Positions 1-64,000 of a stretch of DNA of 64,000 nucleotides are shown here, in pieces. Under the pieces are notes generated by a model. The model was not told the origin of the DNA and searched no databases. It saw only the letters and a list, made by a program, of their open reading frames with translations. Numbering within the stretch: the first letter of the stretch is position 1; each line of letters starts with the position of its first letter. The DNA comes from an uncultured Prochlorococcus sp. GTDB lineage: Bacteria > Cyanobacteriota > Cyanobacteriia > PCC-6307 > Cyanobiaceae. Where the stretch lies: the NCBI GenBank assembly GCA_902519235.1, contig CABYJE010000001.1, positions 124,001-188,000 of the forward strand. The letters run 5' to 3'. The position numbers and the translations under genes are program-made.

Positions 1-496
1 AATACTTTTATCTAAAAAAGCAGCAATTAATTTATGGGATTTCTCAACTTCCAAAAATGTTGCACCTTGTGGTTTAGGAGCTAGAGATACTCTTAGACTG
101 GAAGCAGGCATGCATCTTTATGGTCAAGACATAAATGAAGAAACTTCTCCATATGAAGCAGGGTTAGGCTGGCTAGTACATCTAGAAAATAATCATGAAT
201 TCTTTGGTAGGAAATTTCTTGAAGAGCAGTCAAAATTTGGTATTCAAAAAAAGTTAGTTGGTCTCTCTATAGAAGGTAAAGCAATAGGAAGAAAAGGTTG
301 CGCAGTGCTTAAAGGTGAAGAAAATATTGGAACTATCACAAGCGGCAGTTGGTCTCCAAGTAAACAACAAGCTATAGCTTTTGCATACATCAATACTTCG
401 CATGCCTTAATAAATAATGAAGTTCAAATATTAATAAGAGGCAAAAAATTCAAAGGGGTTATAACAAAAAGAGCCTTTTATAAAAAGAATTATTAA
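1..496 (+). CDS. gcvT: Glycine cleavage system T protein (aminomethyltransferase), 5' end cut by window
   Basis: This is the C-terminal part of the T protein of the glycine cleavage system, which moves the aminomethyl carbon from the lipoyl H protein to tetrahydrofolate. The ORF track starts at an internal Met (110), but the same frame is open to the window edge (first full codon at base 2). It reads ...[23 protein letters not shown], the signature preceding the family's C-terminal barrel. The remainder contains the expected GxTSGxxSP-like stretch ([11 protein letters not shown]) and ends normally. It lies 55 bp upstream of aspS on the same strand. The family identification is firm; the true start is outside the window. 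Confidence 0.93.
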
Positions 497-551
497 CAAA
501 ATTTACCCTTAAAGAATTATTATAAGTTATTGATAAATAAATCATACTTAG

Positions 552-2348
552 ATGAGAAACAAAATTTGCGAAGAACTCAATAATACAGATATTGGTAAAT
601 TAGTTAATCTATGCGGATGGGTAGATAGAAGAAGAGATCATGGTGGTGTAATTTTTATTGATTTAAGAGATCATAGTGGATTCCTACAAATAACAATAAA
701 TCCCGATGATGGTGGAGATCTATTTAAACAGGCAGAAACTCTAAGAAATGAGACGGTAATAATGGTTAGCGGAATTATTAATGAAAGGCCCAAAGATTCC
801 ATAAATAAAAATTTAAGTACTGGAGAATTAGAGCTTAAGGTTAAAGATTTGCAAATTCTCAATCAAATTAAAAAAAACCTGCCTTTTCCAGTGTCTATAC
901 ATGATTATGAAAAAACAAAAGAGGAACTCAGATTAAAGTATAGATATCTAGATTTAAGAAGAGGGAAATTACTAGAAAATTTAAAAACGAGGCATAAGAT
1001 TATTAAAGTTGCTAGAGATTTTCTTGATAATTTTGGATTTACAGAAGTAGAGACTCCATTACTTACAAAATCAACTCCAGAAGGCGCGCGCGATTTTCTT
1101 GTTCCTGCACGTCTTTCGAATGGAGAATTTTTTGCCCTACCTCAATCGCCACAACTGTTTAAACAACTTTTAATGGTTGGAGGCTTGGACAAGTATTATC
1201 AAATCGCAAAATGTTTCCGTGATGAAGACTTAAGAGCAGATAGACAGCCAGAGTTTACTCAATTAGATATTGAAATGAGCTTTATTAGTGAAGAAGAAAT
1301 AATTTCTTTTAATGAAAGTCTTATAAAAACAATTTGGAAAGAAGTTTTAAATATTAATTTTGATAATGCTTTTCCAAGAATTTCATGGCAAGAAGCGATG
1401 GATAATTACGGAACAGATAGACCAGATACAAGATATGAAATGTTATTGAAAGATTTAGGAGAAGTATTAGGTAATATTGGCTTTAATATTTTCACCAAAG
1501 CAATTAAATCTGGAGGTTATATAAAATCCATAACAGTCAAAGGAGGTAATTCAAGTATTAGCAACGTAAGAATTAAACCAGGAGGTGATATTTTCCAAGT
1601 GGCTCAAGACGCAGGAGCTGGTGGTTTAGCCTTTATAAGAGTAAAAGGAAACGATCTTGAGACTATTGGGGCAATTAAAAATAATTTAAGTAAAGAGCAT
1701 ACAGCCGATATTTTAAGAATCACAGAAGCACAAGATGGAGACTTAATCCTCTTGGGGGCTGGAGATAAACAAATTGTCAACCAGTCATTAGATAGAGTGA
1801 GACAATACATCGCAAAAGACTTAAATCTCATAGATAAAAGTAAATGGAATTTCTTATGGGTAACTGATTTCCCTATGTTTGAGAGAAATGAAGAAGAAAA
1901 CAGATATGAAGCTTTACATCACCCTTTTTGTTCTCCAAAAAATATAAAATCTAAAGATTCTAAAAACTTGAAAAAATCACTTGAGAACTCTATAGCCAAT
2001 GCTTATGACTTAGTTCTTAATGGATTAGAGTTAGGAGGTGGCTCATTACGTATTCATGAAGCGAACTTGCAACGAGAGGTTCTGAAAACAGTAGGCCTAA
2101 CTAATAAAGACATTGATGAAAAATTCGGATTTTTAATAGAAGCCTTAGAAATGGGTGCTCCTCCTCATGGTGGAATAGCGTTTGGATTAGATCGTATTAC
2201 CATGCTGATAATTGGTGCAGATTCAATCAGAGAAACCATTGCTTTCCCAAAAAATCAACAAGCAAAATGTCTTCTCACAAATGCACCTTCAAATGTCTCT
2301 GAATCACAATTAAAAGAATTAGATATTGAAATAACAATTGATGAATAA
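552..2348 (+). CDS. aspS: Aspartyl-tRNA synthetase
   Basis: Class II aminoacyl-tRNA synthetase that charges tRNA with aspartate in the cytoplasm. The N-terminal OB-fold anticodon-binding domain is visible ([20 protein letters not shown], about residues 21-40). The catalytic core has the motif 1 region ([21 protein letters not shown]), motif 2 with [20 protein letters not shown] near residues 220-240, and motif 3 [13 protein letters not shown] near residues 537-549. The bacterial GAD insertion domain lies between motifs 2 and 3. At 598 aa it has normal bacterial length. Whether it also makes Asp-tRNA(Asn) for GatCAB amidation cannot be decided from this sequence alone. Confidence 0.97.
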
Positions 2349-2391
2349 GAATATATATGGATGTTCTAAAAGTTTTTTGTTTAAATAAGAT

Positions 2392-2424
2392 ATGAGGAGG
2401 CTGTGCTTAATTAAAAATATTTAA
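2392..2424 (+). other. Possible 10-codon minicistron ending on the pyrG start codon
   Basis: An ATG at 2392 opens a very short frame, [10 protein letters not shown], whose TAA stop shares one base with the pyrG ATG (TAATG). Codons 2 and 3 are AGG AGG, a perfect Shine-Dalgarno-like core that lies about 23 nt from the pyrG ATG, too far for normal use by pyrG itself. It may be a coupled leader peptide or chance; no evidence of translation is available. Confidence 0.25.
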
Positions 2425-4034
2425 TGTCAAAATTTGTATTTGTCACAGGAGGAGTAGTTTCCAGTATTGGTAAAGGAATTGTAGCTGCTAGCTTGGGAAG
2501 ATTATTAAAGTCTAGAGGATATAGTGTTTCAATACTAAAACTAGATCCATATCTAAATGTTGATCCAGGCACAATGAGCCCTTTCCAACATGGAGAAGTA
2601 TTTGTAACCGAAGATGGGGCCGAAACCGATCTAGATTTAGGTCACTATGAAAGATTTACTGATACTGCAATGACTAGGTTAAATAGTGTGACTACTGGAT
2701 CTATCTATCAAGCAGTTATTAATAAAGAAAGAAGAGGTAATTATAATGGTGGAACTGTGCAAGTAATACCTCACATAACGGGAGAAATAAGAGAAAGAAT
2801 TCATAGAGTAGCCTCCAACAGCAATGCAGATATTATTATTACTGAAATTGGTGGAACAGTTGGTGATATTGAATCTTTACCTTTTTTAGAGGCAATAAGG
2901 GAATTCAAAAATGATGTCAACAGGAATGATGTTGCATACATACACGTAACATTACTTCCTTACATAAAAACATCTGGCGAAATTAAAACTAAACCAACAC
3001 AACATTCAGTAAAAGAATTAAGATCAATTGGAATTCAACCAGATCTACTTGTATGCCGAAGTGATAAATCAATAAATGAAGGTCTTAAAAAGAAACTTAG
3101 TGGATTTTGTGGAGTAAATATTAATTCAGTAATAGAAGCATTAGATGCAGATAGCATTTATTCTGTACCTCTTGCTTTAAAAAAAGAGGGTTTGTGCAAA
3201 GAAACTCTGAAGTATCTTGAACTTGAAGACAAAGAATGCGACTTGAAAAATTGGGAAGCACTAATTCACAATCTAAGAAATCCTGGAGACCCAATAAAAG
3301 TTGCTCTTGTAGGCAAATATATTGAACTTGGAGATGCATATTTATCTGTAGTTGAAGCTTTAAGACATGCATGCATTGAAAACAAGGCTTTATTAGATTT
3401 GAGATGGGTGAGCGCTGAAATGATAGAAAAAGATTCAGCAGAAACTTACTTAAATGAAGTTGATGCAATTGTCGTACCTGGAGGATTTGGGAATAGGGGA
3501 GTAAATGGCAAAATTTCTGCTATAAAATTCGCAAGAGAAAAGAAAATTCCATTTTTAGGCCTTTGCCTTGGTATGCAATGTGCAGTTATAGAGTGGGCTA
3601 GGAATGTAGCTAATCTTCCAGATGCATCTAGTTCAGAACTAGACCCAAATACTCCCAATCCAGTAATACATTTATTACCAGAACAGGAAGATGTAGTTGA
3701 TTTAGGTGGGACAATGAGACTTGGAGTTTATCCATGTAGATTGACAAATAATACAACTGGAAAAAACTTATATGATGAAGATGTTATTTATGAGAGACAT
3801 CGACATAGATACGAATTTAATAATTACTACAAACAAAGTTTTCTAAATTCCGGATACAAAATTAGTGGTACATCACCAGATGGCAGATTAGTTGAGTTAA
3901 TTGAGTTAGAAAATCATCCTTACTTCTTAGCATGTCAATATCATCCTGAGTTTTTATCAAGACCTGGCAAACCTCATCCTTTATTTAAAGGATTAATAAA
4001 AGCCTCTCAAGACAAGTTAACTCAATCAAATTAA
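2424..4034 (+). CDS. pyrG: CTP synthase
   Basis: Converts UTP to CTP using ATP and glutamine, the last step of pyrimidine nucleotide synthesis. The N-terminal synthase domain opens with [17 protein letters not shown] (nucleotide-binding loop) and has [24 protein letters not shown]. The C-terminal class I glutamine amidotransferase has PGGFGNRG, the nucleophile elbow GLCLGMQ (Cys near residue 380) and the catalytic His-Glu in CQYHPEF. 536 aa is the usual length. The start is fixed by the conserved N-terminus. An AGGAGG sits unusually far upstream inside a tiny ORF (see separate entry). queE follows 25 bp downstream. Confidence 0.98.
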
Positions 4035-4059
4035 TATTCTTTATTTTTTTGAAGGAAAA

Positions 4060-4728
4060 ATGACAAATTTTTTACCCTTAGTCGAACAATTTCATTCATT
4101 ACAAGGTGAAGGATATCATGCTGGAAAAAGTGCTTTTTTTGTAAGATTAGCTGGTTGTAAAGTTGGATGTTCGTGGTGCGATACCAAGAAGTCATGGGAT
4201 GAGAAACAATACCCCTCTATATCAATTGAAAAAATAATAGATCGCATAAAAATTGCTAGAGGGAAAGGAGCTGCTTTTTGCGTTATTACAGGTGGAGAAC
4301 CCTTACAACATAACTTAGATAATTTTTGCAAAGCCATAAAAAAAATGACGATGGGAGAAGAACAAAAGTCAATGAAAATTCATATTGAGACGAGTGGAGT
4401 TAATTCGATATCTGGAAGTTATGACTGGATTACTTTATCTCCAAAAAGACACTCACCTCCAAAGAATTATTTTTTAAAAAACTGTAATGAGGTCAAAATA
4501 ATCATAAATGAAATAGAAGATATTGAATTTGCTATTCAAATAAAAAAAGAAACTTTAAATCAATATCAACTCTCAAAAAGCGAAGATGGCTTAAAAAAAG
4601 ATAAAATTTTTTATTTACAGCCAGCATGGAACAATAAAAATGGTTTTTCTCTTGCTATTGATTTCGTAAAAAATAATCCAGATTGGAAATTAAGCCTTCA
4701 AACTCACAAATACTTAAAAATTAAATGA
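4060..4728 (+). CDS. queE: 7-carboxy-7-deazaguanine synthase
   Basis: Radical SAM enzyme that contracts 6-carboxy-tetrahydropterin to 7-carboxy-7-deazaguanine on the way to preQ0 and queuosine. It shows the QueE N-terminal signature FHSLQGEGYHAGKSAFFVRLAGC and a radical-SAM CxxxCxxC cluster site (CKVGCSWC, about residues 33-40). A glycine-rich VITGGEPL follows, then HIETSG. At 222 aa it is within family range. It is followed 6 bp later by queC, the next enzyme of the pathway, which strongly supports the call. Confidence 0.95.
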   Translation: MTNFLPLVEQFHSLQGEGYHAGKSAFFVRLAGCKVGCSWCDTKKSWDEKQYPSISIEKIIDRIKIARGKGAAFCVITGGEPLQHNLDNFCKAIKKMTMGEEQKSMKIHIETSGVNSISGSYDWITLSPKRHSPPKNYFLKNCNEVKIIINEIEDIEFAIQIKKETLNQYQLSKSEDGLKKDKIFYLQPAWNNKNGFSLAIDFVKNNPDWKLSLQTHKYLKIK

Positions 4729-4734
4729 AATAAT

Positions 4735-5409
4735 ATGACTCTTAAAGATAAATCGATAGTAGTTTTATTATCTGGAGGTTTAGATTCTTCTACAGTTACT
4801 GGTATCGCAAATAAATCGGAAGCTAAAATTTTTGGCCTTTCATTTGATTACGGTCAACGTCATAAAAAAGAATTAGATTCTGCATCTATAATTGCAAAAC
4901 ACTTTCATATCGAAGAATTTAAAATCATTAAGCTTGACTTATCTCTGTGGGGAGGCTCTTCATTAACTGATACTCAAAAAAATATTCCGATAGGAGGAGT
5001 TCAATCTAATACAATTCCTAATACTTATGTTCCTGGGAGAAATACTATATTTATTTCCGTGGCACTAAGTTACGCCGAAGCAATAGATGCTGATTTTATA
5101 GGGTTAGGAGTTAATGCACTGGATTATTCTGGCTATCCAGATTGCAGACCTGATTACATTAAAAAATTTCAAGAATTAGCAGATCTAGCCAATAAACGAG
5201 GAAGGGAAAATAACCCAATAAAGCTTTGGACGCCTCTATTAGATCTAAATAAAGAAGAGATTATTAAATTAGCTTTTGACAATAATGTCCCTTTAGAAAA
5301 AACGTGGAGTTGTTATTCAGGCAATTCAAAACCATGCGGAAAGTGTGATAGCTGCAGAATTAGAAATGGCGCATATGAAAAATGGCTTAATAAAAAAAAT
5401 AAAAAATGA
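4735..5409 (+). CDS. queC: 7-cyano-7-deazaguanine (preQ0) synthase
   Basis: ATP-dependent enzyme converting 7-carboxy-7-deazaguanine to preQ0, precursor of the queuosine tRNA base. The PP-loop SGGLDSST lies at about residues 13-20, followed by FDYGQRHKKEL. The C-terminal zinc site has CYSGNSKPCGKCDSC (about residues 188-202). 224 aa is normal. It sits 6 bp after queE and overlaps pabB by 4 bp (ATGA), so translation of queC and pabB is probably coupled. The next queuosine gene visible is queG at 46.5 kb. Confidence 0.96.
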   Translation: MTLKDKSIVVLLSGGLDSSTVTGIANKSEAKIFGLSFDYGQRHKKELDSASIIAKHFHIEEFKIIKLDLSLWGGSSLTDTQKNIPIGGVQSNTIPNTYVPGRNTIFISVALSYAEAIDADFIGLGVNALDYSGYPDCRPDYIKKFQELADLANKRGRENNPIKLWTPLLDLNKEEIIKLAFDNNVPLEKTWSCYSGNSKPCGKCDSCRIRNGAYEKWLNKKNKK

Positions 5410-6725
5410 AAATCAAAAAAATAAATCTAGAAAAATGGATAGATCCAGCACGTATTGCTCATCGTCTAACAAAACAATTCGGAGATAGAGGATTAGCTTG
5501 GTTAGACAGTGATGGTAAAGAAAATGGGGAATGGTCAATAATAGGAATTCAACCTAAAAAAATAATCCAATCAAGAGATATCAATAACTTAAACAAAGCT
5601 AATGATCCCTTTAACAATTTAAAAGATATTGAAAAAGGATTTTGGATCGGATGGTTAAGTTATGAAGCTGGAGTATACATAGAACCAAAAAACCCTTGGC
5701 GACCATCTGATATGGCAACTTTATGGATTGGATCATATGATCCAATCATTAAATGTAATCTAATAAAAAAAGAAATAATTATCGAAGGCACAAACTCATA
5801 TGAACTGATGAATTATAAAAATATAATCAACAATACAGAAACTATTGAAGAAGAGAATATTATTCAAACAAATATGAATTTTGATTTTTCAAAAATTAAT
5901 TTAGATGAAATGTCTGAAAAATTTCAGAAAAATATTTTAAAATTGAAAAAATTAATTTCTCTAGGGGATTTATTTCAAGCAAACCTAACAACTAAATGTG
6001 AAATTGAATCTTCAAAATACTATAGTCCTTTAGATATTTATTTAAAAATTAGAAGGAAATTACGAGCTCCCTTTGGAGGAATAATAATAAATAATAATGA
6101 TAATTATAAAGAGGCGGTATTATCAACCTCGCCAGAAAGATTTATAAAAATAGATAATAAAAATTTTGTAGAATCAAGACCTATTAAAGGAACTAGATCC
6201 AGAGATAAGGATTCCAATCAAGATGCACTTAATGCTATCGATTTAATAACGAACGAAAAAGATAGAGCCGAAAATATAATGATAGTTGACCTAATAAGAA
6301 ATGATTTAAGTAAAGTTTGCGAAAAAGGAAGTATTATGGTGCCAGAAATATTAAAACTTGAAAGTTTCTTAAAAGTTCATCATCTAACTTCAGTAATCAG
6401 AGGCAAATTAAAAAAAGACAGGAACTGGATTGATTTACTAAAAGCTTGTTGGCCTGGGGGCTCTATAACTGGAGCACCTAAATTAAGATCATGTCAGAGA
6501 CTTTTTGAATTAGAAGAATGTGAACGCGGACCATACTGTGGCTCATTCTTAAAGCTTGACTGGAATGGAGAGTTTGACAGCAATATACTAATAAGATCAT
6601 TTTTAATTAAAGATAAAAAAATCAATATATATGCTGGATGCGGAATAGTTATTGACTCAAATCCTGAAGAGGAAACTAATGAACTAAAGTGGAAACTTTT
6701 ACCATTAATTGATTCACTAAAATGA
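5406..6725 (+). CDS. pabB: Aminodeoxychorismate synthase component I
   Basis: Chorismate-binding enzyme of the TrpE/PabB/MenF family that makes 4-amino-4-deoxychorismate for p-aminobenzoate and folate. The C-terminal chorismate domain has SLGDLFQANLT, SRPIKGTRSRD, NDLSKVCEKG and PGGSITGAPKLRSCQ. The GDxxQxNLT form and the neighbouring pabC favour PabB over anthranilate synthase. 439 aa is typical for a stand-alone component I; no glutaminase domain is fused. It overlaps queC by 4 bp and pabC by 4 bp, giving one continuous translational block. The amidotransferase partner is not in the window. Confidence 0.9.
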   Translation: MKIKKINLEKWIDPARIAHRLTKQFGDRGLAWLDSDGKENGEWSIIGIQPKKIIQSRDINNLNKANDPFNNLKDIEKGFWIGWLSYEAGVYIEPKNPWRPSDMATLWIGSYDPIIKCNLIKKEIIIEGTNSYELMNYKNIINNTETIEEENIIQTNMNFDFSKINLDEMSEKFQKNILKLKKLISLGDLFQANLTTKCEIESSKYYSPLDIYLKIRRKLRAPFGGIIINNNDNYKEAVLSTSPERFIKIDNKNFVESRPIKGTRSRDKDSNQDALNAIDLITNEKDRAENIMIVDLIRNDLSKVCEKGSIMVPEILKLESFLKVHHLTSVIRGKLKKDRNWIDLLKACWPGGSITGAPKLRSCQRLFELEECERGPYCGSFLKLDWNGEFDSNILIRSFLIKDKKINIYAGCGIVIDSNPEEETNELKWKLLPLIDSLK

Positions 6726-7549
6726 TTGAAACACTAGGCTGGTATAAGGGTCAATGGTTAGAGATTGATAGAATATTGATTGCTGCTAATAATAGAGGAT
6801 TAAGATTTGCTGATGGGTTATTTGAAACCATTTTGATAAAAGAAAACAAACCTGTTCTTTTTGATGAACATCTGAAAAGATTTGAAAAAAGTAGCAAAAT
6901 TTTAAAAATTGATCTGAAAATAAACAAATTAACTTTAAGGCAACTTATTAATGATGGAATTAGAAAGTTATCGCTTAAGAATGATCAATTTGCTTCCGTA
7001 AGAATAAACTATAGTCGAGGCACTAATGAAGGCCGATCACTAACTATTCATAGCACTTTAAAGACAAAAGACTTAGATAATTTATGGCTTGAGTTCTATA
7101 AAATAAAACCAAATTTTAATCCGATAAGTGTTTATATTAGTCAAACGGAAAAAATAAATGAATTCAGTCTTATAAGTAAATGCAAAACATTTTCATACAA
7201 TCAGTCAATACAAGTTTTGACAGAAGCTAATGAAAAATCATTTGATGATTCTATCCTGTTGAATACTTCAAATGAACTTTGTTGTGGCAGCACATTTAAT
7301 CTTCTAATTAAAAGAAATAATCAATGGATAACACCTAGAAAAGAGAGCGGCTGTTTAGAAGGGATTATGGTTTCTAAAGCTTTAAAATTGAAAATTGTAA
7401 AAGAAGAATTAATTTCTCCAGAATTTCAAAATGATGACATAATAGTCGCAATTAATAGCTTATCTTGCAGACAAATTAATCAAGTTAATGATTTAAGGCT
7501 TAAACCTAAATTCGATCCGATTTACTTTTGGGATTTATTGTATAGTTGA
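6722..7549 (+). CDS. pabC: Aminodeoxychorismate lyase (class IV aminotransferase family)
   Basis: A fold-type IV PLP enzyme, most likely the lyase that releases p-aminobenzoate from aminodeoxychorismate. It contains RGLRFADGLFETILI near the N-terminus, a candidate PLP lysine in SKCKTFSYN (about residue 155) and a phosphate-binding GSTFNLLI region. 275 aa fits the family. Branched-chain and D-amino-acid aminotransferases share this fold, so the assignment relies mainly on its ATGA overlap with pabB. The 3' end overlaps the convergent cobA gene by 28 bp. Confidence 0.82.
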   Translation: MIETLGWYKGQWLEIDRILIAANNRGLRFADGLFETILIKENKPVLFDEHLKRFEKSSKILKIDLKINKLTLRQLINDGIRKLSLKNDQFASVRINYSRGTNEGRSLTIHSTLKTKDLDNLWLEFYKIKPNFNPISVYISQTEKINEFSLISKCKTFSYNQSIQVLTEANEKSFDDSILLNTSNELCCGSTFNLLIKRNNQWITPRKESGCLEGIMVSKALKLKIVKEELISPEFQNDDIIVAINSLSCRQINQVNDLRLKPKFDPIYFWDLLYS

Positions 7550-8337
7550 ACTTTATTAATATCTGGTAAATATACATCAGATACTTTAGTTATATTGTTA
7601 TTGACCTTAAATTCAACAATTTTTCCAATTATAATTATTGATGGAGCTAAAAACTGTTTATCTTTGATTTTTTCTACAAGATTATCTAATTTCTCTATAA
7701 AACATTTTTGATTTTTCAGAGTAGCTTCCTGGATTACAGCGCATTTTGTATTCTTACTTAAACCGCCTAAAATTAATTCTTCTACAATAAACTCAATATT
7801 TTTTATACCCATAAAGATAACTAAACTATCTGAAGATTTAGCTAAAGCTCTCCAATTGACGTTCTTTTTATCCTTATCAACATGCTCATGCCCAGTAACG
7901 AAAGTTACAGAACTTGCAGCATCTCTATGAGTAAGTGGAATACCAAAATATGTGGGAGCAGCTATACCAGACGTAATCCCAGGAACAATTTCAACTGAAA
8001 CTCCATTTTTTTCTAAAAGCGATACTTCTTCACCACCCCTAGAAAAGACAAATGGATCTCCCCCTTTAAGCCTTACAACATTTTTGCCTTCTTTTGCCAA
8101 TTTCAAAATAAGAGCATTAGTTTCAGCCTGAGGTACAGAACATTTACCAGCTCTTTTGCCTACATGAAAAATTTCGGTATTTTTTCCTGCCTCTTTTGTT
8201 ATTTCATCCGGAATTAAAGCATCATGAACTAATGCGTCACAATTTTTTATTAGGCGTAAAGCTTTAATAGTTAAAAGCTCAGGGTCACCAGGACCTGCTC
8301 CAACTAAATAAACAATGCCGGGCACAATATTCTCCAT
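7522..8337 (-). CDS. cobA: Uroporphyrinogen-III C-methyltransferase
   Basis: SAM-dependent enzyme that methylates uroporphyrinogen III at C2 and C7 to precorrin-2, the branch point to siroheme and cobalamin. Motifs of the tetrapyrrole methylase family are plain: VYLVGAGPGDPELLTIKA at the N-terminus, HDALI, VVRLKGGDPFVFSRGGEE, VPGITSGIAAPTYFGIPLTHR and FVTGHE. It is a single methylase domain without the CysG dehydrogenase part. The ORF track begins at a TTG two codons earlier; I chose the ATG at 8337 (MENIVPG). It converges on pabC with a 28-bp overlap and is divergent from the MFS gene. Confidence 0.94.
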   Translation of the reverse strand: MENIVPGIVYLVGAGPGDPELLTIKALRLIKNCDALVHDALIPDEITKEAGKNTEIFHVGKRAGKCSVPQAETNALILKLAKEGKNVVRLKGGDPFVFSRGGEEVSLLEKNGVSVEIVPGITSGIAAPTYFGIPLTHRDAASSVTFVTGHEHVDKDKKNVNWRALAKSSDSLVIFMGIKNIEFIVEELILGGLSKNTKCAVIQEATLKNQKCFIEKLDNLVEKIKDKQFLAPSIIIIGKIVEFKVNNNITKVSDVYLPDINKVQLYNKSQK

Positions 8338-8367
8338 TAACAAGTATGGTAGTAGAAGCTAATCGGA

Positions 8368-9651
8368 ATGAAGGTAAATATTGTGAAAGAAAGTTTATTA
8401 AAACCAAATAAAAAATTTACTCTCCTTAGTGCGTTTATCACTCTTCTCAATGATCGTTTAAGTGAAAGTATACTCTTACCCATATTACCCTCTTTTGTTT
8501 TACTTTTTGACTCTAAAGCAAGTACATATGGTTTATTATCCTGCACTTACCAATTGGCTCAATTTACAGCTTCTCCTTTTATAGGAATTATGAGTGATAG
8601 ATATGGAAGAAGACCTGTCACTCTTTTTTGTATTACTGGTTCAGTAATAGGAATATCAATATTATCTTTTACAGTTCTTTTTAATTGGTCAAATTCAATA
8701 GCTTCTATCCCATTATTTTTATTATTTTTAGCAAGACTAATTGACGGTTTAAGTGGTGGGACTGCAGCTACTGCAACAACAATTCTTGCAGATATTTCAA
8801 GCCCTGAAAAAAGAGCAAAAACATTTGGTCTTATTGGTGTAGCTTTTGGTTTAAGTTTTTTCTTAGGTAATATTTTTGTTGTAATTTTTGCAAAAAATAC
8901 AGATAATAATTTTATTATTCCAGTCTTGATAGCCTCAATCATTCCAATAATAAATTTCCTTCTCGTATTTTTTTACTTACCAGAAACCAAACCTAAAAGT
9001 AACTCAAATAAATCAAGAACTATTTTAAAAAACCCTTTAAAAGAGCTTTTTACAGTTTTCAAAGAAGAAAAGATTAAAAAATTATCATTAGCTTTTTTTA
9101 TTTACTTTATTGCTTTTACTGGATTGACCAATATCCTTATATTTTTCCTTCAAGAATCTTTAAACTGGACGACCAAAGCATCGAGTGGAACCCTAGTTGT
9201 AGTAGGAGTCATTGCAATTATCGTTCAGGGAGGACTAATTGGGCCTCTGGTAAAACAATTTGGCGAAATGCGATTAACACTTATCGGATCAGGCTTGATT
9301 CTTGTAGCATGTGCTCTTTTAATAACAGCTCCAAAAGAAAATGCGACAATAAATATTTATTCAGCTGTTTCATTTTTAGCCGTTGGGGCAGGATTAATTA
9401 CACCTACCTTAAGAGCACTAATATCAAAGAAATTAGACGTTGATAAACAAGGATCAATTTTAAGTAACCTTCAGGGTCTACAGAGTCTTGGAGGAGTTTT
9501 AGGAATTGCAATGGCGGGAAGGGTTTATGATAGTTTTGGTCCTAAATCACCTTTTATAGCTGGTTCCGTTATTTTACTTTTCATGATATACCTTATTGCA
9601 GAGGGTAAAAATAATAATTCGTTTAACAAACAAAAATCAAATGTATTTTAA
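8368..9651 (+). CDS. Major facilitator superfamily transporter, probable drug/metabolite efflux
   Basis: Inner-membrane carrier with about twelve predicted hydrophobic segments. The loop 2-3 MFS signature is present as GIMSDRYGRRPV (about residues 73-84), and segment 4-5 has LARLIDGLSGGTAATATTILADISSPEKRAKTFGLIG, resembling the TetA/multidrug-resistance branch of proton antiporters. 427 aa is normal length. The substrate cannot be told from sequence. It is divergent from cobA and its stop shares one base with the ppk start (TAATG), suggesting co-transcription with ppk. Confidence 0.8.
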   Translation: MKVNIVKESLLKPNKKFTLLSAFITLLNDRLSESILLPILPSFVLLFDSKASTYGLLSCTYQLAQFTASPFIGIMSDRYGRRPVTLFCITGSVIGISILSFTVLFNWSNSIASIPLFLLFLARLIDGLSGGTAATATTILADISSPEKRAKTFGLIGVAFGLSFFLGNIFVVIFAKNTDNNFIIPVLIASIIPIINFLLVFFYLPETKPKSNSNKSRTILKNPLKELFTVFKEEKIKKLSLAFFIYFIAFTGLTNILIFFLQESLNWTTKASSGTLVVVGVIAIIVQGGLIGPLVKQFGEMRLTLIGSGLILVACALLITAPKENATINIYSAVSFLAVGAGLITPTLRALISKKLDVDKQGSILSNLQGLQSLGGVLGIAMAGRVYDSFGPKSPFIAGSVILLFMIYLIAEGKNNNSFNKQKSNVF

Positions 9652-11729
9652 TGAAAAGCCAGGCTGATATTTTTATTAATAGAGAATTAAGTTGGATTGC
9701 GTTCAATAAAAGAGTACTCCTAACTGGTATGGAAAAGGAGTATAAAATCCTAGATAAAGTAAAGTTTTGCTCAATTTTTAGTAATAATCTAGATGAATTT
9801 TTTATGGTAAGGGTAGCTTCATTAAAAGCTCAAGTTGAAGCAGGTATTACAAATAAAAGTATTGATGGACTTACCCCTAAAGAGCAATTAACAAGAATCA
9901 ATAAAGAAGTAAAGAAATTAACAACCCTACAAGAAAACTATATAAATAATGAATTAAATAATGAATTAAAAGAAAAAGGTGTAATTTTAAAAAAATATAA
10001 AGACCTAAGTGAAAATCAAAGAAATTGGTGCAATAACTACTTTAATTCATCTATTTTCCCTTTATTAACTCCATTAGTTGTTGATCCAGCACATCCATTT
10101 CCTTTTATAAGTAATTTAAGTCTAAATTTGGCAGCTTTAATAAGTAATGGAGAAGATTCTAAAAATCAGTTTGTCAGAGTAAAAATACCAACAAAAAATA
10201 TCAATAGATTTATACAAATTCCCAATGAAATTATTCAACATGATGATGAAAGTACATATTTTTTTATAAGTGTTGAAGATTTAATTGGGAATAATATAAA
10301 TACTTTATTTAACGGAATGGACTGTATAAATTACTCTTTTTTTAGAGTAACAAGGGATGCAGATTTAGAATTAAAAGAACTTGAAGCTGATGATCTTCTT
10401 TTAGCAGTTGAACAAAGTTTGCAAAAGAGAAGATTAGGTGGGGATGTAGTTAGATTAGAAGTTGAATCGGATATGCCAGAAAATATTCTGAAACTACTCA
10501 TTGAAAGTATCTCAATTCAAAAAGAATATATTTACTTTTGCAAAAGTTTTTTAGGCCTTGACGATTTAAATCAGCTTACAAAAATTAATAGAAATGATTT
10601 AAAAGAAAATCTACTAATTGGGCAAACTCACCCAAAATTAAAAAATTTAGATTTACCTTCAAACAAAAGCTTTAATTCTATTTTCAATATACTTAGAAAA
10701 AAAAATATTCTGCTTCATCATCCATACGACTTATTTAGAACTTCAGTTGAAGAGTTTATAAATAGAGCAGCTGATGACCCACTTGTAATGGCTATAAAAA
10801 TTACTTTATATCGAGTTTCTAAGGATTCGCCTATCATTACAGCTTTAATGAGAGCTGCAGAGAATGGGAAAGAAGTAATGACTCTTGTTGAACTAAAAGC
10901 AAGATTTGATGAAGATAATAATATTCAATGGGCAAAGCAACTTGAACAAGCTGGAATTCATGTTGTATATGGGATCATAGGATTTAAAACACATACAAAA
11001 ATCGCTTTAATAGTAAGAAAAGAAAAAGAACGATTAAGAAATTATTTCCATATTGGAACAGGTAATTATAACTCTAATACTTCAATGTTTTATACAGATT
11101 TAGGATTACTTTCAACTGATCCTGATATTGCATCAGATTTGCTTGAATTATTTAACTACTTATCAGGTTTTTCTAAACAAAAAAATTTTCAAAAATTATT
11201 AGTTTCTCCCTCATCGATGAGAGAAAAATTTATATTTCTCATAAAGAGAGAAATTAAAAATGCAGAAGAAGGCAAAAAAGCCGAAATAATTGCAAAAATG
11301 AATTCTTTAGTAGACCCAGAAATAATTAAACTTCTTTATTTAGCTTCAGATTCAGGTGTAAAAATTAGCCTAATCATAAGAGGTATTTGTTGCTTATATC
11401 CCCAAAGAAAAAATTTAAGTGAAAATATTAAAGTCATAAGCATTATTGGCCACTTTCTCGAACACTCAAGAATTTTTTGGTTTTGTAATAATGGTGAAAA
11501 TGATGTTTTTATTGGGAGTGCAGATTGGATGAAAAGAAATCTTGATAGAAGAATAGAAGCTGTTACACCGATAGAGGATTATGAATTGAAATCTAAAATA
11601 TACTCGCTCTTGCAAACCTACATTAAAGATAATTACTTTTCTTGGATCATGAAGGAAGATGGTTCTTATGCGAAATATAAATTAGATTCATCGGATAATC
11701 GTTCGCAATTTGACCTTATAGAAAAATAA
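9651..11729 (+). CDS. ppk: Polyphosphate kinase 1
   Basis: Reversibly polymerises the gamma phosphate of ATP into inorganic polyphosphate, a phosphate and energy store. The N-terminal domain starts with INRELSWIAFNKRVL. The catalytic domains contain LLHHPYDLFRTSVEEFI, ITLYRVSKDSPI, ELKARFDEDNNI and the phospho-histidine site NYFHIGTGNYN (His near residue 465). 692 aa is typical for PPK1. It begins on the last base of the MFS gene stop. About 200 bp of AT-rich DNA separates it from the sigma factor gene. Confidence 0.97.
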   Translation: MKSQADIFINRELSWIAFNKRVLLTGMEKEYKILDKVKFCSIFSNNLDEFFMVRVASLKAQVEAGITNKSIDGLTPKEQLTRINKEVKKLTTLQENYINNELNNELKEKGVILKKYKDLSENQRNWCNNYFNSSIFPLLTPLVVDPAHPFPFISNLSLNLAALISNGEDSKNQFVRVKIPTKNINRFIQIPNEIIQHDDESTYFFISVEDLIGNNINTLFNGMDCINYSFFRVTRDADLELKELEADDLLLAVEQSLQKRRLGGDVVRLEVESDMPENILKLLIESISIQKEYIYFCKSFLGLDDLNQLTKINRNDLKENLLIGQTHPKLKNLDLPSNKSFNSIFNILRKKNILLHHPYDLFRTSVEEFINRAADDPLVMAIKITLYRVSKDSPIITALMRAAENGKEVMTLVELKARFDEDNNIQWAKQLEQAGIHVVYGIIGFKTHTKIALIVRKEKERLRNYFHIGTGNYNSNTSMFYTDLGLLSTDPDIASDLLELFNYLSGFSKQKNFQKLLVSPSSMREKFIFLIKREIKNAEEGKKAEIIAKMNSLVDPEIIKLLYLASDSGVKISLIIRGICCLYPQRKNLSENIKVISIIGHFLEHSRIFWFCNNGENDVFIGSADWMKRNLDRRIEAVTPIEDYELKSKIYSLLQTYIKDNYFSWIMKEDGSYAKYKLDSSDNRSQFDLIEK

Positions 11730-11937
11730 AATTAATATTGATTTTTACAACATTTAAAAAAATACTTAATATTTTAAATTTTTTTTAATTTTTATGAAAT
11801 CCAGTTATATCAATGGATTATAAGAAATAAGCATTAAAAAAAAATTTTTTGTCTTTAAAATTTCAACGTAAAAGTAGTTTTTATTTCAATTTCAGTGCTA
11901 GCTTTTTAAAAAATCCATTATTTAGGAGGCCAGGGTG

Positions 11938-12957
11938 ATGGGGATCCCTCTGGAATCTGCAAAAAGCTCTTCAGATAATAATTTTGATGAGCCAAGATTA
12001 CCAAACACTGCGGGCAAGGCTCGCAAATCGAAATCCAGTCTTACGGCAAAACAAAGCCAAAAAAAATCTGGCAGACTCGCTTCAGATTCTATTGGCTATT
12101 ACTTAAGTAGCATTGGTAGAGTACCTCTTTTGACTCCAGCAGAGGAAATAGAGTTGGCTCATCATGTTCAGAACATGAAAAAGTTACTGCAAATTCCTGA
12201 AAATGATAGAACGCAACGAAATCTTTATCAAATTAAAATTGGCAAAAGAGCCAGAGATAGAATGATGGCAGCTAATCTAAGGCTTGTTGTCTCCGTTGCA
12301 AAAAAATACCAAAACCAAGGGCTTGAATTATTAGACCTTGTCCAGGAAGGAGCTATTGGCCTTGAAAGAGCTGTAGATAAATTTGATCCTGCTATGGGAT
12401 ATAAATTTTCAACTTATGCTTACTGGTGGATTAGACAAGGAATGACAAGGGCTATAGATAACAGTGCAAGAACAATCCGTTTGCCTATTCACATAAGTGA
12501 AAAACTATCCAAAATGAGAAGAGTCTCTAGAGAATTATCACATAAATTTGGTAGGCAACCTACCAGATTGGAAATGGCAACTGAAATGGGAATTGATCAA
12601 AAAGATTTAGAAGATTTAATTTCTCAAAGTGCTCCTTGCGCTTCACTAGATGCTCACGCAAGAGGCGAAGAAGATAGAAGTACTCTTGGTGAACTCATAC
12701 CTGATCCAAACTGTGAAGAGCCTATGGAAGGTATGGATAGAAGTATTCAAAAAGAGCATTTAGGAACTTGGCTTTCTCAATTAAATGAAAGAGAACAAAA
12801 AATAATGAAGCTAAGATTTGGCCTAGATGGTGAAGAACCATTAACACTCGCAGAAATAGGAAGACAAATTAATGTTTCACGAGAAAGAGTAAGGCAATTA
12901 GAAGCTAAAGCAATATTAAAACTTAGAGTAATGACAACTCATCAAAAAGCAGCTTAA
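11938..12957 (+). CDS. RNA polymerase sigma-70 family factor, group 2 (RpoD-like)
   Basis: Directs RNA polymerase to promoters. It has region 1.2 (DSIGYYLSSIGRVPLLTPAEEIEL), region 2 with NLRLVVSVAKKYQNQGLELLDLVQEGAIGLERAVDKFD and YKFSTYAYWWIRQGMTRAI, region 3, and region 4 helix-turn-helix LTLAEIGRQINVSRERVRQLEAKAI. It is about 339 aa and lacks the long acidic region 1.1 expansion, fitting cyanobacterial non-essential group 2 factors. The ORF track begins at GTG 11935. I chose ATG 11938 because AGGAGG at 11924-11929 is then 8 nt away rather than 5. This is one of the few strong Shine-Dalgarno sites seen here. Confidence 0.92.
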   Translation: MGIPLESAKSSSDNNFDEPRLPNTAGKARKSKSSLTAKQSQKKSGRLASDSIGYYLSSIGRVPLLTPAEEIELAHHVQNMKKLLQIPENDRTQRNLYQIKIGKRARDRMMAANLRLVVSVAKKYQNQGLELLDLVQEGAIGLERAVDKFDPAMGYKFSTYAYWWIRQGMTRAIDNSARTIRLPIHISEKLSKMRRVSRELSHKFGRQPTRLEMATEMGIDQKDLEDLISQSAPCASLDAHARGEEDRSTLGELIPDPNCEEPMEGMDRSIQKEHLGTWLSQLNEREQKIMKLRFGLDGEEPLTLAEIGRQINVSRERVRQLEAKAILKLRVMTTHQKAA

Positions 12958-12962
12958 ACAAA

Positions 12963-13604
12963 TTGATAAAATTTACCTTAATTTTATTATATTTATTTTC
13001 GATTTTTTTAATATCAATAGTTTTTAAAAAATTTAATGAAAATAGCAGAGAAGTCGTCAGGAAAATAATACATATTGGAATAGGACCTTTAATACCAATT
13101 GCTCAATTTTTAAAAATTAATCAAAACTCGGCTCTAATTTTTACAGGAATTGTTTCATTAATGGTTTTCATCAATTACACCTATAAATTATTTCCAACAA
13201 TTGAGGATGTAGAGAGAAAGAGTTATGGAACATTATTTTATTGTCTAAGTTTATTTATTTTGATTTATCTTTTCTGGGATAAAAATCCATATGCACTAAT
13301 TAGTGGATTTTTCATAATGACTTTTGGTGATGGATTAGCTGGGTTAATAGGAAAAAGCTTTAACTCAAAGAGTTGGACTTTTTTTAAACAAAAAAAATCT
13401 TTATACGGGACTATGACTATGTTTTTAACAAGTTTGATAGTAGTTTGCTCAATGGGATACGCCCAACAAAATAGTTTAAATTTAAATTATTTTACAATAG
13501 CGTTTTTTGCGACTTTGCTCGAACAATTTAGTGTTTTAGGAATAGATAATTTCGTTGTTCCAATTTCTGCAGCATTATTTTTTAATTTTTTTATAACTAG
13601 CTAA
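12963..13604 (+). CDS. Phytol/dolichol kinase-like membrane protein (CTP-dependent lipid kinase family)
   Basis: Integral membrane protein with about six or seven hydrophobic segments. An early REVVRKIIHIGIGPLIP segment and the core ISGFFIMTFGDGLAGLIGK followed by KSLYGTMTMF match the phosphatidate cytidylyltransferase/dolichol kinase/phytol kinase (VTE5-like) superfamily. In phototrophs such kinases recycle phytol or phytyl phosphate for tocopherol and chlorophyll; that role is inferred from family and lifestyle, not shown. The start appears to be TTG, with no better in-frame start nearby. It follows the sigma gene by 5 bp and overlaps the convergent DAHP synthase gene by 8 bp. Confidence 0.75.
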   Translation: MIKFTLILLYLFSIFLISIVFKKFNENSREVVRKIIHIGIGPLIPIAQFLKINQNSALIFTGIVSLMVFINYTYKLFPTIEDVERKSYGTLFYCLSLFILIYLFWDKNPYALISGFFIMTFGDGLAGLIGKSFNSKSWTFFKQKKSLYGTMTMFLTSLIVVCSMGYAQQNSLNLNYFTIAFFATLLEQFSVLGIDNFVVPISAALFFNFFITS

Positions 13605-14664
13605 GTGAATTGTATAAAATAGCAAGTAATTCTTTGGTTGTTTCTATATCTATGCATGCATCTGTAATGCTTCTGCCAAACTGTAGATCCTCTTTTTTTA
13701 AAAGTTTTTGATTGCCGTCCTTCAAATGACTTTCAAGCATAACTCCTAAAATATTTTTTTCACCATTGCTAATTTGAGAAGCTATATTTTTTAGCACTTC
13801 CGACTGTTTTCGGAAATCTTTATTGGAATTACCATGACTACAATCAATCATCACTTTATGGGGAAGATTAGATTGCTTCAATTCAGAGGAAATTCTTTTA
13901 ATATGTTCACTTTCAAAATTTGGGCCTTTTGAACCGCCTCTTAAAACAATATGTCCATCTGGATTACCAGTTGTATTAACAATAGAAGCCATTCCATTTT
14001 CATTTACACCTAAGAAATGATGAGATTTTGAAGCTGACTGCATTGCATTTATTGCAGTAGTAAAAGAACCATCTGTACCATTTTTAAAACCTATAGGCAT
14101 TGACAATCCTGATGCCATTTCCCGATGAGTTTGACTTTCAGTAGTCCGCGCGCCTATGGCTGTCCAACTTATTAAATCGGCAATATATTGAGGAACTATT
14201 GGATCTAGTAATTCTGTAGCAGAGGGGATTCCACGAGTTGCTAGATATGAAAGCAAACTTCTTGCCCTTCTTAAACCAGTATTAATATCATAAGAATTAT
14301 CTAGATGAGGATCATTTATCAATCCTTTCCAACCAATAGTTGTTCTTGGTTTTTCAAAATATACTCTCATGATTATTTCTAATTTATCTTTATAAATTTC
14401 TCGAAAGTTTTGAATATATTTTGAATATTCTTTTGCCGCCTCTATATCATGAATTGAACATGGACCGACAATGACTAAAAGCTTCTGATCATTATGATGC
14501 AAAATATTTTGTATCGATCTTCTAGTTTTAGATACTGTATTAGCAGAGTCTTGATCTAAGGGTATATCATTATGTAATCTGCTTGGAGGTATTAATGGAC
14601 GTGTCTCAACAACATGTAAATCTGATGTCTTTTCTAAAGCAGAATTATTTGATGATGTCTTCAT
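13597..14664 (-). CDS. 3-deoxy-7-phosphoheptulonate (DAHP) synthase, class I
   Basis: First enzyme of the shikimate pathway, condensing phosphoenolpyruvate and erythrose 4-phosphate. Class I (AroF/G/H type) motifs are clear: LLVIVGPCSIHD, MRVYFEKPRTTIGWKGLINDP, WTAIGARTTESQTHREMASGLSMPIGFKNGTDG, ILRGG-like VLRGGSKGPNF, and DCSHGNSNKD. 355 aa is normal. The feedback specificity (Phe, Tyr or Trp) cannot be read reliably. aroE, a later shikimate step, lies 8 kb away, and pabB uses the chorismate produced. It is divergent from acnB across 97 bp. Confidence 0.94.
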   Translation of the reverse strand: MKTSSNNSALEKTSDLHVVETRPLIPPSRLHNDIPLDQDSANTVSKTRRSIQNILHHNDQKLLVIVGPCSIHDIEAAKEYSKYIQNFREIYKDKLEIIMRVYFEKPRTTIGWKGLINDPHLDNSYDINTGLRRARSLLSYLATRGIPSATELLDPIVPQYIADLISWTAIGARTTESQTHREMASGLSMPIGFKNGTDGSFTTAINAMQSASKSHHFLGVNENGMASIVNTTGNPDGHIVLRGGSKGPNFESEHIKRISSELKQSNLPHKVMIDCSHGNSNKDFRKQSEVLKNIASQISNGEKNILGVMLESHLKDGNQKLLKKEDLQFGRSITDACIDIETTKELLAILYNSLS

Positions 14665-14761
14665 TGATTAATTAAGAAGTTTGAATATTTAAAAAAGCAT
14701 TTATGAATACTCTCCTTTTCAATATTAAAAATAACAATAGATTAGGCATTAAACCTTACTA

Positions 14762-17335
14762 ATGAAGAATTTGGAAACATTGCTAAAAGATTATGCAGAT
14801 CACGTAGCTGAAAGAGCTGCCAAAGGTATACCACCTTTACCTTTAAATGCTGAGCAAACAAATTGCATTACAAAGTTATTGGAACAAGATAGTACTTTCG
14901 ATTCATCTTATTTACTTGATTTACTTATCAATAGAGTACCACCAGGAGTTGATGAGGCTGCTTATGTAAAAGCAAGCTGGCTTACGGCTATTGTTAATTC
15001 CGAAAAATATTGCAAATCAATAAATCCCGAAAAAGCAATTGAAATACTAGGAACAATGATAGGCGGATACAATGTGAATTCTTTAGTTGAAATACTTAAA
15101 GGAGAAAATAGTTTACTTGCTAAAAAAGCGGCAGAAGTTTTAAAAAATATTATTCTTGTTTACGACTCAGCTAATGAAATTTATGAATTAGCTCAAAATA
15201 ATATTTATGCAAAAGAGGTGTTAGATAGTTGGGCAAATGCAGAATGGTTCAAAAATAAAAAAGTTCTGGAAAAAGAGATTACTTGTTTAGTATTTAAAGT
15301 CGACGGCGAGACAAACACAGACGACTTATCACCGGCTGTACATGCAACATCACGCCCGGATATTCCGATGCATGCATTAGCTATGTTGGAATTTAAAATA
15401 CCTAATGGACTAAAGATTCTTGATAATTTAAAAAAACAAAATCTACCAATAGCTTATGTTGGAGATGTTGTTGGAACGGGGAGTTCTAGAAAATCTGCTA
15501 TTAATTCCCTTATTTGGCATATAGGAGAAGATATCGCTTTCGTTCCGAACAAAAAAACAGGTGGAATAATAATTGGCAGCAAAATAGCTCCAATTTTCTT
15601 TAATACTGCACAAGATTCAGGAGCTTTGCCTATAGAAGCTGACGTATCCCGTATGAAAACAGGAGATGTTATTAAAATATATCCTTATAAAGGCATTATT
15701 AAAAAAATTGAAAAAGATTCAAATACTGAAGAATTAATAAGCAAATTCAACTTATATCCAGCAACTCTTACTGATGAAATTCAAGCTGGCGGAAGAATTA
15801 ATCTTATGATTGGAAGATCTCTTACAGACAAAATTAGATACAAATTAAATTATAAACCAAGTGAAATATTTACCAGGCCACAAAATCCAACCAAAAGCAC
15901 TGCAGGCTTTACTCAAGCTCAAAAAATTGTAGGAAAAGCCTGCGGTTTAGATGGAGTTAGGCCAGGAATGACCTGTGAGCCAATTATGACCACAGTTGGT
16001 AGTCAAGATACTACTGGACCAATGACGAGAGATGAATTAAAAGAACTTGCTTGTTTAGGCTTTACTGCAGATTTAGTAATGCAAAGTTTTTGTCATACAG
16101 CCGCATATCCTAAACCAATAGATCTAGTTACCCATAAAGAATTACCTGATTTTATATCTCAAAGAGGTGGAGTAGCTCTTAAGCCTGGAGACGGCATAAT
16201 TCATAGTTGGCTAAACAGAATGCTTCTACCCGACACTGTTGGCACAGGTGGAGATAGTCATACAAGATTTCCTCTTGGCATTTCATTTCCTGGAGGCTCG
16301 GGCATTGTTGCCTTTGCCGCTGCAATAGGATCAATGCCATTAAATATGCCGGAATCTGTCCTGGTTAAATTTAAGGGAGAATTATTACCAGGAATTACTC
16401 TGAGAGATTTAGTAAATGCAATCCCTCTTTTTGCAATTAAAAAAGGACTCTTAACTGTTGAGAAAGAAAATAAGAAAAATATATTTAACGGTAAAATTAT
16501 GGAAATTGAGGGATTACCAAACCTAAAACTTGAACAAGCTTTTGAACTTACTGATGCCACTGCAGAACGCTCATGCGCTGGTAGCACGATACTTCTATCC
16601 CAAGAAACTGTTCAAGAGTACTTAAGAAGCAATATTTGCCTGCTAGAAAAAATGATCGAGAGCAATTATGAAGATTCAAAATCGATTTCAAGAAGAATCA
16701 ATGATATGAAAAATTGGTTAAAAAAACCATCATTAATTCAACCTGATTTCAACGCTCAATATGAAGAAATCATTGAAATTGATTTAGCAAAAGTAAAACA
16801 ACCTATAGTTGCTTGCCCTAACGATCCAGATAATGTAAAAGAAATAACTGATGTTGCAAATACAAATATTGATGAGGTTTTTATAGGTTCTTGCATGACA
16901 AATATTGGTCATTACAGGGCAGCTGCAAAAGTTCTTGAAGGTGTACAAAATTTAAAATCTAAATTATGGATTTGTCCACCAACAAAAATGGATGAAGAAA
17001 CTCTAAAAGCTGAAGGCTACTATAAAATATTCGAAGATTGTGGTGCAAGGTTAGAGTTACCAGGCTGTTCTTTATGTATGGGAAATCAAGCCAGAGTAGA
17101 TGATGGTTCCATAGTTTTTTCTACAAGTACAAGAAATTTTGATAATAGACTTGGCAAGAATGCACAAGTCTTTTTAGGCAGCGCTGAATTAGCAGCAGTT
17201 TGCGCACTGCTTGGAAAAATACCTGAAATTGAAGAATATCAGGATATTACTAAAAATAAAATTAATCCATATTCAGATGAACTTTATCGCTATCTTCAAT
17301 TTGATGAAATACACGATTTCAGCTTGACTAAGTAA
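14762..17335 (+). CDS. acnB: Aconitate hydratase B
   Basis: Iron-sulfur enzyme interconverting citrate and isocitrate, which in cyanobacteria supplies 2-oxoglutarate for nitrogen assimilation. AcnB domain order is seen: an N-terminal HEAT-like helical region (PPGVDEAAYVKASWL), then the swivelling domain (DGETNTDDLSPAVHA, GDVVGTGSSRKSAINSLIWHIG). The catalytic domains follow with MTTVGSQDTTGPMTRDEL, HSWLNRMLLPDTVGTGGDSHTRFP and the cluster cysteines in GSCMTNIGHYRAAAK and GCSLCMGNQ. 857 aa is normal for AcnB. Confidence 0.97.
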   Translation: MKNLETLLKDYADHVAERAAKGIPPLPLNAEQTNCITKLLEQDSTFDSSYLLDLLINRVPPGVDEAAYVKASWLTAIVNSEKYCKSINPEKAIEILGTMIGGYNVNSLVEILKGENSLLAKKAAEVLKNIILVYDSANEIYELAQNNIYAKEVLDSWANAEWFKNKKVLEKEITCLVFKVDGETNTDDLSPAVHATSRPDIPMHALAMLEFKIPNGLKILDNLKKQNLPIAYVGDVVGTGSSRKSAINSLIWHIGEDIAFVPNKKTGGIIIGSKIAPIFFNTAQDSGALPIEADVSRMKTGDVIKIYPYKGIIKKIEKDSNTEELISKFNLYPATLTDEIQAGGRINLMIGRSLTDKIRYKLNYKPSEIFTRPQNPTKSTAGFTQAQKIVGKACGLDGVRPGMTCEPIMTTVGSQDTTGPMTRDELKELACLGFTADLVMQSFCHTAAYPKPIDLVTHKELPDFISQRGGVALKPGDGIIHSWLNRMLLPDTVGTGGDSHTRFPLGISFPGGSGIVAFAAAIGSMPLNMPESVLVKFKGELLPGITLRDLVNAIPLFAIKKGLLTVEKENKKNIFNGKIMEIEGLPNLKLEQAFELTDATAERSCAGSTILLSQETVQEYLRSNICLLEKMIESNYEDSKSISRRINDMKNWLKKPSLIQPDFNAQYEEIIEIDLAKVKQPIVACPNDPDNVKEITDVANTNIDEVFIGSCMTNIGHYRAAAKVLEGVQNLKSKLWICPPTKMDEETLKAEGYYKIFEDCGARLELPGCSLCMGNQARVDDGSIVFSTSTRNFDNRLGKNAQVFLGSAELAAVCALLGKIPEIEEYQDITKNKINPYSDELYRYLQFDEIHDFSLTK

Positions 17336-17344
17336 TCATGGACT

Positions 17345-18703
17345 ATGCCAAACTTTATAAAAGATAATATTCGAAAAACAAGTAATAATTCCTCTCGTAG
17401 CATCAAAAAATTATTAAAACAAAGATCTCTAGTCGTTGCATTCTCTCTATTATTAACAGGTTTAGGGGCCTCAGTTACAAGCATATTTTTTAAAACTGGG
17501 ATCTATTTTATTAATAATTGGAGATTGGCATTATTAGAGCAATTCCCATCTATTGCGGTCTTACCTATTTTTGGAGCTCTAGGAGGAGCTATTGCAGGAT
17601 ATTTGATCAAAAATTTAGCGCCTGCTGCTAAAGGTTCGGGAGTGAGTCAAATCATGGGTTTCTTAAGACATAAAAAAGTTCCAATGAATTTAAAGGTAGG
17701 ATTAGTAAAGCTCCTATCAGGAATTATTGCTATTGGTAGTGGATTCCCTTTAGGCCCAGAAGGTCCATCAGTTCAAATGGGAGGATCTGTAGCTTGGCAA
17801 ATGGCCAAGTGGCTCAAAGCTCCTACAGCTTTCAGAAGAGTAATTGTAGCAGCAGGCGGTGGTGCTGGAATAGCTGCAGTATTTAGCGCTCCATTAGGAG
17901 GGTTTGTCTATGCAATAGAAGAGTTATTAAACTCTGCTAGACCAGTCATTTTGCTATTAGTAGTAATTACAACTTTTATTGCAGATTCATCTGCTGATAT
18001 CATTCAAGCCTTGGGTTTAGATCCTAAAGCAGGAGGCTTTGATTTTAACCTCGGATTTATAATTCAAAAAGAATATGATCCATCTGTTTTTTTCTTACCT
18101 GTAGATTTTATTTACTTAGTTTTACTAGGGATAATTATTGGGATATTTGCAGAATTGTACAGCCGATATGTTTTGTTAATGCAAAATCTTGGGAAGAAGT
18201 GGTATAAAAATAAATTTGTTTTAAAAATGAGTATCTGTGGACTAATTTTAGGAAGTATCTACTCTTGTTTACCCAGTACATTTCATAATTTAGATGAATT
18301 GCAGAAAATAATAGCTGAGCAAAATACAAGTATTGGAATTGCTTTATTAGCAGTTTTAGTACTATTTATCACGACAGGTTTAGCTGCAGCTTCTGGAGCA
18401 CCTGGAGGATTATTCTATCCAATGCTTACTTTAGGAGGGTCAATCGGACTAATAATGGGAAACTGGGTAGATATTGCGACAGGGCATGCGCCAAGTACGT
18501 TCATTTTTGCGGGAATGGGAGCTTTCGTAGCTGGATGTTCGCGAACACCAATAACAGCAATGTTTTTAGCTTTTGCTTTAACAAAAAATTTGTTAATAAT
18601 GAAACCTGTCTTAATCAGCTGCATTGCTAGTTTCTTAATAGCAAGAGCTTTTAATGAAGAATCAATTTATGAAAGACAAATAAAAATAGAATTAGAAGAC
18701 TAA
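17345..18703 (+). CDS. ClC-family chloride channel or H+/Cl- exchanger
   Basis: Multi-pass inner-membrane protein of the voltage-gated chloride channel family. The three anion-path motifs are present: GSGVSQIMGFL (GSGxP-like, central Ser), GSGFPLGPEGPSVQMG (GxEGP with the gating glutamate) and GAPGGLFYPMLTLGG (GxFxP-like). About ten hydrophobic helices are seen in 452 aa. No C-terminal CBS domains are attached. Whether it is a channel or proton-coupled exchanger cannot be told without a careful look at the internal proton glutamate. It follows acnB by 9 bp. Confidence 0.9.
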   Translation: MPNFIKDNIRKTSNNSSRSIKKLLKQRSLVVAFSLLLTGLGASVTSIFFKTGIYFINNWRLALLEQFPSIAVLPIFGALGGAIAGYLIKNLAPAAKGSGVSQIMGFLRHKKVPMNLKVGLVKLLSGIIAIGSGFPLGPEGPSVQMGGSVAWQMAKWLKAPTAFRRVIVAAGGGAGIAAVFSAPLGGFVYAIEELLNSARPVILLLVVITTFIADSSADIIQALGLDPKAGGFDFNLGFIIQKEYDPSVFFLPVDFIYLVLLGIIIGIFAELYSRYVLLMQNLGKKWYKNKFVLKMSICGLILGSIYSCLPSTFHNLDELQKIIAEQNTSIGIALLAVLVLFITTGLAAASGAPGGLFYPMLTLGGSIGLIMGNWVDIATGHAPSTFIFAGMGAFVAGCSRTPITAMFLAFALTKNLLIMKPVLISCIASFLIARAFNEESIYERQIKIELED

Positions 18704-18713
18704 GAAAATATCT

Positions 18714-19568
18714 TCAATCAAAAACAGCAGTTTTACTGTTATAGACAAACACTTGATGATTTAGATGTAATCTAACCGCTCTTGCTAAAGCTATTCTTTC
18801 AATATCTCTTCCTTTTCTTATCAAATCATCAACTTCATCCCTATGGCTTACATTAACTGTGCATTGCTCTATTATCGGGCCTTCATCAAGATCTTCTGTC
18901 ACATAGTGTGCAGTAGCACCGATTAATTTAACACCTCTCTTCCATGCTCGATGATATGGTTGCCCGCCCTTAAATGCAGGTAAGAACGAATGATGAATAT
19001 TTATAATTGAGGAAAACTTTTTTAAAAAAGAGTTACTCAAAATTTGCATATATTTGGCTAATACAACAAGATCAATTGCATATTCGTTTAATAAATTTAA
19101 AAATTGATCTTCAACAATAGATTTATCAATATTAAAGGTATCGATATAGACAAATTTTGCATTAAAGTCATTTGCAATATTTTCAAGATCAGAATGATTA
19201 GAAATTATTAATGGAACTTTCATTTTGAGTTCACCATTTCTTACTCGCCAAAGCAAATCAATCAAACAATGATTTTGTTTACTCACGAAAATAGCAACAT
19301 TTGGAATTTCATCAGAATAATTTACGTTAAATTTTCCATTTACTTCATCTGCAATTTTTTGAAATTCTTTGTAGATTTCATCTCTATTAAAAGACGCATT
19401 TTTACTATTCCATTCAATTCGACTAAGAAATAAACCTGCATCTTGATCTGTATGATGATCAGAATGTTTTATGTTTCCACCGTAATTCCAAATCCAACTT
19501 GTGAGCAAACTTACAAGGCCAGGACGATCAGGACAAACAATTTTGAATATAATTGAAGGATGTTCCAA
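18714..19568 (-). CDS. purU: Formyltetrahydrofolate deformylase
   Basis: Hydrolyses 10-formyltetrahydrofolate to formate and tetrahydrofolate, balancing one-carbon pools. The first 80 residues form an ACT domain (IIFKIVCPDRPGLVSLLTSWIWNYGGNI). The remainder is a formyltransferase fold with VAIFVSKQNHCLIDLL, INIHHSFLPAFKGGQPYHRAWKRGVKLIGATAHYVTEDLDEGPIIEQ, a run very close to known PurU proteins. 284 aa is normal. The first codon appears to be TTG with no upstream ATG in frame. It converges with the ClC gene and is divergent from the FAD oxidoreductase. Confidence 0.95.
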   Translation of the reverse strand: MEHPSIIFKIVCPDRPGLVSLLTSWIWNYGGNIKHSDHHTDQDAGLFLSRIEWNSKNASFNRDEIYKEFQKIADEVNGKFNVNYSDEIPNVAIFVSKQNHCLIDLLWRVRNGELKMKVPLIISNHSDLENIANDFNAKFVYIDTFNIDKSIVEDQFLNLLNEYAIDLVVLAKYMQILSNSFLKKFSSIINIHHSFLPAFKGGQPYHRAWKRGVKLIGATAHYVTEDLDEGPIIEQCTVNVSHRDEVDDLIRKGRDIERIALARAVRLHLNHQVFVYNSKTAVFD

Positions 19569-19615
19569 AAAAATTTAACTATTAAGTCCAATAAGCAAGT
19601 ATATCTAATATATCA

Positions 19616-20698
19616 ATGAAAAGCTTAAAAGAAAATTTTCAAAAAGCACATATAGTTATTATTGGATCAGGGATTATTGGAAAATTTAACGCCTCAGAAT
19701 TATCAGAATTAGGTTTTCAGATAACAATAATAGATTCAACTCAACTCCAAAATAGTAGCAATGCAGCTTTAGGATTGCTAATGGGTAATATGTATCAAAA
19801 AAGAAGAGGTAGAAGTTGGGATCTCAGGAAACAAAGCATTGAATTATGGCCACAATGGATTACATTATTGAAAAAATTTAATTATGAATTAAATATCGAA
19901 AAACCATTGATACAACTAACTACTAATGACGAAAAGTTCAAAAAATTAGAGAAATTTATTTATGAAAATAATGATCAAAACTTACAAATTTTAAAAAAAG
20001 ACTCAATATTTATCAAGTATATCAATAAAGCCTTCCAAACAAAAAATATAAAAGGAATGATTTCCTTCCAAGATGGAAGAATAAATGCTTTATCGTTACT
20101 TCAAACATTAGATAAATATCTAAAACATAAAAAAGTAAATTATTTACAAGGAGAGATCATAAAAATAAGAAAATCAAACGGTCAATGGATTTCTACAACA
20201 AGGAATAATGAAAACATTAAATCTGACATGGTTATTTTATGTAATTCACTAAAAGCGATTGATTTGATAGATAGCCTATCTCACAACATCAAATTAAAAC
20301 CAGTTTTAGGTCAAGCTATGGAAATTGAGATAAATGATGCAGAAGTTGATTTATTATCGCTACCAAAACACTTCAATATTAATGGTAAAAATATAATTCC
20401 AAAATCAAAAAATAAGCTAATTATTGGATCAACTGACGAATTTAGTACTATGCCAGAGGAAAATACATTCGAAAAACTCACAAATTTTATCGATAAAAAA
20501 CCAAATTGGCTGATGCAAGGAAAAATTTCTAAAAAATGGTTCGGAATAAGGTCAAGACCAGATGGTGAGGCTTCACCAATAATGAAAAATCTTGAAGATG
20601 GACTAATTATATGTACAGGTTTTTATAAAAATGGGATTTTACTGGCTCCGGCTTGTTCTAAATGGGTTGCTGAAAAAATTAAAAATTACCTTAACTAA
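19616..20698 (+). CDS. FAD-dependent oxidoreductase of the DAO/glycine oxidase family (ThiO-like?)
   Basis: An N-terminal Rossmann dinucleotide-binding motif ([29 protein letters not shown]) marks the D-amino-acid oxidase superfamily. A second conserved region, [38 protein letters not shown], matches the FAD-binding C-terminal part of glycine oxidase-type proteins. The enzyme may be ThiO, which makes dehydroglycine for thiamine thiazole, but no thiazole gene is adjacent. 360 aa is typical. The 3' end overlaps convergent dnaK by 4 bp. The substrate is unknown. Confidence 0.78.
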
Positions 20699-22602
20699 TC
20701 TTTTGTTTCAGTAAAGTCTGCATCAATTACATCATCTCCACCTTTTTCGTTTGAATCACTCTGATCAGGGCCTCCTGCTGCGCCAGGTGATGGTGGCTGA
20801 TTGCCTGGTTGCTGATAAACAGATGAACCAACTGCATAAAGTTCTTGCTGAAGTTCTTCAAGAAGTTTTTTCATTGATTCATAATCTTCTTTTGAAGTTG
20901 CTTCTTTTAAAGCATTACTTTTTTCTTCAACTTTAGACTTTGCTGCAGCATCAATTTTGTCTCCCAACTCACCAAGTTGCTTTTCTGTCTGATATACAAG
21001 TGTTTCAGCTTGATTTTTTAAATCGATTTTTTCTCTTTTTTCTTTATCTGCAGATGCATTTGATTCAGCATCCTTTACCATTTTTTCTACTTCATTATCA
21101 GATAAAGTTGAAGCACCAGTGATAGAGATACTTTGCTCTTTGCCACTTCCTTTATCTTTTGCAGTAACACTAAGAATACCATTTGCATCGATATCAAATG
21201 TAACTTCAATTTGCGGCACACCTCTTGGTGCTGAAGGTATACCATCCAATCTAAAAGTTCCTAAACTTTTGTTATCAGAAGCCATTTCTCTTTCACCCTG
21301 GAGAACGTGTATTTCTACATTTGTTTGACCGTCTACAGCAGTTGAATATGTTTCAGATTTCTTAGTAGGCACTGTAGTATTTCTATTAATCATTTTTGTC
21401 ATCACTCCTCCTAAAGTCTCTACACCTAAAGAAAGTGGAGTAACGTCAAGCAACAAAATATCTTTAACCTCCCCTGCTAAAACTCCTCCCTGAATTGCAG
21501 CACCAACAGCTACTACCTCATCAGGATTAACAGTTTGATTTGGTTCTTTACCTATTATTTTTTTAACTAAATCTAAAACAGCAGGAATTCTAGATGAGCC
21601 TCCCACCATTACAACTTCATCAATTTCACTAGTAGAAATTTTCGCATCACTTATAGCTCTCTCAACTGGAGTCTTGCACCTATCAATTAAAGAAGCTGCT
21701 AATTCTTCGAATTTCGCTCTAGTAAGGTTTAAATCCAAATGTTTTGGTCCTTCAGGCGTCGCTGTGATAAAAGGCAAATTTATTTCACTTTGAGTAGCAT
21801 TTGAAAGCTCAATTTTTGCTTTTTCTGCAGCTTCAGTAAGTCTTTGCAAAGCTTGCTTGTCTTGTCTAAGATCAATCCCTTCATTTGATTTAAAAGTACT
21901 AGCTAAGTGATCTACAATGCATCTATCAAAATCATCACCACCTAAATGAGTATCTCCAGATGTAGATAAAACTTCAGTTACTCCATCACCAGCTTCAATA
22001 ACTGAGACATCAAATGTTCCTCCACCTAGATCAAAAACGAGAATTTTTTCATTTTCTTTATCCAAACCATATGCCAAAGCAGCCGCAGTTGGTTCATTAA
22101 CAATTCTGAGAACTTCTAAACCTGCAATCTTTCCGGCATCTTTAGTAGCCTGTCTTTGAGAGTCATTAAAATAAGCTGGAACTGTAATTACTGCCTGCGT
22201 AACTTTTTCACCAAGATATTTACCAGCATCATCTGCTAACTTTCTTAAAACTTGAGAACTTACTTCTTCAGGAGAGAACTGCTTATCCAAAATAGGACAT
22301 TTTAATTTAACGCTAGAACCAGATTTTTCAACAGAATAACTAACTTCTTTAGATTCTTCATTGACTTCATCAACTCTTCTACCTACAAAACGTTTTGCAG
22401 AATAAAAAGTATTTTCAGGATTCATAACAGCTTGTCTTTTTGCTATCTGTCCAACAAGCTGGTCTTGATTTTTAGTATATGCAACAACTGATGGAGTAGT
22501 TCTGAAACCCTCAGCATTTGCTATTACAGTAGGTTTACCACCTTCCATTACAGCGACACAACTGTTAGTTGTTCCTAAATCAATTCCTACAACCTTACCC
22601 AT
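20695..22602 (-). CDS. dnaK: Chaperone Hsp70, DnaK
   Basis: ATP-driven chaperone that works with DnaJ and GrpE, both encoded at 55-57 kb. The ATPase domain begins [19 protein letters not shown] and has [25 protein letters not shown] and [10 protein letters not shown]. The substrate-binding domain has [23 protein letters not shown], and the tail ends in the acidic [13 protein letters not shown]. The ORF track adds 21 residues ([12 protein letters not shown]...), but I chose the internal ATG at 22602, which gives [12 protein letters not shown] and a standard 635 aa. Convergent with the FAD oxidoreductase and divergent from aroE. Confidence 0.97.
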
Positions 22603-22719
22603 GGGTAAATTCTCAATATTTGATATTCTCCATAATCGGTCATTGACGTCATTATTGTTACTCAAAGACGGGGTGTGGTTCCCGAACAGATCTTTATTTT
22701 TATAGAAAAAATTCTAAAC

Positions 22720-23580
22720 ATGATTTCAAGCAAGACATCTTTTATAGCATTAATTGGCAATCCAGTAAGCCATTCTTTGTCACCAATTATGCAAAATGCT
22801 GCCCTTCAATATTTAGGCTTAGATTTAATTTATATTGCTATACCTTGTGAAAATAAAGATCTGGAGTTAGTTCTGAATTCCTTTAAAAAAATTAATTGCA
22901 AAGGTTTGAACATTACAATTCCACACAAACAAGCAGTATTTAACCTTTGTAGTGAAATCTCCCCTGTCGCTAAGAAACTAAAAGCAATTAATACTCTGAA
23001 ATTAAATTCTGAAAAAGAATGGAGCGCAACTAATACCGATGTAGAGGGATTTATTTATCCATTAAAAACATTAAACTTGGCAAAGAAAAAATCATTAGTA
23101 CTTGGCTCAGGGGGTGCAGCAAGATCTGTTATTCAAGGTCTAATAAATTTAAATCTTTCAAAAATTTCAGTAATATCACGTAACAAATCATCACTAGATG
23201 AATTAATAAAAAATTTTGAAAATCAAATTCAACTACGGGGTGTTTTACATAATGATAATCAAGCCCAAAATTTAATTAGGGAAGCAGATTTAATTGTAAA
23301 TACAACACCAGTAGGGATGAAAATAAATAAATATGAAAATAATTTATTGCCATATGGTGAGACTTTTTGGAGATCTCTTAACTCGCAAACAATTGTTTAC
23401 GACTTAATCTATTATCCATCACCTACTCCTTTATTAAAATTTTGCGCCAAAAAAGGATGCATGACTATCGATGGTTTAGAAATGCTTGTTGCTCAAGGAA
23501 TGAAATCAATATCATTTTGGACAGATGGTTTAGAAGTACCTTTTCATATAATGAATGACGCACTAAAAAAATATCTTTGA
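22720..23580 (+). CDS. aroE: Shikimate dehydrogenase
   Basis: NADPH-dependent reduction of 3-dehydroshikimate to shikimate. The substrate domain has ALIGNPVSHSLSPIMQNAAL and GLNITIPHKQAV (catalytic Lys), and ATNTDVEGF. The NADP-binding loop is VLGSGGAARSVIQGL, and the C-terminus has VYDLIYYPSPTPLL and GLEMLVAQGMKSISFWTG-like sequence (FWTDG). The ORF track opens at GTG 22675. I preferred ATG 22720 (MISSKTSFIALIG), which leaves the usual short lead into the conserved GNPVSHS. The length from there is 286 aa. Confidence 0.94.
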   Translation: MISSKTSFIALIGNPVSHSLSPIMQNAALQYLGLDLIYIAIPCENKDLELVLNSFKKINCKGLNITIPHKQAVFNLCSEISPVAKKLKAINTLKLNSEKEWSATNTDVEGFIYPLKTLNLAKKKSLVLGSGGAARSVIQGLINLNLSKISVISRNKSSLDELIKNFENQIQLRGVLHNDNQAQNLIREADLIVNTTPVGMKINKYENNLLPYGETFWRSLNSQTIVYDLIYYPSPTPLLKFCAKKGCMTIDGLEMLVAQGMKSISFWTDGLEVPFHIMNDALKKYL

Positions 23581-23661
23581 AAATAAATGATCTTATTTTT
23601 TTAAGAAATTGCCCATGGTAATGTATCTTAAATAATGAACAGACGCTCATCACACGAATTT

Positions 23662-23691
23662 ATGAGCCAAAGACCTTGTCTGAAACTATGA
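23662..23691 (+). other. Possible 9-codon minicistron overlapping the rpsF start
   Basis: ATG at 23662 opens MSQRPCLKL and stops at TGA 23689-23691, which overlaps the chosen rpsF ATG as ATGA. Such a layout would couple translation of the two, but a 9-codon ORF can occur by chance and there is no clear Shine-Dalgarno before it. Confidence 0.22.
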
Positions 23692-24149
23692 ATGATCAAC
23701 AATCTTATTATGAAACCATGTACATCCTCCGCCCTGATATCGCGGAAGATGAAGTAACTAATCACATTGACAAATACAATAAACTTTTAGAAGAATTCGG
23801 CGGTACTATCCTTGATAGTCAGATGAGAGGTAAGAGAAGATTAGCTTATCAAATAGCAAAACACAGAGAAGGTATTTACGTTCAATTGAGTCATCAAGGT
23901 GATGGTCAACATATTTTTAAAATTGAAAAAGCAATGAGACTTGGCGAAGATGTCATTAGATACATGACTGTTAAACAAGAAGGGCCTTTACCAAGCCCAA
24001 GACCTTCGAATAAGAGTACATCTCAATCAGAGACAAAAAATAATCCAGATTCCAAAGTTGAATCTGATGAAAAACAACCGGTAGCAAACGCAGATACTTC
24101 AATTATGGGAAAAGATGATACTGAAAACAAAGAAAATGCAGAATCTTAG
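23688..24149 (+). CDS. rpsF: 30S ribosomal protein S6
   Basis: Component of the small-subunit platform. The S6 fold is recognised from [46 protein letters not shown] and [14 protein letters not shown]. After about residue 100 there is a long low-complexity polar, acidic tail ([22 protein letters not shown]...), typical of Prochlorococcus-type S6 and about 50 residues beyond the core fold. The ORF track starts at TTG 23676. I chose the ATG four codons later, which also forms the ATGA overlap with an upstream minicistron. It is convergent with argG. Confidence 0.93.
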
Positions 24150-24152
24150 AAT

Positions 24153-25367
24153 TTAATCTTTTGTATCTTTATTTGACTCAGCCCATATTTTATTAGACAT
24201 CCCCCACATATAAATAAAACCCTCTGCTAAAGAATGATTAAAAACATCATTTTTGCTATAAGTTGCCAAATCTTCCCTATAAAGTGAATTATTTTCAGAC
24301 ATTCTCCCAATTACTATTGCGTTGCCTTTATGAAGTCGAATCTTTACTTTTCCATTAACTGAAGTTTGAGTAGAAGATATAAATGCATCTAAACTATCTT
24401 TAAGAGGTCCAAACCAAAAACCTTGATAGACTAATTGACCCCATTTTTTTTCAACTATTCCTTTAAAATCGACAATATCTGGATTTAAGGTTATGCTCTC
24501 TAATTCTTTGTGAGCTTTTATTAAAAGCAAGAGACCAGGCGTTTCGTAAATCTCTCTACTTTTAATTCCAACTACTCGATCTTCAATCATATCTATTCTT
24601 CCAAAACCATGCGCACCTGAAAGATCATTAGCTTTTTTAATAATTTCTACTGGAGTTAAAAATTCATCATTAATTCCAACTGGTAAACCATTTTTAAATA
24701 CTATTTCTATATCTTCAGGGGAATCAGGTGAATTATCAATTGATGATGTCATAACAAATATATCTTCAGGTGCTTCTTGCATTGGGTCTTCTAATATGCC
24801 AGCCTCAATACTCCTACCAAGTAAGTTAACGTCTATTGAATATGGTGATTTTTTTGATACTGGTGCAGGAATACCAAATTTTTCTCCATACACTATTGCC
24901 TCTTCCCTACTCATATTCCACTCCCTTGCAGGAGTAATTATTTTCAAATCAGGGCCTAAAGCATTGATTGCTAAATCAAATCGAACTTGATCATTCCCTT
25001 TACCAGTGCATCCATGAGCTACTGCATCGGCATTTATCTCTCGAGCAATATTTACGAGATTTTCAGCAATTAAAGGCCTAGCAAGAGCTGTAGATAAAGG
25101 ATATTTATCTAAATATAATGCGTTTGCTCTAATTGCTGGAAAAGCATATCTCTCAACAAAACTACTCACTAAATTACCAACGATTGATTGAGATGCTCCT
25201 GAATTTAAAGCTTTTTGCCTAATAAGTTCTAAATCTTCTCCTTGTCCAAGATCTGCCACAAAAGTAACAACTTCTGAAATTCCATATTCATTCTTTAAAT
25301 ATGGAATACAAACGCTCGTATCTACACCACCAGAATAAGCTAGGACAACTTTTTTTACATTCTGCAT
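24153..25367 (-). CDS. argG: Argininosuccinate synthase
   Basis: Joins citrulline and aspartate with ATP to form argininosuccinate, the penultimate arginine step; argH is at 51.8 kb. The N-terminal PP-loop reads [51 protein letters not shown] and FVKG-like regions are as in the family. 404 aa is normal. A 3-bp gap separates its stop from the convergent rpsF stop. Confidence 0.97.
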
Positions 25368-25403
25368 CTAAATTTGCTCCATGAATTTAAATTTTTCACG
25401 TAA

Positions 25404-25598
25404 TTAAGAACTTGAAAACTTACTAGAAACTAATATTATTGTAACTAAAAGAGCTGGACCAAAAACTAGAAGAAAGATAAGAAAATTATTAATTATTAAA
25501 ACATTAGGATTCAGGTATCCAATAATTTTAAGTAATCCAGACAGGAAAAATGAAATCAGCCAAATAAAAAGGTATTTTAAATTTGCTTTATCAAACAA
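25404..25598 (-). CDS. Small hypothetical membrane protein
   Basis: A 64-residue protein with two hydrophobic segments (LFIWLISFFLSGLLKIIGYL and FLIFLLVFGPALLVTIILVSS) joined by a short NPNVLIINN loop. I do not recognise a named family. The frame appears to open with TTG and has no internal Met, so the start is uncertain. It sits 36 bp upstream of argG on the same strand, so it could share its transcript, and is divergent from the DUF3134 gene. Composition fits a membrane protein better than a random frame, but coding status is not proven. Confidence 0.5.
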   Translation of the reverse strand: MFDKANLKYLFIWLISFFLSGLLKIIGYLNPNVLIINNFLIFLLVFGPALLVTIILVSSKFSSS

Positions 25599-25651
25599 AG
25601 TTTTTCGTGTGCATCATTATGTATTATCTTATATATAGAACATAACCATTA

Positions 25652-25930
25652 ATGGACTCAAATAAACTAAAACTTAGATTAGAAGATATTTCTAAAGTCA
25701 ACCCTGCTTTAAGTTGCTATCACAGAGACGATCCAGCTCCTGTTTTACCATTAAGAGATGAACCTGATCTTCTATCTTGGCTTGAAAATACAGGAAGACT
25801 TGTTGCAGAAAAAGAGGGTGATTCACAAGAAATTAGTACGATTGAAGAAGAAGAACTATCAGCGCTAATGGGAGAAAAAGAAGATTATAAAACTGAAGAA
25901 GATCCTTCAGAAGATGATTGGGAAGATTAA
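25652..25930 (+). CDS. DUF3134 family protein
   Basis: A 92-residue soluble protein of a cyanobacteria-restricted family of unknown function. The conserved part is NPALSCYHRDDPAPVLPLRDEPDLLSWLENTGRLV (about residues 17-51). The second half is strongly acidic (EEEELSALMGEKEDYKTEEDPSEDDWED). It overlaps mraY by 17 bp, so the two are almost surely co-transcribed; this places it next to peptidoglycan synthesis but does not show a role. Confidence 0.83.
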   Translation: MDSNKLKLRLEDISKVNPALSCYHRDDPAPVLPLRDEPDLLSWLENTGRLVAEKEGDSQEISTIEEEELSALMGEKEDYKTEEDPSEDDWED

Positions 25931-26990
25931 AAAATTTAACTTTAAATCGTTATTAATATTAATTACTTTTGCTTTAATAATAACCTCCTATTTTTTCAAT
26001 AATTTTACATTTATAGGAGTTTTCACTTTATTTTTTTTAATTTCTTTATCCGCAACAAAGGTAGGTTTAAAAATAATAAAGAGATTAAATTTACTGCAAA
26101 ATATCAGGACTGAAGGTCCAGCTAATCACTATAAAAAGAGTTATACCCCAACAATGGGTGGGATATTTATGATAACCCCTTTTTTATTTTTTCTTTTAAT
26201 AATAACTGTTAATGTAGGTTCCCTAAAATTATTTCTTTCGTTACTAACTATTTTTGGTTTCTTTATTACTGGGTTTTTAGATGATTATTTAAGCATTAAA
26301 AAGAAAGAAAATACAGGATTAAAAACAAAAGAAAAATTTTTTCTACAAAGTATCATCTCAATAATTTTTATAATTTTAGCCTATGAAAATGATTTAATAA
26401 ATCCATTAATTACAGTATCTGAGTCCTGGGGAATCAATATGAATATTTTCATATTGCCGATTTCTTTTTTAGTACTTGTTGGCATAAGTAACTCAGTCAA
26501 TTTAACTGATGGCCTAGATGGATTAGCAGCTGGATGTAGTGCAATTGTATTTTATGGATTAGGAACAGAAATATTAATGAAAGATAATCAAGAGCTCATA
26601 ATGTTTAGTATCCTATGTTATTCAATGTCTGGTATATGCTTAGGATTTCTCAAATACAATAGTTATCCTGCAAAAATATTTATGGGTGACACAGGATCTT
26701 TAAGTATTGGCGCAATTTTGGCTTCTACAGCATTATTAACCAATAGTGTTTTTACCTTATCTATTTTCTCAGGAATATTTATTCTTGAATCACTTTCAGT
26801 AATGATTCAAGTAGGGTTTTTTAAAATTACAAAAAAATTATTTCACAAAGGTAAACGCATATTTTTAATGGCGCCATTACACCACCATTTTGAACTTAAA
26901 GGAATTAAGGAAGAAAAAATAGTTGAAAATTTTTGGAAAATCAACATTTTACTTGTAATTTTAGGTATAGTTTTAAAAATCAATCTTTAA
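25914..26990 (+). CDS. mraY: Phospho-N-acetylmuramoyl-pentapeptide transferase
   Basis: Integral membrane enzyme that transfers phospho-MurNAc-pentapeptide to undecaprenyl phosphate, making lipid I. About ten hydrophobic segments are seen. Family motifs are KKSYTPTMGGIFMI, FITGFLDDYLSIKKKENTGL (the Asp-Asp pair), SNSVNLTDGLDGLAAG, FMGDTGSLSIGAILA and the HHH motif in PLHHHFELKG. 358 aa is normal. It starts inside the DUF3134 gene. murB and murC are at 58.7-61.1 kb. Confidence 0.97.
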   Translation: MIGKIKKFNFKSLLILITFALIITSYFFNNFTFIGVFTLFFLISLSATKVGLKIIKRLNLLQNIRTEGPANHYKKSYTPTMGGIFMITPFLFFLLIITVNVGSLKLFLSLLTIFGFFITGFLDDYLSIKKKENTGLKTKEKFFLQSIISIIFIILAYENDLINPLITVSESWGINMNIFILPISFLVLVGISNSVNLTDGLDGLAAGCSAIVFYGLGTEILMKDNQELIMFSILCYSMSGICLGFLKYNSYPAKIFMGDTGSLSIGAILASTALLTNSVFTLSIFSGIFILESLSVMIQVGFFKITKKLFHKGKRIFLMAPLHHHFELKGIKEEKIVENFWKINILLVILGIVLKINL

Positions 26991-27000
26991 AAAATTTGTT

Positions 27001-27246
27001 ATGAGTTTTTTTACATGGAAAGATAATGGTTTAACAAGTGACTGCTCTAGTCTTGATGCAATGGCATCAAGATTTGAAGAAACTGCTAACTTAATGAAAA
27101 AATTATCTAAGAAAGGTTTCAAACTCAAGAAAAAGAATAACAATCAACTAATTCTTCACCCTGATCCTAAAGTATTTGACCAATGGGGTTTTATAAGTGA
27201 AGAACTACCTTTTAAACAACTCTGTTTGATATCAGATGCAGAATAG
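27001..27246 (+). CDS. Small conserved-looking cyanobacterial hypothetical protein
   Basis: An 81-residue soluble protein 10 bp after mraY on the same strand. The sequence SLDAMASRFEETANLMKKLSKKGFKL suggests a helix, followed by a beta-like end QLILHPDPKVFDQWGFISEEL. I do not recognise a named domain, though the pattern resembles short cyanobacterial hypotheticals. Its last 91 bp are antisense to the 3' end of the sucrose-phosphate synthase gene, so one of the two termini is probably under unusual constraint or recently extended. Confidence 0.62.
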   Translation: MSFFTWKDNGLTSDCSSLDAMASRFEETANLMKKLSKKGFKLKKKNNNQLILHPDPKVFDQWGFISEELPFKQLCLISDAE

Positions 27247-28589
27247 TTATCTGACCTTGAAAATTCTTCTTTGAGTATTGTTAAATAATTTCGTACATGA
27301 GTGTTCCAGCTAAAGTGCCTGTTGACACCTTCAATGCCATTTCTACTCCATAATTTCCACTGATTATTATTAGAAATTGCTTTTTCAAGAATAACTTTCA
27401 ACTTATTAATATCAGTAACATCTACTAGGAGTCCATTTTCACATTTTGACCGAATTTCTTCTGGTCCACCATCATTTGTTGATACTATTGGCAATCCACA
27501 TGAAGAAGCTTCAAGAAGAGTTAATCCAAAAGGCTCTGTTAAAGCTGGATTTACAAATAACCCTCCTCTGCTAGCAGCCCACCTATATAAAGCAGGAATC
27601 TGACTTGGAAGATGCTTTTTTGGGTAAGCAACCCTACCATACAAATTAAATTTATCAATCGTTTCAAAAATATTATGGAATACTTCTTTTTGTTGAGGTT
27701 CGAGTTTTGAAGTACTATCTCGACAACCCAAAATCAATATTAAATTAGTTTTTCTTTTTAATTTTTCAGATCTTCCATATGCCTCAATCAAAGAAGGAAT
27801 ATTTTTTCTTCGTACAGCTCTAGAAATAGCCAATAATGGAGGTTTTGCAGAATCCCTTAGAAAAGGTTTCATCATATTGTCAAGTTCTGCTGTCTCAGTT
27901 GTTGAGTAAATATGATGAAACTTTTTATGATCAACACCAGGTGGGATCACTTTAGCTTTATGAATAGAAAAAGAAGAATATTGGGAATATTGATAAGTTG
28001 ACTCTTGTTTAGTGCTGGTAACTACAATATCAGCAGATTTTAACACTTTTTCTTCTGCCTCAATTCTTTTACTTATGGAATAGAGCTTTTCGATCTGATT
28101 AGTTTTTAAACCAGTATCAAGCAATTTTCTCTTTTTTTCTCTTCCTAAAGAATGACCAGTAAAAATAAATGGAACTTTTAAAAATTTACTTAGCTTAACG
28201 CCTACATATCCAGCATCTGCATAATGAGCGTGAATAAAATTAGGCTTTTTATTTTTTTTATAGTAAAAAATAAGGCTCTCAGCTAAATGATCTAAATAAG
28301 GCCAAAGCAATTCCTTTCTTAAATATTTATTAGGTCCAAATTTAAATCTTAAAATCCTTGCTCCAGGTTCAAGAAATTCTTCTTGTTGTGAATATTCATC
28401 GTCTACTTTAGGATCGTCAATTAAACGAGTTACTAAATCGACTTGATCAACATCTGAAGTATTAGCCAAACTTTTAACTAACTCTAAAACGTATTGTGTT
28501 TGACCTCCAGTATCTGCATCCCTGCCTAATTCAAGATTTTTAGCGCGTATAAGACCATGTAAATGTAAATGCAAAAAATTAAACCTCAT
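27156..28589 (-). CDS. Sucrose-phosphate synthase-like glycosyltransferase (single GT domain)
   Basis: GT-B family 4 glycosyltransferase that probably makes sucrose 6-phosphate from UDP- or ADP-glucose and fructose 6-phosphate, a step to sucrose or glucosylglycerate-type solutes. It opens MRFNFLHLHLHGLIRAKNLELGRDADTGGQTQYVLELVKSLA, the sucrose synthase/SPS signature. HAHYADAGYVGVKLS, FTGHSLGREKKRKLL, PPGVDHKKF, LAISRAVRRKNI and the nucleotide-sugar EPFGLTLLEASSCGLPIV follow. It ends soon after the GT domain, so no fused phosphatase domain is present. The last 91 bp overlap the convergent 81-aa ORF. Confidence 0.88.
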   Translation of the reverse strand: MRFNFLHLHLHGLIRAKNLELGRDADTGGQTQYVLELVKSLANTSDVDQVDLVTRLIDDPKVDDEYSQQEEFLEPGARILRFKFGPNKYLRKELLWPYLDHLAESLIFYYKKNKKPNFIHAHYADAGYVGVKLSKFLKVPFIFTGHSLGREKKRKLLDTGLKTNQIEKLYSISKRIEAEEKVLKSADIVVTSTKQESTYQYSQYSSFSIHKAKVIPPGVDHKKFHHIYSTTETAELDNMMKPFLRDSAKPPLLAISRAVRRKNIPSLIEAYGRSEKLKRKTNLILILGCRDSTSKLEPQQKEVFHNIFETIDKFNLYGRVAYPKKHLPSQIPALYRWAASRGGLFVNPALTEPFGLTLLEASSCGLPIVSTNDGGPEEIRSKCENGLLVDVTDINKLKVILEKAISNNNQWKLWSRNGIEGVNRHFSWNTHVRNYLTILKEEFSRSDNYSASDIKQSCLKGSSSLIKPHWSNTLGSG

Positions 28590-28790
28590 TTAGCAAATCC
28601 TTAGATCAATCGCCATTACTACAAATAAGCTGTATTTCCGTCGCAAATATTAAGAAACAATTATGATTTTTAATTTTTTTAGCCTAAAAACTGTTCAAAA
28701 AGAAGATATAGACTAATTTTTGGCACTTATAGAGAAGACTTTCTTCTTACTCAGATAATTAAAAACACAAAGTTATACAACAAAGATTTT

Positions 28791-31694
28791 TTATTTGAGA
28801 ACTTTTTTAAGATATTTTGCTGTATAGCTTGTAGGGTGCCTAGCTACATCTTCAGGAATACCTTCTGCAATAATTTCCCCACCTTTATCTCCTCCATCAG
28901 GTCCTAAATCAATAATCCAATCAGAACATCTAATTACATCTAAGTTATGTTCAATAACAATTACAGAATTTCCTTTATCAACTAAACGTTGTATGACATC
29001 CATTAATTTATGAACGTCATAAAAACTTAGACCTGTAGTTGGTTCATCAATTAAGTATAGAGTTTTTCCAGTAGCTCTTTTAGATAGTTCTGTAGCTAGC
29101 TTAACTCTTTGAGCCTCTCCGCCAGATAATGTAGGGGCAGGTTGACCTAATTTAACGTATCCTAATCCAACATCTACTAATGTAGATAATCTATCAGCAG
29201 CTTGAGGTATAGCAGAAAAAGTTTCTGCAGCTTGTTCAACTGTCATCTCTAAAACATCAGATATATTGAAACCTTTATATTTAACTTGAAGTGTTTCCCT
29301 ATTAAAACGAGCTCCTTTGCATACTTCACATTGAACATACACATCCGGTAAAAAATTCATTTCAATTACATTTACTCCCTGGCCTTTACAAGCTTCGCAT
29401 CTTCCACCTTTCACGTTAAAGCTAAACTGGCCAGCCTGATAACCTCTTGCTTTGGCTTCCACTGTAGCAGTAAATATCTGCCTTATAGGATCAAAAGCAC
29501 CTGTATAGGTAGCAGGGTTTGATCTTGGTGTTCTACCTATAGGAGATTGATCAATAACGATAACTTTATCAATTGCCTTTATACCCTTTAACTCTTCCAC
29601 CCCTTGAGGAAAAGGTACTTTTAATCCAAGAGAATGACACAAAGCAGGATGAAGTAGTTCATTTATCAGGGTGCTTTTTCCACTACCGCTGACACCAGTT
29701 ACAGAAACTAATCTTCCTAAAGGAAATTCTACAGATATGTTCTTTAAATTATTTTTAAAACAATTATTTAAAATTAAACTTTTTTTAACAGATGATCTTC
29801 GTTGCTTTGGAGTAGGAATCGACTTCCTGCCACTTAAATAAGCCCCAGTTAATGACTTATCTGATTTCAAGACATCTTGATAAGAACCCTTTGCAATAAT
29901 TTCCCCACCATAAACCCCTGCCCCTGGGCCAATATCTACTAAATAATCTGCTGATTTCATAGTGTCTTCATCATGTTCAACGACAACCAAAGTATTTCCT
30001 AAATCTCTTAAGCTTTTTAATGTTTCTAATAATCTGTCATTATCTCTCTGATGTAAACCAATGCTAGGCTCATCTAATACGTATAAAACGCCAGTAAGGC
30101 CTGCACCTATTTGTGTAGCCAATCTAATACGCTGAGCCTCACCACCAGACAAAGTCATTGCTGGTCTATCTAATGTCAAATAATCTAAGCCTACATTAAT
30201 TAAAAACTTCAAACGTAAACGAATCTCTTTTAAAACCAACTCACCTATCTGCTTTTGTTTTTCTGATAAAGATATATTTTCATTATTAGGTTTACCTAAT
30301 CCCATAATTCGTTCGATATGAATTAAGGTTTCAGAAACGCTTATAGAGGTTAAATCAGTTATGTTGTATGGGCCAAGTTTGACTGCTAAAGCCTCAGGTC
30401 TTAATCTTTTTCCCGAACATGTCTTACAAGGTACTAACTCTAAATATTTTTCTAACTTTTGTCTAACTGACTCTCCATTAGCTTCCTTCAATTGCCTTTC
30501 TAATATCGGTAAAATTCCTTCAAAAGGCCTCTCAAAACCACTAGAAGTTTTAAAACGACTATCAGCTTGAATTAATATTGGTTTATCTGACCCCAACAAT
30601 AGAACTTTTTTTTGCAAATCAGTTAAATCTTTCCAAGGAGTTTTTAATTCAAAACCATAAGCTTGTCCCACTGAATAAAGTAAAGAAAAATAATAAGTAT
30701 TATCTTTTTCACTCCAAGGAGCTATTGCCGCATAAACAGGTAATGTTTTATCTGGGATAACTCTATCTGCGGTAAATTTTTTTAAATAACCAATCCCATG
30801 ACAATCTGGACAAGCTCCATATGGGCTGTTAAAGGAAAATAATCTAGGAGAAAGTTCATCAACAATAGAGCCATGTATGGGACATGCATAATTTTCTGAA
30901 TAAAGTTTTTCTCTTTCTAAGTTTGGAGGTAAGTTTTCTCCTTTTTTTGGAACAACTTCTACTATTGCCAAACCATCACCTCTTTTGAGACAAGTTTGCA
31001 AAGAATCACTCAATCTTTCTTGTATTCCCTCTCTTGAAATTAATCTATCAACTACTACTTCAATATTATGAATTTGATTTTTATCTAACTCAATACTATC
31101 TGCAAGTTCTCTTACCTCGCCGTTGATTCTTACTCGGGCGAAGCCTTCAGCAGCAAGTCCGCTAATTAATTTTGTATGTGTTCCTTTCTTCCCTCTTACA
31201 ACAGGAGCCAACAATTGATACCTTGTTCCTTCTGGCAAAAGAAGAATTTGATCAACCATTTCATCAATTGTTTGAGGGGCAATTGGAATCCCACAATGAT
31301 GACAATGCGGCTCACCAGCACGACCAAACAACAATCTTAGATAATCTTGTATCTCTGTTACTGTTCCTACTGTTGAACGAGGATTATGACTTGTAGATTT
31401 TTGATCAATTGAAATAGCAGGCGATAAACCCTCTATATTGTCAACATCTGGTTTATCTACTTGACCCAAAAACTGTCTTGCATAAGCCGAAAGACTCTCA
31501 ACATATCTTCTTTGACCTTCAGCAAAAATTGTATCAAAAGCTAAAGAACTTTTTCCACTTCCACTTACACCAGTGAAAACTATAAATTTATTTCTAGGTA
31601 AGGAAAGATTAATATTTTTTAAATTATGCTGACGCGCTCCTCTAATAATGATTGAATTATCTTCTTCAAAACTATTATTCATTTTTCTAACCAT
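28791..31694 (-). CDS. uvrA: UvrABC excinuclease subunit A
   Basis: DNA damage sensor of nucleotide excision repair. It is a tandem ABC ATPase with Walker A sequences GVSGSGKSSLAFDT (about residue 45) and GVSGSGKSTLINEL (about residue 640). Two ABC signatures are seen (LSGGEAQRIRLA, LSGGEAQRVKLA), with zinc-finger cysteines CHHC...CPDC and CEACKGQG...CEVCKG. 967 aa is normal. MNNSF four codons in is an alternative start. recN lies 53 bp upstream on the same strand, and about 200 bp of AT-rich DNA without a recognisable gene separates its end from the sucrose-phosphate synthase gene. Confidence 0.98.
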   Translation of the reverse strand: MVRKMNNSFEEDNSIIIRGARQHNLKNINLSLPRNKFIVFTGVSGSGKSSLAFDTIFAEGQRRYVESLSAYARQFLGQVDKPDVDNIEGLSPAISIDQKSTSHNPRSTVGTVTEIQDYLRLLFGRAGEPHCHHCGIPIAPQTIDEMVDQILLLPEGTRYQLLAPVVRGKKGTHTKLISGLAAEGFARVRINGEVRELADSIELDKNQIHNIEVVVDRLISREGIQERLSDSLQTCLKRGDGLAIVEVVPKKGENLPPNLEREKLYSENYACPIHGSIVDELSPRLFSFNSPYGACPDCHGIGYLKKFTADRVIPDKTLPVYAAIAPWSEKDNTYYFSLLYSVGQAYGFELKTPWKDLTDLQKKVLLLGSDKPILIQADSRFKTSSGFERPFEGILPILERQLKEANGESVRQKLEKYLELVPCKTCSGKRLRPEALAVKLGPYNITDLTSISVSETLIHIERIMGLGKPNNENISLSEKQKQIGELVLKEIRLRLKFLINVGLDYLTLDRPAMTLSGGEAQRIRLATQIGAGLTGVLYVLDEPSIGLHQRDNDRLLETLKSLRDLGNTLVVVEHDEDTMKSADYLVDIGPGAGVYGGEIIAKGSYQDVLKSDKSLTGAYLSGRKSIPTPKQRRSSVKKSLILNNCFKNNLKNISVEFPLGRLVSVTGVSGSGKSTLINELLHPALCHSLGLKVPFPQGVEELKGIKAIDKVIVIDQSPIGRTPRSNPATYTGAFDPIRQIFTATVEAKARGYQAGQFSFNVKGGRCEACKGQGVNVIEMNFLPDVYVQCEVCKGARFNRETLQVKYKGFNISDVLEMTVEQAAETFSAIPQAADRLSTLVDVGLGYVKLGQPAPTLSGGEAQRVKLATELSKRATGKTLYLIDEPTTGLSFYDVHKLMDVIQRLVDKGNSVIVIEHNLDVIRCSDWIIDLGPDGGDKGGEIIAEGIPEDVARHPTSYTAKYLKKVLK

Positions 31695-31747
31695 GTTTAA
31701 ATCTATTTATGGTTTAAAAAAATTATTATAATGGAATTTTTTTTATT

Positions 31748-33424
31748 TTATGCAGCTGCCCTGTCAAGAAGTCTAGAAGCGTAATCATTTGCTTCTCCAA
31801 AACCTCCCCCAATAAGTTCTACTAACTCGTGTTTTCTTTGTTTTTTTGTAGTTAGTTTTGAAATTGAAGTATAAGTTTTACCATTAATCACATTTTTGTT
31901 CACTTTAAAATGAGCTAATCCTACAGCAGCTAAAAATGGCTGATGTGTAATACATAAAACCTGTTGACCTTTAGAAATTTCTTTTATTAATTCAACTAAA
32001 GAAAATAAAGATTTACCACTTAAACCATTATCAATTTCATCTAAAAAGAAAGTATTTGGTTTTTTAGAAATACTAGATTTTATTGCCAATAAGAATCTTG
32101 ACATTTCTCCACCAGAAATAACATTTGATAAAGGAGCGAGTTTCTGATCAGGATTAGCCGAAAACAAAAAATTAATATTGTCAATTCCATCGCCAGAAGG
32201 CTTACATTCAGAAAATTGAATTAAAAAATTGGCATTTTCTAAACCTAAATTTCTTAAAATGGATTTAACTGATTTTTCTAACTGTTTAGCAATTTTTTTT
32301 CTTTCAGTGGATTGGATAATAAATAAAGAATTTAAATTACTTTGTAAATTTTCAATTTGATTCTTAATTTTACAAATCTCATTATCTTGGACATTTTGTT
32401 GAAAATATATCCTTAATTGATCTCGCTTATCAATTAATTGAGGTAGATCCAATGAAAAAGTTCTCTCCAAGTTTTTTAAAAAAAATAATCTTTTTTGTAT
32501 TTCTGAAAGGTTAGATTCATAATTATCTAAATCTTGGATATATGAGTTTAAAGCGAAAATTAAATCTTCAACATAAGTTTGGATATCTAATAAATTATCT
32601 CTAAAATTTTGAATTTTTGAGTCGAAATCTACTGTTCTATTTAAATTTTTTATTGATTGGTTTATCAGAGAGGATACCGATGGTTCATCATGACTGAAAT
32701 TGTTTAAGTTATCTAAAGTTGATTGTATTGAATTATTTATTTCGAGATTATTTACAAGTTTATTTTCTAGTAACTCTAATTGCGAGATTTCCTGGTCGGA
32801 TTCTAAATTAGCTTCCTCAAGAGTTTTCAATATTTGTTTAGTTATTAAGTTATTTTCTTCTTGCTTCATAGATGATTCTATTTTTTCATTCATTAATCTC
32901 TTTAAAATCTGACTTTCCTCCCATATATTTTTAATCTTTGCAGTTGTATCTCTCAATTCTTGCGAACATAAATCATCAATAATTAATTTTCTCTTATCTT
33001 GAGAATCAAATATAAAAGTATCTGATTGTCCTGCAAAATCTATTAACAATCGGCCAAGTTCTTCTAATAATTTTTTATTAATTAATAGATTGTTAAGACT
33101 ATATTTAGATAAAACTTTATTATTTTTTCTGTAGGATATTCTTTTGATATTTAAAACAGGATTGCTTTTTAAACCATTATTAATTAGCCAGTTATTGATT
33201 TGAAAAGATGAAGAAAATTTTGCCTCGATAGCACAATGATTTTTTCCTGGACGTATTAATTGCTTTAAAGGTATATTAGATCCACCAAATAAAACATTTA
33301 ATGAATCTAAAATTAGTGATTTCCCTGAACCAGAATCCCCAGTAATGATGTTCAAACCTTTTTCGAAATTAATTTCTATAATCTCTATTAAGGCTATATT
33401 CTCTATCTTTAATTGTAAAAGCAT
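31748..33424 (-). CDS. recN: DNA repair protein RecN
   Basis: SMC-like ATPase of double-strand-break repair. The N-terminal Walker A is GDSGSGKSLILDSLNVLFGG (about residues 33-52). The long central part, rich in K/E/N/Q/L with few prolines, fits a coiled coil. The C-terminal head has SGGEMSRFLLAIKS, FFLDEIDNGLSGKS (Walker B region) and QVLCITHQPFLAAV. 558 aa is normal. It is same-strand with uvrA and divergent from the ABC1 kinase, suggesting a repair operon recN-uvrA. Confidence 0.95.
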   Translation of the reverse strand: MLLQLKIENIALIEIIEINFEKGLNIITGDSGSGKSLILDSLNVLFGGSNIPLKQLIRPGKNHCAIEAKFSSSFQINNWLINNGLKSNPVLNIKRISYRKNNKVLSKYSLNNLLINKKLLEELGRLLIDFAGQSDTFIFDSQDKRKLIIDDLCSQELRDTTAKIKNIWEESQILKRLMNEKIESSMKQEENNLITKQILKTLEEANLESDQEISQLELLENKLVNNLEINNSIQSTLDNLNNFSHDEPSVSSLINQSIKNLNRTVDFDSKIQNFRDNLLDIQTYVEDLIFALNSYIQDLDNYESNLSEIQKRLFFLKNLERTFSLDLPQLIDKRDQLRIYFQQNVQDNEICKIKNQIENLQSNLNSLFIIQSTERKKIAKQLEKSVKSILRNLGLENANFLIQFSECKPSGDGIDNINFLFSANPDQKLAPLSNVISGGEMSRFLLAIKSSISKKPNTFFLDEIDNGLSGKSLFSLVELIKEISKGQQVLCITHQPFLAAVGLAHFKVNKNVINGKTYTSISKLTTKKQRKHELVELIGGGFGEANDYASRLLDRAAA

Positions 33425-33492
33425 GATAAATCTTCCATATAAAAAAAATAACTTCTTTTTTAAAAAAATAAAGGGTTCAAATATATAAAGAT

Positions 33493-35349
33493 ATGAAAGA
33501 AGACTTTACTGATTTTATTGAGGTATCTGGACTGTTGGATTATGATCCAGAAACAATATCTAAAATTTACAAAAAGAACCCAAAAAGACTTTTAAAAAGA
33601 CTTTGGGAAACACTTGTACCTATTTTTGCTTATTTATTTTCTGTAGGCTGGGATAAATTAACTGGAAGATTGAAGAATGAAGCTAAAGCAAGAATTAGAG
33701 CAAAGGAATTAACAAATTTACTAGTAGAACTTGGACCAGCATTTGTTAAAGCGGGTCAAGCTTTATCAACAAGACCGGATATCATTCCAGCAATTCTTCT
33801 TGAAGAGTTATCTGAATTACAAGATCAACTTCCAGGCTTTGACGGAGATAAAGCCATGGAATTAATAGAAGAAGATTTAGGGTCCAAAGTAGATGAAATT
33901 TTTTTAGAAATAGATAAAGAGCCAATTTCTGCAGCTTCATTAGGACAAGTACACAAAGCCAAACTGAAGAATGATGAATTTGTTGCAGTTAAAGTACAAC
34001 GACCAGGTTTAAGAGAACAAATTACTTTAGATCTTTACATAGTTAGAAATATCGCTTATTGGCTTAAAAATAATATTGGATTAATAAGAAGCGATCTCGT
34101 GGCACTAATTGATGAATTAGGTAAAAGAGTTTTTGAAGAGATGGATTATTTAAATGAAGCTGAAAATGCTGAAAAGTTTAGAAATATGCACAAACATAAC
34201 CAAATGATTGCTGTACCAAAAATTTATAAAAAAATAACTTCAAGAAGAGTTCTAACTATGGAATGGATTGATGGTACAAAATTAACAAATCTAGAAGATG
34301 TAAAAAAATTAGGAATTGACCCAGACAAAATGATTGATATAGGGGTGCAGTGCAGTTTAGAACAACTTTTAGAACATGGGTTTTTCCATGCTGACCCTCA
34401 TCCAGGAAATTTATTAGCTCTAAAAGATGGAAGGTTATGTTATTTAGATTTTGGAATGATGAGTGAGGTTTCCAGAGATTCAAGGTCTGGCTTAATTCAA
34501 GCAGTTGTACATTTAGTAAATAAAAACTTCGATAAACTTTCCCAAGATTTCGTAAAATTAGGATTTTTATCAGAAGAAGTAAACCTAGAGCCCATAGTTC
34601 CAGCATTTCAAGATGTCTTTATTAACGCTGTTGAACAAGGGGTTTCAAAAATGGATTTCAAGAGCGTTACAGACGACATGTCAGGAGTTATGTATAAATT
34701 CCCTTTCAGATTACCTCCATATTATGCACTGATAATAAGATCATTACTGACGTTAGAAGGAATTGCTTTAAGCGTAGATCCAAATTTTAAAATTTTGGGT
34801 GCAGCTTATCCATATTTTGCGAGGAGATTAATGGAAGATCCTGACCCTCAATTAAGAGAAAGTTTAAAAGAAATGCTTTTTGATAATAAAAAATTTAAAT
34901 GGGATCGCTTAGAAGATCTACTTGCAAATGCTGCAAAGCAGACGAATCTTGATTTAGAAAATCTTTTAGATGAAGTAATTAATCTTCTATTTTCTCCAAA
35001 AGGTGGGTTTCTTAGAGATGAAATAATTGAAGGCCTAACCAATCAAATAGATTTATTTAGTCTAAAAATATTAAAAAATTTAAATAACTACCTTCCAAAC
35101 TCAATTAGATTAAAGATGGCTAGCGATAATAGCAATTTAAATGACCTAATAATGTATTTAGAACCATTAAGAAACTTTTTGGAAATTTTACAAAAAGTTC
35201 CTGGCTACTCAATTGATATTTTCCTAAAAAGAGTTCCAAGACTCATAAATGAGCCTTATACAAAAGAGATGAGTATTAAAATTGCTAAAAAAGTTACGGA
35301 AAAAGGTATGGTTAGGCTTGTAAAGATTGCTGCTGGCGCAAATATCTAA
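33493..35349 (+). CDS. ABC1/UbiB/ADCK family atypical kinase
   Basis: Atypical protein-kinase-like ATPase of the group linked to quinone synthesis and chloroplast lipid homeostasis. Family marks are ELGPAFVKAGQALSTRPDIIP (KxGQ motif), SAASLGQVHKAKL (A-rich loop), VAVKVQRPGL, GFFHADPHPGNLLALKDGRLCYLDFGMM (catalytic and metal-binding loops). 618 aa is usual for the cyanobacterial proteins, which carry a C-terminal extension after the kinase. A substrate is not known. The DUF1400 gene starts 1 bp after its stop. Confidence 0.93.
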   Translation: MKEDFTDFIEVSGLLDYDPETISKIYKKNPKRLLKRLWETLVPIFAYLFSVGWDKLTGRLKNEAKARIRAKELTNLLVELGPAFVKAGQALSTRPDIIPAILLEELSELQDQLPGFDGDKAMELIEEDLGSKVDEIFLEIDKEPISAASLGQVHKAKLKNDEFVAVKVQRPGLREQITLDLYIVRNIAYWLKNNIGLIRSDLVALIDELGKRVFEEMDYLNEAENAEKFRNMHKHNQMIAVPKIYKKITSRRVLTMEWIDGTKLTNLEDVKKLGIDPDKMIDIGVQCSLEQLLEHGFFHADPHPGNLLALKDGRLCYLDFGMMSEVSRDSRSGLIQAVVHLVNKNFDKLSQDFVKLGFLSEEVNLEPIVPAFQDVFINAVEQGVSKMDFKSVTDDMSGVMYKFPFRLPPYYALIIRSLLTLEGIALSVDPNFKILGAAYPYFARRLMEDPDPQLRESLKEMLFDNKKFKWDRLEDLLANAAKQTNLDLENLLDEVINLLFSPKGGFLRDEIIEGLTNQIDLFSLKILKNLNNYLPNSIRLKMASDNSNLNDLIMYLEPLRNFLEILQKVPGYSIDIFLKRVPRLINEPYTKEMSIKIAKKVTEKGMVRLVKIAAGANI

Positions 35350-35350
35350 A

Positions 35351-35923
35351 ATGAAATTTAAAAAATTTTTAATAATAAAAACATTTTTTATTTTTATTAT
35401 TTCCCAATTATTTTTTAATATTTCAAAAGCTAATGCTGCTGAAGAAATTAAAATTATTTACAACATATTTTCTAGAACAATTTCAGTTAATTCATTAAAA
35501 ACATTCGCTGGAGGAGGAAATGCATCAAAAGAGTTAAGAAAAATTTTAAGAGCAACTGGGGCTAATGATGATGAAATTCAATCAGTATTGAATAAAGATT
35601 TTGAAATACCAATTACAATTGCAAGCAAATTAGCATATTCAGAAATAGGAAATGTTTTTTTAACTAGACTTTCATCTATTATCCATCCTCCCAGAGCAGA
35701 TGACGGGAGAACTGGGATGCTTGCACTCAGAGCGAGCTTAATTCAAGGCATAAATCTAGGAAATGGAAAAATTAATCTAGTAAAATTTTTTGAAAGTTAT
35801 CCAACTAAAACTGTTATTTTAGATATCAGTGCTTTAAGCAAAGTAATGAATAAAGTAGAATCAATTTCAGAATTATTTGACTTTTTCACAAATTCTCCTT
35901 TAGAAAAAATTAAAAAAGATTAA
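35351..35923 (+). CDS. Exported DUF1400-domain protein
   Basis: About 190 residues with a Sec-type signal peptide, [29 protein letters not shown], with likely cleavage at ANA-AEE. The mature part ([36 protein letters not shown]...[21 protein letters not shown]) matches the DUF1400 domain found in cyanobacterial periplasmic or lumenal proteins, in some cases ahead of an alpha/beta hydrolase. No hydrolase follows here. The ORF track starts at 35327, inside the kinase; I chose ATG 35351, which gives a proper signal peptide. It is likely co-expressed with the kinase. Confidence 0.82.
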
Positions 35924-35928
35924 TTGCT

Positions 35929-37032
35929 ATGGCGTTATTAAATAAAATCAAAAATAAACTGCATATCAATTACAGAAAAAAAAGATGGCCAGGTCTAATT
36001 GAAGCTTATAAACAATACCTCCCAGTTACCAAAAAAACTCCTATTATCTCCCTAAACGAAGGAAATACACCGCTAATTCTTAGTACTTCAATAAGTAATT
36101 TAATTGGAAATGGTACAAAGGTTTTTTTAAAATATGATGGGCTAAATCCTACAGGATCTTTCAAAGATCGTGGAATGACTATGGCCATTAGCAAAGCAAA
36201 AGAAGAGGGTCGTGAAGCTGTAATTTGCGCAAGTACTGGAAATACTTCCGCTGCTGCTGCTGCATATGCTGCTAGAGGGGGTTTAAAACCTTATGTTTTA
36301 ATTCCAGAAGGATTTGTTGCTCAAGGAAAACTTGCACAGGCTTTAATGTATGGTGCAGAGATAATATCAATTAATGGAAACTTTGATAAAGCTCTTGAAA
36401 TTGTTAGAGATTTGTCCTCAGAACATCCAATAGAACTTGTTAATTCAGTGAATCCATATCGAATACAAGGCCAAAAAACAGCCGCTTTTGAAATTATTGA
36501 TGACTTAGGCATTGCACCTGATTGGCTTTGCATTCCCATGGGCAATGCGGGGAATATAACTGCCTATTGGTTAGGATTTAAAGAATATTCAAAAATAAGA
36601 AGAAATTTAAAATTACCCATTATGATGGGCTTTCAATCTGAAGGCTCTGCACCATTAGTTCAAAACATAGTAGTTAAAGATCCTGAAACTATAGCTACTG
36701 CAATAAGAATTGGGAATCCTGTTAATAGAGAAAAAGCAAAAAAAGTAAAAAAAGAAAGTAAAGGAGACTTTCAGTCAGTTACAGATGAAGAAATTATCAA
36801 TGCTTATAAAATTCTTGCTAAGGAAGGTGTATTTTGTGAACCTGCCAGCGCAGCATCTGTTGCAGGACTAATTAAAAACAAAAATAGAATCCAAAAGGAA
36901 TCAACTATTGTTTGTGTTCTTACTGGAAATGGCTTAAAAGATCCTGATTGCGCAATAAAAAACAATGATGCTATTTTCAGGAAAAATGTTGAACCTTCAT
37001 TAAAAAATATAACTAAAATCTTAGGATATTAA
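35929..37032 (+). CDS. thrC: Threonine synthase
   Basis: PLP enzyme converting O-phosphohomoserine to threonine. It shows [36 protein letters not shown] (PLP lysine in SFKDRG, about residue 82), [20 protein letters not shown] (phosphate loop) and VLTGNGLKD near the end. 367 aa matches the short bacterial/cyanobacterial form. It begins 5 bp after the DUF1400 gene and is the last gene before the proposed origin region. Confidence 0.97.
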
Positions 37033-37369
37033 AATCCAAAAAAAATAGTGTCTGTGGAAATCAAATAAAAACGAATCTCATTTGTTGAAAATTAGATAAT
37101 AAGAAATTCTATTTGTTGAATAAATTTAAAACTTTCGAATATAGAAAAAAATATTCAACAAATAAAAATTTTTTTACACATATTCTTTTCTTCGTAAACT
37201 AAGTAGGCAAGCTACATAATTTAAGAATTCCACAGTTCCCACAAAAACTACTACTACTATAATTTTTGTTTTATGTTTAATTTATTTATTAGAAAGAAGT
37301 AAAAAATAAATTTATTGAATTTAATTTACGAAAAAAGTATATTGTATTTGTAAAAAGTTCCAAATTGTG
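37033..37369 (+). other. Candidate replication origin (oriC) region between thrC and dnaN
   Basis: This is the only gene-free stretch longer than 300 bases. It is very AT-rich and lies directly upstream of dnaN, where Prochlorococcus genome numbering conventionally starts. TTTTACACA at 37172-37180 fits the DnaA-box pattern TTWTNCACA. TGTGGAAAT at 37053-37061 is the reverse of ATTTCCACA, one mismatch from it. AATTCCACA (37226) and GTTCCCACA (37235) are weaker. A 13-bp inverted repeat and a third copy of its core lie between them. No tRNA or convincing ORF is seen. Origin activity is an inference. Confidence 0.55.
37080..37164. repeat. Three ATTTGTTGAA elements, two of them as a 13-bp inverted repeat
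   Basis: ATTTGTTGAA occurs at 37080-37089 and 37111-37120, and its reverse complement TTCAACAAAT at 37154-37163. The last two are extended to a perfect inverted repeat, TATTTGTTGAATA (37110-37122) and TATTCAACAAATA (37152-37164), with a 29-nt spacer. It could be an origin iteron or protein-binding site. A thrC terminator is possible since a T run follows, but the low GC content and long loop make that weak. Confidence 0.7.
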
Positions 37370-38527
37370 ATGGAAATTATTTGTAATCAAAATGAATTAA
37401 ATAGTGCTATACAACTAGTAAGCAAAGCAGTTGCTTCAAGGCCAACGCATCCAATTCTTGCAAATATACTTTTAACAGCTGACGAAGGAACTAATAAAAT
37501 TAGCGTCACAGGATTTGATCTTAATTTAGGAATTCAAACTTCTTTTGATGGAACTGTTAAAAATAGTGGAGCTATTACTATACCTTCAAAACTTTTATCC
37601 GAAATAGTAAATAAACTACCTAATGAAACTCCTGTTTCTTTAGAAGTAGAAGAGAATTCAGATAATATCCTAATAAAAAGCGACAGAGGTTCTTTTAATC
37701 TTAAAGGGATCCCTTCTGATGAATATCCTAATTTACCATTTGTTGAAAGCGGTACTTCTTTGAATATTGACCCTAGTTCTTTTTTAAAGGCTTTAAAATC
37801 TACCATTTTTGCCAGTAGTAATGATGATTCAAAGCAACTACTCACAGGTGTCAATTTCACCTTCAAACCAAATTATTTAGAGTCTGCTTCTACAGATGGC
37901 CATAGATTGGCTGTTGCTTTAATTGGTAATGAAGAAAATATCGAAAACAAAGAAAACTTATCTGCAAATGTTGATGATTTATCGGTAACTATCCCAACTA
38001 GATCATTAAGAGAAATTGAAAAACTAGTATCTTTGAGAAGCTCAGAAAAATCAATAAAACTCTTCTATGATAAAGGCCAAGTAGTCTTTATTTCTTCTAA
38101 TCAAATAATTACTACAAGAACTTTAGAAGGTACTTATCCTAATTATTCACTATTAATTCCTGATTCTTTTTCTAAAATTCTGAATTTTAATACAAAAAAA
38201 TTAATTGATGCATTAGAAAGAATAGCTGTTTTAGCTGATCAGCAAAGTAGTGTTGTAAAGATTAAATTAGATGATACAGATTTAGCTTCAATCAGCGCAG
38301 ATGCCCAGGATATTGGAAATGCAAATGAATCAATACCTGTTTCTTATTCTGGAGAAAATTTTGATATAGCATTTAACGTAAGATATTTGTTAGAAGGTTT
38401 AAAAGTTATCGCTTCTGAAAATGTACTTTTAAAGTGTAATATTGCAACTACTCCAGCTGTTTTTGTACCAGAAGATAATCTTAATTCTTTTACTTATTTA
38501 GTTATGCCTGTACAGGTTCGTTCTTAA
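37370..38527 (+). CDS. dnaN: DNA polymerase III beta subunit (sliding clamp)
   Basis: Ring-shaped processivity clamp for the replicative polymerase. The three-domain clamp fold is recognised from MEIICNQNELNSAIQLVSKAVASRPTHPILANILL, GSFNLKGIPSDEYPNLP, LLTGVNFTF, STDGHRLAV, RTLEGTYPNYSLLIP and the C-terminal TYLVMPVQVRS. The ORF track starts at GTG 37367; I chose the adjacent ATG 37370, giving 385 aa. It heads the series dnaN, PRC-barrel, purL, purF in one direction away from the origin candidate. Confidence 0.97.
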   Translation: MEIICNQNELNSAIQLVSKAVASRPTHPILANILLTADEGTNKISVTGFDLNLGIQTSFDGTVKNSGAITIPSKLLSEIVNKLPNETPVSLEVEENSDNILIKSDRGSFNLKGIPSDEYPNLPFVESGTSLNIDPSSFLKALKSTIFASSNDDSKQLLTGVNFTFKPNYLESASTDGHRLAVALIGNEENIENKENLSANVDDLSVTIPTRSLREIEKLVSLRSSEKSIKLFYDKGQVVFISSNQIITTRTLEGTYPNYSLLIPDSFSKILNFNTKKLIDALERIAVLADQQSSVVKIKLDDTDLASISADAQDIGNANESIPVSYSGENFDIAFNVRYLLEGLKVIASENVLLKCNIATTPAVFVPEDNLNSFTYLVMPVQVRS

Positions 38528-38528
38528 T

Positions 38529-39236
38529 TTGAAATTACCTAAAGAAATTTTATTAAGTGAATTACTAAATTTTAGTGTTAAGGGTAATATGGTCCTTAAT
38601 TATGGAAACGGTGAAAATGTTTGGATGCATCCTCCAGTTCATCGGATTTTAGGATGGTACTCTCGTCCTTCAAATTTTGATTTAAAGAGAAATGTTTGGC
38701 GATTAAATCAAATTTCTCAAATAATAGATAATGAAATTTATGTCAAAGGTGATCCAGCTATTTCGGACTTAGCAACTTTAAATAGGTTCCCAACTTTAAT
38801 TGAAGCTAATCTCATAAATATAAATGGATCAAAAATAGGAGTCATTGCAGATTTTTTATTTGAAATGAAAACGGGAAAAATTAAATATTACTTAGTGTCT
38901 AGATCTAATCCTAAGATTCCAGGTTCTAGTAGATGGAAATTAACCATTGATAATATTAATGATCAACAACCGGGATTGGTATTTTGTAAAAGTAATTCTT
39001 TAGATGATTTATCTTTAATAAAATCAAGTATCAAAAATGAATTTATGCAAAAAGGAAAAAAAATTTTTGATAGGTTTGATGATATGAAAAATATTGCTTC
39101 TAATAGATTAGAGGAATGGCTTGAAGAAGATGAAGATATAAGCCAAAACTTAGATTTTAAACAAAAAAGTTTTTATAATAGTGACAGAACATCTATACCG
39201 TTTAGTGAAAAAAAAGAAGATGACCCTTGGATATAA
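38529..39236 (+). CDS. PRC-barrel domain protein
   Basis: Soluble protein of about 235 aa, 1 bp after dnaN. A PRC-barrel-like unit is suggested by FPTLIEANLININGSKIGVIADFLFEMKTGKIKYYLVSRSNPK (about residues 93-135), the fold also found in RimM and reaction-centre H subunits. An earlier stretch, GWYSRPSNFDLKRNVWRLNQISQIIDNEIYVKGDPAISDLATLNRFP, may be a first copy. The start seems to be TTG. Its function is unknown, but the position beside dnaN is shared by picocyanobacteria as I recall. Confidence 0.8.
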   Translation: MKLPKEILLSELLNFSVKGNMVLNYGNGENVWMHPPVHRILGWYSRPSNFDLKRNVWRLNQISQIIDNEIYVKGDPAISDLATLNRFPTLIEANLININGSKIGVIADFLFEMKTGKIKYYLVSRSNPKIPGSSRWKLTIDNINDQQPGLVFCKSNSLDDLSLIKSSIKNEFMQKGKKIFDRFDDMKNIASNRLEEWLEEDEDISQNLDFKQKSFYNSDRTSIPFSEKKEDDPWI

Positions 39237-39239
39237 ATA

Positions 39240-41579
39240 ATGGTAAAACAAGAAAATAATGATCTATATGATCTCAATGAAGCATTAAAAGTTGAAAATT
39301 TAACACTTAATGATTACGAAGAAATTTGCAAAAGATTAAACAGAAAACCTAATAGAACGGAATTAGGCATGTTTGGCGTTATGTGGTCTGAACATTGTTG
39401 TTATAGAAATTCAAAACCTTTACTATCTAAGTTTCCCACTAAAGGTAAAAATGTTTTAGTTGGACCTGGAGAAAATGCTGGCGTTATTGATGTTGGAAAT
39501 AATCAAAAACTTGTCTTTAAAATAGAAAGTCATAATCATCCTTCTGCTATTGAACCTTTTCAAGGCGCAGCAACAGGTGTAGGAGGAATTTTAAGAGATA
39601 TATTTACAATGGGAGCAAGGCCAATCGCAGTGTTGAATTCATTGCGATTTGGAAACCTTGATAAATCATCGAATGTTGATTTACTTCGAGGAGTTGTATC
39701 CGGTATTGCACATTATGGAAATTGTGTAGGTGTGCCGACTGTTGGAGGTGAAATTGACTTCGATGATAGTTACTCTGGAAATCCTCTAGTGAATGTTATG
39801 GCTTTAGGACTTTTAGAGACCGATGAAATCGTTTGTTCTGGAGCTAAAAATGTAGGATCGCCAGTGTTATATGTTGGTAATACAACCGGCAGAGACGGAG
39901 TTGGTGGTGCTAGTTTTGCTAGTTCAGAATTAACTACAAATTCATTGGATGATAGACCTGCAGTACAGGTAGGTGATCCATTTATTGAGAAAAGTCTTAT
40001 CGAAGCTTGTTTGGATGCTTTCAAGACAGGGGATGTAATTGCAGCTCAAGATATGGGTGCTGCAGGTTTAACATGCAGTAGCGCAGAAATGGCTGCAAAT
40101 GGAAATTTAGGGATATCTATTGATTTAGATTTAGTCCCCTCCAGAGAAGATGATATGTCCTCATATCAATATTTATTATCTGAATCGCAAGAAAGAATGT
40201 TGTTTGTCGTTAAAGAAGAAAAAATTAATAATCTTATTGAAAAATTTAATAAATGGGGATTATATGCCAGTGTTGTTGGTGAAGTGATAGGAACTAATGA
40301 GGTAATTATTTCTCATAAAGGTAAAATTGTTGCCCAAATACCTACTTCTGCCTTATCTGATGATACTCCTGTGAATTTTCATAATGTGATTAATAATCCA
40401 CCTGATGATCTTTTAAAAAAATGGGAATGGAAAGAAAATGATTTACCAGAAATTCATGAGCAAAAAATATTTTCATTAAAGGAAAATAAGAATTTTTCTT
40501 TTTCAGAAATTATTTTAAAACTACTCTCTAATCCATCAATAGCTTCCAAACGATGGATATATAAACAATATGACTCTCAAGTGCAGGCAAATACAGTATT
40601 ACCACCTGGAAAAGCAGATGCAGCAGTAGTAAGACTAAGGGAACAAAATAAAAAAAATAAAAGTAAAGTGTTTTCTGGTGTCGCTGCTTCAGTTGATTGC
40701 AATAGTAGATGGGTTGCGCTTGATCCTTTTAGAGGATCTATCGCTGCCGTTGCAGAGTCTGCTAGAAATGTTAGTTGTGTTGGGGCTGAACCAGTAGCAA
40801 TTACAAATAATTTAAATTTTTCTTCCCCTGAGAATGAAATAGGATATTGGCAACTTTCATCTTCATGTAATGGAATCGCTGAAGCCTGTAAAGCTTTAGA
40901 AACTCCTGTTACAGGAGGTAATGTATCTTTATATAATGAATCCAAAAATAAAGATAATTTAATTACTCCTATTAATCCTACTCCTGTTATTGGAATGGTT
41001 GGAAAGATAGATAATGTCGAAAAAGCCATAAGTAGTGAATGGAAAAATATTGAAGATCAAATATGGTTAATTGGTTCTTCCAATTCAGAAATAAAAATTG
41101 CAGCAAGTTCTTATCTAGAATATTTTCATGGAGAAATTACAGGTCGGCCTCCAAAAATAGATTTGGTGGATGAAAAGTTTTGTCAGAGTTTTTTAAGAAA
41201 TGCGATTATAAAAAGTCTTATAGTTTCTTCTCACGATATCTCTGATGGTGGTTTAGCTATAGCTTTAGCAGAGTCTTGTATTTTGTCTGGTAGGGGTGCA
41301 ACTATAGACTTAGAGAAAGATTTAAATAGAGTTGATAATTTATTGTTCGCCGAAGGGGGGTCAAGAATTATTTTTTCAATTAGTAAAATGAAACAAGATG
41401 AATGGTTTAATTATTTAAAACAAAATCAAATAAATTTCCCATCAAGTGTGTATGTAAAAAAAATAGGGTACGTATCTAGTGACACGCTGAATATAAAAAT
41501 CAACGAAAAAAATATTTGCAATATAAGGGTTGAGGAATTAACCGAAAAATTTAATAATAGTATTTCAGGTTACTTTTAA
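39240..41579 (+). CDS. purL: Phosphoribosylformylglycinamidine synthase subunit PurL
   Basis: ATP-dependent purine biosynthesis enzyme that converts FGAR to FGAM, with PurQ and PurS as partners (not in the window). It shows the small PurL architecture: [85 protein letters not shown] and [18 protein letters not shown]. 779 aa fits the purQ/purS-dependent form. It starts 3 bp after the PRC-barrel gene and is followed by purF. Confidence 0.97.
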
Positions 41580-41626
41580 ATATGAAAAACATTACTCAAC
41601 TATTAATCTTTTTAAGATATTAAGTT

Positions 41627-43087
41627 ATGTGCGGAATAGTTGGAATCGTTTCTTCAAATGATGTAAATCAACAAATTTACGATAGTCTTTTGCTTTTGCA
41701 GCATAGAGGTCAAGACTCAACAGGTATAGCAACAATGGAAAATACTGTTTTTCATATACATAAGGTTAAAGGTCAGGTTAATACTGCTTATAGAACTAGA
41801 GATATGAGGAATTTAATAGGCAAAATTGGATTAGGTCATGTTAGGTATGCAACAAAGGGATCAGCAGAAAGTGTAGAAGAAGCACAGCCTTTTTATGTTA
41901 ATGCTCCTTATGGAATTGTTTTGATACATAATGGAAATTTGACTAATACCAGAGATTTAGAAAAACAGTTATTTAACGTCGATAAGCGGCATACAAATTC
42001 TTCAAGTGATACTGAAATGTTATTAAATGTATTTGCGACAGAATTACAAGAACAAATTCATAATCAAGAATTAGAACCTGATATTATTTTTAATGCGGTC
42101 AAATCTTTACATAGAAGAATTCAGGGATCATATGCTTCAATCGCCCTAATTTCAGGACATGGTTTATTAGCATTTAGAGATCCTTTTGGTATTAGGCCTT
42201 TAGTTATAGGGAAAAGACTTTCATTAACCACAAAAAAAGAAGAATGGATGGTTGCTAGCGAATCTCTAGTACTTGAGAATAATGATTATCAAGTAGTGAG
42301 AGATGTAGATCCAGGAGAAGCTGTTTTTATAAATCTTAATGGGGAGTTTTTCTCTAAGCAATGTTCTGAAAATCCAATGTTATTTCCCTGTGCTTTTGAA
42401 TATGTTTACTTAGCTAGGCCAGATTCAATTATGAATGGAATTTCAGTCTATAAAGCTCGTTTAAAGATGGGAGATTATTTAGCAGAGACAATAAAAGAAA
42501 CAATCAATTCTGGAGATATTGATGTAGTTATGCCTATTCCTGATTCTTCGCGACCCGCGGCAATGCAAGTTGCAAGACAGTTAGGGATAGAATATAGGGA
42601 AGGTTTTTTTAAAAATAGATATGTTGGCAGAACATTCATAATGCCTGGTCAGCAGAAACGTAAGAAATCAGTAAGGCAAAAATTAAATGCCATGAGTGCA
42701 GAGTTTAAAAATAAAAATGTATTAATTGTTGATGACTCGATAGTTAGAGGTACTACTTCAAAAGAAATTGTCCAGATGGCTAAAGATGCAGGAGCAAATA
42801 AAGTTTTTTTTACATCAGCAGCCCCTCCTGTTCGTTATCCTCATGTTTATGGAATTAATATGCCTAATAGAGATGAATTAATAGCTCATAATAGGACAAT
42901 AAGTGAAATCGCCGATAAACTTGAAATTGATAACCTTGTTTATCAAAGTGTTGAAAGTCTGCGTAAATCTATAATAAGTGATTCTTCGATTAAAGATTTA
43001 GAGATGAGTTGTTTTACCGGTAATTATGTCACTGGAACAGTAAATCAAGAATACTTAAATTGGGTTGAAAATGAATATAAATCTTAG
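41627..43087 (+). CDS. purF: Amidophosphoribosyltransferase
   Basis: First committed enzyme of purine synthesis, forming phosphoribosylamine from PRPP and glutamine. The N-terminal nucleophile glutaminase begins [10 protein letters not shown] (Cys2), with [14 protein letters not shown] and [12 protein letters not shown]. The phosphoribosyltransferase part has the PRPP loop [18 protein letters not shown]. 486 aa is normal. It follows purL by 47 bp and overlaps the convergent topoisomerase gene by 4 bp. Confidence 0.97.
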
Positions 43088-45525
43088 TCGAGAAAGTTTT
43101 CAAGTCGGAAACAATTTTCAAGGTATTCATCATTATCTAATTTTAAAAAATCAATTAAAAAGTTTGATTTATTGGATTTGAAATTTAATTTATTTAGGTC
43201 CAATCTTGCAGATTTATTTTTATTAGTTTCAATATCAAGGTAATGATTACTTGCCATTATTTTGAGGAAGTAATCGTTTTTAAGTTGGGTTTTTTCATTC
43301 AAATATCCCAAACTGTAATCATTTGAGCAGTAAATTTCATTACTATTTATGCAAAAGATTTTTCCTTGTTTAGATATCAAAAAAATATTTTCTCCATCAT
43401 GGTATGTACAACAAGAAACAATTTTTTCACTTGGTAAAAGTTTTGCAATTATTAATCCTTGGGATTGTTTAGAAGTTGGCGTTAAAAATTTATTTGATAA
43501 ATTAAATCTAAAAATTCTTCCTATCGAGGTTAATATTATTAAATCTTTGCTTTCATTAGAAATAAAAGAATCAATTGTTTTTAAATTATTTTTTAATTTT
43601 GTAATAGTGAAAGATCTATTACTTTTAATCATATCTTCATCAAATAAAACTTTTTTAAATCTTCCATCTGAATTCAAGATGCATAAATAATTTTTAATTT
43701 CTTTTTTAATTGAATGAAAATTTATTATTTCACTAGGATGAATATTTCCAAGAATTTTATTATCTAATTTATAGTCTTTATTAATATTTGATTCCCAATC
43801 AATGTTAAAAACTTTCCCTGTATTTGTAATTCCAATTAATTTTATATTTTTTTCAATATTGCATATAAATTTTTGAATATTTTTATTATCTATAATTTTA
43901 TTTACAATCTCAAATGATTTTTTGTAATTACCTAAAATCATCCTTTTTAAATAAAGTCTATTGTCTATGTATAATTTTGTTTTTTTATTTATAAATTCTT
44001 CTAATATCTGATTATTAATTGTTTCTAATTCTTCATTTTGATTTATATTTTTAAGAACTTTTGTTCTTCTTTTTACATTATATTTTTTCTTTAAAAGTAA
44101 TAATTCTTCTATAAGTAACTCAAGTAATAATTTTCTTTCGTTCAATAATTTTTGAAGATAATTCTTTTTCTCTCCTAAAATTTTTATTTCATCATCTATT
44201 TGATTTCTTTCAAGATTCGTTATTTTTTTTAGTGGCATTTCTAAAACTGAATGTGCTTGTTTTTCACTGAAGAAAAAATTTTCAATCAATTTTGATTTAG
44301 CTTCTGCAATATTGTTTGATTCTTCAATAATTGTGATTATTTTTTTTATATCTTTTGTCGCCTTAGATAAACCTTCTAATATTTCAAGTTTCTCAAGTGT
44401 GTTTTTTAAAAAATAATTAGTTCTTTTTCTAATTGTTTCTTCTCGAAATTCAATAAAATAGTTTAGATATTGCTTTAAGTTTAGTTGGATAGGTTTGCCT
44501 TTAATTAAAGCTAAAAATATGGCACCAAAATTGGTTTGCAAGGTTGTTTTTTTATATAAATTAGAAATTACAAGTTCAGTATTAGACTCTTTTTTTAACT
44601 CTATTACAATTCTCATTCCATCTCTGTCACTTTCATCTCTAATATCAGAAATTCCATTTATTTTGCCTGTATTTACAAGTTCAGCTAATTTTTCAATCCA
44701 GCCTGCTTTATTGATTTGATAGGGAAGTTCAGTAATGATTAATGCATTTTTTTTATGTTTACCTTTGCCCAAATTTATTTCCTCTGTATTTATGACTCCT
44801 CTAATTGTTATTGATCCTTTTCCCGTTTCGTAAAGTTCTTCTATTGATTCACTATGAATTAATTCTCCGCCTGTTGGAAAATCAGGTCCTTTAATAATAT
44901 TAGAGAGTTTTTTATTATTAATATCTTTATTTTTAATTACGGAAATTAAACCATCCACTATTTCTCCGAGGTTATGAGGTGGAATGTTTGTTGCCATGCC
45001 AACAGCAATACCTGATGATCCATTCAATAATAAAAATGGAAGTTGAGCTGGTAGGACATCTGGTTCTTTTTGTGAACCATCAAAGTTATTAGAGAAATTT
45101 ACTGTATTCGATCCAATCTCTTCAAGAAATCCTTGATGAGCTATTGGAGCTAATCTTGTTTCAGTGTATCTCATTGCTGCAGGGGGATCATTATCTACTG
45201 ATCCAAAATTCCCGTGTCCGTCTAGAGTTGGGTATTTAGTTGAAAAATTTTGTACTAGTCTTACTAGCGCGTCATATACAGCTTGATCTCCATGAGGATG
45301 GTACTTACCAAGTACATCTCCAACAACTCTTGCACACTTTCTAAATGGTCTATCAGGGGTTAAACCTAATTCATGCATCGCATATAGTATTCTTCTCTGG
45401 ACAGGCTTAAGGCCATCTCTTGCATCGGGAAGAGCACGGCCAACTATTACACTCATTGCATACTCTAGATAAGAACGTTGCATTTCTTCTTGGAGCGAGA
45501 TAGAAGTAAAATTATTCTTATCCAT
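43084..45525 (-). CDS. Type IIA topoisomerase subunit A (GyrA/ParC family)
   Basis: DNA-cleaving subunit of gyrase or topoisomerase IV. The N-terminal winged-helix/tower part is well conserved: [84 protein letters not shown] (catalytic Tyr) and [22 protein letters not shown]. From about residue 480 it becomes K/N/I-rich and divergent. I find no GyrA box (QRRGGKG); the nearest counterpart is [14 protein letters not shown]. The quinolone-pocket Ser position is Gln ([10 protein letters not shown]). It may be a ParC-like or degenerate second A subunit. 813 aa. Confidence 0.9.
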
Positions 45526-45602
45526 CAGAGCGATAAATTAAATATGTATTTATTTACTAAGTTAAGACTAATAGGTAAACAAATATTTACCAGTCTTGAA
45601 AA

Positions 45603-46466
45603 TTAATAAGATGCTTTTATTTTCGATTTTGCTAATATTACATCAGTTTGAAGATTTTCATTTTGTAAAAGAATTTCCGTTGATATTTGCAATTTTTCGC
45701 CCCACAACTGTTCTTCTCTGTAATCATAACTAACATAGTTAGGATCTTTAGATAAAGCTTTTTTTGCTAATTGAAGTGCTAATTCAATATCTTTTATTCT
45801 TAAACATGACGCAAGACCAAGTATAGGTTCAGCATTGTCCTGAATTGAGATTGCTTTTTCAAAAAGTTTGATTGAGAAATTTATATTGTTTTTTTCGAAA
45901 TAAGCTAATCCTTTATTATTTATTGCTTGCCAGAAATCAGGTTTAATTTGTATAGATTGATCAAACAATTTGATAGCTTGCATGTAATTTTTTTCTTTTA
46001 ATAAAATATTCCCTAATTGAAAAATAGCATTATGGTTATTGGGTTCAATTCTTAATCCTGTTTCTAAAGCAGTTTTAGCATTTTGCAATTGTGAAATTTT
46101 TAGATAAATATTACTTTTGGCAAAGTATATTTCACTAACATTTGCATTAATTTTTTGAGCTTTATTTAGAGAATCTAATGCGTTTTTGTATAGTTCGTTA
46201 GCAACTTGTGTTTCAGCTAAAATCAACCACAATTTTTCATCTCTTTTGTTTAATTTTACTGCTAACTTTGCCAGGCTAAGACTTTCATTGTATTGCCCAA
46301 AATATAAAAGTTGATATGCATTTTTGGCAATCGATAGACTTTGCTTTTGTAAATTTTTAGTTTTTGGAAAATAATAATATGGGACTATTGAATGAACTTG
46401 TTTTACATCAATAAAATAAAAACTTATTAAAGAAACGCAAATAATTTTTTTTAAGAACTTTTTCAT
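45603..46466 (-). CDS. Exported or membrane-anchored TPR-repeat protein
   Basis: 287 residues. The N-terminus MKKFLKKIICVSLISFYFIDVKQVHS is a signal peptide or anchor. The rest consists of tetratricopeptide repeats, about six, with patterns such as NESLSLAKLAVKLNKRDEKLWLILAETQV, NAKTALETGLRIEPNNHNAIFQLGNILLKEKNYMQAIKLFDQSIQIKPDFWQAINNKGLAYFEKNN. It is probably a scaffold in the periplasm or lumen; the partner is unknown. Its ATG overlaps the queG stop (ATGA), so expression is coupled to queG. Confidence 0.86.
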   Translation of the reverse strand: MKKFLKKIICVSLISFYFIDVKQVHSIVPYYYFPKTKNLQKQSLSIAKNAYQLLYFGQYNESLSLAKLAVKLNKRDEKLWLILAETQVANELYKNALDSLNKAQKINANVSEIYFAKSNIYLKISQLQNAKTALETGLRIEPNNHNAIFQLGNILLKEKNYMQAIKLFDQSIQIKPDFWQAINNKGLAYFEKNNINFSIKLFEKAISIQDNAEPILGLASCLRIKDIELALQLAKKALSKDPNYVSYDYREEQLWGEKLQISTEILLQNENLQTDVILAKSKIKASY

Positions 46467-47422
46467 TTATTAATCGATTGATTTCTTAGGTTTGCTTTTA
46501 TATTTCTTCTCCACATCCATGGTTTAATTCTTTTTAATGTACTACTTTTAAGGTTTTCTTCCCAGGTTTTATCATCCCAACTTAATGAATTAATATCAAG
46601 ATTTTTAATCCATTTTTTTGGATTGTTTTCAAAAGTATTGTTATGTGGAACTGATTTATTCCAAGGGCATATGTCTTGACAAATATCACACCCGGCAACC
46701 CATCCGTTTAAATTTTTTTCTATTTTTAGTGGAAAATTTTTTTCTCTACTTTCTATAGTGTGATAGGCAATACATAGATTTGACTGTATTACGAATGGTT
46801 CTACTATTGCTTTTGTCGGACAATATTCAATACATTTATCACATTTTCCGCAAAGTGATTCATGAGGTTTATCTGGTATTAGATCTTCTGTAAGAATCAT
46901 GAAACCCAAAGTAATCCAAGAACCATTTTTTTTACTTATTAAATTGCTATTTTTACCTATCCAACCAAGACCCGATTCTTCAGCCCATGCTTTTTCAAGT
47001 AGTGGTGAGGTGTCAACGCATATTTTCCATTTACAATCTGGAATTTCTAGGTTAACCCATTTACCAATATTTTTTAATTTTTTATAAATCACTTTATGAT
47101 AATCATCTCCTTGACCAAATTTTCCTATCTTTAAGCTTTTGTGCGTATTATCGTTTTCGGAACTAACATAATTAAATCCAACACTTAGAACACTTTTTGC
47201 TCCTTCAAGCAGTAAGCTTATATTTTTTCTTTTTTCTGCTTCCATCCATTTCATTTCACCATGGTGGTTATTCGATAACCATCTATCTAATGCATTAGTT
47301 CTTAATTTTAAGCGAGAACTTCCTGGGATTGATGCAATTCCAGATAATGAAAAACCCTCAAAAATTGCTCTTTCTTTTAATTTTTTACTTATTTCTTTTT
47401 TGTCTTGAGGAGTGTTTATCAT
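46463..47422 (-). CDS. queG: Epoxyqueuosine reductase
   Basis: Cobalamin- and iron-sulfur-dependent enzyme for the last step of queuosine formation on tRNA. It has FSLSGIASIP at the N-terminus, CVDTSPLLEKAWAEESGLGWIGKNSNLIS, then two 4Fe-4S cluster motifs, CGKCDKCIEYCPTKAI and CDICQDICPWNKS. 319 aa is normal, without the HEAT-repeat extension of longer forms. It belongs to the same pathway as queE and queC at 4-5.4 kb. It needs B12, consistent with cobA in the window. Divergent from the DUF502 gene across 146 bp. Confidence 0.96.
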   Translation of the reverse strand: MINTPQDKKEISKKLKERAIFEGFSLSGIASIPGSSRLKLRTNALDRWLSNNHHGEMKWMEAEKRKNISLLLEGAKSVLSVGFNYVSSENDNTHKSLKIGKFGQGDDYHKVIYKKLKNIGKWVNLEIPDCKWKICVDTSPLLEKAWAEESGLGWIGKNSNLISKKNGSWITLGFMILTEDLIPDKPHESLCGKCDKCIEYCPTKAIVEPFVIQSNLCIAYHTIESREKNFPLKIEKNLNGWVAGCDICQDICPWNKSVPHNNTFENNPKKWIKNLDINSLSWDDKTWEENLKSSTLKRIKPWMWRRNIKANLRNQSINK

Positions 47423-47568
47423 TTCTTTATTATGTAATTTATAGCTTATAAAAGTTATTTTTGACGAAGAAACTAATAAATAATTTTAATTTATTAAAAA
47501 AAAATATATCCTAACTAAGTAAAAACAGTTAAATTATTAGTAAAGTTAATAAAGTTACTGACGTTATT

Positions 47569-48303
47569 TTGGTTGAGTCTAATCAGAATCAGGATTCGAA
47601 CCTAGGAAATAGGCTTCAACAGGATCTAAAAAATGATCTTATAGCTGGACTATTGGTAGTAATACCTTTAGCAACTACTATATGGCTTTCCTCGTTAGTG
47701 AGTAAATTTGTTTTAACATTAGTTACCTCTGTTCCTAAGCAATTAAATCCTTTTATTACCTTAAATCCTTTATTGCAAGATTTAATTAATCTTACTTTGG
47801 GTTTAACAGTTCCTTTATTGGCTATTTTGCTTATAGGCCTTATGGCCAGAAATTTTGTGGGTAGATGGTTATTAGAATTCGGAGAAGGTACGTTATCAAA
47901 AATTCCTGTTGCCGGCGCAGTTTATAAAACTCTTAAACAATTGCTGGAAACCTTTTTAAGTAATAAATCTAATAGATTTAGAAGAGTTGTTTTAGTTGAA
48001 TACCCACGTGAGGGGCTCTATAGCGTAGGTTTTGTAACTGGTGATGTTGGTCCCTCTTTACAACCTGAATTAAATGAAAAATTGCTAAGTGTTTTTATAC
48101 CTACAGCACCAAACCCAACCACTGGATGGTATACCTTGGTTCCTGAATCATCTGTTAAGGATTTGGATATTTCTGTTGAAGATGCTTTTAGAACAATAAT
48201 TTCGGCAGGGATAGTGAATCCAGATGAGAAAAACAATACCGCAAATCCAACATTTTCAAAATTGTTTTCTCAATTACGTGCTTCTACTAACACCTCTTCT
48301 TAA
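47569..48303 (+). CDS. DUF502 family membrane protein
   Basis: About 244 aa with two transmembrane helices (LIAGLLVVIPLATTIWLSSLVSKFVL and LINLTLGLTVPLLAILLIGLMARNFVG) followed by a soluble domain with KIPVAGAVYKTLKQLLETF, RRVVLVEYPREGLYSVGFVTGD and VFIPTAPNPTTGWYTLVP, the DUF502 signature. The start appears to be TTG. The family's function is unknown; a plant relative (COV1) acts in membrane trafficking. nusB starts 3 bp after it. Confidence 0.88.
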   Translation: MVESNQNQDSNLGNRLQQDLKNDLIAGLLVVIPLATTIWLSSLVSKFVLTLVTSVPKQLNPFITLNPLLQDLINLTLGLTVPLLAILLIGLMARNFVGRWLLEFGEGTLSKIPVAGAVYKTLKQLLETFLSNKSNRFRRVVLVEYPREGLYSVGFVTGDVGPSLQPELNEKLLSVFIPTAPNPTTGWYTLVPESSVKDLDISVEDAFRTIISAGIVNPDEKNNTANPTFSKLFSQLRASTNTSS

Positions 48304-48306
48304 TTA

Positions 48307-48936
48307 ATGCACAATAATAAATCTCTTTCTAGAGAATTAGCTTTAATTTCCCTAGGTCTGATAAAAGATAAAGGTGATTTAAAATTAAATAAATTTCAAT
48401 TAGAAGAGATTTTCGAATCTGCCTTGGATTCACTAATAAATTACTGCAGAGATGAATTAGATAATTGTGAATCAGAGTTAGAAAATGCATCTCAAAAAAT
48501 ATTAGATAGTGAATTGCAAGAGGGGATTGATTCTTCATTTTCAAATGTCAGAGATAATTTAAAAAGCTCTCTTAAAAAAATTGAAACTGTAATGAATACA
48601 ATTTCAGTAACTTTAGATTTTCCAAGATTAATAGTTTCCAGTGGACAAATTAAAATTAGAGAAGATGTTAATGAGCGTATTAGTTATATTATTAATAATC
48701 TAACAATCATTGATTCTGATATTGATCAAGTAATGGATGGATGGAAATTCAAAAGATTGCCGAGAATCGATCGAGATATTTTACGTTTAGCTTACGTTGA
48801 TATTAATTTCTTGAATACACCTTTTGCAGTTGCTTGTGATGAGGCAGTAAATCTAGCAAACAAATATAGTGATATACAGGGAAGAAAATTTATTAATGGG
48901 GTTTTAAGGAGATTACAAACAGTAAAATTGCAATGA
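48307..48936 (+). CDS. nusB: Transcription antitermination factor NusB
   Basis: RNA-binding factor of rRNA antitermination complexes. The N-terminus has SLSRELALISLGLI and the C-terminal NusB fold has IDQVMDGWKFKRLPRIDRDILRLAYVDINFLNTPFAVACDEAVNLANKYSDIQGRKFINGVLRRL. At 209 aa it is longer than the approximately 140 aa of E. coli NusB because of a helical insertion (about residues 45-100), as in other cyanobacteria. It is flanked by the DUF502 gene and ftsY. Confidence 0.94.
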   Translation: MHNNKSLSRELALISLGLIKDKGDLKLNKFQLEEIFESALDSLINYCRDELDNCESELENASQKILDSELQEGIDSSFSNVRDNLKSSLKKIETVMNTISVTLDFPRLIVSSGQIKIREDVNERISYIINNLTIIDSDIDQVMDGWKFKRLPRIDRDILRLAYVDINFLNTPFAVACDEAVNLANKYSDIQGRKFINGVLRRLQTVKLQ

Positions 48937-48995
48937 TTATTTGATATAAATAAATAGTATTTCAAAATTTACTAAAAACCGAATCAAAAATATCA

Positions 48996-50285
48996 ATGAC
49001 TAATACAGATTCTGATAATTCCAGAGAGTGGGCTGCACAAGCTTACGCCCTTTTAAAAAAACGACAAGAAGAGCAGAAGCAAGAATTACAGAAGCAAGAA
49101 GAGCAGAAGCAAGAATTACAGAAGCAAGAAGAGCAGAAGCAAGAAGAGCAGAAGCAAGAATTACAGAAGCAAGAAGAGCAGAAGCAAGAGTTACAGAAGC
49201 AAGAATTGATTGATAACGTTAGTCAAGAAAGTATTTCTATCCAGTCTAAAATTTCTGCTGAGCCTGAATTAGGAGAATTTGATGATAACTTTACTTGGTC
49301 GGCAATGGTACTAGCTGCTCAAGGCAAAAAAATAAATCAAATATCGATAGATGAAATTGATTGGTTAACCAAATTAAGAAAAGGATTAGAAGAAACTCGA
49401 AAAGGTTTTGTTACTGAATTATTAGATAAATTGGGGGATGATCCTCTTACTCCTGAATCTCTAGATGATTTAGAGACTCTTTTAATAAGGGCTGATGTCG
49501 GTATTGATTCAACTGATAAAGTTATAAGTTCTCTTAGAACAAAATTAAATGAAGAAGTTGTGGGTGCAGAAGAAGGAATAAAATTTTTAAAGCAAGAGTT
49601 AAAATTAATTATTGATAAACCAATTAAAGATTCAGGCATTGATCTTTTGGTGCCTCAAAAAGGAAAGTTAAATGTTTGGTTGTTAGTAGGAGTTAATGGT
49701 GTTGGTAAGACTACTACATTGGGGAAATTAGCATATTTGTCATCAAGGAGTAATTATAAAACCTTGATTGCTGCTGCTGACACTTTTAGAGCTGCTGCAG
49801 TAGAACAACTTAAAGTATGGGGTGAGAGAAGTAATGTCGATATCATATCTAATCCATCAAAAAATGCTGATCCAGCCGCTGTAGTTTTTGATGCAATTAA
49901 TTCTGCAAAAAAAAGAAATGTTGATTTATTACTAGTTGATACAGCAGGTAGATTGCAAACAAAAAATAATTTGATGGATGAACTAGCAAAAATAAAAAAA
50001 ATTATTGATAAGAAGGTTCCAGACGCAATTGTGGAGTCATTATTAGTTTTAGATGCAAGTCAGGGTCAAAATGGCTTAAAACAAGCAAAAAGTTTTGCTA
50101 AATCAGCTAATTTAAGTGGAGCGATTATTACTAAATTAGATGGCACTTCTAGAGGGGGAGTCTCTTTGGCTGTTTCTGAAGAAGTTAATTTGCCTATAAG
50201 ATTTATTGGGGCTGGAGAAGGTATAAAAGATTTGAAACCTTTTAATAGTTTTGAATTTGTTGAGGCTTTGCTTGCAGATAAATAA
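48996..50285 (+). CDS. ftsY: Signal recognition particle receptor FtsY
   Basis: SRP-receptor GTPase that docks ribosome-SRP complexes at the membrane. The N-terminal A domain is a low-complexity tract of alternating QEEQK and QELQK units (about residues 24-70). The conserved NG domain follows with LEETRKGFVTELLDKLGDDPL, WLLVGVNGVGKTTTLGKLAYLS (P-loop), AADTFRAAAVEQLKVWGER, VDTAGRLQTKNNLMDEL and ITKLDGTSRGG. 429 aa. The repeat tract is a separate entry. Confidence 0.97.
   Translation: MTNTDSDNSREWAAQAYALLKKRQEEQKQELQKQEEQKQELQKQEEQKQEEQKQELQKQEEQKQELQKQELIDNVSQESISIQSKISAEPELGEFDDNFTWSAMVLAAQGKKINQISIDEIDWLTKLRKGLEETRKGFVTELLDKLGDDPLTPESLDDLETLLIRADVGIDSTDKVISSLRTKLNEEVVGAEEGIKFLKQELKLIIDKPIKDSGIDLLVPQKGKLNVWLLVGVNGVGKTTTLGKLAYLSSRSNYKTLIAAADTFRAAAVEQLKVWGERSNVDIISNPSKNADPAAVVFDAINSAKKRNVDLLLVDTAGRLQTKNNLMDELAKIKKIIDKKVPDAIVESLLVLDASQGQNGLKQAKSFAKSANLSGAIITKLDGTSRGGVSLAVSEEVNLPIRFIGAGEGIKDLKPFNSFEFVEALLADK
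49065..49208 (+). repeat. 15-bp tandem repeat tract inside ftsY
   Basis: Nine in-frame units of 15 bp plus a partial tenth, alternating CAAGAAGAGCAGAAG (QEEQK) and CAAGAATTACAGAAG (QELQK), in the order EE, EL, EE, EL, EE, EE, EL, EE, EL. The near identity at DNA level, with only one silent change noticed, points to recent expansion by slippage. It is expected to vary in copy number between strains. Confidence 0.93.
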
Positions 50286-50352
50286 ATATTTAATTAAATT
50301 TTTTTAAAAATTAAAATTTAATGTTAAAACATGTTTATATATCAGATTTGTT

Positions 50353-51696
50353 GTGACAAATAATCAAAAAGAGAAATTATTTTCAAATAAGTTTATTCAA
50401 AAATTTTTAGATAATGAATCTACAAAATCTTTAGAAAATAATTATAAGTTTGCTGAAATTGCTTCTTCATTAGCATTTTATTTAAAGTCTTTTTCGAATG
50501 TAAATAAATTATTGGACTATATATGCTTAATTTTTAAATATATTTTTTACGATAAAATAATATTAATTATTCCTTTAAATTTTGAGGGAGAAATTTGGAA
50601 TGAAAATGTAAGGATTTCTGCTAATAATCAATCTCTAACAATTCAAAAAGAAATTAATAGTTTTTTTAAGCAATTTCAATTTTCCAAAAATTTTAAAATT
50701 AAAGAAATCCCAACTTTTGAAAATTCCTTAAAAAATAATTTTAAAGAATATAAAATCGAAACATCAAAAATATTATCTAGGGGTAAATGCAGAGGTTTTA
50801 TTTATATTTTTAATAAAGACATTTCTAGTCAGTCGATCATTGAAGATCATAATTTTAATTTTATTCAAAATAGTTTAGCTCTTGGATTAGAAAATCACAG
50901 CTTGATAAAAACAAAGAAAAAACATGAAAACGTAGATAGAGAAATTTCTACTGGTGCTGAAATACAATCTCAATTACTCCCAGATTATTGTCCAACTATT
51001 TTTGGTGTAGACCTTGCTGCACATTGTAGACCAGCTCTTCAGCTAGGAGGAGATTACTATGATTTTATGTGTTTAAAGACAAATATCTCAGAAAAAAGAA
51101 AAGAAAAAGCTAGATGGGCCTTAGTAATTGGTGATGTAATGGGTAAAGGGATTCCAGCTGGTCTTCTAATGACTATGTTAAGAGGAATGCTACGTGCAGA
51201 GGTTCTTACTGGACTGCCTCCAGATAGAATTCTGCATGATTTAAATCAATTAGCAATTAATGATTTAAATCAATCCCATAGATTTATCACATTATTTTAT
51301 TCAGATTATGACCCTAGAACTAAAAAATTAAGATTCGCTAATGCGGCTCATAATCCTCCTTTGCTTTGGAAAAGTTTAGATCAGAAAATTATAAAATTAG
51401 ATTCAGAAGGATATGTACTTGGACTACAAAAAGACGCTCAATATCATTGCGGCGAAATTAAGCTTCATGAAAATGATTTAATTCTTTATTACACTGATGG
51501 AGTAATCGATACTTCTAATACATTAGGTGAAAGATTTGATGAGGAAAGATTAATTCAAATATTTACAAAATTATGCAAGCAATCTTATACGTCCCAAGAA
51601 ATCTTAAATAAAATATTCAAAAAATTAGATGACTTTACAGGACAAAATAGACACCTGGAGGACGATGCATCTATGGTAGTTTTTCAATTGAAATAA
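50353..51696 (+). CDS. PP2C-type (SpoIIE/RsbU family) serine phosphatase
   Basis: A 447-aa protein with an N-terminal region that may be a degenerate GAF-type sensor (about residues 30-175) and a C-terminal SpoIIE/PP2C phosphatase. The metal-binding motifs are QLGGDYYDF, VIGDVMGKGIPAGLLM, AAHNPPLLW, YYTDGVIDTSN and DDASMVVFQ. Family members dephosphorylate anti-anti-sigma factors in partner-switching cascades, but no such partner is adjacent. The start is GTG. It is between ftsY and argH. Confidence 0.88.
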   Translation: MTNNQKEKLFSNKFIQKFLDNESTKSLENNYKFAEIASSLAFYLKSFSNVNKLLDYICLIFKYIFYDKIILIIPLNFEGEIWNENVRISANNQSLTIQKEINSFFKQFQFSKNFKIKEIPTFENSLKNNFKEYKIETSKILSRGKCRGFIYIFNKDISSQSIIEDHNFNFIQNSLALGLENHSLIKTKKKHENVDREISTGAEIQSQLLPDYCPTIFGVDLAAHCRPALQLGGDYYDFMCLKTNISEKRKEKARWALVIGDVMGKGIPAGLLMTMLRGMLRAEVLTGLPPDRILHDLNQLAINDLNQSHRFITLFYSDYDPRTKKLRFANAAHNPPLLWKSLDQKIIKLDSEGYVLGLQKDAQYHCGEIKLHENDLILYYTDGVIDTSNTLGERFDEERLIQIFTKLCKQSYTSQEILNKIFKKLDDFTGQNRHLEDDASMVVFQLK

Positions 51697-51755
51697 ATTT
51701 TTGTCACCTTTATAAAAAAATGCTTTATTAGAGATAACTCAAGTTATAAATTGAT

Positions 51756-53135
51756 ATGGATAAAGTTTGGAGTAAAAGGTTTGATAATTCATTAAATCCT
51801 TTTATTGAAAAGTTTAATGCTTCAATTGGTTTTGATAAAAAGCTAATTTTAGAAGATTTAGATTGTTCTATTGCCCATGCAAAAATGCTTTGCAAAACTC
51901 AAGTTTTATCCTCTGCTGAAACTTTGAAAATTATAAATGGTCTAGAGGCAATAAAAGTTGAGTATTTGGAGGGTAAATTTTTTCCTAGTGCTCCTTCTGA
52001 AGATATTCACTATTGTATTGAAGAAAAACTAATTAGCATGATTGGTGAAACTGGGAAAAAATTACATACAGGTAGAAGTAGAAATGATCAAGTTGGTACA
52101 GATATTAGATTATGGCTAAGAAAAGAGATTGATAATCTTGAAATTTTAATAATGGATTTGCAAAAATCCTTTTTAAATATTGCAAAATCAAATATTTATA
52201 CTCTAATTCCTGGATACACACATATGCAAAGAGCACAACCATTATCTTTAGCTCATCATTTATTGGCGTATATAGAAATGCTCCAAAGAGATCGCGAAAG
52301 ATTTAAACAAGTAAGATCAAGAGTCAATACTTCTCCATTAGGCGCTGCAGCATTAGCTGGAACAAAAATTAAAATAGATAGGAACTTTACAGCGGCAGAA
52401 TTGGGTTTTGAAAAGATTTATAAAAATAGTATTGATGCTGTGAGTGATAGAGATTTTTGTATTGAGTTCGTTTCTGCATCTGCTTTAGTAATGTCTCATT
52501 TAAGTAAAATTTCAGAGGAAATAATTTTATGGGTCACTGATGAATTTTCCTTTGCAAGATTAACAGACAAATGCGCTACGGGAAGTAGCTTAATGCCGCA
52601 GAAAAAAAATCCAGATGTTCCAGAGTTAATAAGAGGTAAAACGGGAAGAATTTATGGTCATCTTCAAGCATTATTGACTATGGTCAAAGGAGTACCACTT
52701 GCATATAATAAGGATTTTCAAGAGGATAAAGAGCCAATATTTGATACTGCAGAGACAATATCTTCTTGCATTAAAGCAATGACAATTTTAATTGATGAGG
52801 GTATTGAATTTAATATAAAAAATTTATCTGATTCGGTAGATAATGACTTTTCTAATGCGACTGATTTGGCAGATTACTTAGTTGGTAAAAAGATTCCGTT
52901 TAGAACAGCTTATGAAGTTGTGGGTGAAATTGTTAAGTATTGCTTAGAAAGAAAGATCTTATTTAAAAATCTTAAAATTGATGAATTTAAAAAATTTCAT
53001 CCCAAATTTGATGAAGATGTTTTTGAGAGTCTTGAACCTTTTAATGTTGTTGAGTCAAGAATTAGTGAAGGAGGAACAGGCTTTGCGCAAGTTAAAAAGG
53101 AGGTTAATAATTGGCAAAAAAAATTGTTACTTTAA
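51756..53135 (+). CDS. argH: Argininosuccinate lyase
   Basis: Cleaves argininosuccinate to arginine and fumarate, completing the pathway served by argG at 24 kb. Motifs: [76 protein letters not shown] and the fumarase/ASL signature [20 protein letters not shown]. 459 aa is normal. Confidence 0.97.
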
Positions 53136-53147
53136 TCTCAAGTATTT

Positions 53148-53178
53148 TTCTACAAGAAAGGTATCCTTTGAAGTAGAA
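53148..53178 (+). other. Interrupted stem-loop between argH and the RRM gene
   Basis: TTCTAC (53148-53153) pairs with GTAGAA (53173-53178), and inside it AAAGG pairs with CCTTT around a TAT loop, with AAG/GAA as a symmetric internal loop. No U-run follows, so it is not a classic terminator. It may end argH transcripts or lie in the 5' UTR of the RNA-binding protein gene, where cold- or self-regulation is known for cyanobacterial rbp genes. Function not shown. Confidence 0.4.
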
Positions 53179-53254
53179 TGGTGAAGTAAAGTTATCGGAC
53201 TACTTATTTATTTGTAGTTTTTAAATTAGGTAAATTTTCTTTGTTGATTTTAAA

Positions 53255-53812
53255 GTGAGTATTTTTGTTGGCAATTTGCCGTTCCGCGCAGAGCGTGAAG
53301 ATGTTTTAGAGTTGTTTGCACCTTTCGGTGAAGTTTTAAATTGCTCTCTTCCTCTTGAAAGAGATACTGGAAGAAAAAGAGGATTCGCATTTGTTGAGAT
53401 GGCAGATGAATCAATTGAGTCTTCAGCTATTGATGGTTTGCAAGGTACGGAGCTAATGGGTAGACCCTTAAGAATTAATAAAGCTGACCCAAGAGGTTCT
53501 GGCGGATCTCGGAGAGGAGGGAGAGGCGGCTACGGTGGTGGCGGTAATAATAATGGCGGCTACGGTAGTGGCGGCTACGGCGGTGGCGGTAATAATAATG
53601 GCGGCTACGGTGGTGGCGGCTACGGTGGTGGCGGTTATGGTGGTCGTAATTCTGAATCTAACAACTCTTATACTAATAAATCTTCCGGAGCAGATGGATG
53701 GGAAGATAGAAGTTATGGAAACTCTTCTGAAAACTCTGAATATGAAAGTGGTAGAAGCAGAAGAAGAAGAGGAGTTTCAAATGAGAGTAATGAATCAAAT
53801 GAAGATAATTAA
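53255..53812 (+). CDS. RRM-type RNA-binding protein with glycine-rich tail
   Basis: An 80-residue RNA recognition motif opens the protein: SIFVGNLPFRAEREDVLELF (RNP2) and GRKRGFAFVEMAD (RNP1). It is followed by a Gly/Tyr/Asn-rich tail (RGGRGGYGGGGNNNGGYGSGG...) and a charged end. This is the Rbp type of cyanobacteria, similar to plant glycine-rich proteins and often cold-induced. The start is GTG. The tail is encoded by tandem repeats (separate entry). A stem-loop lies 77 bp upstream. It overlaps convergent dus by 4 bp. Confidence 0.92.
   Translation: MSIFVGNLPFRAEREDVLELFAPFGEVLNCSLPLERDTGRKRGFAFVEMADESIESSAIDGLQGTELMGRPLRINKADPRGSGGSRRGGRGGYGGGGNNNGGYGSGGYGGGGNNNGGYGGGGYGGGGYGGRNSESNNSYTNKSSGADGWEDRSYGNSSENSEYESGRSRRRRGVSNESNESNEDN
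53521..53650 (+). repeat. Tandem GGY/GGN repeat DNA inside the RRM gene
   Basis: Repeated blocks of GGCGGCTACGGTGGTGGCGG and GGTAATAATAATGGCGGCTACGG encode GGYGGGGNNN-type units; the GGNNNGGYG block occurs twice. The GC content is far above the surrounding DNA because glycine codons dominate. An alternative-frame ORF (53535-53834) is a by-product of this repeat. Confidence 0.85.
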
Positions 53813-54789
53813 TAACCCATTTCTTGTAGTCTAGAAGTTATTTTTAAAAGATAATCAATACTTAGTTCCTTTTTTATAGATTTTGTTGAAATTTGATTTC
53901 TCCAAACTTTTGCTTTAGGAATACCTTCGACCAAATTTATAAGATGTTTACAAATATCCCAAGATTTCCCTCCATTAGTTATGTGCTTTTCTATATATGG
54001 AATTAAGGAGAAAATAATATCCGAAGCAGATTTAGATTTTTTATTTATCCCATAAATTTTTTTATCAATGTCAGACCATCTTAAGGGATGTTTATATACT
54101 GATCGTCCAATCATGACTCCATCAAAATCATTTAAAGCTTCTAATGATTCATCGATATTTGTGAACCCCCCATTGATTTCAATTAATAATTTAGGATTTA
54201 ATTTCTTTAATTTTTTTACAACATCGTACCTAAGCGGAGGAATAGTTCTGTTTTGTTTTGGATTTAGTCCTTTTAATATTGCTTTCCTTGCATGAACTGT
54301 AAATCTATCTGCTCCAGCATTTGCGATGTACCTCACGAAATTATTTAAACTTTTTAAACTATCTTCATTATCTACACCGATTCTGTGTTTAATCGTAACC
54401 GGTATGCTGCAGTTATTTTTTAAGGATTCTATGCATTTTGCCACTCTTTCAGGATCTTTCATAAGTGAAGCGCCAAAATTTCCAGAACAGACTCTTGGAC
54501 TAGGACAGCCAACATTAAAGTTTATTTCGTCATAACCCCAATCCTCTGCCATTCGTGCAGCCTCTTTAAGGATTTCAGGATCGTCTCCACCAAATTGAAT
54601 GGATATAGGATGCTCTTCATTATTAAAATCTAGAAAATTTTCTTTTTTGTTTGTATAGGCTAAACTTTGGGCCACAATCATTTCGGTATATAAGAGAGCT
54701 TTAGAGCTTATTTTTCTCATTATCATCCTAAAATGTTTATCAGTACAATCCATCATTGGAGCAATACTTAATTTATGAATATTTTTCAT
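53809..54789 (-). CDS. dusA: tRNA-dihydrouridine synthase (DusA type)
   Basis: Flavoenzyme that reduces uridine to dihydrouridine in the tRNA D-loop. It has the N-terminal SIAPMMDCTDKHFRMIMR, INFNVGCPSPRVCSGNFGASLM (catalytic Cys region), IPVTIKHRIGVD, FTVHARKAILKGLNPKQNRTIPPLRYDVV, INGGF and GVMIGRSVYKHPL. The PSxRVxxGxFGA and DWTD-like start fit the DusA subfamily. 326 aa is normal. It ends inside the last codons of the RRM gene on the other strand. Confidence 0.93.
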   Translation of the reverse strand: MKNIHKLSIAPMMDCTDKHFRMIMRKISSKALLYTEMIVAQSLAYTNKKENFLDFNNEEHPISIQFGGDDPEILKEAARMAEDWGYDEINFNVGCPSPRVCSGNFGASLMKDPERVAKCIESLKNNCSIPVTIKHRIGVDNEDSLKSLNNFVRYIANAGADRFTVHARKAILKGLNPKQNRTIPPLRYDVVKKLKKLNPKLLIEINGGFTNIDESLEALNDFDGVMIGRSVYKHPLRWSDIDKKIYGINKKSKSASDIIFSLIPYIEKHITNGGKSWDICKHLINLVEGIPKAKVWRNQISTKSIKKELSIDYLLKITSRLQEMGY

Positions 54790-54836
54790 AGAATTGGTTT
54801 GATTAAAAATAATTACTTTTTATGTGACTTAAATAT

Positions 54837-55331
54837 ATGAATCAATTTTTAACAAGAAGATTTTTTATTCTAATTCCTACCATGTCAATCTTAAAAAAAA
54901 TTTTTAAGCCTATGCAAGTTTTAGCTTCTTCACTTAATTCTAAAGAAGAGTGGAATTTATCAAAAGAAGAGTGGAAATCGAAGCTTAGTCCAGAATCTTA
55001 CTATATTTTGAGGGAGGAAGGAACTGAAAGAGCTTTCAGTAGCCAACTAAATAATGAAAAAAGAAAAGGAGTTTTTCATTGTGCAGGATGTGATTTGCCT
55101 CTTTTCCTTTCAGATAAAAAGTATGATAGTGGTACTGGGTGGCCAAGCTTTTGGGATTCAATTCAAGGATCAGTACAAACAAAGGTTGACTTTAAGTTAA
55201 TTGTCCCAAGAACCGAATATCATTGTTCTAGATGTGGAGGCCATCAAGGGCATGTTTTTAATGATGGCCCAGCTCCCACAGGAAAAAGATACTGTAATAA
55301 CGGCTTAGCACTAAGGTTTATACCTGATTAA
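54837..55331 (+). CDS. msrB: Peptide methionine-R-sulfoxide reductase, possibly exported
   Basis: Reduces methionine-R-sulfoxide in proteins. The MsrB domain has FHCAGCDLPLF and YHCSRCGGHQGHVF (two CxxC zinc pairs), the GTGWPSFW motif and the catalytic Cys in GKRYCNNGLALRF. There is an N-terminal extension of about 35 residues, MNQFLTRRFFILIPTMSILKK..., with a twin-arginine-like TRRFFI followed by a short hydrophobic run, so export to the periplasm or thylakoid lumen is possible. A later Met is an alternative start. Confidence 0.93.
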   Translation: MNQFLTRRFFILIPTMSILKKIFKPMQVLASSLNSKEEWNLSKEEWKSKLSPESYYILREEGTERAFSSQLNNEKRKGVFHCAGCDLPLFLSDKKYDSGTGWPSFWDSIQGSVQTKVDFKLIVPRTEYHCSRCGGHQGHVFNDGPAPTGKRYCNNGLALRFIPD

Positions 55332-55338
55332 ATATTTG

Positions 55339-55360
55339 TGCGGCCTTCCGCAACTTGTTT
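55339..55360 (+). terminator. Putative intrinsic terminator after msrB
   Basis: TGCGG-CCTT-CCGCA forms a 5-bp GC-rich stem with a four-base loop, followed by ACTTGTTTT. Such a GC-rich hairpin stands out in this AT-rich DNA and lies 8 bp after the msrB stop and before grpE. The T-run is imperfect. Confidence 0.42.
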
Positions 55361-55406
55361 TGTGCATCATTTTAATGGAAAATGGTCTTATTAAATTTTT
55401 AGAAAA

Positions 55407-56126
55407 ATGATTGAAAATCAATCAGACAATATTGATAATAAAGAGAATGATATTCCTGATCAGGATAATGCTTCTGAAAATAATTCAATAGCTGTAGATC
55501 AAATAATCGAAAATGATCAATCAGTATCTAAAAAAACGGAAGAAATAAACACTGAAGAATTAAAAAATACTATTACTAATAATGATGCAAGGTTAGAGCA
55601 ATTAGAAAAAGAGCATGAAACTTTAAAAAATCAATATGTAAGAATCTCAGCAGATTTTGACAATTTTAGAAAAAGACAGTCTAGAGATCAGGACGACTTA
55701 AAAATTCAACTTGTTTCAAAGACTCTAACTTCAATACTTCCTATTGTTGATAATTTTGAGAGAGCAAGACAACAACTTAAACCAGAAAGTGAAGAAGCCC
55801 AAGCGCTTCATAGAAGTTATCAAGGATTATATAAACAATTAGTAGAGGTTTTAAAACAACAAGGAGTTGCGCCGATGAGAGTTGTTGGCCAGCAATTTGA
55901 TCCTAATTTACATGAAGCTGTATTAAGGGAGCCTAGTGAAGAGTTTAAGGAAGATTGTATTGTCGAAGAATTACAACGAGGATATCATTTAGAAGGTAAG
56001 GTTTTGAGACATGCTTTAGTTAAAGTTTCAATGGGACCTGGCAAACAAAATTCACAAGAGGAAGTAGAAAAGGATACAGTTGAAGGGGATATCGATTCAG
56101 AGGAAAATACTTCTGAAGATGTATAA
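55407..56126 (+). CDS. grpE: GrpE, nucleotide exchange factor for DnaK
   Basis: Promotes ADP release from DnaK. A poorly conserved acidic N-terminal part precedes the helical dimerisation region ([32 protein letters not shown]) and the C-terminal beta domain with [22 protein letters not shown] and [17 protein letters not shown]. 239 aa fits cyanobacterial GrpE. dnaJ follows 29 bp downstream; dnaK is encoded separately at 21-22.6 kb. Confidence 0.96.
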
Positions 56127-56155
56127 ATTCCAAATTTTTACTTGAGTATTATCTA

Positions 56156-57280
56156 ATGGCCGATTTCTACCAGATACTTGGAGTTTCAAGAGATGCTGAT
56201 GCGGATACCTTAAAGAGGGCTTATAGAAAATTAGCAAGGCAATATCATCCTGATGTAAATAAAGAGCCAGGTGCTGAAGATAAATTTAAAGAAATTGGCA
56301 AGGCTTATGAAGCATTAGCGGATCCTGAAACAAGAGCTAGATATGATCAGTTTGGAGAGGCTGGACTTGGTGGCGCAGCTGGAATGCCTGATATGGGCGA
56401 TATGGGTGGCTTTGCAGATTTATTTGAAACCTTTTTTAATGGCTTCGGTAGTCAAAATCCACAGGGAGGAAGAACTCAAAGAAGAGGTCCTCAACAAGGA
56501 GATGATTTAAGGTATGACCTGAACGTTGACTTTAAAGATGCAATATTTGGTCAACAAAGAGAAATTAAAATTCCTCATCTTGAGACATGTGAAGTGTGTA
56601 GAGGAACAGGTGCTAAACCAGGAACTGGACCAAAAACTTGTTCAACATGTGGAGGAAGTGGACAAGTAAGAAGAGCTACTCGAACACCTTTTGGTAATTT
56701 TACACAAGTAGCTGAATGTCCTTCATGTAATGGAGCTGGACAGATTATTGTAGATCCATGTGCAAGTTGCGGTGGTAATGGAGTAAAACAAGTTAGAAAA
56801 AAATTAAGAATTAATATTCCTGCGGGAGTTGATACTGGTACTAAATTAAGAGTTTCCGGAGAGGGAAATGTTGGTTTGAAGGGGGGTCCACCTGGAGATC
56901 TTTATGTTTTTATCAAAGTTAAGAATGATTCAAAACTTAAAAGAGATGGTGTGAATATTTACTCAGAAATAGCTGTGAGTTATTTACAGGCTATTTTAGG
57001 AGATACTGTTGAAATAACTACAGTTGATGGGAATGTTAATTTAAAAATTCCAAGTGGAACTCAACCAAATACTACTCTATCTCTTGAGAATAAAGGGGTA
57101 CCTAGACTTGGTAATCCAGTTGCCAGAGGAAATCATGAAGTTCTAGTAAAAGTAAAATTGCCAACTCGTATAACTGACGAAGAACGAAAGCTTTTAGAGG
57201 GTTTAGCTTCTCAATATTCAGATAAAAATATTAACATCAGCAATGGACTATTTAGTAAATTATTTGGAAAAGAATCTTAA
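56156..57280 (+). CDS. dnaJ: Chaperone DnaJ (type I Hsp40)
   Basis: Co-chaperone stimulating DnaK ATPase. The J domain [36 protein letters not shown] with HPD is followed by a G/F-rich linker ([24 protein letters not shown]). Four zinc-binding CxxCxGxG-type repeats come next ([32 protein letters not shown]), then the C-terminal substrate domains. 374 aa is normal. Its stop overlaps the next start by one base (TAATG). Confidence 0.97.
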
Positions 57281-57510
57281 TGAATTCATTAAAGCATTTG
57301 GATCTTAAATCTGTTCCATGTCCTTTAAATGTCGTTAAAATTAAATTGGCCTTAGAAAAATTATCCAAAAATGAACAACTTATTGTTGAATTAGATAAAG
57401 GTGAACCAGAAGAAATGGTATTAAAAAGTTTAAAAGAGATGGGATGTTTGGTTAAACAAATCAAAGAAAATAAACAATTTATAAAAATAAAAGTATTGAA
57501 TGAAAACTAA
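57280..57510 (+). CDS. TusA/SirA-like sulfurtransferase-family protein
   Basis: A 76-residue protein of the TusA fold: HLDLKSVPCPLNVVKIKLALEKLSKNEQLIVELDKGEPEEMVLKSLKEMGCLV. The Cys of the usual CPxP motif is kept, but the second Pro is Asn (CPLN), a variant I recall in cyanobacterial relatives. It may carry sulfur for tRNA thiolation or another pathway; this is not shown. It overlaps dnaJ by 1 bp and rsgA by 11 bp. Confidence 0.85.
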   Translation: MNSLKHLDLKSVPCPLNVVKIKLALEKLSKNEQLIVELDKGEPEEMVLKSLKEMGCLVKQIKENKQFIKIKVLNEN

Positions 57511-58417
57511 TATTAAATATCTAGGTTTAGTTACTAAAAAATTCAATGAATATTTTTTAGTTGACTTAAAACATCAAGAAAACTTTGGAAGTATTGAGAG
57601 ATTTTTATGTAAGGTGAGAAAGTCTATAAATTTCAAAGATCAATTAATTTATGTTGGGGACGAAGTAGTAATTGACAATATTGATTTAAAAAGTAAACGC
57701 GCAGTAATAAGAAGTTTAAAAAAAAGAAAAAATTTATTAGATAGACCTTCAGTTGCAAATATTTCTAATATTTATATTACTTTTTCTGTTGAAGAGCCAG
57801 AATTAAATTTATCTCAAGTTAATAGGTTTTTAATATCAGCAGAATCGATGGGAGTTGAAGTTTCATTAGTTTTGACAAAGTGTGATTTAATTTCAGATAA
57901 AAAAAGATCTTTATTAATTGATAAATTTGGTAAATGGGGTTATCAAGCAATAACTTTAAATTTACAGAAATCTGATTGTTTTAAAAATTTATTATCTGAG
58001 TTAAAGCAAAAAGAGTGTTCGATTTTTATGGGTCCATCTGGTGTTGGGAAAACTACTTTGCTCAATATGATAATTCCGGGTCTTCAAAATAGTACTGCTC
58101 CAGTTTCCAATAAAATTAAAAGAGGAAAAAATACTACTCGAAATGTTGAGTTATTTGCTCTATCAAATCAAAGTTACATTGTTGATACCCCTGGTTTTAA
58201 TATGCAACCTCTAGAGCTTGATATTAGATTGTTACCAAATCTCTATTCAGAAATACATAAACAAATAAACCATGAAGGAATTAGCTGTAAATTTCGTAAC
58301 TGCTTACATTTAAATGACGAGGGCTGCAATTTAAATAAATCCTTTGAAAGATATTCCTTTTATAAAGAAATGATCGAGTCTTCTAAGAGTCACTATTATC
58401 AAAACCAGGAAGATTAA
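57500..58417 (+). CDS. rsgA: Ribosome small-subunit maturation GTPase RsgA
   Basis: Circularly permuted GTPase that helps late 30S assembly. An N-terminal OB-fold is followed by motifs in permuted order: G4 LTKCDLI, then G1 [12 protein letters not shown], then G3 DTPGF. The C-terminal zinc-binding site is [14 protein letters not shown]. 305 aa is normal. It starts inside the tusA-like gene, so translation is coupled, and its end overlaps the convergent ybaB gene by 35 bp. Confidence 0.95.
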
Positions 58418-58733
58418 GATTTAATCCACCAGTCAAATCATTCATTCTTTCTTTCATAGTTGTAGTGGATAATTCATGAGCTTTTTGAATAGCTTGTAAG
58501 ATGTTTTGCTCTATTTTTTCTTTATCTGAATTTACAATATTTTCTTTCACTTCTACCCTTAAAGGAAGTTGGTTGCCACTTATCCAGACTTTTATCATTT
58601 CATCATCACTTTTCCCCTCAATCTCCATATTCTCAAGTTCATCTTGTAATCTTTGAGCATCTTGCTGAATTTGTTTGGCTTTTTTAAAAGCTTCTGTAAG
58701 TTGTCCAAAGTTAGGAAGTCCAAAACCCGCCAT
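58383..58733 (-). CDS. YbaB/EbfC family nucleoid-associated protein
   Basis: Small dimeric DNA-binding protein. The sequence [66 protein letters not shown] shows the family's helix then beta-sheet pattern. 116 aa is normal. It is the last gene of a murC-murB-ybaB run on this strand, 18 bp after murB, and its 3' end overlaps rsgA by 35 bp. Confidence 0.92.
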
Positions 58734-58751
58734 TTTGTAAAAAAAGTTTCT

Positions 58752-59645
58752 TTAATTAGGATAGTCAAAACCAATCATTCTTACTTCCGGTTGCAAATAA
58801 ATACCTTTGTTTTGTAGTACTTTTTGTTGAATTACAGTTATTAATTCATAAATATCCTTTGAACTTGCTGAAGAAGTGTTAATTATGAAATTTGAATGCA
58901 TTGTAGAAATTTCAGCACCGCCAATTTTAAATCCCTTTAAACCAATTTCATCAATTAATTTTGCAGCATAATTATTTTTAGGATTTTTAAAAACACTACC
59001 AAAACTTGGTTGATGATATGGCTGTGTTTCTGTTTTAAATTTAAGGTTATTTTTGGTTGTTTGAATTAATTGTTCAAGATTTCCATTAGGCTCAAAATAT
59101 AGTCTTGCACTAATAATTGTCAAATCATTTTTTTGAAAAGAGCTAAATCTATACTCAAAATTGATGTCTTGTTTTTCAATTTCAAGTTTTTCATAAGTTT
59201 TATTGTTTATAACTTTTACGGAAATAAGATTTTTTGCGAGCGATAAATTACCTGTGCCAGCATTCATATAAATTGCTCCTCCCAAAGTGCCAGGAATTCC
59301 GACAGCCCATTCACCTCCTTGTAATCCATTTTTAGCGAGTGAATTAGATAATGTTGGGAGCATTACACCTGCTTCCGCTTCAACAATTCCTGAATATGGA
59401 TCTATCTTTAATGACTTCAATTTTTTTGTACATAAAACTAAGCCTTTTATGAAAATATTATTTATCAAAAGATTTGAACCTGCGCCAATTATTTGGCATC
59501 TTTGTTTGTTTAAACTTGCCCATTTTATAAGATTTGAAAATGCGTCAATGTCACTCGGCTCAGCAAAATATTCAGCGACACCACCAACTTTTATAGTTGT
59601 ATAACTACTTAAATTACTGTTTTTAGAAAAAATTTTTTTATTCAT
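58752..59645 (-). CDS. murB: UDP-N-acetylenolpyruvoylglucosamine reductase
   Basis: FAD enzyme that makes UDP-MurNAc for peptidoglycan. FAD-binding motifs TTIKVGGVAEYFAEPSD and IIGAGSNLLINN, VGIPGTLGGAIYMNAGTG, then PSFGSVFKNP (catalytic Ser) and C-terminal LQPEVRMIGF. 297 aa corresponds to the shorter type II MurB. It begins 7 bp after murC, the next enzyme of the pathway, so murC-murB form an operon. Confidence 0.96.
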   Translation of the reverse strand: MNKKIFSKNSNLSSYTTIKVGGVAEYFAEPSDIDAFSNLIKWASLNKQRCQIIGAGSNLLINNIFIKGLVLCTKKLKSLKIDPYSGIVEAEAGVMLPTLSNSLAKNGLQGGEWAVGIPGTLGGAIYMNAGTGNLSLAKNLISVKVINNKTYEKLEIEKQDINFEYRFSSFQKNDLTIISARLYFEPNGNLEQLIQTTKNNLKFKTETQPYHQPSFGSVFKNPKNNYAAKLIDEIGLKGFKIGGAEISTMHSNFIINTSSASSKDIYELITVIQQKVLQNKGIYLQPEVRMIGFDYPN

Positions 59646-59652
59646 AAATTAG

Positions 59653-61068
59653 TTATCTATTTAATTTTTTTTCATTTAAAATTGACCAGAAATTATGACA
59701 ATCACCAGCTCCCATATTCAAAATTAAATCCCCTTTTTGAGTTAATTCGTAAAAATTCTTTGTAACTTCATAATAATTATTTATATAACTAACATTTTTA
59801 TTTTTTTTATAAATCAGATCAGTGATAATTTTCGCAGTCATTTTATCTTCGTTTCTTTCTCCTGCACCATAAATACTTGTTACATAAATAACATCTGCTT
59901 TTGATAATTCTTCAGCGAATTCTTTCGTAAATTGCTTTACTCTAGAGTATCTGTGAGGTTGAAATATAGCTATTAATCTACTTTCTTGAGATTCATTATC
60001 ATTTTTTTGCTGAATCAATAATCTTCCTAATTTAATCGTCTCTTTTATTTCGTTTGGGTGATGTGCATAATCATCATATAAACTTCTTTCATCTAATTGG
60101 CCTCTAAATTCAAACCTTTTTTTTGGCAGTTTCAGATATTTTATATTTTTCTTAATTTCTATAAAATCTACTCCTATCATTCTTGAAGCTGCTATTGCTG
60201 CGGTGATATTAGATAGATTGTGCAATCCTGGAATTGGAATATTTAAACTACTAATAAAGTTTCCATTCTCATAATATTTGCCAATTGTATACTTTGAATT
60301 AATTTCACTCGGAATTATTGCATAAGCTACGTTTTTAGCAGTAATGTTTGACCATTTCCAATTAGAATAAAAATTATTTCTTGAGGTTTCGCAATCAAAA
60401 TTAAGTAGTAATTTTTTAGAGTTTTTAGCAAAACTTTTAAAAGAAGATATAACATCACTTAAATTTGAAAAGTGATCGCAATGATCAAAATCAATGTTAT
60501 TGATTATCCCGATATCAGATTTATATTTGTTAATTGTCCCATCAGATTCATCAACTTCAGCTACTAAGTATTTTGTATTTTCTAAATGACAATTAGAGTT
60601 GTAAATAGGAACTATTCCTCCAGTTATTGAAGAAGAATTATGTGTACATAACTCAAGTATTGTAGAAAGAAATGTACTGGTTGATGTTTTTCCGTGGCTG
60701 CCGGCTACCGCCAATGCACTATAAGTGCTCATAAGCATAGCAAGTATCTCTGAACGATGTTTTATTGATAAATTTTTTTCTCTGCAGTAAGAAAATTCTT
60801 CATTTTCTGGCTTGATCGCAGAGGATACAACAAAATTAATCAATTTGTTGGTAAATTTTGAAATAACAAATTCAATATTTTGTCGAATTTGAGAAGTAAA
60901 GATTACTGCACCTAATTTCTCCAATTTATTAGTTTCATCGTTTTTAACTAAATCAGATCCTGAAACTGAACAACCTTTTTTAAGTAAACCAATTGCTAAT
61001 GCTGACATTCCAATACCTCCGATCCCAATAAAATGAAAATGACTTTTCAACAGTAATTTTTTATCCAA
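59653..61068 (-). CDS. murC: UDP-N-acetylmuramate-L-alanine ligase
   Basis: ATP-dependent ligase adding the first residue of the peptidoglycan stem peptide. The N-terminal nucleotide-binding domain is HFHFIGIGGIGMSALAIGLLKKGCSVSGSD. The central ATP site has VAGSHGKTSTSTFLS, and VAEVDESDGT and NIDFDHCDHF follow. The C-terminal domain has YDDYAHHPNEI and IFQPHRYSRVKQF. 471 aa is normal. Divergent from gap2 across 194 bp. Confidence 0.97.
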   Translation of the reverse strand: MDKKLLLKSHFHFIGIGGIGMSALAIGLLKKGCSVSGSDLVKNDETNKLEKLGAVIFTSQIRQNIEFVISKFTNKLINFVVSSAIKPENEEFSYCREKNLSIKHRSEILAMLMSTYSALAVAGSHGKTSTSTFLSTILELCTHNSSSITGGIVPIYNSNCHLENTKYLVAEVDESDGTINKYKSDIGIINNIDFDHCDHFSNLSDVISSFKSFAKNSKKLLLNFDCETSRNNFYSNWKWSNITAKNVAYAIIPSEINSKYTIGKYYENGNFISSLNIPIPGLHNLSNITAAIAASRMIGVDFIEIKKNIKYLKLPKKRFEFRGQLDERSLYDDYAHHPNEIKETIKLGRLLIQQKNDNESQESRLIAIFQPHRYSRVKQFTKEFAEELSKADVIYVTSIYGAGERNEDKMTAKIITDLIYKKNKNVSYINNYYEVTKNFYELTQKGDLILNMGAGDCHNFWSILNEKKLNR

Positions 61069-61219
61069 TGTTTATCTTTTACTTAAATCAAAATAACTTC
61101 TAAGTAAAATTTTGCTATTTTTTCTTAAAAAAAAATGTTTTTTTTTCTTGAATTAATACAAAACTAGACTTATTTGCTTAATAAATCAAAAAAAACTTAC
61201 GTTATTGCACAAAATTCAG

Positions 61220-61225
61220 TATGAT
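61220..61225 (+). promoter_or_regulatory. Possible -10 element upstream of gap2
   Basis: TATGAT lies 38 bp before the gap2 ATG in the 194-bp gap shared with divergent murC. No -35 at ideal spacing is clear (a TTGCAC lies only 9 bp upstream). Cyanobacterial promoters often lack a good -35, so this is only a candidate. Confidence 0.25.
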
Positions 61226-61262
61226 CAGCAACTTAGGTTAATCTTTTAGAAATTATTTAGTT

Positions 61263-62285
61263 ATGACTTTGCGTGTTGCAATTAACGGCTTTGGCAGAAT
61301 TGGTCGAAACTTTATGCGTTGTTGGCTTAGTAGAGGGGCTTACACCAATATTGAAGTAGTTGGAATTAATGTCACCTCAGATCCTAAGACTAATGCTCAT
61401 CTATTAAAGTATGACTCAGTCCTTGGTCAACTTGATGGGGTTGATATAAAATATACTGATGATACTTTTGTAATTAATAACAAGACAATTAAGTGTTTCT
61501 CTGATAGAAACCCAATGAATCTCCCTTGGAAAGACTGGGGTGTAGATTTGGTTATTGAATCAACTGGAGTATTTAATACAGACGTAGGTGCAAGTAAGCA
61601 CTTAGAGGTAGGAGCAAAAAAAGTCATTTTAACTGCTCCTGGTAAAGGTGATGGCGTGGGCACTTATGTAGTTGGAGTTAATGCTGATACATATAAACAT
61701 AAAGATTACGATATTTTGAGTAATGCTAGTTGTACAACTAACTGTTTAGCTCCAGTAGTTAAAGTTTTAGACCAAACTTTTGGGATTAACAAAGGTTTGA
61801 TGACTACAATTCATAGTTACACAGGGGATCAAAGAATTTTAGATAATAGTCATAGAGATCTACGAAGGGCTCGAGCCGCTGCTACAAATATCGTTCCTAC
61901 TTCTACAGGAGCAGCAAAAGCTGTAGCACTGGTATACCCAGAAATGAAAGGCAAATTAACAGGAATTGCAATGAGAGTTCCAACTCCTAACGTTTCAGCA
62001 GTAGATTTTGTTTTTGAATCTTCTAAATCTGTCACAGCTGAAGAAGTCAATAATGCTCTTAAGGAAGCATCTTTAAGCTCAATGAAAGGCATAATTAAGT
62101 ATGGAGATGAACCATTGGTGTCAAGTGATTATGCAGGTACCAATGAATCATCAATTGTAGATAGTGATCTTACTATGTGTATCGGAGATAACCTTGTAAA
62201 AGTGCTTGCATGGTATGACAATGAGTGGGGTTATAGTCAGAGAGTTGTAGATCTAGCAGAGATTGTTGCTAAAAATTGGGATTAA
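61263..62285 (+). CDS. gap2: Glyceraldehyde-3-phosphate dehydrogenase, photosynthetic type
   Basis: NAD(P)H-dependent GAPDH working in the Calvin cycle. The N-terminal dinucleotide site is [18 protein letters not shown], the active-site Cys lies in [12 protein letters not shown] (about residue 154), and [11 protein letters not shown] plus [21 protein letters not shown] follow. The C-terminus [16 protein letters not shown] is conserved. 340 aa and close similarity to cyanobacterial Gap2 (e.g. [18 protein letters not shown]) support the anabolic form. It converges with thiL directly at its stop. Confidence 0.95.
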
Positions 62286-63269
62286 TTAAAAGTGTTTGAA
62301 AGGTGAGTTATCAAATAATTTGTTTTTTTTATTATCTTTAAATTCTATTGATGGTTCACCATCAGCAAAAAAACCAATCTCGTTTATATCTTTATCAAGT
62401 TTAGATAAACTTTTTGCCCATTTTTTGGGCAATGAGAAAACTAATTCATAATCTTCACCTCCAAAAAAATAGTATTCATCCCATTTATCTCCCTTAGGCC
62501 AATCCTTATCTTTAGGTATTTTTTCATAGTTTATGATCGCTTTGCAGTTGCTAGCTATCGCTAAATCTTGTAAGGCTTGAAATAGACCATCACTGCTATC
62601 GGTACATCCTATTTTCCTTATATTTTTATTGGAGCGAGTTTTGAGGAGATTATTTAGAAAATTTGGGTAAATTCTAGGGCGACAAAAATGTTCAATGGAC
62701 TTAATGATTAATCTTTCATTAAGAGAAAATTCATTATCAAAATTAATTTTATTTTGAATCAAAAATCCCAGTTTGCTAAGACCATGAATTCCTGTAGTTA
62801 AGATTATATCTCCGGGTTTACACGCGTTTCTTCTCAATGCAAGTTCACCTTGAATTCCAAAGGCCGTAATTGAAATGATTTTTTCATCCCCCTTTGAGCA
62901 ATCTCCCCCTAGAATTACCCCGCCATATTCTTTTAATGCTTTATTTATTCCTTTGTATAGTTCTTCAACCCAAATCCACTCAGTTCTAGCCGGTAGAACT
63001 AGGCTTATTGTAATACCTATAGTTTTCTTGCTGCCACTGGATAATAAGTCAGAGATGTTACTAACAACTGCTTTCCACCCAAGGTCCCCAGGACAAATAA
63101 TGTCATTGAAATGAACATTTTCCACCAATGAATCAGTATTAACCAGTAAATTATCATTTTTAGTTTTGATTAAAGCGCAATCATCTGAAATTTGGTTTTT
63201 AGGCATAAATTTTCCTAGCCTATTTATTAATTCTTTTTCTCCTATATCTTCTAATTTTTCTTTATGCAT
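62286..63269 (-). CDS. thiL: Thiamine-monophosphate kinase
   Basis: Phosphorylates thiamine monophosphate to the active cofactor thiamine pyrophosphate. The PurM-like fold shows LGKFMPKNQISDDCALIKTKNDNLLVNTDSLVENVHF, LGWKAVVSNISDLLSSGSK, GGVILGGDCSKGDEKIISITAFG, GCTDSSDGLFQALQDLA and FFGGEDYELVFSLP. 327 aa is normal. Its start overlaps the end of the cyclophilin gene by 8 bp, so the two are co-transcribed. Confidence 0.94.
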   Translation of the reverse strand: MHKEKLEDIGEKELINRLGKFMPKNQISDDCALIKTKNDNLLVNTDSLVENVHFNDIICPGDLGWKAVVSNISDLLSSGSKKTIGITISLVLPARTEWIWVEELYKGINKALKEYGGVILGGDCSKGDEKIISITAFGIQGELALRRNACKPGDIILTTGIHGLSKLGFLIQNKINFDNEFSLNERLIIKSIEHFCRPRIYPNFLNNLLKTRSNKNIRKIGCTDSSDGLFQALQDLAIASNCKAIINYEKIPKDKDWPKGDKWDEYYFFGGEDYELVFSLPKKWAKSLSKLDKDINEIGFFADGEPSIEFKDNKKNKLFDNSPFKHF

Positions 63270-64000
63270 TTAATTTAAGGTTTTCAATCCCTTCCATAAC
63301 ATCAATTGAAATTATTCTGTCATCTTTAGTAAGCTCTTCTAATACATCAAATCCATCTATAACGTAACCAAAGGCAGCATTCCTCCCGTCAATTAAATTG
63401 CGACCTGCTGGATTTAATTCTGCTTCATATAAGAAGAAGAAAAATTGCGATGAGCCATCATCAACTGCGGTATTTGAATGGGACCATCCTAGAGTTCCAA
63501 GTGTTGCAAAAGGTAATGTTGGCGTCTCTGTGTAAAGACCTAAATCTTCAAAAGTTTGATTATAAAATGTATCTTGTTCATCCGGAATTCTTATTTCTAA
63601 GGGAACGTGACGTTCTTCGTTTGTTTCAGGATCTATGTAACCAATATCTTCACCAATTGGATCACCTGTTTGCAGTACAAAAAATTCTTCTGCTCTGTTG
63701 ATAGGTAAATCTTTGTAGAAGTTTTTTGAAGATAAATCTATAAATGCTCCTGCTGTAAGTGGGGCGTTAAATCCATCCACAATTGCTTGCATTTCACCTT
63801 TAGAGGTTTTTATATTGACTTTTGCTCTGCCCAGTAATCTTGGTAAATTATCAAATTCCTGGGGAATAGAGTATGGAAATTCATTTGGTAGAAAATATTC
63901 TTCTAATCCACCTATTTTATCTAAAGCATCTCTTCGGGTCGCTATAAATGAGTATTTATCCTTTGATTTAGAGTAATCTTGGAGACTATCAAAATTTTCT
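63262..64000 (-). CDS. Cyclophilin-type peptidyl-prolyl isomerase, CYP38/TLP40-like, 5' end cut by window
   Basis: The ORF track begins at an internal Met (63792), but the frame is open to the window edge, adding about 69 residues such as YFLPNEFPYSIPQEFDNLPRLLGRAKVNIKTSKGEM. The cyclophilin domain reads VDGFNAPLTAGAFIDLSSKNFYKD, EEFFVLQTGDPIG, GSSQFFFFLYEAELNP and LIDGRNAAFGYVIDGFDVLEEL. The lead-in and charged insert resemble lumenal cyclophilins linked to photosystem II assembly in plants (CYP38), but lumenal targeting cannot be checked without the missing N-terminus. Confidence 0.88.
   Translation of the reverse strand, partial: ENFDSLQDYSKSKDKYSFIATRRDALDKIGGLEEYFLPNEFPYSIPQEFDNLPRLLGRAKVNIKTSKGEMQAIVDGFNAPLTAGAFIDLSSKNFYKDLPINRAEEFFVLQTGDPIGEDIGYIDPETNEERHVPLEIRIPDEQDTFYNQTFEDLGLYTETPTLPFATLGTLGWSHSNTAVDDGSSQFFFFLYEAELNPAGRNLIDGRNAAFGYVIDGFDVLEELTKDDRIISIDVMEGIENLKLNA

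Follow-up and report, generated by a model that had tools for sequence, protein, structure and literature searches.

In Bacillus subtilis, dnaA adjoins dnaN, and boxes #6 and #7 of oriC form a tandem pair that is followed by a short spacer, 3'-GAT-5' DnaA-trios and an AT-rich stretch. Cyanobacteria, unlike B. subtilis, have dnaA elsewhere than dnaN (PMC7198777), and origins adjacent to dnaN with TTTTCCACA boxes are general among them (PMC4674748). The oriC of S. elongatus PCC 7942 is likewise dnaN-adjacent, with tandem boxes and then trios (PMC8287927; PMC7198777); according to the work cited in PMC7198777 (Watanabe 2012, Ohbayashi 2016), this origin was located near dnaN by experiment, and the dnaA of S. 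elongatus is essential. A basal unwinding system has been defined as a DnaA box no more than 16 bp from at least three trios (3'-NAN-5') and has been demonstrated in vitro for several species, among them S. elongatus, whose boxes and trios are unwound by its own DnaA (PMC8287927). Cyanothece ATCC 51142 also has its oriC beside dnaN, with TTTTCCACA-type boxes, but differs in having two chromosomes with three boxes each and a predicted TTATCAACA box at the second origin (PMC4674748). In some cyanobacteria, replication dispenses with DnaA and starts at multiple origins (PMC7198777).

The location of the Prochlorococcus origin is already known, since it has been published for Prochlorococcus and dnaN-adjacent origins are general in cyanobacteria (PMC4674748). 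A 2010 report placed the predicted oriC of cultured Prochlorococcus between threonine synthase on the 5' side and dnaN on the 3' side, with DnaA boxes nearby (PMC2836286); an earlier note on our DNA had likewise pointed to the agreement with Prochlorococcus genome numbering. That prediction was made by sliding-window GC skew, and the main passages of the report mention neither a site map nor a trio element. Our modest addition is a map of the sites, together with the trio element of this clade and the CAACA sites, which the main passages of these papers do not describe; their supplementary tables may well list them.

We analyzed a window of 64,000 nucleotides (G000:C1:124001-188000) from a genome whose nearest named relatives are single-cell Prochlorococcus genomes. 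Because the source assembly (56 contigs) is only 71% complete, relatives were used for whole-genome tests: G172, the closest complete relative (1,641,879 bp, DnaN 98% identical), and G220, whose record starts elsewhere than dnaN. We infer that the window genome is of the high-light type and G220 of the low-light type, the criteria being DnaN identity, GC content and genome size. Since the strand-composition switch, the excess of DnaA boxes and a near-invariant box-trio element agree, we conclude with near certainty that the thrC-dnaN gap is oriC, the bidirectional origin of the chromosome. The earlier note had proposed the same, and its proposal is borne out by the orientation-corrected switch, the box cluster and the conserved trio element.

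The features by which we judged oriC were adjacency to dnaN, a switch of replication-strand composition bias at the site, a DnaA-box cluster above chance, an AT-rich unwinding region beside the boxes, a functional DnaA in the genome and, for cyanobacteria, exact TTTTCCACA boxes. The gap adjoins dnaN, as noted earlier, and ends just before the conserved ATG at 37370 (Table 1). It is 337 bp long and, as had been said, very AT-rich (20.5% GC versus 31.2% for the window), which ranks it among the 1.7% of 337-bp windows that are richest in AT. The claim that it is the longest gene-free stretch holds when ORFs of at least 40 or at least 60 aa are counted and fails at a limit of 100 aa, where a 546-bp gap at 25368-25913 exceeds it; a small gene or RNA may sit in that longer stretch.

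Table 1. Features of the thrC-dnaN region, with predicted DnaA sites (positions in the window)
Feature	Position	Strand	Remarks
thrC-like PLP enzyme (threonine synthase)	35929-37032	+	PF00291, E 5.9e-75
Intergenic region, almost certainly oriC	37033-37369		between thrC and dnaN; without ORF; strand-bias switch
DnaA box S1, ATTTCCACA	37053-37061	-	1 mismatch to TTTTCCACA; only positions 1-3 vary in 84 sequences
Probable DnaA box S2, TTTTCAACA	37083-37091	-	CAACA core; identical in 76/84; TTTTCCACA in one relative
Possible DnaA box S3, TATTCAACA	37114-37122	-	identical in 65/84; left arm of 27-nt inverted repeat
Possible DnaA box S4, TATTCAACA	37152-37160	+	identical in 61/84; right arm of 27-nt inverted repeat
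DnaA box S5, TTTTACACA	37172-37180	+	76 bp upstream of trios; relatives have TTTTACACA, TTTTTCACA or TTTTCCACA
DnaA box S6, AATTCCACA	37226-37234	+	first of tandem pair; 22 bp upstream of trios
DnaA box S7, GTTCCCACA	37235-37243	+	13 bp upstream of trios; GTTTCCACA in some relatives
4-bp spacer	37244-37247	+	AAAA here, mostly AGAA in relatives
Four DnaA-trios, CTACTACTACTA	37248-37259	+	5'-CTA-3', that is 3'-GAT-5' on the opposite strand; identical in 70/84
Probable unwinding region	37260-37335		10.5% GC; adjoins trios; putative function
dnaN leader	37311-37369	+	hardly varies among 84 sequences; probable promoter and ribosome-binding region
dnaN, DNA polymerase III beta clamp	37370-38527	+	three Pfam beta-clamp domains

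To locate the strand switch, skew at fourfold-degenerate sites was regressed on gene orientation with one or two breakpoints. This regression replaced raw cumulative GC skew because the minimum of the latter missed dnaN by 53 kb in G172 and by 41 kb in the window's own contig, in both cases to the left; base composition depends strongly on gene orientation, and raw skew, thus confounded, misplaces the origin and was rejected as a locator. The search for a cumulative GC minimum at the gap that the earlier note had recommended would therefore have misled. In G172, one T-A breakpoint was at 0 (dnaN) and the other, of opposite sense, lay half a chromosome away, near 830-840 kb. At gene resolution the best T-A break of G172 fell exactly between thrC and dnaN, with a deviance drop of 161 (30 permutations reached no more than 11.9) and a bootstrap 5-95% range of -2.1 to -0.2 kb. 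The best break in G220 was again exactly thrC/dnaN (322 against 11.9 permuted). In the window's own contig it lay one gene left of the gap (deviance drop 89.5, permuted 15.8; bootstrap range -3.9 to -1.4 kb), and on a coarser grid the gap was statistically tied with the best break, within one to two deviance units.

The fourfold-site switch was strong for T-A and weak for G-C. Fourfold G-C skew gave no stable breakpoint, its bootstrap spread reaching tens to hundreds of kb, so that it did not locate the origin and was likewise rejected as a locator on its own. The earlier impression of a strand bias changing at the gap is right for A/T, and its author's caution that this was only spot-checked was apt for GC, since raw GC skew points elsewhere. 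A search for a dif site at the terminus, with an E. coli-like dif sequence, gave no convincing match near 830-840 kb. As a side observation, the two genomes of high-light (HL) type, G172 and our own contig, carry a clear leading/lagging T-A asymmetry at orientation-corrected fourfold sites and little G-C asymmetry, whereas PMC2836286 describes the synonymous codons of HL Prochlorococcus as without strand-specific asymmetry.

DnaA boxes were counted in the gap against composition-matched sequences simulated from its own dinucleotides. We found three sites with at most one mismatch to TTTTCCACA (0.21 expected, p 0.0005), ten with at most two (2.7 expected, p 0.001) and five matches to WTTCMACA (0.11 expected, p 0.001 or below), counts that overlap in part and are not independent, WTTCMACA having been picked after the sites were seen. 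The box scan proposed earlier thus yields sites above chance. The 11 two-mismatch sites at this place in G172 are the genome maximum for any 337-bp window. Exact TTTTCCACA is absent from the gap; its membership among cyanobacterial origins stands because the exact box is usual and not defining, exceptions being listed (PMC4674748). The S. elongatus boxes follow TTTTCCACA, whereas all seven sites here (S1-S7) differ from it by one or two bases, three of them having a CAACA core, and the near-matches occupy conserved offsets in the gap. The four sites named in the earlier note (S1, S5, S6 and S7) are all present; it had overlooked the trio element and the CAACA-core sites S2-S4.

Conservation was followed in an alignment of 84 distinct Prochlorococcus sequences. 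The DnaA-like sites, whose loss in related strains the earlier note would have counted against an origin, are kept in these relatives, but within-clade conservation alone cannot mark them out, since identity to the consensus averages 91% over the entire gap. S1 is an exact TTTTCCACA in two of the 84. S5 changes at the fifth position, which is free in TTWTNCACA: 47 sequences have A there, 22 have T and most others C, as expected of a DnaA box. S3 and S4 lie one in each arm of an inverted repeat organized around them (37101-37127/37147-37173; 27 nt, 81% complementary, 19 nt between arms).

Downstream of these sites, positions 37226-37259 read AATTCCACA-GTTCCCACA-AAAA-CTACTACTACTA, an abutting box pair, a 4-bp spacer and four trios. 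With its pair at -22/-13 and four CTA trios, this arrangement fits the published definition of a basal unwinding system. It is nearly invariant among the 84 sequences, the departures in the trio block being mostly CTA-to-TTA changes, and a single copy is present in each of G172 (1.64 Mb) and the window's own contig. By its composition, the adjoining stretch provides the AT-rich region expected beside the boxes. By analogy with S. elongatus and B. subtilis, the element is very probably the unwinding site.

Wider comparison used the DNA upstream of dnaN in a further 60 cyanobacterial genomes, drawn from the same family and class, 38 of which have a trio-like block. Relative to that block, boxes with at most one mismatch stand at -22 in 21/38 loci, at -13 in 18/38 and, with 2 bp of play, at -74 to -76 in 25/38; those of the window are at exactly -22, -13 and -76. 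The match across cyanobacteria is better than random placement for the seven-site grid (p 0.0005) and also for the five sites that are left when the tandem pair is set aside (p 0.005), the latter effect being driven mainly by the -76 box. The offsets of S1-S4 are each weakly matched outside the clade. Loci L229, L241, L250, L252, L256-L260, L262 and L263, which belong to the same family and are mostly high in GC, have no recognizable DnaA-trio upstream of dnaN; divergence of the element or relocation of the origin may explain this.

The dnaA gene of the window genome lies on contig C4, away from the gap, and encodes in one intact frame a predicted DnaA with all expected domains (PF00308, PF08299, PF11638). 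When its recognition segment, GGKDHTTVMYA, is aligned with DnaA DNA-binding domains of known structure (8btg, 1j1v and 3pvp), the DHTTV core is unchanged. An altered recognition segment as the cause of the unusual boxes was rejected, the segment being standard. By analogy with the systems above, we propose that this DnaA would bind the boxes in the gap, with S1 and S5, and probably S2-S4, helping to recruit it. The tandem pair S6-S7 would then pass DnaA onto one strand at the trios, and stretching of that strand would open the neighboring 10.5% GC region, after which the helicase could be loaded and forks depart both ways. The origin of high-light Prochlorococcus could be a stripped-down one, with seven imperfect boxes (three of them CAACA), an almost fixed unwinding element and a standard DnaA segment, and initiation may rest mainly on weak boxes and the trio element; we put this forward tentatively, at slightly below even chances.

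Counted against the origin reading are the raw GC minimum 41-53 kb away, the uninformative fourfold GC skew, the zero exact TTTTCCACA boxes, the DnaA-independent replication of some cyanobacteria and the incomplete assembly. One could suppose that the sites merely form a DnaA-controlled promoter or leader of dnaN and that the origin lies elsewhere: the leader is highly conserved and abuts dnaN, and promoter control by DnaA is known from other bacteria (PMC7198777). A weak promoter-like match at 37315-37343 is of a kind that shuffled sequences give no less often. Yet the strand switch is here in three genomes, its compensating switch is half a chromosome off, and the sole box-plus-trio element of G172 is at this place, which makes a mere promoter very improbable. 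Nor do we give much weight to replication that is DnaA-independent with dispersed starts, in which case the gap would be left over from an origin used by an ancestor. Asynchronous replication from multiple origins occurs in Synechocystis 6803 and Nostoc 7120, and some cyanobacteria tolerate deletion of dnaA (PMC7198777), but here dnaA is present and intact, and the sharp single switch at the gap, together with boxes and trios that hardly vary across the clade, argues for continuing use and selection; the chance of a relic is slighter still.

The question is closer for S2-S4, whose CAACA repeats might instead be sites for some other regulator or fold into a hairpin within the thrC transcript. 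Their core is off consensus, they form inverted repeats, and outside the clade their offsets recur at only 3, 8 and 6 of 38 loci, respectively (2 bp allowed). We nevertheless read them as DnaA boxes because CAACA and CCACA are naturally swapped at the same place in relatives: TTTTCCACA replaces S2 in one, GTTTCAACA stands at S7 in two, and TTTTCAACA occupies the -76 position of a family member (L236). An Rfam search of the gap gave no match and a terminator search no terminator-like site, which also tells against these alternatives. On this sequence evidence the conserved S2-S4 are somewhat more probably DnaA sites, and a different role, although a real contender, is the less likely one.

An exact origin map gives the correct anchor for growth-rate (peak-to-trough) methods in the most abundant photosynthetic organism, for which raw GC skew is shown to misplace the origin by 40-50 kb. 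It also offers a handful of DnaA sites that lend themselves to testing, possible variant boxes included, for a minimal free-living cyanobacterium.

Some further observations concern the surroundings of the gap. A phage origin was rejected, as the sole match was 41 nt inside the thrC coding sequence. This segment (36908-36948) is 92.7% identical to two unannotated 5249-bp "Listeria phage" records (OR847136, OR848538), which are probably mislabelled or contaminated. Farther right, directly beyond a purF-like gene, positions 43001-45000 are unusually AT-rich (23.6% GC) and their skew is reversed.
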